Shown: positions 1-64,000 of the stretch, in pieces | Layout: each line of letters starts with the position of its first letter | Numbering within the stretch: position 1 is the stretch's first letter | Assembly: GCA_944325065.1 (NCBI GenBank) | Contig: CALUYS010000001.1 | Coordinates: 99,439-163,438, forward strand | DNA length: 64,000 nucleotides | Direction of reading: 5' to 3' | Source: Candidatus Gastranaerophilales bacterium | GTDB taxonomy: Bacteria > Cyanobacteriota > Vampirovibrionia > Gastranaerophilales > Gastranaerophilaceae | Notes under the pieces: generated by a model | The model's input: only the letters and a program-made list of their open reading frames with translations | Told to the model about the DNA's origin: nothing | Database searches by the model: none | Program-made: the position numbers and the translations under genes

Positions 1-734
1 ATTTTATGGCAGAGACTGCAAAAATATTATCGCCAAATAAAAAAGTATTATTACCATCCTTAAAATCAGGTTGTTTAATGGCTGATATGATAAATCTTGA
101 ACAAATTCGAGAGTTTAAAGCAAAACATCCTAATGTTCCTGTCGTTTGTTATATTAATTCAACAGCTGAAGTTAAATCAGAAGCAGATGTTTGTTGCACA
201 AGTTCAAATGCAGTAAATGTAGTTAAAACACTTAATGTAAAAGATGTTTTATTTGTTCCGGATAAATATTTGGGTAATTTTGTTAAATCAAAATTAAATG
301 GAGAAGTTAATATAATTACTTATCCAGGTTATTGTCCAACTCATTTGAGAATTAAACCGGAGGATGTTCTTAATTTAAAAGAAAAATATAAAGATGCTTT
401 AGTTTTAGCACATCCAGAATGTCATAGTGAAGTTCTTAAATTAGCAGATTTTGTAGGGTCAACAACAGCTATTATGAATAAAGCTAAAAAATCAAATAAT
501 ACCTCATTTATTATTGCAACAGAAATAGGAGTTGTTGAACGTTTAAAAATTGCTTTACCAAACAAAAAATTTATACACATATCAAATAAAGCGATTTGTC
601 CAAATATGAAATATCATCATTTAGAAGATATCTATAATGCTTTATTTTATGAACAACATGAAATAAATGTGTCAAATCTACTTATTAAAAGTGCATTAAA
701 ACCAATTCAAAAAATGATCGCAATTAATTCTTAA
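1..734 (+). CDS. nadA: Quinolinate synthase, 5' end cut off by window edge
   Basis: NadA condenses iminoaspartate with dihydroxyacetone phosphate to quinolinate in cytoplasmic NAD synthesis, using one [4Fe-4S] cluster. The reading frame is already open at base 3 (a Phe codon before the first visible Met), so the N-terminal third lies outside the window. Counting from the Met at base 6, the three expected cluster cysteines are present: Cys23 in SGCLMAD, one near residue 109 in YPGYCPTH, and one near 198 in KAICPNM. The conserved TSSNAV and HPEC segments are also seen. A short hairpin at 733-748 follows the stop. Identification is firm; the true start is not visible. Confidence 0.96.
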   Translation, partial: FMAETAKILSPNKKVLLPSLKSGCLMADMINLEQIREFKAKHPNVPVVCYINSTAEVKSEADVCCTSSNAVNVVKTLNVKDVLFVPDKYLGNFVKSKLNGEVNIITYPGYCPTHLRIKPEDVLNLKEKYKDALVLAHPECHSEVLKLADFVGSTTAIMNKAKKSNNTSFIIATEIGVVERLKIALPNKKFIHISNKAICPNMKYHHLEDIYNALFYEQHEINVSNLLIKSALKPIQKMIAINS

Positions 735-748
735 CTATAATAATAGTT
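733..748 (+). terminator. Weak hairpin at the end of nadA
   Basis: AACTAT and ATAGTT form a 6-bp stem around an AATA loop, followed by GTTTT. The stem is AT-only and begins in the nadA stop codon, so termination efficiency is doubtful. Confidence 0.35.
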
Positions 749-772
749 GTTTTAATATTTCTTAATAAATGT

Positions 773-801
773 TTGTATGACACTTTAAATAATGTTATAA
801 T
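773..801 (+). promoter_or_regulatory. Sigma70-type promoter of the 69-aa gene
   Basis: TTGTAT at 773-778 and TATAAT at 796-801 with a 17-base spacer. Predicted transcription start is near 808, about 26 bases before the GTG start at 834. It supports the reality of the small downstream gene. Confidence 0.6.
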
Positions 802-833
802 CGTTTAAAAATATTTGAAGAGGTATGTGCTAA

Positions 834-1043
834 GTGGGTAAGTTTGTTTTAAGTATTTTAAAGGCTATAAGTATTTATGAAAAAAAATGCTACAAAAAAA
901 AATATATAAGTAAATTTAATATAGATATAAAAAAACAAAAGTTTAAGAATATAGCTGATATATATAATATTAATAAAGCATTAACATTTATTGCATTTAA
1001 AAAGGAAATTGAATTTGCAACGTCTTATTTAAAAATTAACTAA
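834..1043 (+). CDS. Small basic hypothetical protein (69 aa)
   Basis: I do not recognise this protein. It starts at GTG 834, which has a GAAGAGG ribosome-binding site at 817-823 and a good upstream promoter; an ATG at 825 stops after two codons. The product is very rich in Lys, Ile and Tyr, has no signal peptide or clear membrane segment, and looks mostly helical. It ends two bases before the convergent fliD stop. Promoter plus binding site make it more than a chance frame, but no function can be proposed. Confidence 0.5.
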   Translation: MGKFVLSILKAISIYEKKCYKKKYISKFNIDIKKQKFKNIADIYNINKALTFIAFKKEIEFATSYLKIN

Positions 1044-1045
1044 TA

Positions 1046-2788
1046 CTATGAAGAAGAAGTATATAAACCAGCATCTATATATTGACTTTTCATTTGCGAA
1101 ATCATTAAATCCATATTTGTAAATTTTGTTGTTAGATTTGTTTCATAAGCCTCAAGAGATAATTTTTTTCTATCAATAGTATCATTTAAAGTACTTATTT
1201 GGTCATCAATAGATTTAGTTTTAACAGCAAAATATCCTTGGGTTGAATCATTAACTTTTTTAATCTGTATTTCTAAATTTTCTACAAAATTTTGGAGTAA
1301 TGATTGGACTTCACTTGGATTGTTTTTAAGTGCATCTAAAAAAGCATCTTCATCCAATTGTAATTTTGTAGTATCCGAACTAATAGAAGCACCGATAGAA
1401 CCGGTTGAAATTCCGATTGAATTTAATGTTTTATATGTTGATAAATTGTTATACTGCATTGATGCTATATTTCGAATACTATTTCTAACTGAAATTAAAG
1501 AACTATCATAAGCAAGAGTACCACCGGTTTTAGTTTGAGTATCTGTTTGTGTTATTACTTCATTTATTGAATTAATAATATCTTTTACTGCAGTTGTTAT
1601 TGTTTCTGTATCTTGAGCAACAGAAACCGTAATTGGTCCATTTATAGCATTTGTTGAAGTATCAGCTTCATTATTTGTAACTTTCTTTAAAGTTAAAGTA
1701 AGACCATAAATACCACTATCTTCTGCTTTAACTGTATTACTTGATGATGTAAGTTCTTCTCCATTAATTTTAAATTTTGCATCTTTTCCCATTATTAAAT
1801 TGTCTTTATTATCAATTCCAACAGTTGAAATAAAATTTGAAGATATTTCTTCAATTTCAATATCATTAGCACCGGTTTCAGTTGATGTCAAAGTGAAAGT
1901 ACCTGTTACACTATTATATAAAGCTTTAACATTAGCATTTAAATTTGTATTAATACTATTAATTAATTGTCCCATGGTAGTTGTATTATCTATTTTAAAG
2001 GTTTCACCATTAATTTTAAATTCTCCCTCACTGAATAACCCTGAATCTACAAGACGTACATTAAAAGCACTTTTTGTTCCAGCTTTAATTGGACCATTTG
2101 ATTCATATCCATTTGATGACATTTTTAATTCAGCCAGATCCTTAAAATTTGATGTTCCATTGAGTGATACAATTTTTTTATTTTCATCTAAACATGTTAT
2201 TTTAAAATTACCATCATCATCTAATGTTGCTTCAAATATTCCATTTTCAATGTTATTTATTTTATCGATAAGACTTTGCATTGTATCGCTTTTTTCAACA
2301 TCAATAGAATATTCTGTTTCATCTTTATCATTCATTTTAAATACTAAAGTACCGGCTTTAAAATCTTCAAGTTGAGTTAAAGAAGTATTTGTTTTTACAT
2401 ACATTTGTTCAGGTTCTATTTTTACATTTCCTTTAATACTTGAACTTGTAGCAAGTTCAAGTACTTCAATTTCGAAATCCATTTTAGGCACACTATTTGA
2501 AGCACTAACTTCAATATAATTACTAGCATTATCATTATTCATAGTTACTTTACTTGATGCAAATATATCAAATGAGGCTCCATATTTTGAATCAGAAATT
2601 TTTTGCATATTGGTAGATAATGTCATATAATGTGTTTTTAAAGAAGAAAGTGCTGAATTTTGTGATTGCAAAGTAGATTTTTTTGTTTCTAATGGCGTAA
2701 TTATAGACTGTTCTTTTAATGCAGTTAACTGGGTAACCCAACTTGAATAATCCATACCAGAGCCAAGTCCTGAAAAACTTATTGTCAT
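1046..2788 (-). CDS. fliD: Flagellar hook-associated protein 2 / filament cap FliD
   Basis: FliD caps the flagellar filament and promotes flagellin polymerisation outside the cell. The 580-aa product begins ISFSGLGSGMDYSSWVTQL, the classical FliD N-terminal (FliD_N) signature. Two repeated filamin-like central segments follow (around residues 230-300 and 335-400, each with an 'fkiNGE' strand). A C-terminal FliD_C region has YDSSLISVRNSIR and a coiled coil at about 500-570. There is no signal peptide, as expected for a flagellar type III substrate. GGAG precedes the ATG. No other flagellar gene lies in the window, so the flagellum itself must be encoded elsewhere. Confidence 0.93.
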   Translation of the reverse strand: MTISFSGLGSGMDYSSWVTQLTALKEQSIITPLETKKSTLQSQNSALSSLKTHYMTLSTNMQKISDSKYGASFDIFASSKVTMNNDNASNYIEVSASNSVPKMDFEIEVLELATSSSIKGNVKIEPEQMYVKTNTSLTQLEDFKAGTLVFKMNDKDETEYSIDVEKSDTMQSLIDKINNIENGIFEATLDDDGNFKITCLDENKKIVSLNGTSNFKDLAELKMSSNGYESNGPIKAGTKSAFNVRLVDSGLFSEGEFKINGETFKIDNTTTMGQLINSINTNLNANVKALYNSVTGTFTLTSTETGANDIEIEEISSNFISTVGIDNKDNLIMGKDAKFKINGEELTSSSNTVKAEDSGIYGLTLTLKKVTNNEADTSTNAINGPITVSVAQDTETITTAVKDIINSINEVITQTDTQTKTGGTLAYDSSLISVRNSIRNIASMQYNNLSTYKTLNSIGISTGSIGASISSDTTKLQLDEDAFLDALKNNPSEVQSLLQNFVENLEIQIKKVNDSTQGYFAVKTKSIDDQISTLNDTIDRKKLSLEAYETNLTTKFTNMDLMISQMKSQYIDAGLYTSSS

Positions 2789-2866
2789 AACATTTCTCCA
2801 TATATAATTGTATATGTTAATTATATTATTGGATTTTAAATTTTTGAATAATATGAATATATGAGA

Positions 2867-4441
2867 TTAATCAAGATTATTTTTTAGTTTAGCTATTTCA
2901 ACAAGATTATCTTTATCTTTTTTTGTAAAATTTTTACAACACTGCCATAATAATTTTTTATCATCAAATAATCTATCATCTTCCATAACAGGTCTTGTAC
3001 AAAATCCTTTAATCATATTTGTTGAACCGTCAATATGAGGAGTAAAAAAATTGCAATTTTGACAAATTTTTAAATTAAAACCATGTGTTTTTAGTTTTTT
3101 TGTTATATCAGCAATCGCATCATACATTCGAAGAAATGAATCTGTTTCGTATTTTTTTTGTTTAAATTTAAATATAACTTTACTCATTCCATCTTCTTGA
3201 AGAAGATTTAATTCACAATTTAATTCAATTCTTCCATCAGTAACAACGGTATTTACTATCATTTTTTCAATAGAATTTTGGGATTTTTTAATTTTAAGTT
3301 TTTTTTGATAAACCATTTCGTTCTTTTTTAAAGTATTTATAAAAGGAGATAATAATAAATAATATATCTCCTTGAGATTAAATTTAATAAAATATAATGA
3401 AGTTATAAATGATAAAATACTTATTACTCCTACAAAATATACAAATTTAATATCATATAAAAATATGTATGTATAAGAAAAAGCAAAAACAGCTGTATAT
3501 ATGAGTAAAGCTACAATATAATTAGGAGAAATAAGTGAAAAGGTAAGTTCAGTATATTTTTTATTAAAAGATGTAAAAATTAATGGTAAACATTTAATAA
3601 ATAAATTTAATTTAAATTTTAAACTTATATTTTTTAAATTAAGTTTATCTGAATTAACTTTTGTAACTATATAAGGATTAAAAACAGGAGCAAACCCAAA
3701 TCTTGCAAGTAAAAAAGTATATTTTAATTCATTTTCATCACTTGAAAAATCAATAGATTTTACTTCATTTAAAACTTCCAATCGAATTGCACAAACATCG
3801 GAATCTAATATAGTAGCTAAATTTAATACACTCCTGCCAAGATTAATAATGATATTATTATAGTCAAATAAAGCTTTTAAAACTTTTTCATATAACGTAA
3901 TAGGTTTATTAATTATTTGTGTAAGTCCAACAACAACAGGATTTAAATTAAGTGCAATATTAACTGATGATAAAAATCTTTCAGAAATTATTCTATTTGC
4001 ATTTAAAAAGATATAACCTTGAGCATTTGATGATACCAAGGTTCTTTCTAATACATCTGATATTGCTAAATCTTTACCAACAGGTGCATTTATTGTTCCT
4101 GTTTTATATATTTTTGCACCTCCTATAAATTCAAGCATATTTGCAGTTTCATCATTACAACCATCAAGAATTATGTTTAAAGAATAATTATTTTTATTAT
4201 ATTCTTGATTATTTAATGTTTCAAGAAGTCTAGTGATATTATCATTATTTATATTATTATTAGCATAAACAATAACAGCAAGTTTTTGTTCCTGAACTTT
4301 ACTTTTATCAAGTTTGTTTAAGCATTTACCAATTTGTTTCCCTGAAAAGACAACACATATATAATAAATTAAAAAAATGAGTAAATACGTAAATAATAAT
4401 ATCAAACTATTTATCAATATACTTATCATTAAATTAGTCAT
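2867..4441 (-). CDS. GT2-like membrane protein with Cys-rich tail
   Basis: A 524-aa membrane protein: one N-terminal helix (about 5-33), a family-2 glycosyltransferase-like domain (about 50-260), two to three helices (about 290-370) and a cytoplasmic tail. The fold is recognisable from the LAVIVYANNN strand and the NIILDGCNDETA segment. The expected DxD metal motif reads NAN (147-149, in YIFLNANRII), so catalytic activity is questionable. The tail carries C460-x2-C463, C481 and C501-C502, a possible metal-binding knuckle not usual in GT2 enzymes. It lies 78 bases upstream of fliD on the same strand. It may be an inactive glycosyltransferase relative with a surface-polysaccharide or regulatory role; the substrate is unknown. 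Confidence 0.7.
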   Translation of the reverse strand: MTNLMISILINSLILLFTYLLIFLIYYICVVFSGKQIGKCLNKLDKSKVQEQKLAVIVYANNNINNDNITRLLETLNNQEYNKNNYSLNIILDGCNDETANMLEFIGGAKIYKTGTINAPVGKDLAISDVLERTLVSSNAQGYIFLNANRIISERFLSSVNIALNLNPVVVGLTQIINKPITLYEKVLKALFDYNNIIINLGRSVLNLATILDSDVCAIRLEVLNEVKSIDFSSDENELKYTFLLARFGFAPVFNPYIVTKVNSDKLNLKNISLKFKLNLFIKCLPLIFTSFNKKYTELTFSLISPNYIVALLIYTAVFAFSYTYIFLYDIKFVYFVGVISILSFITSLYFIKFNLKEIYYLLLSPFINTLKKNEMVYQKKLKIKKSQNSIEKMIVNTVVTDGRIELNCELNLLQEDGMSKVIFKFKQKKYETDSFLRMYDAIADITKKLKTHGFNLKICQNCNFFTPHIDGSTNMIKGFCTRPVMEDDRLFDDKKLLWQCCKNFTKKDKDNLVEIAKLKNNLD

Positions 4442-4519
4442 ATTACACCTCTTATAATAAATTCTACTTAAAACAATTAAAAAAATCCAGCTAATTGTAA
4501 AAATTATTAATAAACTTTA

Positions 4520-4547
4520 TTGATATTATTTTCGTTTTTGTTATAAT
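4520..4547 (+). promoter_or_regulatory. panD promoter giving a near-leaderless mRNA
   Basis: TTGATA at 4520-4525 and TATAAT at 4542-4547, spacer 16. Transcription would start at about 4553-4555, only 2-4 bases before the panD ATG at 4557. No Shine-Dalgarno sequence is present between. Confidence 0.65.
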
Positions 4548-4556
4548 AATAATGTT

Positions 4557-4907
4557 ATGTTAATTGATTTTTTATATGCAAAAATTCATAGAGCTACAGT
4601 TACTGATGCAAATTTAAATTACGTTGGTTCGATTTCAATTGATGAAACACTTTTAAATGAAGCAAATTTATATGAAGGTCAAAAAGTTGAAATTTTAGAT
4701 ATAAATAATGGGGAACGTTTTCAAACTTATATAATTAAAGGCGAAAAAAATTCAGGATGTATTTGTCTCAATGGAGCAGCAGCAAGAAAGGTAGCTATTG
4801 GTGACAAAGTTATAATTGTTGCCTATGCTGCAATGACTATTGATGAGTATAAAAATTTTGTACCAAATATTGTTATAGTTGATGAAAATAACAAAATAAA
4901 AAAATAG
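4557..4907 (+). CDS. panD: Aspartate 1-decarboxylase proenzyme
   Basis: PanD decarboxylates L-aspartate to beta-alanine for pantothenate and CoA synthesis. The proenzyme self-cleaves to form a pyruvoyl group. The 116-aa length is normal. Gly24-Ser25 in NYVGSISID is the cleavage site, preceded by the usual [10 protein letters not shown] start and followed by the NGAAAR active-site loop. It is a monocistron between a divergent GT2-like gene and carbonic anhydrase. It has no ribosome-binding site, and its promoter is so close that the message should be leaderless or nearly so. Confidence 0.96.
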
Positions 4908-4967
4908 TTGTTTTCTTTTTTAAGTATTATAATTTTATTTGTAGTTAGTTAAATTAAGGGTACTAAG

Positions 4968-5621
4968 ATGAAGAAATTATTTTTATTATTTTGCTTTATT
5001 TGTTTTTCATTTAATTCTTCTTTAGCAAATGAAGTCAAAAATTTATCTGCTGATGAGGCATTAAAAATCTTAAAAGAAGGTAATTTAAGATTTCAGAATA
5101 TGAAAGAAAAGCATCCTGACCAAACAAAAGAAAGAAGAAAAGAACTCCAAAACATGCAACATCCTTTTGCTGTTGTAATAACTTGTTCTGATTCTCGTGT
5201 TCCTCCCTCGCTTATTTTTGACCAAGGATTAGGTGATATTTTTGAAATACGTAATGCTGGTAATGTTCTTGACAATCATGTTATTGGTAGTGTTGAATAT
5301 GCTGTTGTTCATTTGGGAGTAAAGCTTGTTATTGTTATGGGACATGAAAATTGTGGTGCTGTGACAGCAACTTTAAATGATGTACATGAATCAAAATTTA
5401 TTTCAAGTTTAATCAATTCCATTGAACCTGCTTTAAAAATGTATGATGAAAATTCAAATGAAGACAAATTAACTTCAACTGTTAAAAATAATGCATTATA
5501 TGTAGCTAATAATTTAATAAAATCTGATAAAATACTAAATGACTATATTAAAAATAAAGGTTTAAAAATATTACCTGCATATTATCATTTAGATAGTGGT
5601 AAAGTTGAATTTTTAAAATAA
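4968..5621 (+). CDS. Secreted beta-class carbonic anhydrase
   Basis: Interconverts CO2 and bicarbonate with a zinc ion. Beta-class ligands and the catalytic dyad are intact: Cys73, Asp75 and Arg77 in ITCSDSR, and His126 and Cys129 in MGHENCGAV. Residues 1-20 form a Sec signal peptide (Lys-Lys, a Phe/Leu/Cys core, then a SLA-N cleavage-like end), so the mature 197-aa enzyme should be periplasmic rather than cytoplasmic. AAGGG precedes the ATG. A perfect bidirectional hairpin lies between it and metK. Confidence 0.93.
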   Translation: MKKLFLLFCFICFSFNSSLANEVKNLSADEALKILKEGNLRFQNMKEKHPDQTKERRKELQNMQHPFAVVITCSDSRVPPSLIFDQGLGDIFEIRNAGNVLDNHVIGSVEYAVVHLGVKLVIVMGHENCGAVTATLNDVHESKFISSLINSIEPALKMYDENSNEDKLTSTVKNNALYVANNLIKSDKILNDYIKNKGLKILPAYYHLDSGKVEFLK

Positions 5622-5640
5622 AAAAAAATAGTTTTTATAT

Positions 5641-5675
5641 AAAACATCTCGCTTAAAAAATAAGCGAGATGTTTT
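5641..5675. terminator. Bidirectional terminator between carbonic anhydrase and metK
   Basis: A perfect 15-bp stem (5641-5655 with 5661-5675) closed by an AAAAA loop. The stem has A-rich and T-rich flanks, so it can work on both strands. It separates two convergent genes. Confidence 0.9.
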
Positions 5676-5689
5676 ATAAATTATAAAAG

Positions 5690-6961
5690 TTATACTAATG
5701 CTACATACTTTGAAGCTTGTTTTTTTAATATTTCAACTTTATCAAGCTTTTCCCAAGGAACTTCAAAATCAGTCCGTCCCATATGCCCATATGCTGCAAG
5801 TTTTTGATAAAATTTACCATTATTTTTAGCGGGTAAATTTCTTAAATCAAAATGGTTGATTATAGCAGATGGTGATAAATCAAAATTATCTTCAATTAAT
5901 TGTTGAATTTCATCGTCACTTATTTTTCCAGTTCCAAAAGTATCGACCATAACTGAAACAGGTTTTGCAACGCCAATTGCATATGCGACCTCAACTTCGC
6001 ATTTTGAAGCAAGTTTAGCAGCTACAATATTTTTTGCAACATATCTAGCAGCATAAGCAGCAGAACGGTCAACTTTTGTAGGATCCTTACCTGAAAAAGC
6101 ACCACCACCATGACGAGAATATCCACCATATGTATCAACAATTATTTTTCGCCCTGTAAGACCTGCATCACCTTGAGGTCCCCCAATAACAAATCTACCT
6201 GATGGATTTATTAAATATTTTGTACTGTTATCAGGTTTTATGTTTTCATTTTCAAATACGGCATCAATAACGTATTTAATCAAATCATTAGATATAATTT
6301 CTTGGACTTTTTCATTATCAGAAACACCGTTTATTTCAGGGTCATGTTGAGTTGAGATAACAATAGTGTCAATTCGAACTGGTTTGTTATCAATATATTC
6401 AACAGTAACTTGTGATTTACCATCAGGACGAAGGTATTTTAAAATACTTTCTTTACGTACTTGAGCTAATCTATAAGAAAGTTTGTGTGCTAAACTTATC
6501 GGTAATGGCATTAATTCTGGAGTTTCATCACAAGCAAAACCAAACATAATTCCTTGATCACCAGCACCAATTTCTTCTGTTTCAGAGGTTGAAACATTTG
6601 CATTATTATCACGTGTTTCAAATGCTTTATTTACACCACATGATATATCAGAAGATTGTTCATCAATACTTGTTAAAACCGCACAAGTTTTATAATCAAA
6701 ACCACCACCTTCTTCACCATTATATCCTATATTTTTAATTGTATTTCTTATAACACTTGGAATATCAACATAACAATTTGAAGTTATTTCACCAGAAACT
6801 AAAACCATCCCTGTTGTAACAGATGTTTCTGCTGCAACTCTTGATTTTGAGTCCTTTGTTAAAAATTCATCTAAAATAGCGTCTGAAATTTGGTCACAAA
6901 CCTTGTCTGGATGTCCTTCTGTCACAGATTCTGACGTAAATAAAAATCTTTTTGATGTCAT
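5690..6961 (-). CDS. metK: S-adenosylmethionine synthase
   Basis: Makes SAM from methionine and ATP in the cytoplasm. Signatures are [19 protein letters not shown] near the N-terminus, [12 protein letters not shown] in the middle and the [19 protein letters not shown] phosphate-binding loop. At 423 aa it is slightly longer than the usual 380-400, with insertions near residues 80-130 rather than an extra domain. GGAG precedes the ATG. The 77-base leader upstream has only a small AT hairpin and no SAM riboswitch that I can recognise. Confidence 0.97.
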
Positions 6962-7039
6962 TTTTTTCTCCTATTATTTTTTAGTAAAAAAATTTACTAC
7001 CATGCCCATATAATTTTTATTATACTATAAATTTTTTAC

Positions 7040-7285
7040 TCAATCTAATTTTTCATATAATGTTTGTGCTTCCTGAGTTGAAATATTGTTATTTGGCACA
7101 TTAATAACTTTATATCTAAACTGGGATGTTTTTGAAATAACGGTTATGACATCTCCAACTTTAAGTTGTTTTGAGGGCTTTGCTGGTTTTTCATTAACCA
7201 AAACACACCCCATTTCAGAAACTTCATTTGCAACTGTTCTTCTTTTTATAATGCGTGATACTTTTAAAAATTTGTCAAGCCTCAT
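7040..7285 (-). CDS. S4-domain RNA-binding protein (RqcP/YabO-like)
   Basis: An 81-aa stand-alone S4 domain: MRLDKFLKVSRIIKRRTVA followed by VLVNEKPAKPSKQLKVGDVI. This is the pattern of YabO/RqcP, which in Firmicutes binds stalled 50S-peptidyl-tRNA complexes in ribosome quality control. The related Hsp15 group is the alternative. It lies directly upstream of metK on the same strand with 78 bases between. Confidence 0.85.
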   Translation of the reverse strand: MRLDKFLKVSRIIKRRTVANEVSEMGCVLVNEKPAKPSKQLKVGDVITVISKTSQFRYKVINVPNNNISTQEAQTLYEKLD

Positions 7286-7333
7286 CGTTTCATTATCCTT
7301 TATGTTTTTTTATTTTATGATATCATATATTTT

Positions 7334-7678
7334 GTGAAAAAAATATTATATACGGAATTTCAAACAATCGATGAAGTTATTGACGGACTTAAAAAAAGTC
7401 TTAATATTAAGGCTCAAAGTCAAACTGAGCTTATAAATAAAATATGGGCAAAAATTGTGAGTGGAAAACTTATAAAATTCACTCAACCTTTAAAAATCAA
7501 CGATTTAAAAGTTTTATCAATTGCCTGTCAAAATGCTGTTGTTGCAAATGAACTTATGTTACAGAAAAAGGCTTTAATTAAACGCTTTAATTCATATTCT
7601 CTTGATTATAACATTGAAATAAATGATATGTTTTTTAGTTACAAATTGTGGGGAAAATATAACTTAGATAAGAAATAA
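7334..7678 (+). CDS. DUF721 (DciA-like) protein
   Basis: The 114-aa product contains the DUF721 core: INKIWAKIVSGKLIKFTQPL, then LKVLSIACQNAVVANEL and a following helix. DUF721 includes DciA, the ancestral DnaB-loading factor of many bacteria lacking DnaC/DnaI. That role is plausible here but not shown by context. It starts at GTG 7334 without an obvious ribosome-binding site. It is divergent from the S4-protein gene, 48 bases away. Confidence 0.7.
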   Translation: MKKILYTEFQTIDEVIDGLKKSLNIKAQSQTELINKIWAKIVSGKLIKFTQPLKINDLKVLSIACQNAVVANELMLQKKALIKRFNSYSLDYNIEINDMFFSYKLWGKYNLDKK

Positions 7679-7686
7679 TTTCAAAA

Positions 7687-7935
7687 TTATTTTCCTCTAT
7701 TGCATAATCCAATTTTATATCCAAAACCTTCTAAAATGACACTTGCTTGTGTACCTGCAATAAAAGCCAAAATACAACCTAAAATTAATCCTAGATATTT
7801 AAACTTATCTTTACTACTACTATTACTATTACTTATTTCAACACTATCAGCCTTAAACGAAATATTTAGATTATTAACTTTTTTTGGAATATATCTTGTA
7901 TTATAAGTTTGGTTAAAATTTATTTTATTTATCAT
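7687..7935 (-). CDS. Small membrane protein with N-terminal SFKADSVEIS motif
   Basis: An 82-aa protein of unknown function: a polar, Asn-rich N-terminus, then NISFKADSVEIS at about 24-35, a Ser/Lys linker, and one membrane helix at about 46-70 (LGLILGCILAFIAG). It is a paralogue of the next gene upstream (7950-8174), with the same motif and layout but a divergent tail. No cleavable signal peptide precedes the motif, so the N-terminus is probably cytoplasmic. Confidence 0.7.
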   Translation of the reverse strand: MINKINFNQTYNTRYIPKKVNNLNISFKADSVEISNSNSSSKDKFKYLGLILGCILAFIAGTQASVILEGFGYKIGLCNRGK

Positions 7936-7949
7936 AAAATTATCCTTTT

Positions 7950-8174
7950 TTACATTTTTTTAGGTTTATATATTAAATGACAAAAATCTGTAATCAACAT
8001 TCCAAAGACAAAAGATAATAATAAGGATAAAACAATAATTGTTCTCTTGTCTTTATTTTTTTCTTTGTCAGAAATTTCAACACTATCTGCTTTAAACGAC
8101 AAATTGGGAATTTTTTGTCTGCTTTGAGGTTTATAAATATTTATATTATTCAATTGTGAGATATTATTTATCAT
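7950..8174 (-). CDS. Small membrane protein with N-terminal SFKADSVEIS motif (paralogue)
   Basis: A 74-aa protein: an Asn-rich start, LSFKADSVEIS at about 25-35, a charged KEKNKDKR linker and one hydrophobic helix at about 45-65. The motif matches the neighbour at 7687-7935 over ten residues while the rest differs, suggesting tandem duplication with only the motif constrained. Both follow the zincin gene at 8188-9633 with 13-15 base gaps, so the three probably form one operon. Confidence 0.7.
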   Translation of the reverse strand: MINNISQLNNINIYKPQSRQKIPNLSFKADSVEISDKEKNKDKRTIIVLSLLLSFVFGMLITDFCHLIYKPKKM

Positions 8175-8187
8175 AATTTATCCTTTT

Positions 8188-9633
8188 TTAAAAAAGCATA
8201 TGTTGTTTTTGCCGTTCTTGTTGATGTTGTCTTGCAGACCTGCCTGAAAATATTGATGAAATATTATCAAACAATGATGTTCTTTGTTCAGGCTCTTGAG
8301 CAGGTTCTGAAACAGATCCTTCAATATGATACATTTTTCTTAAGGCTTTTTCAGAATTTGGACATTTTGCTAATCTTTCATTTCCGGTGATTAGCGCTGC
8401 GGTATTACGGACTGGATGTTGTGCTAAATCAGCTATTCCACTTATCATAAGATTACCAATATTTTTTAATTGTTCTTCTGGATTAAATTCATAAATATCA
8501 TTTATTGTATGTCTTTTTTCATATGTTCGTTGTGGTTCAAAATACTTTTTTGCTTTTTGTGGATTACTTAATAGTTCTTTAACCTTGTATAAATCAACAT
8601 CTTCAACTTTTATACCTTCTTTTTTTGCAATTTTTTCAGCCATTTCAATAAATTCATTTGATCTATCTTCAGCTTCTTTTATTTTTAGATTATGATACTC
8701 ACCATCTCCTCCAATATATCCGCCAACACCTGCATTCCAAATTTGTTGGTCATAAAAATCGAGATATGATTGTGGATGAAGAGGGTCAAGTTTTCCCCAT
8801 TTTCTGTCGAAAATGTCAGCATATTTTAAATCATCCTCATCACCTTCATACAATTCATAATAGCTATCATAATTATTGCATATATCCCTTGCAATCCTAT
8901 TTGCCATATGTTCACATAATCCACCACCATCTTTACCTGTTGCATAATACCCGAGTTTAAATATTGTCATAATTTTTCCGATACCTTCAGGGACTTTTTT
9001 TTCTGATAATGTATCCCAACATTTATCAGCAAAAGAGGATGTTCTTGAGGTATCTAAAATTCTTTGATAATGTGCACAATGCCCCATTTCATGAGCAAAA
9101 GTTGATAAATAACTTGAAGTTGAACTATAAGGCATTATTATATATCCAATTCTATTTGCAATAGTAGAAGTTTTTAACTTAGCCCTTGATTCATAACAAT
9201 CTTGGTCTTTATTAAATTCAACTTTATGGCTATAAGGTTTAAACCAACCAAGGGTGCAATCTGTTTTTTCATATGGAGCATCTTCTTTAAAACTTAAAAA
9301 ATTTATTTCTCTAGGAAGTGATTTTTTTCCAAAATATTGCTCAAAAACTTTTACCATTTTATATGAACAATCAGCAACAAGGGAACTTCCCTTAAAAGAT
9401 GATTTTATTCCCATTTTATTTAACAATTTTTCAACATCACTTGCATTGCGAAGTTCCCGTCCTTTGAATGCTGTTTTATCCGCCTTTTTTAATAAAATCC
9501 CATAACTTGAAGCCAATATGCCTCTAGGATAAGTATATTGGGTGTTACTATTAAATTTTTCTTTATTGTTTTTTGTTTTCAAAGTTTGTGTAAAATTGGT
9601 AACACTAATATTTTTACTACTTGAAATTCGCAT
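8188..9633 (-). CDS. Putative zinc metallopeptidase with HEMGH motif
   Basis: 481 aa from ATG 9633, chosen because GGGAGG lies 7 bases upstream; a TTG at 9648 would overlap that binding site. The HEMGH zincin motif is at 181-185, in STFAHEMGHCAHYQ, with conserved-looking acidic and His residues after it (GGGLCEHMANR). A lineage-style TAFKGRE motif is at about 54-60. There is no signal peptide or membrane helix. The C-terminal 60 residues are Gln/Ser/Arg-rich. A metallopeptidase activity is inferred from the motif alone; the substrate is unknown. It heads a likely operon with two SFKAD small proteins. Confidence 0.65.
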   Translation of the reverse strand: MRISSSKNISVTNFTQTLKTKNNKEKFNSNTQYTYPRGILASSYGILLKKADKTAFKGRELRNASDVEKLLNKMGIKSSFKGSSLVADCSYKMVKVFEQYFGKKSLPREINFLSFKEDAPYEKTDCTLGWFKPYSHKVEFNKDQDCYESRAKLKTSTIANRIGYIIMPYSSTSSYLSTFAHEMGHCAHYQRILDTSRTSSFADKCWDTLSEKKVPEGIGKIMTIFKLGYYATGKDGGGLCEHMANRIARDICNNYDSYYELYEGDEDDLKYADIFDRKWGKLDPLHPQSYLDFYDQQIWNAGVGGYIGGDGEYHNLKIKEAEDRSNEFIEMAEKIAKKEGIKVEDVDLYKVKELLSNPQKAKKYFEPQRTYEKRHTINDIYEFNPEEQLKNIGNLMISGIADLAQHPVRNTAALITGNERLAKCPNSEKALRKMYHIEGSVSEPAQEPEQRTSLFDNISSIFSGRSARQHQQERQKQHMLF

Positions 9634-9738
9634 TTCAATGCCTCCCAATTATTTAAAGACCAAATATACAAGTATTGTATTTAAAATATATTTAAAAGTC
9701 AATATTTTTTTCACAATTTGTTATAGAAATTAATAAAT

Positions 9739-9767
9739 TTGAAAAAATAATATAATTTTGGTAAAAT
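9739..9767 (+). promoter_or_regulatory. Promoter of the MetE-like/CooC/folD operon
   Basis: TTGAAA at 9739-9744 and TAAAAT at 9762-9767 with a 17-base spacer. The predicted start is near 9775, 35 bases before the TTG start codon, leaving room for the GGAAGGG binding site at 9796-9802. Confidence 0.6.
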
Positions 9768-9809
9768 TAAATATATTTTCTGAATTGGATTTTATGGAAG
9801 GGTGAAACA

Positions 9810-10901
9810 TTGATTACAAAGAAACCATCGTTAATATCGACAGCAGTTGGAAGTTTACCGCATACAAATTCTGATGAAGGTGTTGATTTAATTTTTGAAT
9901 GTTTTAAAGATATGCCTTTGTTTCCTCAAATGGCAAATGTTAATAAACTTGAAGATATGACTTCTCAGGTTTTGCAAAATATGCCTGGAATTATTTTTGA
10001 CGAAAAAAATAACAAATTTCTTATCGATAACGAAAGTGATGAATTTTTTATTGCACTTGAAGATTTTTATATGGACTATGAAGCTATTGTTTGTGGTGAT
10101 TTTACTAATTTAAATAAATATAAAATATCAAAACCATATACTTCAACTTTCGATAAATTTATATCAAAAATAAAAAACAATAATACTTTGTCTTTTGCAA
10201 AAGGTCAAATTGTCGGACCTTTTAGTTTTTCTACTTCGTTAACTGATAAAAATAATATAAGTGTTTTTTATGATGATACATTGCGTGATATAGCTATTAA
10301 AACTCTAACATTAAAAGCTTTATGGCAAATAAATGAAATTAAAAAAGCAAATAAAAATATTACCCCAGTTATTTTTATGGATGAACCAAGCTTAAGCCAC
10401 ATTGGAACTTGTGCGTTTTTAACCATTGATATAAATATGGTAAAAAATATTTTGAATGATATGACAGATATATTTAATTCCTATGGAGCAGTTACAGCCA
10501 TTCATTGCTGTGGCAAAATACCTTGGGATATGCTCACTTCAACTAATGTTGATATACTCAATTTTGATGCCTACTCATATTCTGACAATCTGGAATTGTA
10601 TTCAAACTATATATCTAATTTTCTTGACAATGGCGGAATTATTGCTTGGGGCATTGTACCAACTTTAGATGTAAATGAGCTTGAAAATGTTAATCTTGAA
10701 ATATTGGATAATAAATTTCAAAACATTGTATCAAAACTTGAAAAAAAAGGTATAAATAAAAATATATTAATAAAACAAAGTATCTTCACACCATCTTGTG
10801 GTTGTGGCGGTTTGTCAAAAGAACTTGCAGTGAAAGCTTGCAGGTTGACTTCAGAATTTGTTGAAAATGTAAAAGAAAAATATAAAGAGAAAGTATTTTA
10901 A
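9810..10901 (+). CDS. MetE/UROD-fold methyltransferase-like protein
   Basis: 363 aa beginning at TTG 9810 behind GGAAGGG. The fold is that of the cobalamin-independent methionine synthase C-terminal domain and uroporphyrinogen decarboxylase: N-terminal TAVGSLPHT, a central VGPFSF, VIFMDEPSL, then His232 and Cys234 in AIHCCGKIP and Cys330/Cys332 in TPSCGCGG. H-x-C plus the late Cys reproduces the MetE zinc site, so a zinc-dependent thiol or corrinoid methyl transfer is likely. It lacks the MetE N-terminal half, like the short archaeal core-MetE proteins. It is followed after 3 bases by a CooC-like ATPase and then folD, suggesting one-carbon metabolism. Confidence 0.75.
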   Translation: MITKKPSLISTAVGSLPHTNSDEGVDLIFECFKDMPLFPQMANVNKLEDMTSQVLQNMPGIIFDEKNNKFLIDNESDEFFIALEDFYMDYEAIVCGDFTNLNKYKISKPYTSTFDKFISKIKNNNTLSFAKGQIVGPFSFSTSLTDKNNISVFYDDTLRDIAIKTLTLKALWQINEIKKANKNITPVIFMDEPSLSHIGTCAFLTIDINMVKNILNDMTDIFNSYGAVTAIHCCGKIPWDMLTSTNVDILNFDAYSYSDNLELYSNYISNFLDNGGIIAWGIVPTLDVNELENVNLEILDNKFQNIVSKLEKKGINKNILIKQSIFTPSCGCGGLSKELAVKACRLTSEFVENVKEKYKEKVF

Positions 10902-10904
10902 TTA

Positions 10905-11645
10905 ATGACTAAAACGATAGCTATAACAGGCAAAAGCGGCAGTGGAAAAACAACAATTGTTAAAGCATTTATGAATTTAATAAAAGAGTATTTCCCCAAT
11001 AAGTCTATCTTACTTTTTGATAATGACCTTACATGTGAATTAGGCTATACTTTTGGACTTGATATTAGAAATACCATTTATGGGATAAGAGCAGGTAAAC
11101 ACGAGTATAAAACAGGCATTCCTTCAAAAATGACAAAGCAAGAATATATTGAGTGGGCATTGGAAGATATTCTTGTTAAGTTGGATGATAATACTGATAT
11201 TATTGTTTCTTGGTTAATAGCTTCAAAAGATTGTAGATGTCCTATTACTAAACAAATTAATGATGCTCTTTTAAAACTTATTTCACATTATGATTTTGTT
11301 ATTTTTGATTGTGAATTTGATTTAAAATATTTGTACCAACTTGTTGATACAAATATTGACCTTGCTTTAATAGTTTCAAAACCTCACAAAAATTCAATAG
11401 AACTTGCTAAAAGGATTTATGAATTTTCTTCAAAATATGCATATAATGGTCAAATTGGAGTTTTGTTAAACAATGCTAAAGAACCATATAAAAATGATAT
11501 TTATGAATTATTAAATGAATGTAAACTTAATATATTTGGAATAATTGACCATGATGAAAATATTGATAAACATACAAAAAATTCTGCTAAAATAAAAGAA
11601 AGTTTGCAAAATATGTACTCACGATTTAATTTACCACAAATTTAA
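10905..11645 (+). CDS. CooC/MinD-type maturation ATPase
   Basis: 246-aa P-loop protein of the CooC branch of the MinD/ParA family, whose members insert nickel into CO dehydrogenase or acetyl-CoA synthase. The Walker A loop is GKSGSGKTT at about residues 8-16. A switch-like DFVIFDCEFD follows at about 128-137, where classical members have D-x-x-G/A. A Cys pair (DCRCP) lies near residue 108. It is only 3 bases from the MetE-like gene, so the two are probably co-translated. No CODH/ACS gene is in the window, so the client may be a corrinoid or the MetE-like partner. Confidence 0.75.
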   Translation: MTKTIAITGKSGSGKTTIVKAFMNLIKEYFPNKSILLFDNDLTCELGYTFGLDIRNTIYGIRAGKHEYKTGIPSKMTKQEYIEWALEDILVKLDDNTDIIVSWLIASKDCRCPITKQINDALLKLISHYDFVIFDCEFDLKYLYQLVDTNIDLALIVSKPHKNSIELAKRIYEFSSKYAYNGQIGVLLNNAKEPYKNDIYELLNECKLNIFGIIDHDENIDKHTKNSAKIKESLQNMYSRFNLPQI

Positions 11646-11664
11646 TTTTTAAAAGGATACTTAT

Positions 11665-12513
11665 ATGACAACTACAATCATTGATGGCTTATATTATGCA
11701 AATAAGATAATAAATGAGATAAAAACTAAAGTTGATAAACTAAAAATTAAACCCAAACTTGTTGTAATACTTGTTGGAAATGATAATGCTAGTCAAATAT
11801 ATGTTAACAATAAACAAAAAAGATGTCTTGAAGTCGGAATAATGTCAGAAGTTTTACATTTTGATGAAAATATAAATCAAACTGAACTTTTGGATATAAT
11901 CAAACAACTAAATGAGGATACAGAAGTTAATGCAATTCTTGTACAAATGCCACTTCCAAAACATATAAATCCAGATAAAATAGTAGAAGCAATTTCGCCA
12001 GTTAAAGATGTGGATGGCTTTCATCCATATAATGTTGGTAAACTTGCATTAAATATGACTCCTTATAGCATTGCTTGTACTCCAAGTGGTATTTTAAAAT
12101 TATTAAATGCATACAATATTAAAATAAATGGAAAACATGTAGTCATTATAGGTCGGTCAAATATTGTTGGCAGACCGTTGATGTCACTACTTTTAAATAA
12201 CAACGCGACTGTTACAGTTTGTCATTCAAAAACTGAAAACTTAAAAGAAATAACAAATACTGCAGATATTTTGATATCTGCGGTTGGAAAATCAAATTTT
12301 ATTAATTCTGCATTTGTAAAACATAATGTTTGTATTATTGATGTTGGTATTAATCGAGATAAAAATAATAAGATTACAGGTGATGTCGATTTTAACGATA
12401 TTTTCGACAAATGCAGTTTTATTACTCCTGTACCAAAGGGTGTAGGTCCTATGACAATAGCAATGTTACTACAAAACACCCTGAATTTATATGATATTCA
12501 AAACAAAAAATAG
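11665..12513 (+). CDS. folD: Bifunctional methylene-THF dehydrogenase / methenyl-THF cyclohydrolase
   Basis: FolD interconverts 5,10-methylene- and 10-formyl-tetrahydrofolate. The 282-aa product shows the family landmarks: YVNNKQKRCLEVGI with the catalytic Lys, VQMPLPKHIN, SPVKDVDGFHPYN, the NAD(P)-binding GRSNIVGRPL and the C-terminal TPVPKGVGPMT. AAAAGGA precedes the ATG. As the third gene of the operon it ties the MetE-like and CooC-like proteins to folate one-carbon chemistry. Confidence 0.97.
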   Translation: MTTTIIDGLYYANKIINEIKTKVDKLKIKPKLVVILVGNDNASQIYVNNKQKRCLEVGIMSEVLHFDENINQTELLDIIKQLNEDTEVNAILVQMPLPKHINPDKIVEAISPVKDVDGFHPYNVGKLALNMTPYSIACTPSGILKLLNAYNIKINGKHVVIIGRSNIVGRPLMSLLLNNNATVTVCHSKTENLKEITNTADILISAVGKSNFINSAFVKHNVCIIDVGINRDKNNKITGDVDFNDIFDKCSFITPVPKGVGPMTIAMLLQNTLNLYDIQNKK

Positions 12514-12526
12514 TTTTTTTAAACAA

Positions 12527-13267
12527 TTATTTAATTTCAAAAACAACATTTACAACTGACGTTATTTTCTTGTCAATAGTTGTTGTATCATTTATTCCCA
12601 TATCTGATACATTATTTGAATCAACTGGGGTAATCTGAAAAACTCCCATTTTAACAGAGTTTATCTTTCCTACATGATTATTTGTAGCTTTCAACATAGC
12701 CGAAGCTCTCTCTTTTGCATCCATTGAAGCTTCTTTCAACAAAACTACTTTATCATCAGCAAGCTTTGAATAAAAATATTGAGGTGTAAAAATATTTATA
12801 TTTATACCTTTATCAATTAGTTTAGATAAATCATTTGAAAGTTTTTTTATTTTTTGTACATCTTTTGAATTTACCGTAATATTTTGAGACATATTATAAT
12901 AAGCAACTTCATTTGTCATATTACCATTTTGAGTAAATTTATATGTTTCATAACCATTTTGTGGTTTTATATCAATGTCATTTTCATTAAATCCTACTTG
13001 TAAAAGATAATTCATAACCAAAGGAAGTTGACTTGAAATTGTTTTATAAGCTTCTATTTTATTTTGTGATTTTGTCACAATATCAAATGATAAACTAGCA
13101 CTATCAGATGTAACAATTTTTGAAGAAGATCCAGTGACTGTTATACCTTTAATGTTGCCGATTTTATTTGCTATTATATGAGTACATTGAATCATTGTCA
13201 TAGCTAAAATTAATGTTATAATAATAAGTTTATATTTATCTATATTATCATTAGAAATATAAGACAT
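12527..13267 (-). CDS. SIMPL (DUF541) domain envelope protein
   Basis: 246 aa with an N-terminal membrane helix (about 12-30) and then a SIMPL domain: ITVTGSSSKIVTSDSASLSF, the KDVQKIKKLSNDLSKLI helix and the final ITSVVNVVFEIK strand. SIMPL/DUF541 proteins are periplasmic or surface oligomers (for example BP26, YggE) of imprecise function. AGGAG precedes the ATG. The neighbour upstream is separated by a strong palindromic terminator, so it is its own transcription unit. Confidence 0.85.
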   Translation of the reverse strand: MSYISNDNIDKYKLIIITLILAMTMIQCTHIIANKIGNIKGITVTGSSSKIVTSDSASLSFDIVTKSQNKIEAYKTISSQLPLVMNYLLQVGFNENDIDIKPQNGYETYKFTQNGNMTNEVAYYNMSQNITVNSKDVQKIKKLSNDLSKLIDKGININIFTPQYFYSKLADDKVVLLKEASMDAKERASAMLKATNNHVGKINSVKMGVFQITPVDSNNVSDMGINDTTTIDKKITSVVNVVFEIK

Positions 13268-13324
13268 ATTTCGCTCCTATTTTATATATTAATTATAGTA
13301 ACATAAAAAAAAATAAAAAAATAA

Positions 13325-13358
13325 AAAAAGATATATGATATATATCATATATCTTTTT
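13325..13358. terminator. Palindromic terminator after the amylase-like operon
   Basis: A 34-base perfect palindrome centred at 13341.5 (AAAAAGATATATGAT paired with ATCATATATCTTTTT). It has A- and T-runs at both edges. It lies directly downstream of the minus-strand GH13 gene. Confidence 0.75.
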
Positions 13359-13378
13359 GAAGCCCAATTCTTCTCAAT

Positions 13379-15175
13379 TTAAACTTTTTGATTTTGTCTA
13401 TAAACTTTAAGACCACTTTTTTCAATTTTTGGGGTATCTATTTCAAAAACATGAACTCGAGCTGTACCTAAATCACATTTTATTTGACCACTTTCAACTT
13501 GGAATTTACTTGATTCACCTATAGTTGGTAATAAATTAACAAGTTTTTGATTTTTCTTTAAGCCAGGAATTTTCACAACACCAGTTTCCCTATTATTTAC
13601 ATTTCTATTTGCCACAACAAGCAATGTTTTTCCATTATAATGACGAGCAAATGTAATAATTTGGTCATTTGGATCACTTTCTTTTTGTAAAGGAATAAAA
13701 GAACCTTTTGTAATTACATCTTTATTTTCATCTCTCATTTTCATAACTTTTGAGAAGAATTCACCAAGTTCAGGATGTTCTCCGCCTGGTTTACGAGATA
13801 AGTTAAAGATATCTAACTTACCAGCATGAGCTACATAAGTATTTGAATCAGTAAATGTTGTAGCTGCTAATTTGTCACGATATGAATAATCATAATAATC
13901 GCCTGATTGATATCCATCAATTATGTAAGGATTTGTCATGGGCAAAACAGATTGTAAGCCTGAAACTAAATTAGTAAAATTTGTTCCTCCACGATACATA
14001 ATTGAAATATCATCGTGAGTTCCAAATGAACCTATTAAAGATTTATTTGGTTTTAATCTTTTAGTCATTTCAAGATTTTCAATAACATAATCTATAAGTT
14101 CACTAGCTTTAGTCCATTCGTGGAAAATGTGATATTGCCCGTAGTAAGAATCAAATCCTGCACGAAGTGCATCTTCAGGTCTATCTTTTTCCATATTTAA
14201 CTGTGGTGAAGCATCTTCATAAGTATAAGTTTCAGCTAACCAAGCAAATTCAGGATCCTTTTGTCTTGAATAAGGAATAATTATATCCCAAAATTCAGTT
14301 GGTTTAGCACGTGAAACATCAGCTCTGACACCATCCACACCTAAATCAATCAACATATCAATATAATCTTTATGCATTTGTAGTAAATGTGGATTTAATG
14401 TTCTTTTTGTTTTATCATCAAATGGTTGAAACATTCTAATATCATTCCAACCTTGTGGAGTTATTGCTACACCTTTTTCATCAATAGCCATTAGTTCAGG
14501 TCTATTTAAAAATAACTCATAAGAAGAACAACTTGGTAAATCAAACATAACTTTGATGCCTCGTTTATGACATTCTTTTATAAATTCTTTACATTCTTCT
14601 TTTACATCACGAGGGTCATTCGGATCATCAAGCATAGGGTCAAGTTGTAAAAAATCAAGTGGTGAATATAACGAACCAGCAGTTCCCATTGCTTGTTTTC
14701 TACCAATTGGATGAGGTGGTAAAATATGTAATGTATTTATACCTAATTCCTTAATTTCATCAAGCCTATCAATAGCATTTAAAAAAGTACCTGATTGTTC
14801 GCCTGCGTCAATAAGCTCATTTCCGTCCTTATCTTGAGCATTGAATGTTCTTATTACAATACCCATCAATTTTACATCATTATTGTGAAAATCTGTTTTT
14901 AATGTATTTTTATATGATGTTATTTCATTTGTTTTTTGAGATTTTTGAACTTTTGATGTTTTTTTAATGTCTTGTGCTTTTTTAGCTTTATTAATTGCAT
15001 TTTGACCTGCAACTATATTTGATACAACCTGTTGCGATGAAATGCTTGGAGTTGTCATTGCATTTGATGATATAGTTTTGTTTTTTGTTTTTTTATCATT
15101 CTTACTTGTAGAACTTCCGAAACTTACAGAATTCATTTGGTTAACATAAAAGTTATTAATATTTTTTATCATCAT
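13379..15175 (-). CDS. GH13 alpha-amylase-family protein
   Basis: 598 aa. A disordered, Lys/Ser-rich N-terminus carries VSFGSS at 17-22; the catalytic barrel starts near 100. GH13 residues are present: nucleophile Asp286 in GVDGVRAD, acid/base Glu315 in AWLAETYT, and the transition-state Asp388 in GTHDD. Region I reads VMFDLPSCSS, without the usual His, so specificity may be transferase-like rather than plain amylase. A beta C-terminal domain ends near 585. There is no signal peptide, so the enzyme is cytoplasmic. Its ATG overlaps the stop of the upstream 817-aa gene (ATGA, with AAAGGAG), indicating translational coupling to two unknown membrane proteins. Confidence 0.88.
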   Translation of the reverse strand: MMIKNINNFYVNQMNSVSFGSSTSKNDKKTKNKTISSNAMTTPSISSQQVVSNIVAGQNAINKAKKAQDIKKTSKVQKSQKTNEITSYKNTLKTDFHNNDVKLMGIVIRTFNAQDKDGNELIDAGEQSGTFLNAIDRLDEIKELGINTLHILPPHPIGRKQAMGTAGSLYSPLDFLQLDPMLDDPNDPRDVKEECKEFIKECHKRGIKVMFDLPSCSSYELFLNRPELMAIDEKGVAITPQGWNDIRMFQPFDDKTKRTLNPHLLQMHKDYIDMLIDLGVDGVRADVSRAKPTEFWDIIIPYSRQKDPEFAWLAETYTYEDASPQLNMEKDRPEDALRAGFDSYYGQYHIFHEWTKASELIDYVIENLEMTKRLKPNKSLIGSFGTHDDISIMYRGGTNFTNLVSGLQSVLPMTNPYIIDGYQSGDYYDYSYRDKLAATTFTDSNTYVAHAGKLDIFNLSRKPGGEHPELGEFFSKVMKMRDENKDVITKGSFIPLQKESDPNDQIITFARHYNGKTLLVVANRNVNNRETGVVKIPGLKKNQKLVNLLPTIGESSKFQVESGQIKCDLGTARVHVFEIDTPKIEKSGLKVYRQNQKV

Positions 15176-17625
15176 GCAACCACTCCTTTGGAATTTTCTT
15201 TTTTATTATTTAAATTTTTGGGTTCAGATTTAGAAGTTTTACCAATTGTCAATAAAGCAATAAGTGTTGTTGCTATAGTTGCAATTGTAGTTCCTATCAT
15301 AACGCTTGACCATATTTTAGTATTTCTTTTTCTTTTTGCAGTATCAGACAACAATCTTTCTAAAGATTGGGAAGCTAGGTCATCTTTTGAAAAAATATTT
15401 CCATTAACTTTGGTTCCAAAATCTTTTTGAGTTATGCAATTTGGATTCAATTGGTCTTTTCCGCAACCTAACCAGTAATTAATTTTTGTTGAAATATCAC
15501 TTAAAATCTGTAATACCTTACTATTTTCTCCACCTAGTGCTGCAATTGTATCTTTTGATAACATTTTTTTATAAACATCTATATTTGATTTTGTACCTTT
15601 TTTAGCCACTTCATCAAGAGTTTCTTCTATAGTTTTATCTTTCAATGCTCCAGTTGGATAAACAAGTTTATATATAGCTTGATATAATGATTTTTTATCT
15701 ATACCATGTTTTGTCGAATAAGCAGATATTTTATCATTTTTAGTAAACATTTCAGTAACAATTTTTTGTATATCCTCAAATTTTACATTTTTTAAATTAA
15801 TATCATTGTTTTGAATTTCTATCCATTGTTTTCTCAAATCACCTGTTTCAATACGACGAAACACATCAAGTGCAATAATCGGCTTTGCAAAATAAGCTTG
15901 AATGCCTTCAATACGACGTGCTAGTTGTGATTGATAAACCTTTATTTGTGAACCATCTAATGATTTATTATTACCAATAAAATGTTGTTCTATAATGGAA
16001 AATTTACCATCTTTGCCAAAAACTTTAGTTCCTTCTTCTACTTTTGATATATATTTTTTTAATAAATCTTCATCAAGTGTTTCAAGCAAACCGTTTTGTA
16101 TTTTTGAAAGGGATTCAACCACTTTTTTATACTTTTTCTCATCTTTAGCAGTTTCTTTCATATATTTTGTAATAATTTCACGAGCTATAGTGTCATTTTT
16201 AGAAGCAGACTTTAAATCTTTTCTATTTATTCCTAAAGCTTTAATGAACTCATCACTAAACTTATTAGCTTGATTTGCAATTACTGACCCTTCAATATCA
16301 CCAACTGTTTTTTGATAAAACTTAAATAAATGTTTTTGATTTGTACGAACTGCATCCATTCTATTAAATAAATCTGTAATACTGTTTTTAAAATTATCAT
16401 CAATAGAATATGTATTAAACATTGAATCCAATTGTTTTAAAATTGGTTGAAATGTATCATCAATATTTTTTCCATCAAATGATTTTTTCTTATCTTTTGC
16501 TGCTGTTTTTAAAGCTTCTAAAAAATCATCACTTGATTTTATTTTTGAAGTATCAATTTTTGATAAATCTATTTCATATTTTGTAATTAAATCTTTTAAA
16601 TTGTGAGAATTAAAATTAGAACTTTCTTTAGGGTTTTTAAAATAATCTAAAACATTTTTAGCATCAAAAGTTTTCTTTGAGCCTAATGTTTGTATTTGTT
16701 TTTTCATTGCGTCAATAATTGTTGTGTCGGCTTTTTCATTTTTATCAACAAGGATAAGGATGTCTGCAAGTTTATCAATAACCTCAGAAGTCAAAGTTTT
16801 ATTGTCATTTAATACTGATTGCAAATTTTTTAAAGCTTTTGTATTTTGAGGTTTATAATCTTTTGTGACAGATACCATTTTAACTTTGTCTATTTCAGAT
16901 TTTGCAACTTTTAAGTCGATCCATTGAGCTAAAGCACCAACAGGTTTTTCAAGTTGATTGCATAAAAGCGGTGTTCCAATTCCTGAAGCAAGTCCTGCTG
17001 TTAACATCCACCAAGTATTAGCACGTAATGCAATATCGTGAGCTTTTTCCTGCACTTTTTCATTCTTATTTTTTGCATTTGCAGGAATTCCCATTTTTTT
17101 TGCCATTTTATCGTAATCTTTTTGAGTATATAAATCCCAAGGAGTATATTGTGAATCTTGGTAAAATTCTTTAATACGTCCATAACTGTCTTCGTACTTT
17201 TGACGAACATTAACACCATACTTAGCTTCTAAAGGATATTGAAAAGCAATTTTGGGCCATAATTTCATCATCCCCAAAAAAACTGAGGCTCCAACAAATT
17301 CCATTATTTTTCCTTTTGTTGTTGGAGTTTTTGTTGATAAATATGTTGCTAAACCATAAGAACCAACAGTCATAGCCAAATCATTCTGTCTTCCTAATTC
17401 ATAATCATTAGCTTCACCTTTTATACCTTTGCCAATAGCTTTAATATCTCTAACTAAGCATTTTGGACCAACCCATTCAGTTTTTCTAATTAATCTTCCT
17501 CTAGGTTTTAATGGTTTAACTTTTTTAGAAACATCAACCCCTTGATTACCCATTGACATGGAATTATCTGAATTCTTTATATTTGAAATCCCACCTAATG
17601 AATTTACCATACTAGCACACCACAC
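15172..17625 (-). CDS. Large lineage-type membrane protein of unknown function
   Basis: I do not recognise a family. The 817-aa product (812 if ATG 17610, one base after the preceding stop, is used instead of GTG 17625) has a polar N-terminus. It then has hydrophobic segments around 85-120 and 205-220, a very long Lys-rich helical body (250-740) and a final membrane helix near 775-800 ahead of a short basic tail. The body suggests a structural or scaffold role. It sits between a smaller membrane protein of similar style and a coupled GH13 enzyme, overlapping the latter by 4 bases, so the three act as one unit. Confidence 0.75.
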   Translation of the reverse strand: MWCASMVNSLGGISNIKNSDNSMSMGNQGVDVSKKVKPLKPRGRLIRKTEWVGPKCLVRDIKAIGKGIKGEANDYELGRQNDLAMTVGSYGLATYLSTKTPTTKGKIMEFVGASVFLGMMKLWPKIAFQYPLEAKYGVNVRQKYEDSYGRIKEFYQDSQYTPWDLYTQKDYDKMAKKMGIPANAKNKNEKVQEKAHDIALRANTWWMLTAGLASGIGTPLLCNQLEKPVGALAQWIDLKVAKSEIDKVKMVSVTKDYKPQNTKALKNLQSVLNDNKTLTSEVIDKLADILILVDKNEKADTTIIDAMKKQIQTLGSKKTFDAKNVLDYFKNPKESSNFNSHNLKDLITKYEIDLSKIDTSKIKSSDDFLEALKTAAKDKKKSFDGKNIDDTFQPILKQLDSMFNTYSIDDNFKNSITDLFNRMDAVRTNQKHLFKFYQKTVGDIEGSVIANQANKFSDEFIKALGINRKDLKSASKNDTIAREIITKYMKETAKDEKKYKKVVESLSKIQNGLLETLDEDLLKKYISKVEEGTKVFGKDGKFSIIEQHFIGNNKSLDGSQIKVYQSQLARRIEGIQAYFAKPIIALDVFRRIETGDLRKQWIEIQNNDINLKNVKFEDIQKIVTEMFTKNDKISAYSTKHGIDKKSLYQAIYKLVYPTGALKDKTIEETLDEVAKKGTKSNIDVYKKMLSKDTIAALGGENSKVLQILSDISTKINYWLGCGKDQLNPNCITQKDFGTKVNGNIFSKDDLASQSLERLLSDTAKRKRNTKIWSSVMIGTTIATIATTLIALLTIGKTSKSEPKNLNNKKENSKGVVA

Positions 17626-18652
17626 TATCCTTATTATTTAAATTTATTTTATTTTTTTGTTTCTGAGGTTTATTATTTGTTAATGAAATAATATTACCCA
17701 AAATTGTTGAAGCAATAGCTGTATAAATTAATGCTTTACCAGCTTTTTTAGAATGCATTTCTTTGAAACTTTCAACTAACGTACTTGCTAATTTCTTAGT
17801 TTTTCCTAATATATTACTTGGAGCCATTTTTTGGATACCTTTTGCTGTTGGTTTAAGCCCAAAAAATTCCTTTGTAGAATTTTGCATACATAACCCAACT
17901 CCAAGTATAGCCCAAGCATAACTTGACCACGTTTCTGCAAGACGTTCTTTTACAACTACCTTATGTATAAATGGCTTTACAATTTGATCAGAGGCATTTA
18001 AATTTTTGCCCAATCCATTTTTTTGAGCGATATAATCATAATAAGAACCTCGCTTTTTACCGTATTTTTCATAATCATAAAGTAAATCAGACCTTGTAAA
18101 ATCAGCACTTTCAAAAACTTTATGATATTCTATATTTGCATTCACTTTTCCATCACTTGTGCTTGGTAAATCACGAACAACTTTTTTATAAGGTAAATCA
18201 ACATCAATGCCTGTTATCCATTTTACAGGTTTTTTAATAAAATTTTTAGAAATATTTTTTAATACACCATAAGCCAAAACCCCAAAAGCAAATGCATTGC
18301 AATATTTTGAAGCTTGTTTTGAACCATGCTTATCATAATATTTTGCTATTGGCGATATTAACATTAAAGATGCACTACCTAAAATATATGGTATAGTACC
18401 CATAGCCAAAAATTCATAAAAATTAGAATTTTTATCACCTTTTATACCCTTAGCAGGATATATTGTAAATGCATTTATGACTCTATCTGCTGATATTTTT
18501 GCTCTATTTTTAAATGTATTCTCAACTATACAATCACTTGCTTCATGTATTTCTTGTTCTCTTGTTTCTTTTTTACCGCCTTTTTTACGGTCATTTATAA
18601 ACCCCGTACCAAAACCTTTATTATTTAAACTCACTAATGATAAAATATTCAT
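17612..18652 (-). CDS. Membrane protein of unknown function, first gene of the GH13 operon
   Basis: 346 aa with a basic N-terminus (RKKGGKKETR), two central membrane helices (about 80-102 and 120-138), a third near 240-255 and a fourth near 308-325, then a short Lys/Asn tail. There is no signal peptide and no recognised domain. The layout (polar start, helices, soluble Lys-rich loop, terminal helix) resembles the following 817-aa protein, so the two may be partners. GGA lies 8 bases before the ATG. The gene ends in the start region of its neighbour. Confidence 0.72.
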   Translation of the reverse strand: MNILSLVSLNNKGFGTGFINDRKKGGKKETREQEIHEASDCIVENTFKNRAKISADRVINAFTIYPAKGIKGDKNSNFYEFLAMGTIPYILGSASLMLISPIAKYYDKHGSKQASKYCNAFAFGVLAYGVLKNISKNFIKKPVKWITGIDVDLPYKKVVRDLPSTSDGKVNANIEYHKVFESADFTRSDLLYDYEKYGKKRGSYYDYIAQKNGLGKNLNASDQIVKPFIHKVVVKERLAETWSSYAWAILGVGLCMQNSTKEFFGLKPTAKGIQKMAPSNILGKTKKLASTLVESFKEMHSKKAGKALIYTAIASTILGNIISLTNNKPQKQKNKINLNNKDSVVC

Positions 18653-18736
18653 CTATTTTTTCCATCTATAACCATTAGAACAACACTTATATAACACTCC
18701 TAAAAAAAAAATTTGTTAGTTTTTAGTATAATTGTT

Positions 18737-19170
18737 ACAAATCTTTACAAAAAAATGTCGGTGAATTCAAGAAGCAATCGCAACATTATGAAGTTTAAAA
18801 ACTTGTTCAGGTGTCATATAATTAAGAACTTTCATCGGTCTATTGTTAACCCAATTTTCAACATACGCAATTTCTTTATCTGTTATTATATCTTTTTTTT
18901 CAACTTCAAAGAACTCACATAAATTATCATATCTTATACTTTTAATTGTAATTCTATAAGGTTTTATTTATTAACCAATAATGTCATAAAACTTGATTGT
19001 CTTACTATTATTCAATAATATTTCAGTTTCTCCTTAAAAAAAAATGGGACATTATTTTTAAAGTTACCTTATCCGCTAGGATTTAAGTTTTGCAATTTTT
19101 TTGTTTGTACTATATCTTTTTTGCTCCTTGTTATATTATATTTTAGACGATAGTACTACTTTTGTTTACT
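18737..19170 (-). mobile_element. Decayed IS30-family copy 1, internally deleted
   Basis: This 527-base gap between genes holds an IS30 remnant. On the minus strand, about 18931 down to 18760 encodes an IS30 transposase end: SIRYDN, then AYVENWVNNRPMK and TPEQVFKLHNVAIAS with an intact stop. Compared with the copy at 34.1-34.5 kb, the segment with the catalytic Glu is missing. The terminal sequence GTTACAAATCTTTACAAAAA at 18737-18756 recurs inverted at the end of the 34-kb copy and is probably the terminal repeat. The distal part (19090-19170) resembles 30460-30530, so the two remnants share more than the gene end. Confidence 0.7.
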
Positions 19171-19187
19171 AAACTATCACAAAATAA

Positions 19188-19790
19188 TTATTCACGTGTA
19201 ACAACTTTATCTATTAAACCATACTCTTTTGCTTGTTCACTTGACATATAATTATCTCTTTCCGTATCTTCTTTTATTATTTCAATATCTTTACCTGTAT
19301 TATTTGATAAGATAGTATTTAACATAGTTTTCATTCTTAATATTTCTTTTGCTTCAATTTCAATATCTGTTGCTTGTCCTTGAGCACCACCTATAGGTTG
19401 ATGAATCATGATACGTGCTTGCGGTAAAGCCATACGTTTTCCTTTAGTACCTGAAGATAATAAAAATGCTCCCATACTCGCAGCTTCTCCAAAACATATT
19501 GTTGATACATCTGATTTTATTAAATTCATTGTATCATATATTGCCATACCAGCTGTTATTACACCACCTGGACTATTTATATACATCATTATATCTTTTT
19601 CATTATTTTCACTATCTAATAATAGAAGTTGAGCAACTATTGAATTTGCAATTTCATCATCTATTTCACTTCCCAAAATTATAATTCTATCACGAAGTAA
19701 ACGTGAAAATATATCAAATGACCTTTCGCCTCTAGATGAAGCTTCAATTACAGTTGGTAAATAACTTAATATTTTATTTTTATTTTCCAT
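19188..19790 (-). CDS. clpP: ATP-dependent Clp protease proteolytic subunit
   Basis: ClpP is the serine peptidase barrel that degrades proteins fed by ClpX/ClpA/ClpC. The 200-aa product has the full triad: Ser105 in [11 protein letters not shown], His130 in [12 protein letters not shown] and Asp179 in TERDNYM, plus the INSPGG oxyanion loop. Length and motifs are normal. The gene is followed by the IS30 remnant and no clpX is adjacent, so it is apparently transcribed alone or with mtaB. Confidence 0.97.
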
Positions 19791-19829
19791 AATTTTAATC
19801 TCTTTTATTTTCTATTAAACTATTTAAAA

Positions 19830-21095
19830 TTATATCACTTTAACAAGTATTTTGTCTTCAATTATTTTTTCAAACCTTGCTTCTTTTACCCCTTCAAATT
19901 TTTCATTACACAATATATTTATATAATTATTGCTTATTCCTTTATAGTATTGTGCTATTTTTTGGGGTTCAATAATAATTTTTGCTATTTTACCTATATT
20001 TTCATTTAGAAAAGAAATATATTTAATATTACTTAAATTTTTTATAAGTCTAACTCGTTCATTTTTCTCTTTTTCATTAATTTGATTTTGCATGGTATAA
20101 GCAATTGTATTTTCACGTTTTGAATATGGAAAAACATGCACTTTTGATAATTTTGATTTCTTAATATTATTATATGTTATATTAAAGTCATCGAGTGTTT
20201 CATTAGGGAATCCAACAATTATATCACAACCAATAAATGCATTTGGGAAAGTTTTTTTTATTTTATCTATTAAATCCAAAACTTCTTTTGTTTCATAATG
20301 CCTGTTCATACTTTTTAAAGTTTTGTCACAAAGAGACTGTATTGATAGATGAAAATGTGGACAAAATTTTTGAGAATTTGATACTATTTCAAAAAAGTCA
20401 TCATCAAGTTCATTTGGAGTTAATGAACCAAGTCTATACTGTTTTATATTTGTTTTTTCAATATTTTTAAGTAAGTGATTAAAGGTTAAACCAAAATCTA
20501 CTCCCCACTGACCGATATGAATACCGGTTAAAACAACTTCATTATAACCATTATTTTCAAGTATATTAATTTGGTTTATTATATTTTCAAGTTTATTACT
20601 TCTCACCTTACCTCTAGCAAATGGTATTATACAATATGAACATCGATTATTACAACCATCTTCTATTTTTATAGTAGCTCTTGTTTTTGAAACATTATTG
20701 ACAGTAAATTCTTCAAACTCATTTTGGTCCAAAATATTTGAAACTTCATAATATTTAATTTTGTTTAAATATTCAAGTATTTTAAACTTTTCATTATTCC
20801 CTAAAACTATATCTATATTTGGATTTTCAATAGCTTGATTAGTATGTGTTTGGCAATAGCATCCAATTGCAATAACTTTTATATTTTTATTTTTTTTCTT
20901 TACATTTTTAATAAAACCAAGTACTTTTTTATCTGCTGTTTGGGTGACAGTACAAGAATTGACAATACAAACATTTGCATCTGAGACAAAAGATGTTTCT
21001 ATATAATTATTATCTTGCAATAATTTTTTAATGTACTCTGACTCAATTTGGTTTGTTTTGCAACCAAAAGTTTTAATAAAAAACCTATTATTCAT
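19830..21095 (-). CDS. mtaB: tRNA (t6A37) methylthiotransferase MtaB-type
   Basis: Radical-SAM enzyme adding a methylthio group to N6-threonylcarbamoyl-A37 of tRNA. The N-terminal UPF0004 domain carries FGCKTNQIES, NSCTVT and IGCYCQ cysteines for the auxiliary cluster. The radical-SAM CxxxCxxC is in DGCNNRCSYCIIPFARG; a short TRAM-like tail follows. The t6A link (TCT rather than TNT near the N-terminus) favours MtaB over MiaB. I chose ATG 21095, 4 bases after the upstream stop; GTG 21113 would overlap that gene by 14 bases. Neither has a clear binding site. The tsaE/tsaB genes of t6A synthesis lie at 61.4-62.5 kb. Confidence 0.9.
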   Translation of the reverse strand: MNNRFFIKTFGCKTNQIESEYIKKLLQDNNYIETSFVSDANVCIVNSCTVTQTADKKVLGFIKNVKKKNKNIKVIAIGCYCQTHTNQAIENPNIDIVLGNNEKFKILEYLNKIKYYEVSNILDQNEFEEFTVNNVSKTRATIKIEDGCNNRCSYCIIPFARGKVRSNKLENIINQINILENNGYNEVVLTGIHIGQWGVDFGLTFNHLLKNIEKTNIKQYRLGSLTPNELDDDFFEIVSNSQKFCPHFHLSIQSLCDKTLKSMNRHYETKEVLDLIDKIKKTFPNAFIGCDIIVGFPNETLDDFNITYNNIKKSKLSKVHVFPYSKRENTIAYTMQNQINEKEKNERVRLIKNLSNIKYISFLNENIGKIAKIIIEPQKIAQYYKGISNNYINILCNEKFEGVKEARFEKIIEDKILVKVI

Positions 21096-21099
21096 TTTA

Positions 21100-21360
21100 T
21101 TATATTTGTTCACAAGGGGGTAACGTGCTTGAAAACTCTGCTATGACCCTAGAAACATCAGGCCCACCAATGACTACTTCAAGAATTAATTGTGAGTTTA
21201 TAATAACAGTTTCGACATATTCCATAAGGTTAATATCAAGAACTTGCAGTTCAAGATAATCATAACCTACATATTTAATCTTACCATACTCTGATGAACC
21301 ACCCCATCTTATAAATACAACTTGTTTTTCAAATTGTTTTAATTTCTGTATTAATTTCAT
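21100..21360 (-). CDS. Small conserved-looking protein, possibly an Sm-like barrel
   Basis: 86 aa, all beta in appearance after a short N-terminal helix: VVFIRW, then YGKIKYVGYDYLELQVLD, then YVETVIINSQLILEVVI. This strand order (a loop-free first half, then 'vIpl..I..V') resembles small Sm-like/LSm barrels, but no diagnostic residue can be checked. It ends with a short PPCEQ tail. It is transcribed with mtaB, whose start lies 4 bases downstream. Function is unknown. Confidence 0.6.
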   Translation of the reverse strand: MKLIQKLKQFEKQVVFIRWGGSSEYGKIKYVGYDYLELQVLDINLMEYVETVIINSQLILEVVIGGPDVSRVIAEFSSTLPPCEQI

Positions 21361-21432
21361 ATATCACCTAAAAATTAAATAAAAGATAAACAATATTATT
21401 ATTTTATCTATAATAATCCAAAAGTCAATTTA

Positions 21433-21876
21433 TTATTTTTTATTAAGTTGATTAATTACTTTTGCACTTATATCTGTTGCTCCATAAATTACACTTGAAT
21501 CAGTTAGTATAAGATTATATCCTTCTATTTTTCCAACTTGTTTAACAGCATCATTTATATTTGTCTGTATTTTTTTTAGCTCATTATCTGAATATTTTTT
21601 TAAGTTTTCGATTTTTACTGCTAATTCTTTTTTTGAAGCTTCTTCTATTTGCTTAGCTTCTTCTTTTGATTTAGCATTTTTCATTTTTAATTGAGCATTT
21701 TGAACAAATTTATCAATATCATTTTCTTGTGATTGAATTTTTGAATGAATATTTTTTGCATAATTATACTCGTTCATAACGTTTGTTAAGTTAACAACTC
21801 CAAACTTTTCAGCGGCTATAACCTTTTGACAACAAAACATACAAGAAATAATTAAAAGTGCAAATATTTTTTTCAT
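21433..21876 (-). CDS. OmpH/Skp-family periplasmic protein
   Basis: 147 aa with a signal peptide (about 1-21, ending VIAA) followed by the Skp pattern: KFGVVNLTNVMNEY, a long charged coiled coil (about 40-110) and the closing EGYNLILTDSSVIYG strand. Skp/OmpH proteins chaperone outer-membrane proteins across the periplasm, which supports a diderm cell. The coiled coil is slightly shorter than in E. coli Skp. It is divergent from rpiB. Confidence 0.85.
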   Translation of the reverse strand: MKKIFALLIISCMFCCQKVIAAEKFGVVNLTNVMNEYNYAKNIHSKIQSQENDIDKFVQNAQLKMKNAKSKEEAKQIEEASKKELAVKIENLKKYSDNELKKIQTNINDAVKQVGKIEGYNLILTDSSVIYGATDISAKVINQLNKK

Positions 21877-21993
21877 ATATTAAAACTCCTCTTTATCATC
21901 TTTTTTTATACTATATTATTTTTATTAAAATGTAAATAGTTAATTTTATTATTTGTTATAATAAAAAAAGAAAAATTAAAAGGAGACTTCATA

Positions 21994-22425
21994 ATGACAA
22001 TAATAATTGGTTGTGATCATGGTGGTTTTAACTTAAAAAATAAAATTATGCAGTATTGTGAAAAAAATCAAATAAAATTTCAAGATTTTGGGACATACTC
22101 AAATGATAGTGTAGATTATCCAGAGATTGCTTTTAAAGTTGCGAAAGAAGTTGTAAATACAAATTCAAAAGGTATCTTGGTTTGTGGTTCTGGGATTGGC
22201 ATGTCGATTGCTGCTAATAAGGTTAAAGGTGTAAGAGCTATTTGTGTAAATGATCCTTATATGGCTATATTATCTCGAGAACATAATGATACCAATATCT
22301 TGTGTTTAGGTGAACGTGTTTTAGGAACAAATGCAGCTTTATATATTCTTAAGATTTGGCTTGAAACTCATTTTTTAGGCGAAAGACACTTAAAACGTGT
22401 AAATATGATTAATAATTATAATTAA
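21994..22425 (+). CDS. rpiB: Ribose 5-phosphate isomerase B
   Basis: Interconverts ribulose 5-phosphate and ribose 5-phosphate in the pentose phosphate pathway. The 143-aa product has the RpiB/LacAB landmarks: IGCDHGGFNLK near the start, DYPEIAFKVA, the catalytic Cys loop CGSGIGMSIAANK, and SREHNDTNILCLGERV. AAAGGAG precedes the ATG and a TATAAT lies at 21957-21962. It is followed closely by a ThiF-family gene. Confidence 0.96.
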   Translation: MTIIIGCDHGGFNLKNKIMQYCEKNQIKFQDFGTYSNDSVDYPEIAFKVAKEVVNTNSKGILVCGSGIGMSIAANKVKGVRAICVNDPYMAILSREHNDTNILCLGERVLGTNAALYILKIWLETHFLGERHLKRVNMINNYN

Positions 22426-22435
22426 AAGGTTGTTT

Positions 22436-23161
22436 ATGAATGAAATATTTTCTCGTAATATTTTAATTGAAAAAATAGGTAAGGAAGGTCAAAAAAAATT
22501 AAATAATACAAAAGTTTTAGTTGCAGGTCTAGGTGGGCTTGGAAGTGGTGTAATTGCTAATCTTACTTCTCTTGGAATTGGAACTATTGGACTTCTTGAC
22601 TGTGACAAAATTGAAAAAACAAATTTAAATAGACAATTTATACACAAATATTGTGACATTGGAATAGAAAAAACAAAATCAGCACAAAACTGGATAAAAA
22701 ATTACCATCCAGAAATTAAAACTTATGCTTATAATTTAAAACTTGATGAATATAATTATACTAATATAATCCAAAATTATGATATAATTGTAGATTGTTT
22801 TGACTCTTATGTTTCAAAATTTTTGTTAAATAAAATTGCAATAAAAAATAATAAAATTTTAATACACGCTGGAGTGTCTGAATTTCAAGGACAAGTTACA
22901 ACAATTATTAATAAACAAACTCCTTGTTTGAATTGTCTTTTTGAAGATATTAAAAATTTGAATGAATATGAAGTTAAAGGTATAGTAAGTCCTATTATTA
23001 ATATAATTGCCTCAATTCAATCAAATGAAATTATAAAAATTATTTTAAATTTTGATAATATTTTAAAAGGTAAACTATTAACTTTTAGTTTATTTAACTA
23101 TAAGCTTAATATTTTAAATTTTGAAAGAAATAAAAATTGTAGTATTTGTAATGAACATTAA
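22436..23161 (+). CDS. ThiF/MoeB/HesA-family E1-like adenylyltransferase
   Basis: 241 aa from ATG 22436 (AAAAGG is 6 bases upstream; TTG 22430 overlaps the site). The E1 Rossmann ATP site is VLVAGLGGLGSG, followed by DCDKIEKTNLNRQFI with the adenylation Arg/Lys and DCFDSYVSKFLLN. A C-x2-C pair in TPCLNC and a second in NCSICNEH form the usual structural zinc site. Such enzymes activate the C-terminal Gly-Gly of ThiS/MoaD-like carriers. No carrier gene is nearby, so the sulfur pathway served is unknown. Its stop interlocks with the convergent gene's stop. Confidence 0.88.
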   Translation: MNEIFSRNILIEKIGKEGQKKLNNTKVLVAGLGGLGSGVIANLTSLGIGTIGLLDCDKIEKTNLNRQFIHKYCDIGIEKTKSAQNWIKNYHPEIKTYAYNLKLDEYNYTNIIQNYDIIVDCFDSYVSKFLLNKIAIKNNKILIHAGVSEFQGQVTTIINKQTPCLNCLFEDIKNLNEYEVKGIVSPIINIIASIQSNEIIKIILNFDNILKGKLLTFSLFNYKLNILNFERNKNCSICNEH

Positions 23162-25011
23162 TTTTTGTTATCAATATATATTTCATTCAAGTTATGTAGG
23201 ATGCCTCCTAAAGATGTTGGATATAAATTTTTAACTTTGTTTCTCACAGCAACAATATTTAAAGGCGAGTATAAATAAATAAAAGGTCTTTCATTATATA
23301 CGATTTCTTGATATTTATCATATAATTTTTTACGTTTATTAAAATCTATTTCTAAACTTGCCTCATCAAAAATATTATCAAGTTGTTTCTCAAAAGGAAG
23401 AATATCTTTTGGATTGTCATTTTTTTTACGTTTGTTAAACATGTGTAATGCACCATATGAATACCAAACATTTTTTCCTCCGTGTGGTTCAAGAGGGCTA
23501 CCAGTTAAGCCTAAAACAACCGTATCCCATTCAAGTGTATTTGTTATTCGATTAACAAGTGTATTAAATTCAATAGGCTTAAAATTGACTTTTATACCAA
23601 GATTGGATAGATCTTCTTTTATCATTACTCCAATTATTTCACGTTCTAAATTTCCAGCATTAGTAAGAAGGTCAAATTCAACAATATTACCATTTTTATC
23701 ATTTAATATATTATTTTTATCCCAATAAAATCCACTTTTTTTAAGTAAAACTTTACTTCTATTTAAGTCGACTTTATGTCCTTTTGCAATTTTTTCATTT
23801 AAAAATATGGATTGTAACGATTCTGCAGTAAATAAAGGTACACCAACACCTGAACTTACATTAAATATTATTGCATCTCTGTCAATTGCATAGTCAATAG
23901 CTTCACGAAAATTTCTATCATTAAACCACTTTTGTTTTCGTTCATCAACAAAAAATTTACCTTTATCATTTTTTTGCTTGTTTAGATTAAAACACAAAAA
24001 TAAAGTACTTGATGTTGGTCCTAAATTGTATACTTTATAATCTGATTTTTGTTCGTTATCAATATATTTTGATACATAATAACCATTTAGATTTATAATG
24101 TCACTTTCTTTTGATTGAAATTTTAATAACTCAGTATTTTGGTCTTGTACTATTTGAAAAATGTATTTATCAAGATATGGAAGTTTATCACCATTTTTAT
24201 TAATCATATAATAATTTGGATTTCGCTTTAAAACAATCCTTTGAGCAGGAATATATTCTTCAAGCATAAAACCACCGCTTGTAACAAATTTTTTAAAATC
24301 ACTATTTGTGCTTAATTGAAGGTTAAAAGCTTCTTCTCCAAGATCAGTATATTTTTTTAAGATATGTTTTGGGGCGATAGGAACCCCTATCATTCTTAAA
24401 AAAGGTGCAAAAGGTTTTGAAAGGGTAAATTTTATTGTATAATCATCAATTTTTGAAATTTTTGGTAATTCTCCATCAATATATAAAGAATCGCGTGTAC
24501 TTGTATTTCCAAGTCCCTTAAAAATAATTTCATTAAAGGTGAAAATAATATCATCTGCCGTTATAGGTTTTTTATCAGTCCATGTTAAACCTTTTCTAAG
24601 ATAAAAGATATAAGTTTTGCCATTATCCAAAATTTTAAACTCTTTTGCAAGTTTTGGAATGACTTCTCCATTTAAAACATTTGTTGTAACAAGTGAATCA
24701 TAAAGTAATTCAGCAATTTCAGATGAAGTTGCATCTCTTGACTCCCAAGGATTAAAAGTTTTTGGACCTTCACCTATTATTGTAACAACTAAATTCCCGC
24801 CAAATTTGCCTAAAGGAAGGTTAGATACAAGATAATCTATATTATTAATACTTTCATTATTTGGATTTATATATTCATTATTAATTTTTTCATTTTTCTT
24901 ATTCGCTTGAGAATCTATTATTGTTTGTGGCTGCTTTAATTTTATTCTGGATAAAATTAATAATAAAGGTAACGTAAGGATAAATATTATAATAAAAATT
25001 TTTTTCTTCAT
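23158..25011 (-). CDS. Oligopeptide-type ABC transporter substrate-binding protein
   Basis: 617 aa from ATG 25011, selected because MKKKIFIIIFILTLPLLLIL is a clear membrane anchor; the longer frame would run into the upstream gene. Family-5 solute-binding features are present: GPKTFNPWESRDATSSEIAELLYDSL, then DGKTYIFYLRKGLTWTDKKPITADD and the C-terminal peptide-site lobes. No lipobox Cys follows the helix, so it may stay membrane-anchored by its signal helix. No permease or ATPase genes are adjacent; it is an orphan binding protein. Confidence 0.88.
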   Translation of the reverse strand: MKKKIFIIIFILTLPLLLILSRIKLKQPQTIIDSQANKKNEKINNEYINPNNESINNIDYLVSNLPLGKFGGNLVVTIIGEGPKTFNPWESRDATSSEIAELLYDSLVTTNVLNGEVIPKLAKEFKILDNGKTYIFYLRKGLTWTDKKPITADDIIFTFNEIIFKGLGNTSTRDSLYIDGELPKISKIDDYTIKFTLSKPFAPFLRMIGVPIAPKHILKKYTDLGEEAFNLQLSTNSDFKKFVTSGGFMLEEYIPAQRIVLKRNPNYYMINKNGDKLPYLDKYIFQIVQDQNTELLKFQSKESDIINLNGYYVSKYIDNEQKSDYKVYNLGPTSSTLFLCFNLNKQKNDKGKFFVDERKQKWFNDRNFREAIDYAIDRDAIIFNVSSGVGVPLFTAESLQSIFLNEKIAKGHKVDLNRSKVLLKKSGFYWDKNNILNDKNGNIVEFDLLTNAGNLEREIIGVMIKEDLSNLGIKVNFKPIEFNTLVNRITNTLEWDTVVLGLTGSPLEPHGGKNVWYSYGALHMFNKRKKNDNPKDILPFEKQLDNIFDEASLEIDFNKRKKLYDKYQEIVYNERPFIYLYSPLNIVAVRNKVKNLYPTSLGGILHNLNEIYIDNKN

Positions 25012-25051
25012 AATAACATTTTTACACAAACTAGAAAAAAAACATCGCCAT

Positions 25052-26056
25052 CTAATTAATATCCCATTTTCCGCAAGTTCCACCCCAACGAGCTATAATA
25101 TTCCCTTGAACATCTTTTATTCTTGATACTTGTGCATTGTCAGCTTCGCCTTCAACAATGGTAATAACTTCGCAATTATTAGCACAATCACTACATCCGT
25201 GTGTTATAGAAGAAAATTTTAAATCAGAAACTTGAAACCCTTTAAAGTTTGTTTCTTTTTCGGTATATTGATGATTTTCCATAGCGAGCAATGCAGCTCC
25301 GATAGCTCCCATAGTTTGATGATTATCAGGTACAATAACTTTTGTATTTAAAGCTTCTTCAAAAGCTTTTACCATGCCTTTATTAGTTGCAACACCACCT
25401 TGAAAAGTGACAGTAGGTAGAATTTCTTTTCCTAAAGCAAGATTACTCAAATAGTTTCTAACTAAAGCCTGACATAATCCATAAAGTAAATCCTCAACTG
25501 GATATCCGAGTTGTTGTTTGTGTATTAAATCACTTTCAGCAAAGACTCCGCATCGTCCTGCTATTCGAGCGGGCGATTTTGATTTTAAAGCAGTATCACC
25601 AAATTGTTCAATAGGCACATTTAATCTTCCTGCCTGCTGGTCTAAAAAACTTCCTGTTCCTGCAGCACAAACAGTATTCATAGCAAAATCAGTAACAATT
25701 CCATCACGCAAAATAATTATTTTGCTATCCTGTCCTCCTATTTCCAAAATAGTCTGCACCCCTGGGATATAAGTACTTGCAGCAACAGCATGTGCTGTTA
25801 TTTCATTTTTAATAACATCAGCACCTATCAACGCACCAGCAAGATTTCGTCCTGAACCTGTTGTTCCTGCTCCCATAATTTTAAAATTATTAGGCAGTTT
25901 ATCCAAAATACCATGTAACGCATTTTGAACAGCATTAACAGGACGTCCTTGTGTTCTTAACATATAATCTGCAACAAACTTGCCATTTTCATTAACCGCA
26001 GCTATTTTTGTTGTAACCGATCCTACATCAATACCCAAATATAAATTTTCTTGCAT
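25052..26056 (-). CDS. BadF/HgdC-type 2-hydroxyacyl-CoA dehydratase activase-like ATPase
   Basis: 334-aa ASKHA-fold ATPase. The phosphate loops are LGIDVGSVTTK and EIGGQDSKII. The two cysteines that bind the dimer-interface [4Fe-4S] cluster are Cys130 (VCAAGTGSF) and Cys169 (GRCGVFAESD). The C-terminus adds HGCSDCANNC, a Cys cluster normally found as a linker in the large DUF2229-fused activases, and then stops. So this is either a natural single-domain form or a shortened relative of those proteins. No dehydratase subunits lie next to it. It is divergent from the phosphohexomutase gene. Confidence 0.85.
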   Translation of the reverse strand: MQENLYLGIDVGSVTTKIAAVNENGKFVADYMLRTQGRPVNAVQNALHGILDKLPNNFKIMGAGTTGSGRNLAGALIGADVIKNEITAHAVAASTYIPGVQTILEIGGQDSKIIILRDGIVTDFAMNTVCAAGTGSFLDQQAGRLNVPIEQFGDTALKSKSPARIAGRCGVFAESDLIHKQQLGYPVEDLLYGLCQALVRNYLSNLALGKEILPTVTFQGGVATNKGMVKAFEEALNTKVIVPDNHQTMGAIGAALLAMENHQYTEKETNFKGFQVSDLKFSSITHGCSDCANNCEVITIVEGEADNAQVSRIKDVQGNIIARWGGTCGKWDIN

Positions 26057-26135
26057 TATTTCTACCCTATAAACGATTATTTTTATCTACTTTGAACTAT
26101 AGCAAAAAAATACTTTTTATTCAAATGTAAAAATT

Positions 26136-26163
26136 TTGTAAAAATCTAATTTTGTATTATAAT
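26136..26163 (+). promoter_or_regulatory. Promoter of the phosphohexomutase-sppA-Yip1 operon
   Basis: TTGTAA at 26136-26141 and TATAAT at 26158-26163 with a 16-base spacer. The predicted start near 26170 leaves a leader of about 38 bases containing GGAG before the ATG at 26208. Confidence 0.6.
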
Positions 26164-26207
26164 TTATAATGTATTTTATATTATTTACTTAATTTATGGA
26201 GTAGGTT

Positions 26208-27698
26208 ATGACAAACCTTATAAAGCTATCTGCTTTTGGCAAAAATGATATTCGTGGTATATACAATGATAATATTACACCTGAGTTGTTTTATTATATA
26301 GGTCGTGCTTATGTTAAATTTGTGTGTGAAAAGAATAATCTTTTAGCAAAAGATGTTTGGTTAAGCGTCTGTGAAGATGCACGTTTGCATTCAAAAGAAC
26401 TTTCTGATGCTTTAATAAAAGGCATAAATTCACTTGGTGGCAATGTAGTTTATTTAGGTCTTGTACCTACACCATTAGGTTATTTCTCTGAATTTATTAA
26501 CTATCCTAAAGAAATAACTTTTGATAATAAAATATCTGGTGCTTTAATAATAACAGCAAGTCATAATCCAAAGGAATATAATGGATTAAAAATGACTTTA
26601 AATAAGGCATCTTTAGATGAGCTTCAAATTAAAGAAGTTAAAGAACTTACATTAATTCAAACAAATAATAAATCTTCAAATTACCGTTTTGGATTATGTC
26701 GAAAATTTGATATAGTATCAACATATATAGAAAAAATATCGCAATCTTTTACAAACATTGGAAAAAATATAAAAATAGTTGTTGATAGTGCAAATGCTAC
26801 AGGTGGACTTGTCGGTCCAAGGTTATATAGAGAACTTGGTTGCGAAGTTATTGAATTATATTCAGAACCTGATGGCAATTTCCCAAATCATCATCCAAAT
26901 CCAAGTGATGAATCAACTTTAAACGAAATAAAGAAAACTGTGGTTGAAAATAATGCTGATTTTGGTATAGCTTTTGATGGTGATTCTGACCGAATAGGTG
27001 TTATTGACTCTAAAGGTAACTATTTAACAGGTGATAAGTTGTTATTGATTTATGCACTTGATATTGTAAATGATTTAGTAAAACGTGGAGAAAAACCAAC
27101 TATTGTTTCTGAAGTAAAATGCTCTCAGGTTTTATATGATTGCATAAACAATACAGGTGCCAATGCTATTATGTGCAAAACAGGACATGGATATATAAAA
27201 TCTATGATGAGAGAGAAAAATGCTATCCTAGGTGGTGAAATGAGCGGACATATTTTTTTTAATGACCGTTTTTATGGTTTTGATGATGCAATATATGCTG
27301 GATGTCGTATTATTGAAATTGTTGCTAAACATAAAATTAAAAATCCAAACTTTAAAATCGAAGATTTGCTTGAACCGTTTAAAAATACTTTTTGTTCAAA
27401 AGAAAATAGATATAAAGTTGAAAATAATTTAAAAAAAACTATTTTAGATATGGTTAATGTAAAAATTAATGAAAATAAAAATTTGTTTTCTGATAAAATA
27501 AAAGATATAATAACAATTGATGGTTTAAGGATAGTATTTGATGGCGGTTTTGCTCTTATTCGACAAAGTAATACAGAACCAGTTTTCACTTTGAGATTTG
27601 AAGCAAAAGATGAAAATACCTGCAAACACTATGAAAAATGTATGGTAAATCTGCTTGATGAATGTAAGAAAAGTATGGAAAAAATAAAAAATGAATAA
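26208..27698 (+). CDS. Phosphomannomutase/phosphoglucomutase
   Basis: Alpha-D-phosphohexomutase, interconverting hexose 1- and 6-phosphates for sugar-nucleotide synthesis. The four family motifs are present in order: phosphoserine Ser118 in TASHNP, the metal loop DGDSDR near 265, the sugar-specificity loop GEMSGHIFF near 345 and the phosphate-binding RQSNTEP near 450. GEMSGH with a following F is typical of PMM/PGM ManB/AlgC types, but whether it prefers mannose or glucose cannot be read. It is the first gene of an operon, overlapping sppA by 8 bases. Confidence 0.93.
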   Translation: MTNLIKLSAFGKNDIRGIYNDNITPELFYYIGRAYVKFVCEKNNLLAKDVWLSVCEDARLHSKELSDALIKGINSLGGNVVYLGLVPTPLGYFSEFINYPKEITFDNKISGALIITASHNPKEYNGLKMTLNKASLDELQIKEVKELTLIQTNNKSSNYRFGLCRKFDIVSTYIEKISQSFTNIGKNIKIVVDSANATGGLVGPRLYRELGCEVIELYSEPDGNFPNHHPNPSDESTLNEIKKTVVENNADFGIAFDGDSDRIGVIDSKGNYLTGDKLLLIYALDIVNDLVKRGEKPTIVSEVKCSQVLYDCINNTGANAIMCKTGHGYIKSMMREKNAILGGEMSGHIFFNDRFYGFDDAIYAGCRIIEIVAKHKIKNPNFKIEDLLEPFKNTFCSKENRYKVENNLKKTILDMVNVKINENKNLFSDKIKDIITIDGLRIVFDGGFALIRQSNTEPVFTLRFEAKDENTCKHYEKCMVNLLDECKKSMEKIKNE

Positions 27699-28719
27699 TA
27701 AAAATCTTGTTTTAATTCTAATAATTTTTTGTGTTATAACTTTATTTTTAAATATGTTTACTAGTGTTAATAAAAGTCATAACAGTTATATATTAAAAAG
27801 TTATAAAAACGAAAAGATTAACAAAATTGTCTCATCAAATAAAATAGCTGTTATAAGTTTAAATGGAATAATTGAAAATCGTCCAAGCGAAAATTTTTCT
27901 TTTTCCCAAGAAAATGATGCAAATGTTTTTTTAAAAGCAATAAAAGAAGCACAAAATGATAGTCAAATAAAAGGTGTCGTTCTTAGAGTTAATACTCCAG
28001 GTGGTACTGTAGGAATGTCGCAAAATATATATGATGCAATAATAAGATTAAGAAAAACAAAACCTGTAGTTGTTTTTATGGAAGATGTTGCAGCATCAGG
28101 AGGCTATTATATCGCTTCTGCAGCTGATCGAATTGTTGCACAAGCTGGAACATTGACTGGAAGTATTGGTGTTATTATGTCAACACTTGATGCTCACGAA
28201 TTAATACAAAATAAATTACTGATTGAACCTAATATTATAAAAAGTGGAAAATATAAAGATATTGGCTCTCAATTAAAAAAAATGACAGATGAAGAAAAAC
28301 AACTATTACAGAATATAGTAAATGATACATATAACCAGTTTATAAGAGCGATAATAAATGGTCGTATTAAACGCAATGATAATTATTCAGTTCCTTTAAT
28401 GCAACTTGATATAGAAACATTAAATAAGTATGCGGATGGTCGAATTTTTACAGGTTCTCAAGCTAAAACATTTGGATTTATTGATTCAAATGGTGATATA
28501 GATTATGCTATTGAGTTTGCTAAGGTTATGGCATCTGAAAAGTTTGGTATAAAAATAAAAAGTCTTAATGTGCAAAATTATCCTCAAAAAAAGGATTTTA
28601 ATTTCTATAATTTTATTTCTCAAATGTTTAATAAAAATACAACTTCAAGTCTAATGTTAAATAGTTTAATACCTATAAGCATGAAGCTATCACACAAACC
28701 GCTTTATTTATGGGAGTAA
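27691..28719 (+). CDS. sppA: Signal peptide peptidase SppA (short form)
   Basis: Membrane-bound serine/lysine peptidase that clears cleaved signal peptides. The 342-aa product is the single-domain (Bacillus-like) form: an N-terminal anchor at about 5-24, VNTPGGTVGMS, catalytic Ser136 in DVAASGGYYIA and Lys189 in SGKYKDIGS. The ATG lies inside the end of the phosphohexomutase gene and the following Yip1-like gene begins 3 bases after its stop, so the three are co-expressed. Confidence 0.92.
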   Translation: MNNKNLVLILIIFCVITLFLNMFTSVNKSHNSYILKSYKNEKINKIVSSNKIAVISLNGIIENRPSENFSFSQENDANVFLKAIKEAQNDSQIKGVVLRVNTPGGTVGMSQNIYDAIIRLRKTKPVVVFMEDVAASGGYYIASAADRIVAQAGTLTGSIGVIMSTLDAHELIQNKLLIEPNIIKSGKYKDIGSQLKKMTDEEKQLLQNIVNDTYNQFIRAIINGRIKRNDNYSVPLMQLDIETLNKYADGRIFTGSQAKTFGFIDSNGDIDYAIEFAKVMASEKFGIKIKSLNVQNYPQKKDFNFYNFISQMFNKNTTSSLMLNSLIPISMKLSHKPLYLWE

Positions 28720-28722
28720 AAA

Positions 28723-29286
28723 ATGCAAAATTTATTGAATAATATTTTTAACTTAATACAAACACCAAACAAGGCACTTGAGGATATTAAAAACAACATT
28801 TCTCTTTCAAATGCTCTTATAATTGTATCCTTTATTTCTGTTTTTAATTATATATTACGTTTAAATATATATAATCCTAAAAGTTATGTATTAATCTTCT
28901 TTGAAATAATATTTACAATTATAGGTTCAATAATTTTTTGGATTATGTTTTGTGCATTTTTTGGTATAGCTTCAAAGGTTTTTAATAATGATTCTAAATT
29001 TATTGAGTTATTCAGTACATCAGTTTATGCTTTGATTCCACTTATTTTAATATCACCACTTGAACTTTTAAAGGATGTTTTATTTTTTGGCTATCTTTTT
29101 TCGGTGTTACTTCAAATTTGTATATATTTTTGGGTAATATATCTTTTTGCTAAAACATTGACTATAGTGTATAATCTATCTTTTAATAGAGCATATGTAT
29201 TACTTTTGCTTCCGTTATTTTGCTGGTTTTTAGGTTCTATTATACTAATTGAATTTATTACAAAAGTTGTTTTTATATTTAAATAA
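28723..29286 (+). CDS. Yip1-like multispanning membrane protein
   Basis: 187 aa with about five hydrophobic helices and a Yip1/DUF1282-style start: NLIQTPNKALEDIK, where the family has 'l..P...f..l'. The role of bacterial Yip1 proteins is not established. GGGAG precedes the ATG. It is the last gene of the operon; downstream the chromosome enters a 1.5-kb degenerate stretch. Confidence 0.65.
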   Translation: MQNLLNNIFNLIQTPNKALEDIKNNISLSNALIIVSFISVFNYILRLNIYNPKSYVLIFFEIIFTIIGSIIFWIMFCAFFGIASKVFNNDSKFIELFSTSVYALIPLILISPLELLKDVLFFGYLFSVLLQICIYFWVIYLFAKTLTIVYNLSFNRAYVLLLLPLFCWFLGSIILIEFITKVVFIFK

Positions 29287-30180
29287 AAAATAAATGAGTT
29301 ATAACCAATTTATTTTTTTTGAAACTAATGAATTATTTATTTAAGCTCATTAGCAGTTCTTGTAGAAGATTTAATAAACGTAATCGATTAATTCACTTAT
29401 CTTTCGCAACTCATAATTATGATTCTTAACATCGAGAATATATTCATAAATATCTGTTTCAATTGTATCATTCTCTTCACTTTCTATATAGTACCTAGGG
29501 TTTTCTAAATTTTCTAGTTAATATCATCTTCAAGATTTTAAAAAATTATATAGTAATAATTCATTCGCATTATCGGAATATCCCAGAACAGTTTTATAAT
29601 AAATATTTAGTTTTACCATTTTTTCTATTAGTGTTGTAGGACTTAAACTACAAATAGTACATACGTTATAATTAATTTGAGAAATATTATCGAAATTATC
29701 TAAAAGTTTAAAATAAACCCAACCCATTCCATCATTCCTGACAATTTTTGGATAATATATGACCTAGGTTAACAACTCTACACTGATATTAAGTGATAAT
29801 CGTAATTCTACAATACTTCCTCATTTGATAGATTTTTTATTAATCTATATTTATTTTCTATAGTAGTACGTAAATCTTTAATATAATGATTAAATCTTTT
29901 TGGTTGAATACGTTCTGGATCGTCTTTTTTTATTAACTCGTTCACTGTACAATTCAATTCAGCTTTAGAGAGATGTTCATCTTATATTTCTGGTTGAGTA
30001 TCAATAACAGATTTTTGTGAACAACTTTGCAAGATTATTTTATTTAATTGACCATGATTATTCAATGCATACATAACTAATTTTGAAGTATTATTTTTTT
30101 TAACTTTTTTACCCCTTTCACGCTTTTTTGATCTGGTTCCCCGCTTTATTAATAGAGTTTAGCCAGTTTGATAGATTCTT
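29287..30180 (-). pseudogene. Degenerate protein-coding remnant, family unknown
   Basis: Part of a 1487-base gap without an intact gene. On the minus strand from about 30150 to 29525 several frames read as broken protein separated by in-frame stops: KLVMYALNNHGQLNKIILQ, then CTVNELIKKDDPERIQPKRF, then TTIENKYRLIKNLSNEE, and finally MGWVYFKLLDNFDNISQ (29530-29727). The segments are in a consistent order and the composition resembles coding sequence, so this looks like an old pseudogene with several frameshifts and stops. I cannot assign a family. Confidence 0.4.
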
Positions 30181-30289
30181 AATATTGTAACAATAATAAT
30201 AATATAAAAATCTAAAATTATTATAATAATAACATATATTTACAAAAATATACACTAAAGAAATGCTAAATTCAAAGTTCAATCTCTAT

Positions 30290-30545
30290 ACTATTAAGTT
30301 GAAAAAACTTGTTTAAATACCTATTGTTAATCCAATTTTCAACATACACGATTTCTTTCTTATCTATTGCATCAAAATCTTTTACTTTTTAGAAACAATG
30401 TCTAATTAGCCCATTAATATTTTTCCAATGCTATTTGATTTTAGCATTTAAATTCTACAACTATTATCTCATTACTATCTTTTTTCTAAATTTTATATTA
30501 TATCTTAGATGGTAGTTGTGATATTGTTTTTTAAATTTATGCAAT
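30290..30545 (-). mobile_element. Decayed IS30-family copy 2
   Basis: The minus strand of 30295-30372 encodes KKEIVYVENWINNR, matching the IS30 transposase end seen in copies 1 and 3, but the terminal residues and terminal repeat are lost. The region up to 30530 resembles 19090-19170 beside copy 1 (both have a 'tatattatattttaga' type core), so both descend from the same element. The stretch 30545-30773 shows nothing recognisable beyond the leader of the next gene. Confidence 0.55.
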
Positions 30546-30773
30546 ATTAAGTAATTATTTATATTTTTATTTACTACATAAAAGATAATACATATTATTA
30601 ATCTTAACAATGGATTTTAACATTTTATTTTATTGGATTTTCATTTTTTAATTATCCTTAATTATTAAATTTTTGTATTATTTAGAGGTTATTTTTTATA
30701 AAAATAAGCTAATTGATATAATTACAAAAATTGTTTATATATTTAAAGTGTAAATAGATTTAAGGTTAAATAT

Positions 30774-31763
30774 ATGAACAAAAATTTTAGTGCTAAATTT
30801 TTAGTATGTTTTATTATACTTTTAAATTTTACGCATATAAATGCTAGTGCAAAAAATATAAATAATATAAAAAATTTTCAAATACAAAATAAAAATCTAA
30901 AATTGATAAATAATAATTCTCAAATTAGCAATCAATTGACACAACTTGAAAATAAAATATTAAAATCAACATATACCTTTGATCCTTTAGAAAAACGTCT
31001 TGATAGGCTTGAGCTTGAGGTATTTGGTGATACAAATTCAGATTATGAATATGAACAACGTTTATCTAAATTAATATCTTCAACAGGATTTAACTATAAT
31101 ACAAATTTAAATGATAGCTTAATACCAAAAAATAATGAAAATCAATACAATCAAAATTATGAAAAAGAAGATTCAAGTGTTTCCTATCCTATGGTTGATA
31201 CTTTAGAAAAAGAGGTTTTTAACCGTTCTTTTTCAAATGATGATATATATAATAGGCTAACGCGACTTGAAAAAGAAGTTTACAAAAAGACATCAGAAAA
31301 TTTATCATTATCAGATAGAATTGATACATTAAAAGGTTCAATTCTAAACCAAAATCCTGTATATTCATATAATGATAATAATGATGAAATTTATTATTCA
31401 AATGATAGTGATGATGTACATATTCCAAGATATTATGGGGAACAGAATTCATTGCCTTATAAAGTACAACAAGATAATAATGACAGTTCGATTGATCCAT
31501 ATCTTACACAACTTGAAGATAAGATTTTAAAATCAAATTTTTCAAATGAGTCGGTTGATATAAGATTAAGTCGACTTGAAAATAAAATGTTCAATAAAAG
31601 TTTTTCATCTGATAGTGATGTTGAAAGACTTGATAGGCTGATGGCAGTAAGTGAAGCTAAAAATAATGCAAGCATTTTTGATAACAATAAAATTATGCGT
31701 GGTTTAAGTGCTGGTGTTCAAATAGGCGGGATTATTTTAATGATTTTAGCTATGATTCTTTAG
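30774..31763 (+). CDS. Secreted LE-repeat protein with C-terminal membrane helix
   Basis: 329 aa with a signal peptide (about 1-25, ending INASA) and a repeated motif of the form LExxVFxxxFxxDxxxxRLxRLE. Clear units are LENKILKSTYTFDPLEKRLD, then LEKEVFNRSFSNDDIYNRLT, then LEDKILKSNFSNESVDIRLS followed by LENKMFNKSFSSDSDVERLD. Asn/Tyr/Asp-rich linkers separate them. A hydrophobic helix at about 309-328 closes the protein. Similar repeats are known to me from cyanobacterial-lineage envelope proteins of unknown function. Its stop codon interlocks with that of the convergent pseudopilin copy A. Confidence 0.72.
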   Translation: MNKNFSAKFLVCFIILLNFTHINASAKNINNIKNFQIQNKNLKLINNNSQISNQLTQLENKILKSTYTFDPLEKRLDRLELEVFGDTNSDYEYEQRLSKLISSTGFNYNTNLNDSLIPKNNENQYNQNYEKEDSSVSYPMVDTLEKEVFNRSFSNDDIYNRLTRLEKEVYKKTSENLSLSDRIDTLKGSILNQNPVYSYNDNNDEIYYSNDSDDVHIPRYYGEQNSLPYKVQQDNNDSSIDPYLTQLEDKILKSNFSNESVDIRLSRLENKMFNKSFSSDSDVERLDRLMAVSEAKNNASIFDNNKIMRGLSAGVQIGGIILMILAMIL

Positions 31764-33641
31764 AACCAACTGCTTGAACTTGGTTTAATTGGACGAATGA
31801 TACAGCCAAAATGATTATTACAAACTTCTATTTTTGAAAATTCTGTAACAATATTGTTGTCTTCATCCTTACAGCCACAATATTGTGAAAATTTATCGCC
31901 TGTATATTTCATAGCTTCACAAAAATTAAGTGGTTTATCATTTACTTTCTCTATTTTAAATGTTTGAGGATCTCTTGTTATTACATCAAATTTTAATGGT
32001 GTATTTTGATTATTTGCCAAATATCCAACAGGTATTATTTTATTTCCAAATTGCTCAAAAACAAAAATATTTTTATTCATTTCTCCTTCGCTAAAAGGAG
32101 TATCAATTGATGCATAAATGAAATGAGCTGAAGGTTTATTTACACTACCTGAATATTTAAATTGACTCACTTTTATAGGTCCCTCCATTTCTGAAGAAGT
32201 ACTGGAAATTTCATCTATTGTTAAAAAAAAGTCTTTCCATTTTGTATAATAAGCTTTATAATAATCATTAAAAACAATCTCCATATTTACAGTGCCTGAT
32301 ACTCCACCTAACCCTACACTATAAGATTTATTATGTATATTACTATAGATGTTATACGCATATGTTTTGTGTTCTTCACATGTAAAATGTTTGTTTTTTT
32401 CATTATAACCACTACAATAATCTTCTATATAATTTTCATAAACGCCAGATGCATATCCGAAGTTTTTTTTATATCGCATTTTAAGCATACATCCATGTTT
32501 ATTATCTTTAGTATTTGTATAGTCTGAATATAAAATAGAGTATGTGACTGTCTTGCCATTTGTTTTCTTATTTGACCAGTAACATTCATGTTTTTCTTTT
32601 TTTGATATATCTATATCGTCAACAACTGGACAAATCGCATCTTGGTTATAAGTTGTTGTATAATCATTTTGAATGTTATATATTAATGTGCCTTTAGCTG
32701 AATCTGGTAATTCATAATTCATTCTGATTAATTTTAAATTTATATTATTTAAGGTTCTTAATGTTGGTGATAATGTACTAAAGTTAATCCCTTCATCTAT
32801 ATTAAAACTAGTGTTTGATGAACCAGGTTCTGTTTTTTCTTTAAGGATAGCCTCAGCATTTTGGCTTAATTCAACTGTTTCTTTGTTTGTATCAATTTTT
32901 ATATCAGCATTGCTTGCATTGTCGTTAACCGATACGATTAAATCAGTATTTTCTACACCATCAATTTTAAGTATAGATTGTGTGCCAACATATTTATACA
33001 ATTGTTCTACTTTTTGATTTGTAATCAAATTTAAATATGTTGCATTTGGAGTATAATAACAAGTTTGTCTATCTATTGAATTGGTTATGCTACTACATAA
33101 TGGCGTTTTATTTGTATCATAATCACTTGGTCTTACTGGAGTATATGTAATATTGGGTGTTCCATCATCATTAACATTATAGGAAAAATCTCGTTTTAAA
33201 TTGTTTTGTATTAATACATTAATATTTTTATAAGCTACATCTTCATTTAATGTTACACTTTGTTCCATATCTTTAGCTTTACAATCAACATCCCCAACTA
33301 TATTTATATCTTTTGAAAAAAATTCACAATATTCATGTGCAGTCATATCTGAAAAGATTTCTTCAATTGTTTTGCCTGTGTTTTCTGGATTATTTGCTAT
33401 TTTTTTTGTTAATAATTTACTTTCATTTTCTAAGTTTTTGTACAAATAATAGACATACATTGGAACTTTTTTTTCTAAATTATGCTGAATAACTTTTGTT
33501 GTTACAATATACAAAAAACTTATTAAGACCATAACAAGTATTACCTCAACAAAAGTAAACCCATTTTCTCTTTTTATATCAAGCTTATTCGTCTTATTTA
33601 TTATCGGGGGGGGGTAAATGTTTAAATTTATAAATATTCAC
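31760..33641 (-). CDS. Giant type IV pseudopilin copy A, frame-shifted by a C9 tract (predicted OFF)
   Basis: The open frame runs from the stop at 31760 to about 33614, but its only plausible start is GTG 33641 (GGAG 10 bases upstream), which is in another frame. Between them lies C9 (33606-33614 on the plus strand as G9). With 9 C the product stops after 15 codons; 8 or 11 C would join GTG to the pilin frame. The joined protein would have a prepilin site ENG-FTFVEVILVM (Glu5 present), a roughly 560-aa Cys-containing body and a C-terminal domain shared with copy B (FGNKIIPVGYLAN, CGCKD, HFGCIIRP). An internal ATG at 33532 lies inside the membrane helix and would skip processing. Confidence 0.75.
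33606..33614. repeat. G9/C9 homopolymer in pseudopilin copy A
   Basis: Nine G on the plus strand, nine C on the coding strand, between the GTG start and the prepilin cleavage site. Length 9 places the pilin body out of frame. Long G/C runs are exceptional in this AT-rich sequence; the only other one is in the paralogue at 48090-48102. Confidence 0.9.
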
Positions 33642-33669
33642 GTATTTTAAACTCCAATTTTTTTTACTT

Positions 33670-33698
33670 ATACTATCATTTTTTATATAAATTGGCAA
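33670..33698 (-). promoter_or_regulatory. Promoter of pseudopilin copy A
   Basis: On the minus strand TTGCCA (33698-33693) and TAGTAT (33675-33670) with a 17-base spacer. The same arrangement, TTGCCA-17-TATTAT, precedes copy B. The region from promoter to GGAGTTTAAAA is alignable between the two copies. Confidence 0.6.
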
Positions 33699-33729
33699 TA
33701 TATTTTTATTTAAATGAATTAAATAAACA

Positions 33730-34578
33730 ATCGCACCAACTATCACTTAAGAAGAAGTAGAACAGTAATAAGAAAGCAGATAATAAAGATGAAACAATTT
33801 TAGAACATTTATTTTCTAGGAAATGAGATAAAATAATAATACTTTAAGGCAAATTATTTCCAATATAAAAATAACAAAAAAGCAATGATTAATTCTAAAT
33901 AGCATATCAAAAGAATTGCATAAAAAAAAGAAACCATATCTATCATTACGTTGGGTATAAACTTAAAATATGGTTATTTCCTAATAAGAAAATTATGGCA
34001 TTTATGATTAAAACCTCCAAATGTAAAACAAAAAAGAATACTGGGAAGATTTATATATCGTTGAACAGGAAAGAATAACTCAAATATATATTTAAGAATA
34101 AAAGAAACAAATAATCAATTTGTTTCACAGTAATGGTTGATAGATTTAGTTCGTCAAATTATTATTTAAAAAAAACGGTCTCAAGAACATCTAACATGAC
34201 CTCTGCATCGATTATTAGAGCTATGAAGCCGTATCGAAATACAGCTAAAAGTATAACATATGATAATGGATGTGAGTTCTCTAAAACTAAAAAAATTAAC
34301 AAAACGCTTAACATTAAATCATATTTTTATAAGCCATATGCAAGCTATGAAAAAGGAACAGTGGAAAATATAAATGGACTAATTAGAAGGTTCTTTCCAA
34401 AAGGAACAAACTTTGATACAATAACAGAGGAAGAAATCGTGTATGTCGAAAATTGGATTAACAATAGACCGATGAAAATTCTTAAGTATATTCCATTTGA
34501 ACAACCTTTTTAAACTTCATAGTGTTGCGATTGATTCTTGAATTCACCTTTTATTTTTTGTAAAGATTTGTAACAATT
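33730..34578 (+). mobile_element. Decayed IS30-family copy 3 (transposase pseudogene 34133-34513)
   Basis: The frame 34133-34513 encodes the IS30 catalytic domain with all three acidic residues visible: Asp in VDRFSSSN, Asp in ITYDNGCEF and Glu in KGTVENINGLIRRFFPKG. It continues to YVENWINNRPMK. One extra base before a T5 run shifts the last residues (compare TPEQVFKLHN in copy 1) and creates an early stop. Upstream, 33900-34130 holds broken N-terminal remnants with stops in every frame. The terminal sequence TTTTTTGTAAAGATTTGTAAC is at 34554-34574. The stretch 33730-33900 is otherwise uninformative. Confidence 0.75.
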
Positions 34579-34660
34579 TTATTAAAATTACGCATTTTAT
34601 GAAATTCTTTAATGCAAATATACTTTATATATATATAATATATAAAGAAAGGTTATACTA

Positions 34661-34960
34661 ATGAGTCAAACAGCAGCCATACAAGCACAAATTACAGAAG
34701 CAAGAAATAAAATTGCTCAATATACAAGAGAAAAAAATAACTGGAATACAGAACTTACACTTTTGCAACAAAATGCTGCTTCTATATTTTGTCAAGGTGG
34801 TAATCAAGATATGACAATATACCAAAATCAAATGACAAATTATATAGCACAACAAGAATCAATTTTTAATCAACAAATTTCAAAATGCGATACAATGATT
34901 GATAGATGGTCTCAAGTTAAACAAGACTATGAAGGACAAAGCAAAAATTTAAGTGATTAA
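34661..34960 (+). CDS. Small helical-hairpin protein of unknown function
   Basis: 99 aa, almost entirely helical: a coiled segment at about 5-45 (ITEARNKIAQYTREKNNW), a turn with CQGGNQDM near 55-63 and a second Gln-rich helix at 64-99 (IAQQESIFNQQISKCDTMID). Its size and two-helix shape recall WXG100-type secreted proteins, but the W-x-G motif is absent. AAAGG precedes the ATG and TATAAT is at 34634-34639. A strong terminator follows, so it is an independent gene, placed just beyond the IS30 remnant. Confidence 0.6.
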   Translation: MSQTAAIQAQITEARNKIAQYTREKNNWNTELTLLQQNAASIFCQGGNQDMTIYQNQMTNYIAQQESIFNQQISKCDTMIDRWSQVKQDYEGQSKNLSD

Positions 34961-34984
34961 TTAAATTATTAATTAAATTGTAGT

Positions 34985-35018
34985 AAAAAGAGATATTTTA
35001 ATAAAAATATCTCTTTTT
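34985..35018 (+). terminator. Intrinsic terminator after the 99-aa gene
   Basis: A perfect 15-bp stem (34985-34999 with 35004-35018) with an AATA loop, continuing into a run of T. Confidence 0.85.
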
Positions 35019-35092
35019 TTATTAATAAATAAATGTCATACATATTAAATTTTGCATGACATTAAATTTCGATACTTTTTGCTTTTGAATTT

Positions 35093-35386
35093 TTACTTTT
35101 TACTTGAAAATAACGAAAGTATTGCTGCAGTGGCAACTCCAATATTTATAATTGTTGTTGTAATGCCTAAAAACCAATTCCCAGAAACATTTTTTCTTAA
35201 TTCAGGTCTTCCATATACATCAGAAGAAGGACCTATATTTATCATTGAACGATGTATATTCTTTTGATTAAATACAGGATTCATGTTGTATCCATTAAAT
35301 CCAAATGCAGAACCATTTTGGAATTCAGGTGTTTGAGGTAATCCTGACATCATACTATTCAAATTTATACCAAACATTGGAAACAT
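35093..35386 (-). CDS. Small Asn/Met-rich protein with C-terminal membrane helix
   Basis: 97 aa from ATG 35386 (AAAGGA about 6 bases upstream); the longer frame to 35470 lacks a binding site. The N-terminal 60 residues are rich in Asn, Gly, Phe and Met (MFPMFGINLNSMMSG, GFNGYNMNP). A single hydrophobic helix at about 73-93 (GITTTIINIGVATAAIL) ends in SSKK. I do not recognise it. It follows the other small tail-anchored lineage proteins in style. It lies downstream of and in line with the O-antigen ligase-like gene. Confidence 0.55.
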   Translation of the reverse strand: MFPMFGINLNSMMSGLPQTPEFQNGSAFGFNGYNMNPVFNQKNIHRSMINIGPSSDVYGRPELRKNVSGNWFLGITTTIINIGVATAAILSLFSSKK

Positions 35387-35473
35387 TTTAAATCCTTTTA
35401 TATATTTCTTATATATATAAAAACAATATATAAAAAATAATTGCTTATTTGGTTTGTTATAACTTAACATTAT

Positions 35474-36835
35474 TTAACATTTGCTATATTTTTTATATAT
35501 TATAATCGTTGTTAAAATAGCAATATTTAACCAGAATATAAATTGAATTTGTGGACGATAAAACACAGTATCAAATATCCCGTGTGTTAAAACTGCAATT
35601 AAGGTAAGTAAAGTTCCTGATACTAATATTATACATTTTATTTCATTTAACTTATTTAATACAAATTGAAGACCAGATTTAAAACAAAAATAAATAAACG
35701 AAATAAAACTTATTAATGCAAAGACACCACTTTCAACTGCAGTTTCAAGATATATATTATAAGCACTTAATGCGTCAAATCCACTTATCATATATAAACC
35801 ATATATTTCACGGAAAGTAGTATTACCCTGACCTATACCAAACAAAAAATTATCCTTAAACATTTCTAAGCTTGACTTAAAAACATTTAAGCGAAATGAT
35901 GTTGAAGAATCCCCTCTTAAAAGAAAAATTGAAAATATTCTTTTTTGAAGAGGTGGATATATACAAATAATTGTTATAAAAAGAAATATAAATGTAAGGT
36001 AAATTTTTTTTAAAAGTTGTTTTACAAAATTATTATTTATAAGTTTAAAAGATAAAAATATTAAACCAACAATAAAAGTAAATAAGCCTATGTATGCACC
36101 ACGACATCCTGTTTGAATAATTGATATTATTATTGTAAAAAAAATAAAAGAAAATATTAACGATTTTTTATAATGTTTTTTTACTAAAGATAAAATACAT
36201 AAAGTTAGCGGACAAGATAAACAAGCAAGTAAATAACCTCCTAAAAGATTTGGGTTATATGGTTTTAAAGTTCCATAAGCACGTGTTAAAATTTCTTCTG
36301 GATTTAAAAAAGAAACATCTTGCCATGTCGATATTTGTCTTACACCAATAAATCCTTGAAATAAAGCATAAATACTTTCATAAAATGCCATAAAAGCAAC
36401 CAAAGTCATCAACAAGGGTATTTTTTTGTAATTATCTTTTAAAAATATGCATAATGAAAAATAAAAACCGAGATATGTTAAAGTTTTTAAAAAACCCTTT
36501 AAACTTGAAATTATAAGTGTTGAATTTATTACACTTATAAAAGCAAATAACAAATATATCAATAAACTTAAACCAATATAACTAATTTTTAATTTTTTAC
36601 CACTAACAAATAATAATTTAAAAATAGTCAAACAAAAGATAACATTTGCAACAAAGCCTAGTATGTTTGTTTCAGAATAAGTTGACATTATAAATATAAA
36701 TAAAATAAGTATAAAAATTATTTTATCTATACTTTTGAGAAAAAAACTTCCTTTTAAAATATTATGGAGTTTTTTTCTTAAAAGTATTAAGCAAAAATTA
36801 ATCAAAGAAAAAAATCTTGATTGTAAATTTTTCAT
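35474..36835 (-). CDS. O-antigen ligase/polymerase family membrane protein
   Basis: 453 aa with about eleven to twelve membrane helices and the Wzy/WaaL-type (PF04932) periplasmic loop region: QTGCRGAYIGLF, then a large loop containing SSTSFRLNVFKSSLEMFKDN, GIGQGNTTFREIYG and YNIYLETAVESGVFAL. The 'N.yle...E.G..G' end is characteristic. It would join polysaccharide to lipid A core, or polymerise repeats, at the outer face of the inner membrane. Ligase and polymerase cannot be told apart here. It clusters with DUF4330 and rfaE1 genes of envelope sugar metabolism. Confidence 0.82.
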   Translation of the reverse strand: MKNLQSRFFSLINFCLILLRKKLHNILKGSFFLKSIDKIIFILILFIFIMSTYSETNILGFVANVIFCLTIFKLLFVSGKKLKISYIGLSLLIYLLFAFISVINSTLIISSLKGFLKTLTYLGFYFSLCIFLKDNYKKIPLLMTLVAFMAFYESIYALFQGFIGVRQISTWQDVSFLNPEEILTRAYGTLKPYNPNLLGGYLLACLSCPLTLCILSLVKKHYKKSLIFSFIFFTIIISIIQTGCRGAYIGLFTFIVGLIFLSFKLINNNFVKQLLKKIYLTFIFLFITIICIYPPLQKRIFSIFLLRGDSSTSFRLNVFKSSLEMFKDNFLFGIGQGNTTFREIYGLYMISGFDALSAYNIYLETAVESGVFALISFISFIYFCFKSGLQFVLNKLNEIKCIILVSGTLLTLIAVLTHGIFDTVFYRPQIQFIFWLNIAILTTIIIYKKYSKC

Positions 36836-36850
36836 AATTTATTTAAAATC

Positions 36851-37402
36851 CTATTGTTTTTTTGTATTTAATTGACTTGGAGATATAACATTATTATTTT
36901 CATCAAGCATTTCAACAGCTGAAACTACTCCATTTAACCTATAGTCAAATCCTTCTAAGACAATTGGGGTTCCTATTTTGATTTTATTACCACCAGCAAC
37001 ATAACCATCATCTGTCAATTTTGCTTTATCAATTAAAGTTACTATAATATCATATTGGAAAGGTAATGAAATATCATCGACAGCAGATGCTGGTTTACCT
37101 TGACTTGGAACAGGAAGAACTATACTTTTTCTTATTGCCACAGAATCAATCACATTTAATTTTGAATATGGAACATTTCTAATTGTCACATAACTTTGAG
37201 AATTTTTAACTATAGGATTCTTAGCTTGTGTCAATACAGCATTACGAATAAATACTTGCATTGCTATTTTTACATCTGCTTTAATCGGACTTTTTGAAAA
37301 TTTATTTAATTTTAAACCAATTAACATACCAATAAATAAAATTAATATTATAGATAAAACAATAATAATATCAACTTTACGTAATTTTAAATTTTTTAAC
37401 AT
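36851..37402 (-). CDS. DUF4330 domain protein
   Basis: 183 aa with one N-terminal membrane helix (about 10-30) followed by a beta-rich periplasmic domain: IKADVKIAMQVFIRNAV, then DIIVTLIDKAKLTDDGYVAGGNKIKIGTPI and a closing VSAVEML strand. This order fits DUF4330, a family I know chiefly from cyanobacterial-lineage genomes and of unknown function. GGAG precedes the ATG. Its position between the O-antigen ligase-like gene and rfaE1 suggests a role in envelope polysaccharide export. Confidence 0.75.
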   Translation of the reverse strand: MLKNLKLRKVDIIIVLSIILILFIGMLIGLKLNKFSKSPIKADVKIAMQVFIRNAVLTQAKNPIVKNSQSYVTIRNVPYSKLNVIDSVAIRKSIVLPVPSQGKPASAVDDISLPFQYDIIVTLIDKAKLTDDGYVAGGNKIKIGTPIVLEGFDYRLNGVVSAVEMLDENNNVISPSQLNTKKQ

Positions 37403-37425
37403 AAGATAAATCTCCTTAAATTACT

Positions 37426-38457
37426 TTATTTTTCTATTTCATTAAATTTCATATTATTAATTTTTTCACATATTGTTTCAATATTTGTAGTTGCACATCC
37501 AAACTCACGTATTACAATACTTGCCGCAATATTTGCAACAAAAGCAGCTTCATAAGGTGTCATTCCTGATGATAAACCAAGAGAATAAGTCGCTACAACA
37601 GTATCTCCTGCACCAGTTACATCAAAAACTTTTGTTTTATTAAATGCTGAAATTTGATAAGTACAATTTGAATTTCTATCAAATATTGCCATACCATCTT
37701 CAGCTCGAGTAATAAGAATATATTGTGCATTAGTTTTATTTAAAAGTTCAAATCCAGCCTTATTTAAACTTTCATCATCTTTAATAAAATATCCGACAAA
37801 TCTTTCGGTATCGGGCTGGTTTGGAGTCATTGAAGTTACTCCAATATAATTATCAAGATTTTTTTGTGCATCTGCTACTATAATTTTATTATGCTTTTGA
37901 GCAATTTTAATGGATTCTTTAATTATTTTTTTTGTTAACGTACAAATATGATAATCCGATAAAATTACAACATCGACTTCACTTATAGCTTTTTCAAGTG
38001 AATTTAATATCAAATTTTCAATCTCAGAATTTATATACTCATTTGTTTGTCTGTCAATTCTTACAATTTGTTGTGTAATTGACTGAGAGCAAGAACCTGA
38101 AATGCGAGTTTTAACAATAGTTTTTCTCGTTTTGTCTTTTATTAAATAAGATGTATTAATTTTAGCAGCATTTAATGTTTCTATTAGAATATTACTATAA
38201 TAATCATCACCACAAACACCAACTACTTTAACATGCCCTTCATTTAATTTTGATAAATTATGAGCTGCATTACTTGCACCACCTAAAATAACTTTTGTAT
38301 GTGAATGTTGAAGGATTAAAACTGGTGCTTCCCGAGAAATACGCTCACAATCTCCGTATATCATTTCATCAATAGCTAAATCACCTATTACAAGTGCTTT
38401 TATATTTTTAAAATTATTAATTTTTTTTATTAAATTTTCTTTATCTATAGTTATCAT
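37426..38457 (-). CDS. rfaE1: D-glycero-beta-D-manno-heptose-7-phosphate kinase
   Basis: PfkB-family sugar kinase, N-terminal half of bifunctional HldE, acting in ADP-heptose synthesis for the LPS core. The 343-aa product has VIGDLAIDEMIYGDCERISREAPVLI, the LGGASNAAHNL loop and the catalytic DVTGAGDTVVA. The C-terminal nucleotidyltransferase domain of HldE is absent, so another gene must supply it. AAAGGA precedes the ATG. It points to heptose-containing LPS. Confidence 0.92.
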   Translation of the reverse strand: MITIDKENLIKKINNFKNIKALVIGDLAIDEMIYGDCERISREAPVLILQHSHTKVILGGASNAAHNLSKLNEGHVKVVGVCGDDYYSNILIETLNAAKINTSYLIKDKTRKTIVKTRISGSCSQSITQQIVRIDRQTNEYINSEIENLILNSLEKAISEVDVVILSDYHICTLTKKIIKESIKIAQKHNKIIVADAQKNLDNYIGVTSMTPNQPDTERFVGYFIKDDESLNKAGFELLNKTNAQYILITRAEDGMAIFDRNSNCTYQISAFNKTKVFDVTGAGDTVVATYSLGLSSGMTPYEAAFVANIAASIVIREFGCATTNIETICEKINNMKFNEIEK

Positions 38458-38481
38458 ATTTTTTCCTTTGAAGTTTATTTA

Positions 38482-38510
38482 TTGATTAATATACAAAAAT
38501 TATCTATAAT
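38482..38510 (+). promoter_or_regulatory. Promoter of the 146-aa/198-aa gene pair
   Basis: TTGATT at 38482-38487 and TATAAT at 38505-38510 with a 17-base spacer, ahead of AAGGAA and the TTG start at 38553. Confidence 0.6.
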
Positions 38511-38552
38511 ATAAGTATAAGTTTATCATAAAAAAAATCTAAGGAAATAATA

Positions 38553-38993
38553 TTGGAAAATAATTTTAACGAAAATTTTAATGAATCTTTACAGTCTGAT
38601 GATTTTAAATTATATACACTTGATAATTTATCTGCAAAATTAAATAATCAAAATTTTAAGAAATTTGTAATACAAATAGATAATGATAATGTTGACTATT
38701 TTGAATCATTTTCACCTACTGAACGGCAAAAACTTATTAATAAATTTCTAACATTGGAACAAATAAAATCTAGCTCAGATTATAGAAAAAAAAGAATAAA
38801 AGAATATTTAATTCATATATCAATCGTTATCATTACAATTTTTATATTCCTTCCTTTTTTTTATTATAGTATAAATAAACTTGTTTTATTAACACTTGAA
38901 AATTACAAACAAACACAAATAAATTTTGAAAAATTATATAAAGATAACTCTCTTAAGAAAAAAGATTTGAGCAAACTTAGGTATATAAAATAA
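38553..38993 (+). CDS. Single-span membrane protein of unknown function
   Basis: 146 aa beginning at TTG 38553 behind AAGGAA. The first 90 residues are polar and acidic and include FVIQIDNDNVDYFESFSPTERQKLINKFL. A basic stretch (RKKRIKEYL) then precedes one membrane helix at about 94-116, and a charged C-terminal helix follows. The layout suggests a cytoplasmic domain tethered to the membrane. It is 14 bases upstream of the 198-aa gene and probably co-transcribed. No family recognised. Confidence 0.6.
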   Translation: MENNFNENFNESLQSDDFKLYTLDNLSAKLNNQNFKKFVIQIDNDNVDYFESFSPTERQKLINKFLTLEQIKSSSDYRKKRIKEYLIHISIVIITIFIFLPFFYYSINKLVLLTLENYKQTQINFEKLYKDNSLKKKDLSKLRYIK

Positions 38994-39007
38994 ATAAGGA
39001 TTTTATT

Positions 39008-39604
39008 ATGGATTTTTATATTGGAATTACTCCTGCAAATGAACCTTCAAATGAAGTAGGTGTATGTATTTTAGACAATTTTCTAAATATTACTTATTTA
39101 GATCGTTTTAATTCAATTAAAGAATTTAGTTTTTTTATTGATAATTTATCTAATAAATCACTTACTTCAATTTTAATATCATTACCTATGGCTTTTAATT
39201 TACTTGATGCAAAATGGAAATTAAATGCTCAAAAAACAGTCTTAAATGATTTAAATTGTGATTTACCCCAAAAAAAATGGAATAATCAATATTCAGAAAA
39301 ACTTTCAAGTATTTTAATGTGTTACAAAGATAGTTTTAAAATAATATATAGGTATAATATAAAACAAGTTAGAATGATGCTAAATTTACAAAGTCCATAT
39401 ATTAGTCACTCAAGTGCTGATTGTAGATTTTTACAAAGTGCATTAAAGTTAAAGTTTAATATTTCTCCAATAAGTACTAATCTATATCCAATTACTCAAA
39501 TTGAAGCTATTTTAGGTGCATACTGTGCCTTTTTAATAGCAAATAATAAAAAATCTTTTAAAATAGAACAAAGCTTCAAAGAAATCAAAGTTGTAAAATT
39601 TTAG
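39008..39604 (+). CDS. Possible RNase H-fold (DUF429-like) protein
   Basis: 198 aa. FYIGITPANEPSNEVGVCIL at the N-terminus, then SILISLPM and a late QIEAILGAYCAFLIA helix, follow the strand order of RNase H-like predicted nucleases such as DUF429, where D/E residues sit at these places. Here the first acidic residue is weak (GITPAN in place of GxDxA), so the assignment is tentative. The start is ATG behind AAGGA. It overlaps the convergent ispD by 20 bases at the 3' end. Confidence 0.5.
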   Translation: MDFYIGITPANEPSNEVGVCILDNFLNITYLDRFNSIKEFSFFIDNLSNKSLTSILISLPMAFNLLDAKWKLNAQKTVLNDLNCDLPQKKWNNQYSEKLSSILMCYKDSFKIIYRYNIKQVRMMLNLQSPYISHSSADCRFLQSALKLKFNISPISTNLYPITQIEAILGAYCAFLIANNKKSFKIEQSFKEIKVVKF

Positions 39605-40247
39605 CAAGTTCTAAATCAGTTTTTGTGGTTATTTTTATATTTGAATATTCTCCTTCAACGATTTTGACAGGGATATTTAAATATTCAAGCATTGAAGCAT
39701 CATCTGTAAAATCCTTATCATATAATTTTTTATGACATTCTAAAATAGTTTCATATTTAAATATTTGTGGTGTTTGAATATTATATAGGCATTTTCTATC
39801 AATTGTTTTTATTATATTTAAATTATCATCTGTTAGTTTTATAGTATCTGTAGTTTTAACCCCAACAGCAGCTGCTTTTGAAATATATGCTTCATTTAAA
39901 CATTTTAAGATGGTTTCTTCTTTTATAAGTGGTCTTGCTCCGTCATGTATAATAACATAATCTGTATTTTTTAAAACATTTTTTAAACCATTAAAAACAC
40001 TTTTTTGTCGACTTGTTGAACCTTCTATAACTTTAACATTCTTATAATCTTTCGTTAAATCTTTTATTATAGCAATTAAATGTTTAGCTGTAACAATAAC
40101 TATTTCATTAATATTTAAGATATTATAAAATTTTTTTAATGTATATATTATAACTTCATCATTATTTATTTTTTCAATTAATTTATCTTTTCCAAACCTA
40201 GTTGAACTACCACCAGCTGCTAAAATAACTGAAACATTCATAAACAA
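39585..40247 (-). CDS. ispD: 2-C-methyl-D-erythritol 4-phosphate cytidylyltransferase
   Basis: IspD couples CTP to MEP in the non-mevalonate isoprenoid pathway. The 220-aa product has the nucleotide loop ILAAGGSSTRFGKDK, then IHDGARPLI, TTDTIKL and the QTPQIF motif. The start is TTG 40247, directly after the thiL stop with AAGGG 7 bases upstream; ATG 40241, two codons later, is also possible. It is translationally linked to thiL. Confidence 0.94.
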   Translation of the reverse strand: MFMNVSVILAAGGSSTRFGKDKLIEKINNDEVIIYTLKKFYNILNINEIVIVTAKHLIAIIKDLTKDYKNVKVIEGSTSRQKSVFNGLKNVLKNTDYVIIHDGARPLIKEETILKCLNEAYISKAAAVGVKTTDTIKLTDDNLNIIKTIDRKCLYNIQTPQIFKYETILECHKKLYDKDFTDDASMLEYLNIPVKIVEGEYSNIKITTKTDLELAKILQL

Positions 40248-41222
40248 CTATTTACCCTTAAAATGATTAAATACTTTTTTATTATATATCTCTTTGTTAA
40301 TTATATCATAAGTATTATTTTGATAATGTATTAAAACTGGAGGTATAGTGTTAATGTTTTCTGTTACAACGCCAATTTTATGAAATAAATTTTTATCAAG
40401 TTTCTGATAATCATCTTTATTAATAATAAACAACAATTCATAATCCTCTCCACCCCAAAAAATATAATCTTTATAATTAGATATTTTTTTTAAATCAGGA
40501 TGATGAGGGATTTTATCAAATTCAATTTCTAAGTTTACATTATTAATTGTTGATAGCTTATACAATGCATCTCCTAATCCATCTGATGTATCCATCATAG
40601 AAATATTTTTTGAATTTATGTTGTTCAAAATTTCAAACATTTCATATATTCGAGGTTCAGGTTTTATGTGTTTTTGTATAAAATAACTGATATTTTCTTC
40701 TTGAAAATATTTTTTTATATTAAAATTATTTAAAATATTAAAACCTAAAGCACTTGAGCCAAATTCACCAGTAACACAAACAAAATCACCCAAAGATATA
40801 TTGCTTTTTCTCCTTGCTGTAATTTTATTTTTTTCTCCTAAAGCACAAACTGAAATACAAATATGTTTGGATGAAGTAATATCTCCACCTGCTAATTTAA
40901 TGTTATATTTATTACAAATCTCATTAATACCGCAGTATAAATCTTTGAAAAAAACTTCATCTATATAATTCGGCAAAGACAGTCCAACAAGAATATATTT
41001 TGGAGTTGATAAATTTGAAGCTAAATCTGATAAATTTACAGCCACACTTTTATAACCAAGAGAAAAAGCATCTGTTGTTTTTAAATTAAAATGAACATTT
41101 TCGATTAAATTATCACAAGTTACATATATTTTATATTCTGATAAATAAGCACAATCATCTCCCAAAAGTGAAGTATTATTCATAACTTTTGAAATAATAT
41201 TTAAAAAATTTTCTTCTTTCAT
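40248..41222 (-). CDS. thiL: Thiamine-monophosphate kinase
   Basis: Phosphorylates TMP to thiamine diphosphate. The 324-aa product of the PurM/ThiL superfamily shows LLGDDCAYLS, VTCDNLIENVHF, SVAVNLSDLASN, AGGDITSSK and the TSDGLGDAL motif, in normal order and length. The first ATG is used. Its stop abuts the ispD start and it follows a pilin-like gene by 8 bases, forming a run of minus-strand genes with little space. Confidence 0.94.
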   Translation of the reverse strand: MKEENFLNIISKVMNNTSLLGDDCAYLSEYKIYVTCDNLIENVHFNLKTTDAFSLGYKSVAVNLSDLASNLSTPKYILVGLSLPNYIDEVFFKDLYCGINEICNKYNIKLAGGDITSSKHICISVCALGEKNKITARRKSNISLGDFVCVTGEFGSSALGFNILNNFNIKKYFQEENISYFIQKHIKPEPRIYEMFEILNNINSKNISMMDTSDGLGDALYKLSTINNVNLEIEFDKIPHHPDLKKISNYKDYIFWGGEDYELLFIINKDDYQKLDKNLFHKIGVVTENINTIPPVLIHYQNNTYDIINKEIYNKKVFNHFKGK

Positions 41223-41230
41223 TATTTATC

Positions 41231-41830
41231 TTAATTCAATTTACCACCAAGTAAATAATAAAATGAACAGAATACACCACTTGATGATTTATTGCAATCT
41301 GATGCTAATAACTTATTACTTAAATTAGTACCAAATGCTTCAATCCTATCAATATAAACATTTACACCAAAGACATCTTTCCCAAATTTATTTGGTCCCA
41401 TTTCTCCATTAACATCAAAAATTAAAATACCACAAGTTTCACCGATTTTGCATTTATCTGCCATTTTAACACCCATAATAGAACTATCTTCTAAAAAATA
41501 AAATTTATCGACATAATATCGTGAATTATCTTTGACACTTTTACCGTTTAAAAATGAATAAGAATACTTACTTAATATAGGATCATCAAGACGTGTTTTA
41601 TCAATATTTAAATAATTTGGTAATAATTTAATATCAAAATCATTACGATGATTTAAAGAATAAACACTAAAAGAATACTTAACTTCTTCAAAAATACGTT
41701 CCCATTTCGTAATAAGATGAGCTTCCTTTGTATTGGAAAAAGAAAACGGAAGAACAATAGCCATAATTATAAGTATTATAAACACTAACAAACTTATTTC
41801 AATTAAAGTAAAACCTTTTTTTATTTTCAT
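41231..41830 (-). CDS. Type IV pilin-like / pseudopilin protein
   Basis: 199 aa with a short prepilin leader MKIKKG-FTLIEISLLVFI (Glu5 of the mature protein present) and a single N-terminal helix, then a globular domain. The motif CGILIFDVNGEMGPNKFGKD near residue 134 and the paired Cys residues are the pattern of Vampirovibrionia pilins known to me. It would be processed by PilD and assembled in a type IV pilus or type II-like system. Compared with copies A and B it is short and lacks their C-terminal domain and homopolymer tract. Confidence 0.85.
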   Translation of the reverse strand: MKIKKGFTLIEISLLVFIILIIMAIVLPFSFSNTKEAHLITKWERIFEEVKYSFSVYSLNHRNDFDIKLLPNYLNIDKTRLDDPILSKYSYSFLNGKSVKDNSRYYVDKFYFLEDSSIMGVKMADKCKIGETCGILIFDVNGEMGPNKFGKDVFGVNVYIDRIEAFGTNLSNKLLASDCNKSSSGVFCSFYYLLGGKLN

Positions 41831-41875
41831 ATATTATTCCCCTTTTTTTATATATTATATTATTACAAAAAAAAA

Positions 41876-42742
41876 TTATTTACAAGCTAAATCGAGACGT
41901 TTTTTTTCATTTAATAACTCATTATAAATCCAATCAGGTACAAAATTTTTTCCCATATAAATTTGTCCATTGTTTAAATTTAATGAATGGAAATCAGACC
42001 CACCTGTTACAATAAGCCCATTTTTTTCAGCAATTGAAGAAAAATATTCTACCATTGCAGGTGAATGTTTACGATGATAAGCTTCTATACCACGTAATCC
42101 ATAAGTCATAAGTTCAAGAATCAATTTATCAGCAATATCGACATCAAAAGGGTGGGCAAATACAGGAATTCCGCCTGCATCATAAATTATTTCAACAGCA
42201 TCAAAAGGAGAAATGGTTTTTCTCTCAACATAAACATTTGACCCACTATGTATAAATTTTGAATAAGCATCAATGACACTTGATGTTCCTCCAATAGCAG
42301 TAATTGCTTTTGCAATATGTGGTCTTCCGATACTGCCACCTTGAGCTACAAGTTTTTTTAGATCTTCGTACTTTACATCAATATTTTCTTTTGTTTTTAA
42401 CAATTTTAATATTTCTTTTGTTTGTTTAATACGAGCATTTTGTTGATATTTTAGCATATTCTTAAATTCACTATTATTAACATCCATCAAATATCCCAAA
42501 ATATGAACTTCATAACCTTTATATAAAGTATTTATTTCTACACCTTGTATTATTTCAAGTTTAGATTTATTTTGATCTTTTATTGAATCTAAATACTTTA
42601 TAGCAAAATCATATGACAAAATGTTATCGTGATCTGTTAAGGCAATAACATCAAGTCCACAATTTAATGCAGCATCCACAATCTTTTCAGGTGAAAAAGT
42701 TCCATCTGAATAGGTAGTGTGAATATGTAAATCAATTTTCAC
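41876..42742 (-). CDS. PHP-domain phosphoesterase (TrpH/YciV-like)
   Basis: 288-aa PHP-fold metal-dependent phosphatase. Ligand motifs are IDLHIHTTYSDGTFSPE at the start, LTDHDN, IQGVEINT, AHPFDVD and GGSDFHS near the end, typical of the 3',5'-nucleoside bisphosphate phosphatase / RNase AM group, which degrades pAp or short RNA 5' ends. Length fits. GGAAGG precedes the ATG. It neighbours ymdB and rny, so it lies in an RNA-turnover cluster. Confidence 0.9.
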   Translation of the reverse strand: MKIDLHIHTTYSDGTFSPEKIVDAALNCGLDVIALTDHDNILSYDFAIKYLDSIKDQNKSKLEIIQGVEINTLYKGYEVHILGYLMDVNNSEFKNMLKYQQNARIKQTKEILKLLKTKENIDVKYEDLKKLVAQGGSIGRPHIAKAITAIGGTSSVIDAYSKFIHSGSNVYVERKTISPFDAVEIIYDAGGIPVFAHPFDVDIADKLILELMTYGLRGIEAYHRKHSPAMVEYFSSIAEKNGLIVTGGSDFHSLNLNNGQIYMGKNFVPDWIYNELLNEKKRLDLACK

Positions 42743-42765
42743 TTTCCTTCCTCAACTTTCTTTAT

Positions 42766-43644
42766 TCATATTATTTCCTCATTATTATATTTTTTAATAA
42801 ATTTTAAACGACTTATTTTTATTGCACATCCTGACAACATATCAAAAGTAACAATAACACCACTAGCAATAGCAATACCTTTTTTTACAATTGAGTTTCT
42901 AGTTGGAAGATTTAATGATAACCTTTTACATGAAACTTCATAATCCATACCTATAACACTATTTTTAGGACCACAAAATCCTACATCTGTTATATATGCT
43001 GTTTTATTATTCAGAATCTCTTCGTCAGCAGTTTGAACATGTGTATGAGTTCCCAATACACAAGAGACACCAAACTCACTTGCCCACTTTCCAAAACAAA
43101 TTTTTTCTGCTGTTGCTTCAGCATGAAAATCAATTAAAATATTTGGAGTAATAAGTTTTATTTCTTCAAATTTTAAAGGTAAAATTTCCCAAAATGAATT
43201 AACTGGTGGCATAAATGTTCTTCCAAGAACTGACAATACAGCTAATTTATAATTATCTATATCAAAATATCTTAATCGAAAGCCAGGAAGATTATTAGGA
43301 GCATTAATTGGGCACACTAAATTTTTTGCTTCATTAATATAACTAAATATTTCACTTTTATCCCAAATATGATTTCCCCCTGTTAATGCTTGAATACCTA
43401 TAGCACATAAATCATCATAATTTTTTTTAGTTAACCCAAATCCACCTGATGCATTTTCACAATTTGCAATAAAAAAATCAATATTTTTAACCGTGTTAAA
43501 ATCAACCTCAAATTCTAAAATTTCCTTTGAATTAAAGTTTTGATTTTTTATAATATCTATTAAATCACGAACTACATAACGTCCGAGCCTGCCTGTAATA
43601 TCACCGAGAAACAGAATATTTTTATAACTTGTATATTGACTCAT
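42766..43644 (-). CDS. ymdB: YmdB-type metallophosphoesterase
   Basis: 292-aa calcineurin-like phosphoesterase of the YmdB family (2',3'-cyclic nucleotide phosphodiesterase in Bacillus). Landmarks are FLGDITGRLGR, NCENASGGFGLT, TGGNHIWDK, DFHAEATAEK and LGTHTHVQTAD. In Bacillus ymdB follows rny, and the same order is kept here, with 7 bases between. Co-expression with RNase Y supports a role in RNA or nucleotide signalling. Confidence 0.93.
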   Translation of the reverse strand: MSQYTSYKNILFLGDITGRLGRYVVRDLIDIIKNQNFNSKEILEFEVDFNTVKNIDFFIANCENASGGFGLTKKNYDDLCAIGIQALTGGNHIWDKSEIFSYINEAKNLVCPINAPNNLPGFRLRYFDIDNYKLAVLSVLGRTFMPPVNSFWEILPLKFEEIKLITPNILIDFHAEATAEKICFGKWASEFGVSCVLGTHTHVQTADEEILNNKTAYITDVGFCGPKNSVIGMDYEVSCKRLSLNLPTRNSIVKKGIAIASGVIVTFDMLSGCAIKISRLKFIKKYNNEEII

Positions 43645-43651
43645 ATTAATA

Positions 43652-45181
43652 TTATTTTGCTATTTCAGTTGTTCTTAATTCTCTCACAACAGTAACTCTA
43701 ATTTGACCTGGATAATCAAGTTCTTCTTCAATACGCTTAGCTATATCACGAGCAAGTTTTGATGCAGCAATATCATCAAATTTTTCAGGTTCAACAACAA
43801 CTCTCACTTCACGCCCTGCCTGAACAGCATATGACTGTTTTATACCTTCATAACTTTGAGCAATTTCTTCAAGTTTTTTCAGTCGTTTTACATATATTTC
43901 CAAAGTATCTCGACGAGAACCTGGTCTTCCTGCTGATATTGTATCAGCTAATTTAACTAAGACAGCTTCAATTGAATTTGCAACTACATCATCATGATGT
44001 GCTTCAATAGCATGAATTATTTCATTCGATTCACCAAATCTACGGGCTAATTCAACACCCAATTCGATATGAGTACCTTCTTGAGTTTGATCAACTGCTT
44101 TTCCAATATCGTGCAATAAACCTGCTCGTTTAGCAACATTAATATTAGCCCCAAGTTCCTTAGCTAACATACCTGCAATATGACCAACTTCAAGTGAATG
44201 AATAAGAACATTTTGTCCATAACTTGTACGATAATATAATCGACCCAAATTTTTTATAAGCTCACGATGAAGATTCATAATACCCATATCCATTGCAGCC
44301 TGTTCACCTTCTTTTTTTATTTTGGCTTCAATTTCTTGCTTAGCTCGCTCAACCATATCTTCAATACGAACAGGATGAATCCGACCATCTGCAATAAGTT
44401 TTTCTAATGCAACTTTTGCTATCTCTCGACGCACAGGGTCAAATGATGATAAAACAACAGCTTCAGGAGTATCATCAATTATCAAATCAACTCCAGTTAA
44501 TGTTTCCAAAGCACGTATATTTCGACCTTCTCGACCTATAATTCGTCCTTTCATTTCATCAGATGGTAAACTTACAACAGATACCGTTGATTCTACAACT
44601 TGATCAATAACCACACGTTGCATTGTATTTGTCAAAATCTCCCTGGCAATTTGATCTGATGATTCTTTAATTTTTATTTCATTTTCCTTTATCAATTGTA
44701 GCTGTTCTTGTTTCAGATCTTGTTTTAATTGCTCAAGAAGCATATTTTTAGCTTCGTCGCAAGAAATATTAGCTATACGTTCAAGCTCTCTAATTTGTTT
44801 TTCAACAAGTTCTGCTAACATATCTTCTTTTTCAACAAGTTCATCATTTTTTTTCTGCAACTGTGATTCTTTTTCAAGATTCTCCTGAATTTTATTCTCA
44901 AGATTTTCTTCTTTTAAACTTAACTTCGTTTCAAGTTTCGAAAGTTCCTGTCTTTTTTCACGCAATTGCTCATTTTGCTTTTCTCGTTCATTATTTAAAG
45001 ATTCTTTTGCAACAATCATTGCTTCTTTTCGCAATAATTTTTCTTTTTCAGCTTCATCAATTTTTGCTTGCTCACGTTCAAGCTGTATTTTTTTATATTT
45101 AGAATTAAGCTGTGAGTTATATATGATTAAACCAACAGTTAGAATTATTAATATAATTATTAAAATATTTAACCAAACTAT
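43652..45181 (-). CDS. rny: Ribonuclease Y, start codon uncertain
   Basis: Membrane-anchored endoribonuclease that initiates mRNA decay. The order is: membrane helix ([19 protein letters not shown]), coiled coil, KH domain ([19 protein letters not shown]) and HD domain ([10 protein letters not shown]), ending [11 protein letters not shown]. The first ATG/GTG/TTG in frame is TTG 45034, which would remove the anchor. Upstream the frame stays open to about 45200 and encodes the anchor. I extended to ATA 45181, giving 509 aa, close to the family length of 510-520. A TATAAT lies at 45220-45215. A rare start codon or a base error could explain it. Confidence 0.85.
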
Positions 45182-45300
45182 TTTCCTATACCCCGTTCCA
45201 CGCTATATACAAAAATTATACATGTCTTTTTACATATATAATCTACTAGTATAATTTTATCATATAACTTACATATTTAACAAGAGGGTAATTAAAAAGT

Positions 45301-46131
45301 TTATTTATTTTCCATAAATTTTGTTAATTTTTTATACTTTTTCTGATGATAAATATTATATCCACAATCTTTCATTATTTCATATGCTTGTTGTTTAGTT
45401 TTCCCGTTATTTTTCATTTGATATATTGCACTCATTACACCTGTTCTATCAATACCGCTTTTACAATGTATAAATATTGAACCGTTTATTTTATTTTTAT
45501 TAATTATTTCTTGAAATTTATTATATTTTTTAACATCAGGAATATCACCTGATTCCATTGGAAAATTAATATATTTAATTCCATTTTTTTCAAATATTTC
45601 TTTTTCTAAATCCATGTCTTCTTTTGAAGAACTTTTGCTATTGCGAAAATCAATAACAAGTTTTATATTTTTATCTTTAAATTCTTTAATAACATCATCA
45701 TTCTTATAATCAGGTTTAGCTCCTCGATATAAGTATTTATTTTCATTTTTATTAAGTTTAGCCACTGTGTGAAAATTTGATATATTTGGACTTTCAGTCA
45801 ATTGAATAAATCTTGTAGCTCTCATTGTTAAAAAACCAGCAAAAAATAATATTCCACCAATAAAAGCACCTTTCATAAAATTGCATATTCGTTCCTTATT
45901 TGTTAAATACCAATTTGGAAAACTAAATTTATTATTTTTATTATTTGAACTATATAAATTGTTATTTAATATAGGTTGATTTGATATATAAGTTGATGAA
46001 ACAGGTACTAAATTTGTTTCTCTTATAGTATTTCCATTTTGCAAATATGGATTATAATAGGGGTTATTAAATACCTGATCTGTTGTATATGGAATTAAAT
46101 ATGGAGTATTATTAGTATAATAACTTACCAT
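45301..46131 (-). CDS. Membrane-anchored tyrosine/dual-specificity phosphatase
   Basis: 276 aa. Residues 1-85 are Asn/Tyr/Pro-rich and polar, a membrane helix spans about 87-104, and the catalytic domain follows. The phosphatase loop is HCKSGIDRTGV with Cys223 and Arg229; the general-acid loop may be the ESGDIPD segment near 193-199. The domain resembles the DSP/PTEN-like bacterial family acting on phosphotyrosine, phosphoinositide or nucleotide substrates. Its orientation (catalytic side cytoplasmic or periplasmic) cannot be fixed. It lies 96 bases from pseudopilin copy B on the same strand. Confidence 0.82.
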   Translation of the reverse strand: MVSYYTNNTPYLIPYTTDQVFNNPYYNPYLQNGNTIRETNLVPVSSTYISNQPILNNNLYSSNNKNNKFSFPNWYLTNKERICNFMKGAFIGGILFFAGFLTMRATRFIQLTESPNISNFHTVAKLNKNENKYLYRGAKPDYKNDDVIKEFKDKNIKLVIDFRNSKSSSKEDMDLEKEIFEKNGIKYINFPMESGDIPDVKKYNKFQEIINKNKINGSIFIHCKSGIDRTGVMSAIYQMKNNGKTKQQAYEIMKDCGYNIYHQKKYKKLTKFMENK

Positions 46132-46227
46132 TTTTATATATTTCTACTTTCTTATACACCTATATACAATATAAAAAAATATAAAATAAAATAATTGATA
46201 TTATATTAAGTTTTATTACTTTATATT

Positions 46228-48126
46228 TTAAAACCTTCCGCTTAAACCTGGTTTCACAGGGCGGATTATGCAGCCGAAATGGTTATTACATTGTTCATTT
46301 TTTGTTGAATATTGTGTAACAACATTATTACTTCCATCTTTGCATCCGCAATATTGTGAAAATTCTTCTCCTGTATAACTCATTGCTTCACAAAATGTAA
46401 GCGGTCGTTTTTCTGAACCATTATAATAATTAACCTTTTCTATCTTGAATGTTTGTGGATTGCGGGTTATTACGTCGAATTTCAAAGGGCTATTTGCGTT
46501 GTTTGCCAAATATCCAACAGGAATGATTTTGTTGCCAAATTGCTCAAAAACAAAAATATTTTTGTTCATTTCACCTTTGTCAAACGGTGTGTCGATTGAA
46601 GCATAGATAAAGTGGGCAAGGTAATTATTTGTATTAGAAGTATCCTCTATTGTTTTTTCAATGAATCCTTCATATGTTTCTTGTGAATCAATAGCTTCTT
46701 TTGTGGCGGTTGTAAATATACCTTTATAATGTTTATTGAAAAAATTGTTCCATTTGGTATAATAACCTTCATGATCAAAACTTTGAGAGTCAGAATTAAG
46801 TATTGTAGTTCCTCCATTTAGTTGAACATTGATGTAAAGAAGAGCTATATTTGAAGCTGGAGAATCCGCATTACAATAATCTAACGCCGTTTGATTTTGA
46901 TTATCATAAGTACTACAATAACTACCACTAGTATTATTATACCAAATTTTTTTCTCATTATACTTAGTAAAATCAGTTTCTTTAAATTTTGACATTTCTT
47001 CTGCATGTTTTATATAACCGCTACAGTTTTCATTAATTTGGGGTATATTTTTAACTAGTCCATATCGTGCAGCTTCTGCAATCCATAGCCCATCTCCTAC
47101 TTGTGACGTTGGTTTTAAAAATCCTGAAATTCTTATACAATAAAAAGAATAAGGTTCACGTTTATACTCTATTTTGCTATTAATTCCATACAAGTCCCCT
47201 GTTAAATTGTATTTTGAAAAAGTGATATTACAAGTTAGTATATTTGATGTATTAAATTCTGCTCGTGAAATTTGAGGACATATAGCATCCTGATGAACAT
47301 TTGTAAATAGGTTATACTTAAAAGTATATTTACTGCTTGCGGGTTTTAAAGTAACAAACTTCAAATGAATGTTGTTTGTTGTTTTTAAAACATCATTTAT
47401 ATTTTGTGGCTTTTTATCAATATCAAATATAACTTCATCTTCTTGAGTTTTTTCATGTTTTTCGAAAGAGCAAGTATATGCATGAGGAGATAAAGTATTA
47501 TCTTTTAATAAATTATTGATTTTTATTGTTGGTTGAGCATTGCATGTAAATTCTGTAGTAGAAGAATCTACATTGTTATCACCACAATTGTTTGATGTCG
47601 TTTGATATTCTGGAGAAAAAGTCTCACTATAGACTCCATCATTATTTACATTAAATTTGTATGTCCTTTTACAAGCATAATCAGTTTGCTCATTATTTGA
47701 AGTTGTTATTTCTTGATTTAAGGAACTCTTTTCACAACTAGACTCACCAATTAAATTAACATCTTCTGCAAATGTTTCACAATAACTTTTCGCATCTAAG
47801 CCTTTGAGAACTTCTTCTATTGTTTTATTACCAGTACTTGTGCCACTTCCACTTGAAGAACCAGCATCACCTTCGGTGCTATTAGCTTGGTCGATTAATT
47901 TTTTTTCTAATAATTTACCTTCAGTATCTAAATTTTTGTATAAATTATATACATATAATGGCACTTTTTTTTCAAGATTGTGTTGAATAACTTTTGTTGT
48001 CACAAGATATAAAAAACTTATTAATGTCATAACTAATATTACTTCAACAAAAGTAAAGGCTTTTTCCCCTTTATTTAAAGTACTTTTAGCCCCCCCCCCC
48101 CCGAGATTTTTCAAATTATTCAACAT
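46228..48126 (-). CDS. Giant type IV pseudopilin copy B, in frame through a G13 tract (predicted ON)
   Basis: 632 aa. The leader has MLNNLKNL, then four glycines encoded by the G13 run (which also supplies the first base of the next codon), then KGEKA-FTFVEVILVM with Glu5 for prepilin processing. One N-terminal helix follows, then a Ser/Gly linker (SSSGSGTSTG), a long Cys-rich body and a C-terminal domain nearly identical in pattern to copy A (FGNKIIPVGYLAN, FDVITRNPQTFKIEKV, CGCKDG, HFGCIIRPVKP). ATG 48126 has GGAG 8 bases upstream. The body is about three times the size of ordinary minor pilins, so a pilus-tip adhesin is plausible. Confidence 0.85.
   Translation of the reverse strand: MLNNLKNLGGGGAKSTLNKGEKAFTFVEVILVMTLISFLYLVTTKVIQHNLEKKVPLYVYNLYKNLDTEGKLLEKKLIDQANSTEGDAGSSSGSGTSTGNKTIEEVLKGLDAKSYCETFAEDVNLIGESSCEKSSLNQEITTSNNEQTDYACKRTYKFNVNNDGVYSETFSPEYQTTSNNCGDNNVDSSTTEFTCNAQPTIKINNLLKDNTLSPHAYTCSFEKHEKTQEDEVIFDIDKKPQNINDVLKTTNNIHLKFVTLKPASSKYTFKYNLFTNVHQDAICPQISRAEFNTSNILTCNITFSKYNLTGDLYGINSKIEYKREPYSFYCIRISGFLKPTSQVGDGLWIAEAARYGLVKNIPQINENCSGYIKHAEEMSKFKETDFTKYNEKKIWYNNTSGSYCSTYDNQNQTALDYCNADSPASNIALLYINVQLNGGTTILNSDSQSFDHEGYYTKWNNFFNKHYKGIFTTATKEAIDSQETYEGFIEKTIEDTSNTNNYLAHFIYASIDTPFDKGEMNKNIFVFEQFGNKIIPVGYLANNANSPLKFDVITRNPQTFKIEKVNYYNGSEKRPLTFCEAMSYTGEEFSQYCGCKDGSNNVVTQYSTKNEQCNNHFGCIIRPVKPGLSGRF
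48090..48102. repeat. C13/G13 homopolymer in pseudopilin copy B
   Basis: Thirteen C on the plus strand, thirteen G on the coding strand, located between start codon and prepilin cleavage site. Length 13 keeps the gene in frame; loss or gain of one or two bases would silence it. Confidence 0.92.
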
Positions 48127-48158
48127 TTTTTAAACTCCATAATTTTATACTCAAATTA

Positions 48159-48187
48159 ATAATAAATGATTTTAGTTAATTTGGCAA
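48159..48187 (-). promoter_or_regulatory. Promoter of pseudopilin copy B
   Basis: On the minus strand TTGCCA (48187-48182) and TATTAT (48164-48159) with a 17-base spacer, matching the promoter of copy A in both sequence and spacing to the start. Confidence 0.6.
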
Positions 48188-48189
48188 TA

Positions 48190-48222
48190 AAAAATACCGT
48201 TTTAAAAAAAAACGGCATTTTT
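48190..48222 (-). terminator. Terminator of the rpsL-rpsG operon
   Basis: The minus strand reads AAAAATGCCGTTTT, a T-rich loop, then AAAACGGTATTTTT, pairing with one G-U wobble. It lies directly downstream of rpsG and immediately upstream of the promoter of copy B. Confidence 0.7.
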
Positions 48223-48248
48223 AGATTAATATTTAAATATAAACTATA

Positions 48249-48719
48249 TTAATAACGATAATGAGCAAAAGCTTTATTGGCTTCAGCCATCTTATGAGTA
48301 TCTTCACGTTTTTTAACAGAAGCACCTGAACCGTTTGAAGCATCAATAATTTCATTAGAAAGCTTTTCAACCATTGACTTACCACTTCTTTTCTTAGCTG
48401 ATAATATTAACCAAGTTGAACCCAAAGCCATGCCTCGGTCAGGTTTAACTTCCATAGGAACTTGGTATGTTGAACCACCAATTCGACGTGCTTTTACTTC
48501 TAATAAAGGAATAACATTTTTTAATGCTTTTTGAAATATTTCTTGAGAATCTTCGTTTGTTTTTTCTTTTATTCTTTCCATTGTAGAATAAAAAATATTT
48601 TGTGCTAATGACTTTTTACCTCGTCTCATCAAACGATTAATAAACTTTGCAACATCAATACTATTATAAATAGGATCTGCTTGAGGGATTCTTTTTGCCG
48701 GTTTACTACGTCTTGACAT
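48249..48719 (-). CDS. rpsG: 30S ribosomal protein S7
   Basis: 156 aa, normal length. S7 nucleates assembly of the 30S head on 16S rRNA. It starts MSRRSKPAKRIPQADPIYNS and has FINRLMRRGKKSLAQ and RRIGGSTYQVPMEV, then KKREDTHKMAEANKAFAHYRY at the end. AAAGG precedes the ATG. It follows rpsL, the usual str-operon order, but is terminated before fusA or tuf, which are not in the window. Confidence 0.98.
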   Translation of the reverse strand: MSRRSKPAKRIPQADPIYNSIDVAKFINRLMRRGKKSLAQNIFYSTMERIKEKTNEDSQEIFQKALKNVIPLLEVKARRIGGSTYQVPMEVKPDRGMALGSTWLILSAKKRSGKSMVEKLSNEIIDASNGSGASVKKREDTHKMAEANKAFAHYRY

Positions 48720-48748
48720 TTATTTATACCTTTCCATTATTATCTTAA

Positions 48749-49129
48749 TTATTTTTTAGCTTTTTCTTTTTTAGTACCATATTTTGAACGTGCTTGCGAA
48801 CGCTTTTGTACACCTGCTGTATCAAGTGTTCCACGAATAATATGATAACGAACACCTGGTAAGTCCTTAACACGACCACCACGAATCAATACAACACTAT
48901 GTTCTTGCAAATTGTGACCAATACCTGGAATATAAGACGTAACCTCAAAACCGTTTGTTAAACGTACACGTGCAACCTTTCTTAATGCAGAATTCGGTTT
49001 TTTAGGTGTTGTTGTATAAACACGTGTACAAACACCCCGACGTTGAGGACAATTTACCAATGCAGGTGATTTTGTTTTATCTGTTAATTTTTTACGTTCC
49101 TTTCGCACCAATTGCGCTATTGTTGGCAT
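48749..49129 (-). CDS. rpsL: 30S ribosomal protein S12
   Basis: 126 aa decoding-centre protein. It contains [35 protein letters not shown] and the [20 protein letters not shown] loop. The Lys of [11 protein letters not shown] and the Lys of [13 protein letters not shown] are wild-type, so no streptomycin-resistance change is evident at those sites. AAAGGAG precedes the ATG. First gene of the rpsL-rpsG operon. Confidence 0.98.
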
Positions 49130-49216
49130 AATTTCTCCTTTAATTTTTATCTTAAATTTATTTTTTCATGTATGGAAGTACATACTCATGAAACTACAAT
49201 CACACTCAATTGTCAA

Positions 49217-49570
49217 TCATTTATTTTTATCTAAAGCTTGTTTTAAAGCTGCTTCAAGTGTCTTAACTTTATTTTCAAGTATTCTTACTTGATGTTCATT
49301 TTCATCTTTATTAACACTCATTTTCTCATAACGTTTTTCATATGAACTAATTAAAGAATTTCGTTTTAATAAGTATAACATGCTAAAAAATAATGCACTT
49401 ACATAACTTAATGTAAATAATAATAGTGAATATTGACTTAGATTAAACGTCAATGATTTTTTTATATATGGCGTATAAATTCTAAAATTTACATCAGGCA
49501 ATAGAACTATTAAAAATACTATTAGCAATAGTGTTACTATACAAATAAATAAATACAAATATTTTTTCAT
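49217..49570 (-). CDS. LapA-like (DUF1049) membrane protein
   Basis: 117 aa: a signal-anchor helix at about 4-25 (LYLFICIVTLLLIVFLIVLL), an extracytoplasmic loop, a second helix at about 46-67 and a C-terminal coiled coil (EHQVRILENKVKTLEAALKQAL). The two helices plus coiled coil match LapA/DUF1049, linked in proteobacteria to LPS assembly regulation. The homology is weak here. AAGGAG precedes the ATG. Its first bases overlap the end of the upstream pseudouridine synthase gene by 4. Confidence 0.6.
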   Translation of the reverse strand: MKKYLYLFICIVTLLLIVFLIVLLPDVNFRIYTPYIKKSLTFNLSQYSLLLFTLSYVSALFFSMLYLLKRNSLISSYEKRYEKMSVNKDENEHQVRILENKVKTLEAALKQALDKNK

Positions 49571-50487
49571 TTTTTGCTCCTTAAGTATCTTAAAACTTTT
49601 CCTAAATCTTCATCTTCACTAATTTTAATTTCTATTCTTTTATTATTCAAATTCATAAAACACAAAAAATAAGCTTGAAGAACCTGTTCCTTTGTCTTTA
49701 CCTTAAATTTTTTTGCACCATATAAACTATCATTAACTATTGGATGGTTTATATATTTTGAATGAACTCGTATTTGATGTGTCCTCCCTGTTTTTAATTC
49801 ATATTCAATAAACGTATAATTTTTAAAACGCTCTAATACTTTATAAAATGTAATGGCTTCTTTACCATTTTGTTCTAAAACAGCCATTTTTTCTTTGTGT
49901 TTTTTGTCTCGTCCAAATAATGTTTTGATTTCTCCAAAATCATTTTCAATAACACCTTCAACAATAGCTTTATATTTACGAATAGCAGTTTTGTCTTTAA
50001 TCTGTTTTGTTAAAAATTCATAAGCTTGATTTGTTTTTGCAATAAGCAACAATCCTGATGTATTTCTATCAAGCCGATGAACAATTCCTGGACGATATTT
50101 ATCGTTGTTACAATTACAAAGACTTTTTTCACCATATTTATATAATAAACCATTTACAAGTGTATCTTTTTTTTCAGTTAAAGTGGGATGTGTTAACATA
50201 TTTTTGGGTTTATTTATGACAACGATCTCAGCATCTTCGTATTTTATATCTAAATCTATATCTTGTGGTTCTATTTCGATCTCTTCATTATAAAAATCAT
50301 TAAAGTTAACAATATTATTCAATTTTAATTTATAAGAACTTTTCTCAATCTTATTATTAACTTTAACAAAACCGTTTTTTATGTTTTTTTGAATATTTGA
50401 ACGTGATAAATTTGTGTATATTTCATTTAAAAATACATCAAGTCTTTTATTTACGTTTTCCTCAGTTATTATATACTCATTCATCAT
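49567..50487 (-). CDS. RluA/RluD-family 23S rRNA pseudouridine synthase
   Basis: 306 aa with an N-terminal S4 domain (VNKRLDVFLNEIYTNLSRSN) and the RluA-family catalytic domain: catalytic Asp140 in HRLDRNTSGLLL, then the GRTHQIRVH and HPIVNDSLYG motifs. The S4 domain favours RluD over RluC-type sites, but the target uridines are not determinable. It starts in the TAATG overlap with the lspA stop, so it is coupled to lspA, as these genes are in many bacteria. Confidence 0.92.
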   Translation of the reverse strand: MMNEYIITEENVNKRLDVFLNEIYTNLSRSNIQKNIKNGFVKVNNKIEKSSYKLKLNNIVNFNDFYNEEIEIEPQDIDLDIKYEDAEIVVINKPKNMLTHPTLTEKKDTLVNGLLYKYGEKSLCNCNNDKYRPGIVHRLDRNTSGLLLIAKTNQAYEFLTKQIKDKTAIRKYKAIVEGVIENDFGEIKTLFGRDKKHKEKMAVLEQNGKEAITFYKVLERFKNYTFIEYELKTGRTHQIRVHSKYINHPIVNDSLYGAKKFKVKTKEQVLQAYFLCFMNLNNKRIEIKISEDEDLGKVLRYLRSKK

Positions 50488-50921
50488 TATTTCTTTAATA
50501 TTTTTATAATTAATAAAAATACACCAAAAGTTATCATTAAATCATAATAATTAAACATTGGAAAGTTTATAAAAGGCAATTTTATAAAGTCATCAACATT
50601 ACCATATATTATTCTTTCAGATAAATTTAAAATGGCACCTGATGTTAGAAATAAGAAGGCTATATAATTAATCTTATCAAATCCTTTTATATTTTTATAA
50701 ATATAATAAAATATAAATCCTAAAAATATAAATGAAATAACAATAAGAATAAAAGTGCTATCATTTAAAAAACTAAATGCTGCACCTGTATTTTTTATTA
50801 ATGTTAAATCTATTATATTTTTAGAATTTAAATATAAAGTAAATTTCTTTAACAGTTTCCCGAAAAAGATTATAATAAGCAACTTAATTATAAAATTTAT
50901 TAGTTTTCGCGTTTTATTCAT
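50487..50921 (-). CDS. lspA: Lipoprotein signal peptidase (signal peptidase II), variant active site
   Basis: 144 aa with four membrane helices. LspA removes signal peptides of diacylglyceryl-modified prolipoproteins. NTGAAFSFL and GNVDDFIKLPF-x-FPMFNYYD are recognisable. The second catalytic Asp is Asp127 in FNYYD. The first, normally Asp in N-x-x-D-R, is Glu102 here (NLSERIIYG). The conserved GN pair before it is replaced by an LN. The change is conservative but unusual for this aspartyl peptidase. It overlaps its upstream neighbour by 8 bases and its downstream one by 1. Confidence 0.88.
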   Translation of the reverse strand: MNKTRKLINFIIKLLIIIFFGKLLKKFTLYLNSKNIIDLTLIKNTGAAFSFLNDSTFILIVISFIFLGFIFYYIYKNIKGFDKINYIAFLFLTSGAILNLSERIIYGNVDDFIKLPFINFPMFNYYDLMITFGVFLLIIKILKK

Positions 50922-51831
50922 TTAATTTATTATCTTTATTTATGTTAAATACATTTACTCGTCTTAAAATAAAAGCAACACCAGTTGATTTAACTTTATT
51001 TTGTGGAGAAATTTGTTCTTTATTATGTTCATAAATTCCAATTGTAGCAACCGCATTTTCATTATACCCAGTTTTATTTGATTTTATCATTCTTTCCAGT
51101 GTATTTTCATTTGTTGTAATTTTAAAAATATCCAAAGGATTTTTTTGCGGATATATAATTGGTATTGAATTTAAAGAAGCTACTACTATACTATTTAAAG
51201 GTTTTTTTATATTAAGTGATATTGTATAAAAACTATCATTCTGAACTTGAAACGGTGCTTGAAGTTCAAAATCCATATTTATTGCATTCCCAAATTTTAT
51301 AACACTTTCTTCATTAATTACATTAACACCTGTAATAAGCCAATTTATACTACTTTTTTTTAGGTAATATATAGTTTGAGCTCTTGATTGTATAACACCA
51401 TTACCATTAAAAACAGAGCTATTTGAAACATTCCCATTAATAACTTCATCACACAATACTTGAGCATAATTTTTTGAAAAACTTATTTTTAATGGTGTAA
51501 TTTTATAATCTAAACTTTGGTAATTTTTCCATATATCTTTTAATATTTCAAAATAAAAATTATAATTGAAACCATCATTTGTAATAAATGATATATCATA
51601 ATATTGCTTCAACTTATTTAATTTTCTTTTTGATAAATTTTTTGAAACAGAATTTAAAACATCGACTATTTGTTGTTCATCAGTTTTAGTTGTTTGTTTA
51701 AAAAAGCTTACTTTTAAAAGTTTACTTTGAATATAATCATCATTTTGTATATCAATTTGTGAAGCTTGTACTTTAATACAAAATAAACTGATTAAATATA
51801 ATATTAAAAAGTAATTACATATTTTTTTCAT
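50914..51831 (-). CDS. Exported protein with a possible NTF2-like domain
   Basis: 305 aa with a signal peptide (about 1-23, ending VQA) and a domain at about 50-180 of alpha-plus-beta character (KLNKLKQYYDISFITNDGFNY, then FSKNYAQVLCDEVI and QTIYYLKKSSINWLITGV). The pattern resembles SnoaL/NTF2-like domains, where a Trp-containing strand ends the fold. A beta-rich C-terminal half follows. There is no lipobox. Function is unknown. It is co-transcribed with lspA (8-base overlap), which may indicate an envelope role. Confidence 0.65.
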   Translation of the reverse strand: MKKICNYFLILYLISLFCIKVQASQIDIQNDDYIQSKLLKVSFFKQTTKTDEQQIVDVLNSVSKNLSKRKLNKLKQYYDISFITNDGFNYNFYFEILKDIWKNYQSLDYKITPLKISFSKNYAQVLCDEVINGNVSNSSVFNGNGVIQSRAQTIYYLKKSSINWLITGVNVINEESVIKFGNAINMDFELQAPFQVQNDSFYTISLNIKKPLNSIVVASLNSIPIIYPQKNPLDIFKITTNENTLERMIKSNKTGYNENAVATIGIYEHNKEQISPQNKVKSTGVAFILRRVNVFNINKDNKLNE

Positions 51832-51879
51832 TATTTGTTTTTCTCATATTAAATTATACATAAATATTTAATCATAAAA

Positions 51880-51912
51880 AATAACAGTTGTAAAAAAAAT
51901 ACAACTGTTATT
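51880..51912 (-). terminator. Terminator of the rplJ-rplL operon
   Basis: A perfect 13-bp stem (51880-51892 with 51900-51912) and a 7-base loop; on the minus strand it continues into TTTTT. It lies 22 bases after the rplL stop. Confidence 0.85.
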
Positions 51913-51933
51913 CAAATTTTAAATTAAGCTAAA

Positions 51934-52308
51934 CTATTTAATTTCAACAGATGCACCTGCAGCCTCTAGCTGTTTTTTAATAGCTTCAGCATCTTCTTTT
52001 TTGATACCTTCTTTAACTGGTTTTGGTGCAGAATCAACTAGATCTTTAGCTTCTTTTAAGCCTAAACCTGTTATAGCACGTACTTCTTTTAATACAGCGA
52101 TTTTATTTGCACCAGCTGAAGCCAATATAACAGAAACTTCGCTTACTTCAGCTTCAGCTTCACCACCAGCTGCAGGAGCAGCAGCCGCAACAGCAACAGG
52201 AGCTGCTGCTGATACACCAAATTTTTCTTCCATAGCTTTTACAAGCTCAGCTGCTTCCAATAATGTTAATTTTTCAATTGATTCTAAAATTGTTTCTACA
52301 TTACTCAT
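51934..52308 (-). CDS. rplL: 50S ribosomal protein L7/L12
   Basis: 124-aa stalk protein that recruits translation GTPases. N-terminal dimerisation helices ([23 protein letters not shown]), an Ala-rich hinge (about 36-58) and the C-terminal globular domain with [24 protein letters not shown]. Length and order are standard. GGAG precedes the ATG. Second gene of the rplJ-rplL operon. Confidence 0.98.
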
Positions 52309-52366
52309 TTTTTTCTCCTTTTAATTTACTTATTTATTTTGTTTAATTATTCCAGTCTATTCAACT

Positions 52367-52888
52367 TTATGCTTGCTTTTGTTTTGCAACAGCATCAATA
52401 GCACGAACTAAGCTTGCCATCACACCATTTACACAACCAACAATACCACTTGCTGGTGAATTGATTGACCCCAATATTTTTGCATATAACTCTTCTTTTG
52501 AAGGCAAATTTGCTAAATCTTTTGCTTGTTTAGAATCATATAATTCACCATCTAAACATGCTGCAATAATTTCACCTTTTTTACTATCTTTAATAAATTT
52601 TGATAAAATTTTTGCAGGTGCAACCTGGTCACCAAAACCAAAAGCTATTGCTGTTGGACCTTCTAAAACTTCGCTTAAAGATTCATAAGATGTCCCCTTA
52701 ATTGCAATTTTAGCCAATGTATTTTTTGTTACTGTCAAATCACAGTTTTCTTTTTGAAGTAATCTTCTTAAATTTGTAATTTGTTCAACAGAATAACCTC
52801 GATAATCAGCAACGTAAGCAGCACTTGCTTTTTCAAATTGGCTTTTAAAATATTGAATCTTTTCTTCCTTAAAGGCTTTTGTTGCCAT
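52367..52888 (-). CDS. rplJ: 50S ribosomal protein L10
   Basis: 173 aa. L10 anchors the L7/L12 stalk and usually represses its own operon by binding the leader RNA. Landmarks are VADYRGYSVEQITNLRRLL, TVTKNTLAKIA, GPTAIAF and the C-terminal stalk-binding helix. The ATG has GGAG. The leader carries a terminator-like hairpin (52927-52953), consistent with autoregulation by attenuation. Neither rplA nor rplK is upstream; the operon has its own promoter. Confidence 0.97.
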   Translation of the reverse strand: MATKAFKEEKIQYFKSQFEKASAAYVADYRGYSVEQITNLRRLLQKENCDLTVTKNTLAKIAIKGTSYESLSEVLEGPTAIAFGFGDQVAPAKILSKFIKDSKKGEIIAACLDGELYDSKQAKDLANLPSKEELYAKILGSINSPASGIVGCVNGVMASLVRAIDAVAKQKQA

Positions 52889-52926
52889 ATTTTTTCTCCT
52901 TTATTTGTTTATCGACCTTTTTACAT

Positions 52927-52953
52927 AAAAAAATCTTTTGGTTTCCCAAAAGA
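52927..52953 (-). promoter_or_regulatory. Attenuator hairpin in the rplJ leader
   Basis: On the minus strand TCTTTTGG, a GAAA tetraloop and CCAAAAGA are followed at once by seven T. This is a complete intrinsic terminator 39 bases upstream of the rplJ start, inside a leader of about 200 bases. The position is where L10-dependent leader regulation is found in other bacteria. Confidence 0.75.
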
Positions 52954-53090
52954 CGACTTCTATAAGCTTAATACTTTCTTTATAAATTTATATTAAAGAT
53001 TATATTTAACCTAGATTGGCTGCTTTTTAATTACATTTAATAAAATAAATTAACCTATCGTCTTTGGTTTTTTTCTTTATGTAATAATAG

Positions 53091-53117
53091 ACTATAATAA
53101 ACATATTAAAGCGTCAA
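53091..53117 (-). promoter_or_regulatory. Probable rplJ-rplL promoter
   Basis: On the minus strand TTGACG (53117-53112) and TATAGT (53096-53091), spacer 15, slightly short. The rest of the 342-base gap between rplJ and the Hsp20-like gene holds the structured leader and nothing else recognisable. Confidence 0.5.
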
Positions 53118-53230
53118 GTTGTTTTCTTTTGGAATTAGCTTAAATGGCTATTGTGCAATTGCTTTATTTTAAGAAAAATTTATAAGAATGATTATTTAAA
53201 TGATAAAATACAACACATAAGGAGGTTAAT

Positions 53231-53791
53231 ATGGACGAACAAAAAAATACGAATGAAAAAAATGATTTTGATTTAAAAGATTGTTGGATTAAATTTGCTT
53301 TGCTTATTTTAGCTTTATTCTTAGGAAGTTATTTGGCAACTTATTTTATTATTGATCAAACTCGTCATTCTTATTATATTAATCCATTGCGTGAAAATGG
53401 ATATATGAATAAATTTTATGATGAAGCATTATGGGATAAGGATTTTAAGCGAGATTTTGATGAAATGAATTTAAAAATGAAACCCAAAAAACATATTTTT
53501 AAACATCATCAAATTGTCGAAACTTTTAAAACTAATAATGCTATAAAACTTGTTATAGATTTAAAACCATTTGGGAATAAAATTGAAAATATCAAAATTA
53601 ATGTTGATGATAATACAATATCAGTTTCAGGACAAAATGATAAAAAATTACTTGAAGGCGAAAAGGAATTCTTTTATTCGCAATCTTTTACAATAAATGA
53701 TAAAATTAATAAAGATAATATTACAAAGAAAAAAGTAGGACATAAATATATTATTACAATTCCTTTATGTGATAATGAATTAGACGATTAA
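53231..53791 (+). CDS. Membrane-tethered Hsp20-like protein
   Basis: 186 aa. A single membrane helix at about 21-43 (FALLILALFLGSYLATYFII) follows a polar N-terminus. The C-terminal half (about 100-182) has the alpha-crystallin strand order of small heat-shock proteins: AIKLVIDLKPFG, then IKINVDDNTISVSGQ, FFYSQSFTIND and the closing HKYIITIPL. The last replaces the usual 'G-v-L-x-i/v-x-v-P' strand. Membrane attachment of an Hsp20 domain is unusual. The binding site AAGGAGG is very strong and a hairpin ends the gene, so it is probably well expressed on its own. Confidence 0.72.
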   Translation: MDEQKNTNEKNDFDLKDCWIKFALLILALFLGSYLATYFIIDQTRHSYYINPLRENGYMNKFYDEALWDKDFKRDFDEMNLKMKPKKHIFKHHQIVETFKTNNAIKLVIDLKPFGNKIENIKINVDDNTISVSGQNDKKLLEGEKEFFYSQSFTINDKINKDNITKKKVGHKYIITIPLCDNELDD

Positions 53792-53819
53792 AATATAAGA
53801 TTTATATTATTTTTTGAAT

Positions 53820-53848
53820 TTTAAGGCTCGATAAAATCGAGCCTTAAA
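53820..53848 (+). terminator. Hairpin terminator after the Hsp20-like gene
   Basis: A perfect 13-bp stem with an AAA loop (TTTAAGGCTCGAT / ATCGAGCCTTAAA). It lacks a good T-run, so it may work together with other factors or protect the mRNA end. Beyond it, to the rlmH stop at 53975, nothing firm is visible. Confidence 0.7.
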
Positions 53849-53974
53849 TTATTGTATACTTATATATAAAAAGAATATGTTGATATAATAAAGAATATAA
53901 ATATACATCAGAAGTTTAATAATAATTTTGCCCCCACAATCAATCCTGTTAAACCAAGTTCTGTTAGATTATAA

Positions 53975-54445
53975 TCATCTATGATAATTTTCATTATTTA
54001 GTATTTTAAAAGCACGATATATTTGTTCAATTAAAATAACACGCATCATTTGGTGTGTAAAGGTCATTTTAGAGAAACTTAACTTAAAATTGGCTTTTCT
54101 ACATATTGATTCATCAAGCCCATTAACCCCTCCTATAATAAAAGTTAGTTCATTAATACCACTATTTGATATATATTTAATTTTATCTGCAAAACTAACA
54201 GAGTCTAATTGTTTACCTAGAATTTCCAATGTAATAATATAAGAAGACAAATTTAAATATTGAAGTATTTTTTTTGCTTCATTTTGTTTATATTTTTTGT
54301 AATCTTTTTCATCAATAATTGGCTCGGTTGGAATCTCTACAATTTTCAAGCTACAGTAGGAATTAAGACGCTTAACATATTCATTAATAGATTCTTTAAA
54401 AAAAGTTTCTTTTATTTTACCGATTGCAATAATCGTTATATTCAT
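53975..54445 (-). CDS. rlmH: 23S rRNA (pseudouridine1915-N3)-methyltransferase
   Basis: 156-aa SPOUT methyltransferase acting on helix 69 of 23S rRNA. It contains ITIIAIGKIKE at the start, the SAM-site knot segment ELTFIIGGVNGLDES and the C-terminal FTHQMMRVILIEQIYRAFKI with NNENYHR. Length is typical (155-160). Its ATG overlaps the stop of the small upstream gene (ATGA). Confidence 0.96.
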   Translation of the reverse strand: MNITIIAIGKIKETFFKESINEYVKRLNSYCSLKIVEIPTEPIIDEKDYKKYKQNEAKKILQYLNLSSYIITLEILGKQLDSVSFADKIKYISNSGINELTFIIGGVNGLDESICRKANFKLSFSKMTFTHQMMRVILIEQIYRAFKILNNENYHR

Positions 54446-54615
54446 TGTTTTTCAATTTGTGCAGGGAAAAAACCAAGTTTTGTCATGAATTTAATGCTTT
54501 TAATTTTTAAAGATGTTTTTTTCTCTAAACAAGTAATATTAATTTTATTACTACCTTCTTGTTTATTATCATTTTGATAATTAAAAATAAATTTTGTTAA
54601 TTCAGGGCTTAACAT
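54442..54615 (-). CDS. 57-aa protein translationally coupled to rlmH
   Basis: ATG 54615 has GGAGG 10 bases upstream and the frame ends in the ATGA overlap with rlmH. The product is polar and basic (MLSPELTKFIFNYQND, then LEKKTSLKIKSIKFM and GFFPAQIEKQ) with no membrane segment. The strong binding site and exact stop-start overlap are good evidence for a real gene, although I recognise no family. rlmH itself has no binding site, so its translation probably depends on this small gene. Confidence 0.65.
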   Translation of the reverse strand: MLSPELTKFIFNYQNDNKQEGSNKINITCLEKKTSLKIKSIKFMTKLGFFPAQIEKQ

Positions 54616-54785
54616 GTAACAATAATCCTCCAGAAGCTTACTTTATAATTAAACCAAATAAACAAAAAAAATTGTCTTTTTTCACAATTTATTTTACAAA
54701 TTTTAATATTAATATTTAAAAGTTTATTATATCAATGGTTTTATTTTTTTATTTATGTTAAAATATTTTAAGAAATGGATTTTAT

Positions 54786-55706
54786 ATGATTAAATATGCA
54801 ATAAGACTTGTTAAAAATAAATTTTATGCACTTAATTTAAAAGAAAACATGAGTGTAAAACATAATGACTATATTGTTGTTATGACTGATAAAGGTGAGG
54901 AAGTTGCTAAAGTATTTAAAGTTTGTTCTAAAGTTTCGGCAATTTGGGAAAAAAATAAACCGACATTTTTAAATGTTATTAAAGTTTTAACTAAAGACGA
55001 AGTATTAGAAATTGATAATTTAAAAAAAGAGGAAGATAATGCTTATAAAAAATGTCTTGAATTAATAAGTAAACACAAACTGGGAATGAATCTTGTAAAA
55101 GTTAAATATACTTACGATAAACGAAAAGTAACTTTTTATTATACAGCAAAAGAACGTATTGATTTTCGAGAATTATTAAAAGACCTTACACAAGCTTTTA
55201 AAAAAACTCGTATTGACCTTCGTCATATTGGGGTTCGTGATGAAACATCCATTATGCAAGGTGTAGGCATTTGTGGAAAAGAATTTTGTTGTTGTAGTTT
55301 CTTAAGAAAATTTGAAAATACTAATATAAAACTTGCTAAAGATCAAAATTTGCCTATAACTCCAGCAAAAGTTTCAGGTACTTGTGGTAGATTATTATGC
55401 TGCTTAAATTATGAATATTCAAATTATATTGAAGCCGCAAAAGGCATGCCACCAGTTGGTTCTGTTGTTATGACTTCTGATGGGTTGGGGAAGGTTTGTC
55501 AACTTAATTTCTTAAATGCAAAAATATATGTAAAACTTGAAGATGGAAAAATTAAAGATTATTTAAAAGAAAATCTTGAAATGGTTGATACTGATGTAAA
55601 TATTGATATTGAATCTCCTTTTAATTATTCAAATCATAATGATGATATTGAAATTGATATTAAGCAACTTGAAGATGACCGAAATAGTTCTACAGGTAAT
55701 GTTTAA
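54786..55706 (+). CDS. ricT: PSP1/RicT (YaaT)-family protein
   Basis: 306-aa PSP1-domain protein. In Bacillus RicT forms the Y-complex with RicA and RicF, carries [4Fe-4S] clusters and steers RNase Y. The conserved Cys set is present: GVGICGKEFCCCSF and SGTCGRLLCCLNYE. IDFRELLKDLTQAFKKTRID and the RHIGVRDE motif precede them. RNase Y is encoded at 43.7-45.2 kb, but no RicA/RicF gene is seen. Its stop interlocks with that of convergent purL. Confidence 0.93.
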   Translation: MIKYAIRLVKNKFYALNLKENMSVKHNDYIVVMTDKGEEVAKVFKVCSKVSAIWEKNKPTFLNVIKVLTKDEVLEIDNLKKEEDNAYKKCLELISKHKLGMNLVKVKYTYDKRKVTFYYTAKERIDFRELLKDLTQAFKKTRIDLRHIGVRDETSIMQGVGICGKEFCCCSFLRKFENTNIKLAKDQNLPITPAKVSGTCGRLLCCLNYEYSNYIEAAKGMPPVGSVVMTSDGLGKVCQLNFLNAKIYVKLEDGKIKDYLKENLEMVDTDVNIDIESPFNYSNHNDDIEIDIKQLEDDRNSSTGNV

Positions 55707-57874
55707 GTATCTATAAATGATCTATAAAATAAGGTTTTATCAAACGTCATTTTATTAAATGATATTGTTTTATTTGAATTTGTAATCCCAAGTATTTTAT
55801 AATCAATATTATTTATATCAAAAATTTCTTTTAACTCATTTTGTTTTGTTGTTGATATTAAATATCTAGGATTTGCACACTCACCAAATAATTCTTTATA
55901 ATAATCATTTTTAAAAAGATTAAAAATTAAAGTTCCACTAAATCCTAATTTATTTTTAAGTAATCCTTTAAATAAAGCAGCGAACAATCCACCTGTATGA
56001 ACAGGACTAATTGCATTTATAATATTTTTTTTATTTAAATCAAATATTATATTACGATACAATATTTCCTTGTTATAATTGACCTTATCAATTTTGCCAC
56101 AAACTTTATCTTGCAAAACATATTGATAAAAACTTGCACCAATATTCATATTATCATCAATAGGTTCTCCAAGCAAAAATATTGTTTCATTATTTGAAAA
56201 ACAATTACTTATAATTGTTTTATAATTATCTAAACAACCAACCATAGCAAAAATAACTGTAGGAAATATAGGTTTATTATTTGTTTCATTATACATTGAA
56301 ACATTCCCTGAAACAACAGGTACATTCATTTTTTTAGAAATATTAGCCAATCCTTCAACAGATTTTACAAATTGATAACTTATATCTTTATTTTCAATAT
56401 TAGCAAAATTTAAACAATTGGTTACCCCAACTGGATTAAAACCACGAGCAACAAGTTTTCTATAAGATTCTATAAATGATAGCTCGACACCATTTTTAGG
56501 TGAAAGATACACTTTCTGTGGATTAGAATCAATGGATACACCTAAAATATTATCTTTATCAATATAAATAGATGACACTCCACCACACATACTAGGTTCA
56601 ATTATTGTTTTATTACCAACCGTAGAATCAAATTGCTCAAATATATGGCTTTTATTTTTAAAATTTGGATGTGAAAGAATTTTACATATATCATATTCTA
56701 AATCTAAATTATTATTATTATGTTCAAATTTTATTTTTTCTAAAATTTTAATATATTTTGGTTTTTTTACTTTTAATCTATACTCAAAAGCATTTGTTAA
56801 TATATTTGGTGGTAATGATGCCAACAATTCATTATTAAAATAAACATTATATTTTTTGTCTTTTATGGTTTCACCAAATATAGACACTCCTATTTCATGT
56901 TTTTTTGCTATAGATAAAACTTGATTAATATTATAATCCTCAACAAGAATAACCATTCGTTCTTGAGATTCGGATAAAATAATTTCTTGTGGTGATAATT
57001 CATCTTGACGCAAATGGACTTTATCTAAGTATAGATTAACACCACAATGACCTTTTGACACGAGTTCAGAAGTTGATGAAAGAATGCCTGCAGCACCACA
57101 ATCCTGAGATGCATAAACAAGTTTTTTATCAAATATCTCTTTTAATCCCATAATTAATTTTCTTTTCATAAAAGGGTCTGATATTTGAACTGATAGCTTA
57201 TCATTTTTTTGTTCATCATTAATATCATCATTTAAACTTTTAGAAGCAAAAGTAGCACCATTAACCCCGTCACGACCTGTTGTTGAGCCCAAAATAACAA
57301 CTTTCAAACCCGGTTTAGCATTTGATAATATAACATCATTTGGATTTACTACACCTAAAGCAAGAACATTAACAATTGCATAGTTATTATAGCAATCTAA
57401 AAATTGTGTTTCACCACAAACTGTTGGAATACCAATAGAATTTCCATACGTGCTTATTCCTCGAACAACTTCGTTAAAAAGATTTTCATTTTTTTTATTA
57501 TCAAAATTACCAAACTTAATCGAATTACCAAGCAAAAGACATTTACAGTTTAATGTTAAAATATCTCTAACAATGCCACCAATTCCAGTAGCAGCTCCTT
57601 CATATGGACTTACTGCACTTGGATGATTATGTGATTCAAGTTTAAAAAATATATAATTATTATTACCAAACTTGACAGCACCTGCATTCTGATCTTGCAT
57701 TATCACATTTTTATTTTTTAACTTTTTTAAATATCTTTTTGAATGTTTATAAGAGCAATGTTCACTTGTCATCGATGCAAATATCAATATTTCAAAATCA
57801 TTTAATTCACGTCCAAGACGTTTTACTATAGTTTTATATTCCTTTTTTGTTAAAGTATATATATTTTTTTTCAT
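55703..57874 (-). CDS. purL: Phosphoribosylformylglycinamidine synthase subunit PurL
   Basis: ATP-dependent synthase step 4 of purine synthesis. The 723-aa small-type PurL has the tandem PurM-like halves: ASMTSEHCSYKHSKRYLKKL, then FKLESHNHPSAVSPYEGAATG, SQDCGAAGILSS in the first half and GVSIDSNPQKVY and TNCLNFANI in the second. It ends GITNSNKTISF. Small PurL needs PurS and PurQ, both encoded directly upstream. It starts 3 bases after purQ. Confidence 0.96.
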   Translation of the reverse strand: MKKNIYTLTKKEYKTIVKRLGRELNDFEILIFASMTSEHCSYKHSKRYLKKLKNKNVIMQDQNAGAVKFGNNNYIFFKLESHNHPSAVSPYEGAATGIGGIVRDILTLNCKCLLLGNSIKFGNFDNKKNENLFNEVVRGISTYGNSIGIPTVCGETQFLDCYNNYAIVNVLALGVVNPNDVILSNAKPGLKVVILGSTTGRDGVNGATFASKSLNDDINDEQKNDKLSVQISDPFMKRKLIMGLKEIFDKKLVYASQDCGAAGILSSTSELVSKGHCGVNLYLDKVHLRQDELSPQEIILSESQERMVILVEDYNINQVLSIAKKHEIGVSIFGETIKDKKYNVYFNNELLASLPPNILTNAFEYRLKVKKPKYIKILEKIKFEHNNNNLDLEYDICKILSHPNFKNKSHIFEQFDSTVGNKTIIEPSMCGGVSSIYIDKDNILGVSIDSNPQKVYLSPKNGVELSFIESYRKLVARGFNPVGVTNCLNFANIENKDISYQFVKSVEGLANISKKMNVPVVSGNVSMYNETNNKPIFPTVIFAMVGCLDNYKTIISNCFSNNETIFLLGEPIDDNMNIGASFYQYVLQDKVCGKIDKVNYNKEILYRNIIFDLNKKNIINAISPVHTGGLFAALFKGLLKNKLGFSGTLIFNLFKNDYYKELFGECANPRYLISTTKQNELKEIFDINNIDYKILGITNSNKTISFNKMTFDKTLFYRSFIDT

Positions 57875-57877
57875 TTT

Positions 57878-58531
57878 TTATATTTTTAGTAAAATATTTT
57901 CTTTAATAAATTCAAAAAATAACCTGCCATCTTGACTTTTTGAATATTCAAAAATAGCACGCTCAGGATGAGGCATTAGTCCAATTATACAATTATTATT
58001 ATCATACAATCCTGCAATAAAATCCATTGAACCATTTATATTTTGATTATATTTTAAAAAATCCATTTTTTTTTCTTTAATAATTTTAAAATCATTTTTA
58101 TTAGCATAAAAATTACCTTCAAAATGTGCTATTGGCAAATTTAAATTCAAATCCCAAGTTTTATAATTTAATTTTAAATTAACAGATTTTGAAATGAATT
58201 TATTGTTATTATTAAAAGTTAAAACACCAGGAAGTAAATTAGCTTCGCATAAAATTTGAAAACCATTACAAATTCCTAGCACTAGACCTGCTTTATTTTC
58301 AATGTATTCTTTTATTTTACATATAATAGGGCTAAATTTTGCAAGTCTTCCTGATGCTATATAATCACCAAATGAAAATCCACCAGCCAAAATTATCATT
58401 CTATAATCAAATAAATTATCAATATATTCATTATGAAATATATATGAACAATTAAAACCTAAAAATTTTAAAGCTCTGTATGTATCCTCTTCACAATTTG
58501 TTCCAGGGAACACAACAATCCCAACTTTCAT
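57878..58531 (-). CDS. purQ: Phosphoribosylformylglycinamidine synthase glutaminase subunit PurQ
   Basis: 217-aa class I glutamine amidotransferase supplying ammonia to PurL. The nucleophile Cys is in LGICNGFQIL, the oxyanion region in LAGGFSFGDY, and the His/Glu of the triad in GLMPHPERAIFE. VVFPGTNCEED at the start is diagnostic. It overlaps purS by 4 bases and is followed by purL. Confidence 0.96.
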   Translation of the reverse strand: MKVGIVVFPGTNCEEDTYRALKFLGFNCSYIFHNEYIDNLFDYRMIILAGGFSFGDYIASGRLAKFSPIICKIKEYIENKAGLVLGICNGFQILCEANLLPGVLTFNNNNKFISKSVNLKLNYKTWDLNLNLPIAHFEGNFYANKNDFKIIKEKKMDFLKYNQNINGSMDFIAGLYDNNNCIIGLMPHPERAIFEYSKSQDGRLFFEFIKENILLKI

Positions 58532-58785
58532 AAAGTTTCAACCTCAAGAATATAATAAGTTTCAAGAATAGGGTTTATAAATACTTCTTCTATAATATTT
58601 ATAGCTTTTTGTTTAGCTATATCTGCATCAATATCTTCAATATCAAACTCAAAATATTTACCTACAGAAACATTAGGACATTGATATTTTGAATTTATAT
58701 TTTTTATAACAGTAGAAACAGCTTCTCCCCTAGCATCTTTTACACCATTTTTTAATTTTACTATTACTTTATATCTATATAACAT
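58528..58785 (-). CDS. purS: Phosphoribosylformylglycinamidine synthase subunit PurS
   Basis: 85-aa structural subunit bridging PurL and PurQ. It shows VIVKLKNGVKDARGEAV and the KYFEFDIEDIDADIAKQKAINIIEEVFINPI segment typical of the family. It is the first gene of purSQL. Two abutting TATAAT sequences end directly at the ATG and there is no ribosome-binding site, so the mRNA may be leaderless. It is divergent from the restriction-modification gene. Confidence 0.93.
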   Translation of the reverse strand: MLYRYKVIVKLKNGVKDARGEAVSTVIKNINSKYQCPNVSVGKYFEFDIEDIDADIAKQKAINIIEEVFINPILETYYILEVETL

Positions 58786-58887
58786 ATTATAATTATACCT
58801 ATAAAAAATTAAAAATATAAAATATTAGACAAATAAATCTTATTTTTGTATTATAAAATAACGTGTAAATTAATTTTTGAGTGAAAT

Positions 58888-61371
58888 ATGCCCCGTAATG
58901 ATAAAACTTTTTTAAATTTAATTAGATATTTAGATAATAAAGAATATAGTTATACTTGGGAAGAAGAAATTAAAAATAGTTATATAAATAGTTTACTAAA
59001 ACATGCTTCTAAAAAAAATAATGGTCAAGATGGACATCCTGACTTAATATATATAAATGAAGAAAAAAAAATATTAATTTTACTTGAGTTAAAAACATCC
59101 ATATCTCAACATGAAAATGCAAAATCAGACATTAAACATTATTTAAAATTTTTCAATAAATTTTTATATCCAAAAGATGTCATATATAATTTTAATTCAT
59201 CATATATTCAAAACAGCTTGGTATTTTTTAAAAATTTTAATATATTTGGACTTGCTATTTCAGGTGATATATATTCTGAAATAAATAAAGTTGATACGTA
59301 TTTAATAAAAGATGCCAACATTATTGATTTAAATATTTCAAGTATAAAAAATGAACAAGAATATGAGTATCTTATTCGTAATATAGATAAAGAAGAAGCT
59401 ATAAAAAAAATAACCCAAGCTTCCACAAGAATAAATAATTTACTATATGATATAAAAGAAGATAAACGTCCTACATTATTGAGCATTTTATTAATATCAT
59501 TATTTCCATCAACTAAAGTAAGAAATGATTTTATCGATGAATATGTAAATAAAGAACCTGCTGAATTATTTGATTATATAGAAATAATTATAAAAAAAAT
59601 TCTTGGTACTTCAGGTGAAAATATTCCACTTGATAAAATTAATATAATTATTTCAGAAATATCAACTTTTAAAAATGAAAAAATTTTAATATCTCAAAAT
59701 ATAATAAAAACGATATTGGATATATTAAAAAATGATGTAATTCCATTATTTTATTGTTGTGAAAGTTATGATATTATAGGCAGATTTTATCAGGAATTTT
59801 TAAGATATGCAGGTATTGTGGATGTTCAATCAGGAATAGTTTTAACACCTGAACATATAACAGATTTATTTACTGAACTTGTACCAATAAAGAAAAATGA
59901 TGTAATACTTGATTGTTGTTGCGGAACAGGAGCTTTTTTGGTTTCAGGGATGAGAAAGTTATTATCATTACAAAATAACGAAAATGACAAAGAACTTGTT
60001 AAAAGAGAACAACTTATTGGAAACGAAATAAAACCGCATATGTTTATTCTTGCAATATCAAATATGCTTTTTAGAGGTGATGGCAAATCAACTATATTTA
60101 ACACAGATTTTTTTACAAAAGATTTTGATGATGAATTAGAAGAACTTAAAAATAACGGAATTGAACCAACTATTGGTTTTATAAATCCACCATACTCAGG
60201 TGGCTTCACAAACTATAAAGAACTTTCAAATTTTAGAAGCAATTCAAATAATAAAAATAAAAATAAAAAACCTTGGATGAAAGAAATTAGTTTTTTAACG
60301 AAAATGTGTAAAATATGCAGTAAATATGTAGTTATGATTGCACCACCTCAAACTTTTATGAGTGAGAAGGAAATTCGAAATGAGCTTTTGTTAAATAACA
60401 CAATAAAAGCTGTTATCTCAATGCCAAAAGATTTATTTCAACCTAACGCATCAACAGGAAGTTCAATTATTGTAATACAAACACATGTTCCACATAATTT
60501 CAATAAAAAAATAGTTTTTTATAATTTAAAAGATGATGGATTTGAACTTGCAAAAAAACAAGGACGACGTGATGTATATCATAAATGGGATAAAATAAAA
60601 CAAAATTTGTTAAAAAATATTGATGCACCATATTATAATAATGTAAAAAATGTTGATAATTATACGTTTTGCCACAATACCATAAAAAATAACTTTGAAT
60701 GGAACATTCAAGCATATTCAAAAGTTGACTGGCAATGTCTTAATCAAAGTCATTTTGAAAAAACAATTAAATCTTATGTTATTTTTAAAGCTAAATATGA
60801 AATGGGAAAATTAATTGAAAAAATTGATGATACGGAATTATTAACATTATTTGAAACATTGGATAAATCTTCTATTATTAAAAGTTTTAATCAAAAAACA
60901 AAGTATAAAGAATATAAACTATTAGATATATTTGAGAAGCCATATGGTTGTAAAAAGAAAATAACAAAAAAAGAACTAAAAGAAGGAGATTATTTTTGGA
61001 TTACAACATCAAACAAAAACAATGGCATAAGTGGTTTTCATTCTGAATTTTCAGAAATAGGTAATGCTTTTACAATTGATAGTGCAACAGATGGTAAATG
61101 CTTTTATCAAGAACTGCCATTTATTGGTTCAGATCATGTAGAAGTTCTTCGTATAAAAAAAGAGTATAATAATTTTTTAAATTTATATACTGCAAATTAT
61201 TTAACAACAATTTTAAATTTTTATATTGACAAATATGCGTATGAAAGAAAAAGAGCACAAGAACGAATTATAAACGAAACACTATATTTACCTATAACTG
61301 ATAGAGATAAACCTGATTGGGATTATATGGAAAAATTTATAAAATCATTACCATACTCAAGTAATTTATAA
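58888..61371 (+). CDS. Single-chain type IIG-like restriction-modification enzyme
   Basis: 827 aa. The N-terminal PD-(D/E)XK nuclease site is Asp52 (GHPDLIYIN) with Glu67 and Lys69 (LLELK). A helical linker (about 150-320) leads to an N6-adenine methyltransferase core with SAM motif DCCCGTGAFL at 342-351 and catalytic NPPY at 433-436. The C-terminal third (from about 675: YKLLDIFEKPYGC) is a target-recognition domain of HsdS type, ending RAQERIINETLYLPI. Cutting, methylation and specificity in one chain is the type IIG arrangement (BcgI/AloI-related). All catalytic residues are intact, so activity is likely. The recognition sequence cannot be read. No transposase flanks it. Confidence 0.87.
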   Translation: MPRNDKTFLNLIRYLDNKEYSYTWEEEIKNSYINSLLKHASKKNNGQDGHPDLIYINEEKKILILLELKTSISQHENAKSDIKHYLKFFNKFLYPKDVIYNFNSSYIQNSLVFFKNFNIFGLAISGDIYSEINKVDTYLIKDANIIDLNISSIKNEQEYEYLIRNIDKEEAIKKITQASTRINNLLYDIKEDKRPTLLSILLISLFPSTKVRNDFIDEYVNKEPAELFDYIEIIIKKILGTSGENIPLDKINIIISEISTFKNEKILISQNIIKTILDILKNDVIPLFYCCESYDIIGRFYQEFLRYAGIVDVQSGIVLTPEHITDLFTELVPIKKNDVILDCCCGTGAFLVSGMRKLLSLQNNENDKELVKREQLIGNEIKPHMFILAISNMLFRGDGKSTIFNTDFFTKDFDDELEELKNNGIEPTIGFINPPYSGGFTNYKELSNFRSNSNNKNKNKKPWMKEISFLTKMCKICSKYVVMIAPPQTFMSEKEIRNELLLNNTIKAVISMPKDLFQPNASTGSSIIVIQTHVPHNFNKKIVFYNLKDDGFELAKKQGRRDVYHKWDKIKQNLLKNIDAPYYNNVKNVDNYTFCHNTIKNNFEWNIQAYSKVDWQCLNQSHFEKTIKSYVIFKAKYEMGKLIEKIDDTELLTLFETLDKSSIIKSFNQKTKYKEYKLLDIFEKPYGCKKKITKKELKEGDYFWITTSNKNNGISGFHSEFSEIGNAFTIDSATDGKCFYQELPFIGSDHVEVLRIKKEYNNFLNLYTANYLTTILNFYIDKYAYERKRAQERIINETLYLPITDRDKPDWDYMEKFIKSLPYSSNL

Positions 61372-61407
61372 TATATAAATTCCATATTTTATGGTAGAAT
61401 TAAAATT

Positions 61408-61893
61408 ATGATTGAATATAAATTTATAGCAAATAATTTAAATGATACAAAAAAGTTAGCTAAAAAATTTGCACAGTTTATGAAAACAGGAGGATGTGTT
61501 TGTTTATATGGTGACATTGGTGCAGGCAAGACTGCTTTTTGTCGTGAAGTTGCAAAAACACTTGGAGTAAAAGAAGAAATAACTAGTCCTAGTTTTGTTA
61601 TTTTAAATGAATACAAAACAGGTATTGTGCCTATTTATCATTTTGATTTATACCGACTTGAAAATGAAGGGGTAAAATCAATATTTGATGAGTTAGAAGA
61701 ATATACAAATTCAAATGTTGTTACTTTTATTGAATGGGCACAGTTTTCTAATTTAAAAACTCCATTTGAATGTATAAATCTTCAGATAAATTACCTTGAT
61801 GAAACAAAACGCGAATTTATTTTTAAAACAGAATTTGAAAAATACAATTTTTTAATAAAAGGTATGAATAATAATGAAAATATTATGCTTTGA
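61408..61893 (+). CDS. tsaE: tRNA threonylcarbamoyladenosine biosynthesis ATPase TsaE
   Basis: 161-aa P-loop protein required with TsaB and TsaD for t6A37 formation. Walker A is CLYGDIGAGKTAFCREVAK; SPSFVILNEY, HFDLYRL and IEWAQ follow in the usual order. It overlaps tsaB by 20 bases. A TAGAAT at 61395-61400 lies only 7 bases before the ATG and no ribosome-binding site is present. Confidence 0.94.
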   Translation: MIEYKFIANNLNDTKKLAKKFAQFMKTGGCVCLYGDIGAGKTAFCREVAKTLGVKEEITSPSFVILNEYKTGIVPIYHFDLYRLENEGVKSIFDELEEYTNSNVVTFIEWAQFSNLKTPFECINLQINYLDETKREFIFKTEFEKYNFLIKGMNNNENIML

Positions 61894-62548
61894 TACAGCT
61901 TTAAATAAACTTTATATAGCATTAGGTGAAAATAATAAAATTTTATATTCCAAAATTATAGAAAATGAACATAATAATTTTGCAAGTGCAAAACTTAGTT
62001 CAACAATTGTGGAAGTATTAACCAAATTTTCATTAACATTAAAAGATATAGAAGCTATAGGTGTAAATATAGGCCCTGGAAGCTTTACAGGTATCCGTGC
62101 TTCTTTAACAATAGCAAAAGTTATTTCATCGCAGTTGAATATACCTCTTGTTGGGGTTAATTCCTTTGAAATTTTATCAAGTTTAAATAATAAAAATGAA
62201 AAAATATCAATAATACTTAATGCTAGAAAAAATAATGCATTTATTTCTATATTTGAAAACAATAAATGTATATTAGCACCCAAAATGGTAAGATGTGAAG
62301 ATGTTATTAATTTAATAAAAAATACAAAAGTTATAACTGATGATAAGATGTCAAATATTATCTTAAATGCTTTAAATTATGAATTACATAAATTTGATTT
62401 AGGTGCCAAGTTACTTAAAATAACATATAAAAAACTTATAAATGAAAAACAGAATAACAAATTTTTATATGGCAATGTTATGCCATTATATTTACAAGAA
62501 CCTTTTATAAGTAAACCAAAGACAATTATGGGAGGTGTGAAAAATTGA
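61874..62548 (+). CDS. tsaB: tRNA threonylcarbamoyladenosine biosynthesis protein TsaB
   Basis: 224-aa inactive ASKHA-fold partner of TsaD. It contains ILCFDTALNKLYIAL at the start and the diagnostic IGPGSFTGIRASLTIAK, followed by PLVGVNSFEIL. Length is normal. The ATG lies in the end of tsaE. The next gene starts at a TTG overlapping its stop (TTGA). MtaB, which modifies t6A further, is at 19.8-21.1 kb. Confidence 0.94.
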   Translation: MKILCFDTALNKLYIALGENNKILYSKIIENEHNNFASAKLSSTIVEVLTKFSLTLKDIEAIGVNIGPGSFTGIRASLTIAKVISSQLNIPLVGVNSFEILSSLNNKNEKISIILNARKNNAFISIFENNKCILAPKMVRCEDVINLIKNTKVITDDKMSNIILNALNYELHKFDLGAKLLKITYKKLINEKQNNKFLYGNVMPLYLQEPFISKPKTIMGGVKN

Positions 62549-62820
62549 TTTTTAGAGTGACCCCCAGTTGCATAAGCGGATTAATTTTATTCATATTATT
62601 TATATTATTTTTTAAATTATGGGTATTTTTATTTCTAATTATATTAATAATACCTTTTATAAAAAACTGTTATAAGGCATTAAAAGAATCAAAAGAAAAA
62701 CAAGAACGTTTAAATTACCAACCAAAAGACGGAGAAACGTATAAGGTATGTCCATTTTGTTCAGCTAAACTAAAACGTGATGAGATATTTTGTTTTAATT
62801 GTAAACGCCATTTACCATAA
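62545..62820 (+). CDS. Small membrane protein with C-terminal zinc ribbon
   Basis: 91 aa beginning at TTG 62545, with GGGAGG upstream, overlapping the tsaB stop. Two close hydrophobic segments (about 9-42) are followed by a charged helix and a C-terminal zinc ribbon: VCPFCSAKLKRDEIFCFNCKRHLP, a C-x2-C and C-x2-C pair 13 residues apart. Such short membrane zinc-ribbon proteins are common but uncharacterised. It is co-transcribed with tsaE-tsaB. Confidence 0.7.
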   Translation: MIFRVTPSCISGLILFILFILFFKLWVFLFLIILIIPFIKNCYKALKESKEKQERLNYQPKDGETYKVCPFCSAKLKRDEIFCFNCKRHLP

Positions 62821-62830
62821 TTATATTTAA

Positions 62831-63043
62831 TTATTTAGAAAATATAGAACCAGCTAGATCACAAGCTTTTCCTGCCAATTTTTTCCCTTGATCTTTAGCT
62901 ACATCCTTAGCTACACTAACAGCACCGTCAAGAAAAGCACTACCAACATCACAAGCTACATCACCAATTTTTTTTCCAATAGATGTTTTATTTTGATTAT
63001 TATTACCTTGATAATTATTATTATTTTGTGTTTGAATTTTCAT
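62831..63043 (-). CDS. Small Asn-rich helical protein of unknown function
   Basis: 70 aa. The N-terminal 20 residues are nearly all Asn, Gln and Lys (QTQNNNNYQGNNNQNK). The rest is amphipathic helix with small residues: IGKKIGDVACDVGSAFLDG then AVSVAKDVAKDQGKKLAGKA. Two Cys are present. There is no signal peptide or membrane helix. A GGAG binding site precedes the ATG. It resembles in style the other small lineage proteins of this window but lacks the SFKAD motif. The 168 bases up to pgi contain no further gene. Confidence 0.55.
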   Translation of the reverse strand: MKIQTQNNNNYQGNNNQNKTSIGKKIGDVACDVGSAFLDGAVSVAKDVAKDQGKKLAGKACDLAGSIFSK

Positions 63044-63211
63044 TTTTTATCTCCTATCTTTACTCTTTTTTGTTATTATACCAATATAAAGTATATATAT
63101 TTTATATAATTTCAAATATAATTAAATTTTTTACAAAATTTAACAAAATTTATAATATCTTTATATTAAAATAAAAGCAGCATATAAATTTGTAAAAAAA
63201 GGGAGTTTTTG

Positions 63212-64000
63212 ATGTTAAGATTTGATTATAATAATGTAAAAGAAGAAGTTGTTGGTTTTGAAAATGGTCTAGATATAAAAGCAGCTTTTGAAAAGTATAA
63301 AAATCAAATTTTTAAAATCATAATGCATCTAAACTCTATAAAAGACAAACCTGGTGCAATGCTTCAATGGATGAATTTAGGATATAATGAAGAAACCGTA
63401 TGGTATGTAAAAGAATATGCTGCACTTGTTGAAGGTAGATTTGATAATGTATTGGTTCTTGGCATAGGTGGTTCTGCACTTGGTGGTATGGCTGTATGTG
63501 AATCTTTATTACCTGCATACTGGAATTTACTAACCAAGGAACAAAGAAATAATTTACCAAAAATATTTTTTCTTGATAATATTGATCCTGACCAAATGAA
63601 TGGTTTGCTTGATATTCTTGATTTAAAACGAACTATTGTTTGTGTTGTAACAAAATCAGGTTCAACAGCTGAAACTATGTCTCAGTTTATGATTATAAAA
63701 AAAAGGCTTGAAGAATTACTTGATGAAAATTACAGAAAAAATATTGTTGCAATTACTGACCAAAATATTGGTATATTACGTCAATTATCTGATCAAGAGG
63801 GGTATAAAACTTTTGTCGTACCAGATGATGTAGGAGGAAGATTTTCTGTATTTTCCGCAGTGGGTCTTCTCCCTTTTGCACTTGTTGGTATAGATATCGA
63901 TCAACTTATGCAAGGGGTTAAGGATATGGATTTAGCGTTAAAAAATACTGATATATGGAATAACGTTGCTGCACAAAATGCTTTAATTCATTATTTACTT
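63212..64000 (+). CDS. pgi: Glucose-6-phosphate isomerase, 3' end cut off by window edge
   Basis: Interconverts glucose 6-phosphate and fructose 6-phosphate. The frame from ATG 63212 (GGGAG 8 bases upstream) stays open to the window end, 263 codons. It shows the PGI sugar-phosphate motifs: VLGIGGSALGGMAV, TKSGSTAETMSQF and the signature DDVGGRFSVFSAVGLLPF. The C-terminal part is outside the window. The short N-terminus before GIGGS is that of the bacterial small-type enzyme. Confidence 0.94.
   Translation, partial: MLRFDYNNVKEEVVGFENGLDIKAAFEKYKNQIFKIIMHLNSIKDKPGAMLQWMNLGYNEETVWYVKEYAALVEGRFDNVLVLGIGGSALGGMAVCESLLPAYWNLLTKEQRNNLPKIFFLDNIDPDQMNGLLDILDLKRTIVCVVTKSGSTAETMSQFMIIKKRLEELLDENYRKNIVAITDQNIGILRQLSDQEGYKTFVVPDDVGGRFSVFSAVGLLPFALVGIDIDQLMQGVKDMDLALKNTDIWNNVAAQNALIHYLL

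Follow-up and report, generated by a model that had tools for sequence, protein, structure and literature searches.

The copy A locus

The stretch of DNA analysed here (the window; 64,000 nucleotides, in which all positions are given) comes from a gut Candidatus Gastranaerophilales bacterium whose genome assembly comprises 1.86 Mb in 37 contigs. On its minus strand lies a prepilin-like gene, copy A, that reads in the order of a GGAG ribosome-binding site (33652–33655, within a GGAGTTT motif), 10 bases, a GTG start codon (33639–33641, assigned from the sequence and frame arithmetic), eight more codons, a run of nine C residues (33606–33614, G9 on the plus strand) and a long open frame. This frame (31760–33604) encodes the prepilin body and is stop-free over 614 codons, yet in the assembly it is out of frame with the GTG; translation from the GTG through nine C gives VNIYKFKHLPPPDNK and then a stop, 15 codons in all. 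No ATG, GTG or TTG occurs in the pilin frame (31760–33604) until position 33532, where an ATG, the first usable start, falls within the hydrophobic helix. We recomputed the product for each tract length from 6 to 14. Full-length proteins result at C8 (626 aa), C11 (627 aa) and C14 (628 aa), the ON lengths of the proposed switch, and C6, C7, C10, C12 and C13, like the C9 of the assembly, are OFF, with a stop within 16 codons. An initial annotation of this DNA had described the 15-codon product at nine C, the fusion of start and pilin at eight or eleven C, and an open pilin frame with a prepilin site and no start other than the ATG within the helix. Each of these holds, with C14 as a further ON length from frame arithmetic, and the positions that the annotation gave for the tract and GTG, along with the other coordinates checked, are correct.

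The sequence criterion for a type IV pilin or pseudopilin is a prepilin site, in which F follows G or A and position +5 is E, together with a hydrophobic N-terminal helix. Copy A satisfies it, with GFTFVEVILVMVLISFLYIVTT as the sequence evidence: its prepilin site at about 33562 reads GFTFVEV and there is a hydrophobic helix. The Pfam N_methyl model falls just short (E 8e-4, 19.3 bits against a cut-off of 21.2), and TIGR02532 matches paralogue C above its cut-off. A prepilin peptidase was found, above cut-off, in Candidatus Gastranaerophilales bacterium BRZ_DS bin68 (hereafter G001), a metagenome-assembled genome of a sister species in the same genus. Neither this peptidase nor the adjacent phosphoglycerate mutase-like gene of G001 was found in the window's assembly (98.4% complete); since the neighbouring gene is missing there too, the absence of the peptidase suggests an assembly gap, which is likely though not proven. 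An AlphaFold prediction for copy B (a paralogue described below) and five relatives has a long N-terminal helix followed mostly by strands in the copy B model, at a mean pLDDT of 42.7 that is too poor to use.

The chance of the copy A frame staying open over 614 codons is ~2e-22, and comparison with the paralogues gives dN/dS of 0.04–0.35 (only pairs with unsaturated dS). At the level of sequence comparison these values show purifying selection on copy A, although comparing paralogues leaves room for copy A alone having been lost very recently. Annotation pipelines will label such pilins pseudogenes or begin them within the membrane helix, the latter being the case in a mechanical open reading frame call for copy A, which begins at the ATG at 33532.

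Upstream of the ribosome-binding site on the minus strand is a promoter-like site, TTGCCA-17-TAGTAT with an extended TG (33670–33698). It is weak, with 9/12 matches, and the region of copy A holds 6 such sites where shuffled sequences lead one to expect 6.9. TTGCCA also occurs upstream of copy B. With so few matches and no excess over shuffles, the intact promoter claimed by the initial annotation does not rise above chance and remains unproven. Directly upstream of copy A, and divergent from it, a 126-aa open reading frame on the plus strand (34133–34513) resembles by eye the end of an IS transposase, without Pfam support.

Paralogous pilin genes and their leader tracts

Only twice in the window, whose GC content is 26%, is G or C repeated six or more times in a row: in the C9 of copy A and in a G13 at 48090–48102. 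A Markov model of the window puts the expected number of runs of 8, for G as for C, below 0.2 per window. Each of the two long runs separates a start codon from the prepilin site in one of two paralogous pilin genes, and it is this placement within two paralogous leaders that leads us to reject chance. The G13 belongs to copy B (46228–48126, minus strand), whose ATG at 48126 is followed by seven more codons, the tract and, at about 48060, a prepilin site. The gene is in frame (ON) and encodes 632 aa; its tract is ON at 10, 13 and 16 and OFF at 11, 12, 14 and 15.

The genome has six paralogues, which align with a near-constant N-terminal part, a very variable middle and a near-constant C-terminus of ~110 residues with conserved cysteines. 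Live tracts are present in three of the six: A (C9, OFF), B (G13, ON) and C (L026; G10, OFF). In E (L059) the tract has decayed to GGAGGGGG and the gene is OFF; D (L058) and F (L060) are ON and lack a tract. Leaders come in two types, one with GTG and a C tract, the other with an ATG-TTG-AAT-AAT-like start and a G tract, and GGAGTTT is the ribosome-binding region common to all tract-bearing leaders of the family. Elsewhere in the window, at 41231–41830 on the minus strand, there is a further prepilin-like gene (MKIKKGFTLIEIS) that lacks a tract and apparently lies outside this large family. Several other G/C tracts of the source genome are found between genes or in repeats.

Related genomes and other genera

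G001 carries four complete pilins and several that are cut by contig ends. One has a C12 tract in an A-type leader, VSFFNFKHLAPPP, that resembles the copy A leader, VNIYKFKHLPPP, and is ON (L063). Genes with G11 (L062) and G10 (L065) are OFF; L068 and L070, which carry G8-A-G4 and G11-A-G4, are both ON, as are three genes without a tract (L068 plus strand, L061 and L064). Positional orthologues were assigned by comparing flanks. The orthologue of C (L065/L071) has G10 and is OFF in both genomes, that of E (L062) has G11 where the tract of E has decayed, and those of D and F (L061 and L064) lack a tract in either species. The initial annotation had named a non-repetitive sequence at this position in related genomes as grounds for refutation. 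One A-type GTG leader in G001 without a tract (L068) does fit that description; other G001 pilins, the A-type gene with C12 among them, carry tracts. Loss of the tract in some members is normal for phase-variable families.

The flanks of copy B (window 44231–48167) adjoin two different pilins in G001: the rpsG side (contig C35) meets a no-tract leader and the phosphatase side (contig C3) the C12 leader. As judged from gene order alone, this arrangement suggests rearrangement by recombination between pilin copies. At the place corresponding to window 53890–53945, G001 has an extra pilin, with its N-terminus at the start of contig C35 and its C-terminus at the start of contig C6; a pilin copy has thus been gained or lost at an intergenic site. 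Taken together, the split flanks and the extra copy mark the pilin loci as sites of rearrangement between copies.

We also searched 383 genomes of the family for eight G or C followed within 4–63 bases by a prepilin site. Outside the genus this pattern identified one gene in each of four genomes from four genera, with tracts of G12 (ON; G120), G11 (OFF; G347), C9 (OFF; G289) and C9 (OFF; G151); a reversed control pattern matched 1 of the 383 genomes. The tract lies between the ATG and the prepilin site in all four genes, and the encoded pilins are of ordinary size (222–330 aa in the searched frames), three of them passing the Pfam N_methyl cut-off and the fourth falling below it. Because these proteins, by their size, are not full-length relatives of copy A, we infer that the start–tract–prepilin layout may have arisen more than once. 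The comparison of tract lengths across related genomes that the initial annotation had proposed supports its reading: the same layout occurs with different lengths and in both phases, and recurs in four other genera. A protein search beyond the genus gave only weak matches, limited to the N-terminal part. Among viral contigs we found no relatives and no match to the G-type leader; two viral matches to the A-type leader were judged to be chance.

We considered, and rejected, treating every tract as a switch. In G001 many G/C tracts (L104–L107, L113, L115, L117–L129, L132) belong to a hairpin repeat found between genes, TATGGGGGG AGGCTTTGCCT CCCCCC, which is probably a small dispersed element, and several in the source genome are likewise intergenic or in repeats. 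The G001 hairpin-repeat tracts need to be masked before phase-variable genes are counted. Runs of at least nine G occur in 126 of 146 family genomes sampled, a figure that is no count of switches since many of the runs may lie in intergenic hairpin repeats, as they do in G001.

Across the five genera, 5 of 12 tract-bearing prepilin genes are ON and 7 are OFF, which is consistent with a free phase in which one third would be ON. Fixed coding genes are disfavoured because all would be ON, and long-dead genes because their frames would be degraded, yet the frames of the OFF genes remain open, one of them as far as the contig end that cuts it.

Proposed slipped-strand phase variation and known systems

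Copy A has three of the four hallmarks by which a homopolymer contingency locus is recognised: a long, unbroken homopolymer within the 5' coding region, well beyond what chance would give; a change of tract length that toggles between intact and truncated product (lengths 6–14); and both phases with differing lengths among orthologues and paralogues. The fourth would be rapid variation of length within one clone or population. We consider slipped-strand phase variation of a pilin repertoire that includes copy A to be the best explanation, with a probability of about 0.85. Copy A would be one switchable member of a repertoire of large type IV pilin-like surface proteins. Slippage of DNA polymerase on the C tract would gain or lose single C residues; one length in three would place the prepilin body in frame with the GTG and leader peptide (ON), and the remaining two in three would bring a stop within 16 codons (OFF). 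Each leader type, GTG with a C tract or ATG with a G tract, lies upstream of the predicted prepilin peptidase site; because slippage would alter only the part removed on maturation, every ON length would yield the same mature protein. If members switched independently and paralogues exchanged segments, cells would come to differ in their pilin sets. We read the layout, the frames, the family, both phases and the differing tract lengths at related loci directly from the assemblies; slippage in living cells, expression, processing, incorporation into a pilus and any advantage are inferred, and that the proteins act as adhesins or are targeted by immunity or phage is speculative. Each genome is a single consensus, probably from metagenomes, and no variation in length at the level of reads or within a strain is visible in them. 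The contingency-locus reading of the initial annotation is accordingly supported by comparison, through layout, lengths and both phases in orthologues and paralogues and through the four other genera; length variation within a population is not shown.

Besides the lack of visible length variation, several observations count against the slippage explanation: the A-type G001 leader without a tract (L068); the decayed tract of E, so that some members are locked; the prepilin peptidase that was found in G001 but not in the window's assembly; and a promoter no better than chance. The state of E, OFF with its pure tract lost, and the broken frame of copy A in the assembly would also fit a copy A that was killed recently by a fixed homopolymer frameshift, with no return to ON. 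We regard this as unlikely given the 614 intact downstream codons and the low dN/dS against the paralogues. Moreover, relatives with the same layout at other lengths are ON, the A-type C12 gene among them, and 7 of the 12 tract genes are OFF with open or open partial bodies, which could not easily be independent recent deaths.

Nor is it easy to blame the assembly. Homopolymers are error-prone and these genomes are fragmented assemblies, so the true length in copy A might be 8 or 11 and the gene simply ON. OFF states in five genomes from four genera make this very improbable, and a miscount by a single base would leave untouched that long tracts separate start and prepilin site in many paralogues, and that these are real and prone to slippage. 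No more credible, and in our estimate slightly less so, is that programmed ribosomal frameshifting or transcriptional slippage lets a single DNA length yield full protein at a fixed low level. In principle a long homopolymer might act in this way, and leaky expression in the OFF state is possible; related genes differ, however, in length and phase, which a tuned recoding site would not tolerate, and some leaders have C in the tract where others have G. In addition, slippage by RNA polymerase is best known on runs of A or T.

The best descriptions of phase variation by homopolymers come from host-adapted Proteobacteria and Campylobacterota. In the Neisseria opa genes the repeat lies in the signal peptide. 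Like the opa family, with its CTCTT repeats (PMC5953494), the pilins form a multi-copy surface family with variable exposed parts whose members would be switched independently by a repeat near the start; opa, however, has a pentamer repeat and encodes an outer-membrane beta-barrel, whereas here a homopolymer lies in a pilin gene. Neisseria pilC1 and pilC2 are two copies with a poly-G tract (G 9–20) in the reading frame that turns them ON or OFF by frame (PMC5953494): there, too, a G tract lies within a pilus-related surface gene and the frame decides. PilC, however, is pilus-associated and controls retraction without being a pilin, whereas the tracts described here lie within prepilin genes, ahead of the sequence for the prepilin site, and these genes form a multi-copy family in a clade of non-pathogens. 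As in Neisseria pilE/pilS, the genes of this family encode pilins in which some parts are constant and others variable, copies recombine, and C tracts occur in some of them (23 of 607 pilS alleles have simple repeats, including homopolymeric C; PMC5953494). The copies in pilS are incomplete and silent, cassettes that supply a single expression locus; the tract-bearing copies A, B and C are complete genes, each with GGAG, a start codon and a full-length body, and since they have their own start and ribosome-binding site they do not follow the silent-cassette design. Campylobacter jejuni likewise combines a low-GC genome with contingency tracts of ~G8–G11, mainly in reading frames and in a minority intergenic (PMC8355987), as here, but its targets are mainly capsule, lipooligosaccharide and flagellar genes and include no pilin family.

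The slippage mechanism is already known from Neisseria and Campylobacter; novelty lies in the target, a multi-copy family of pilins, in the clade and in the recurrence across genera. No description of such a system emerged when open-licence papers were searched for phase variation, pili or homopolymers in Gastranaerophilales or Melainabacteria. A broader proposal, that pilins of gut Gastranaerophilales combine phase and antigenic variation through complete genes with constant ends, hypervariable middles, a homopolymer switch in each leader and recombination that moves leaders and bodies, and that poly-G/C phase variation is general in the family, remains tentative and, in our judgement, somewhat short of an even chance. 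The bacterium is a gut-dwelling non-photosynthetic relative of cyanobacteria, and the recurrence of this putative switch in several genera of the group, directly in pilins and in genes of quite different size, suggests selection for surface diversity on little-known commensals, whether by host immunity, phage or competitors. Existing gut metagenome reads offer a direct and cheap test of switching.

Beyond the pilins, a gene elsewhere in the source genome (L028, 4938–6086 of contig C18) has a G10 that is in frame, giving 380 aa from the ATG used; a Pfam search with it returned no match. Its counterpart in G001 (L130, near 1501 of contig C22) has a similar leader and an out-of-frame G9, and the two bodies differ strongly. 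On sequence grounds the pair looks like a second phase-variable family and would support a general slippage system in the genus. Separately, a C11 lies near the 3' end of a radical-SAM-like open reading frame (L021:3765–5084), where a change of length would give the protein a different C-terminus, shortly ahead of the gene that follows; by eye the setting is a glycan-type cluster with glycosyltransferase-like, sugar epimerase-like and UDP-sugar dehydrogenase-like open reading frames.
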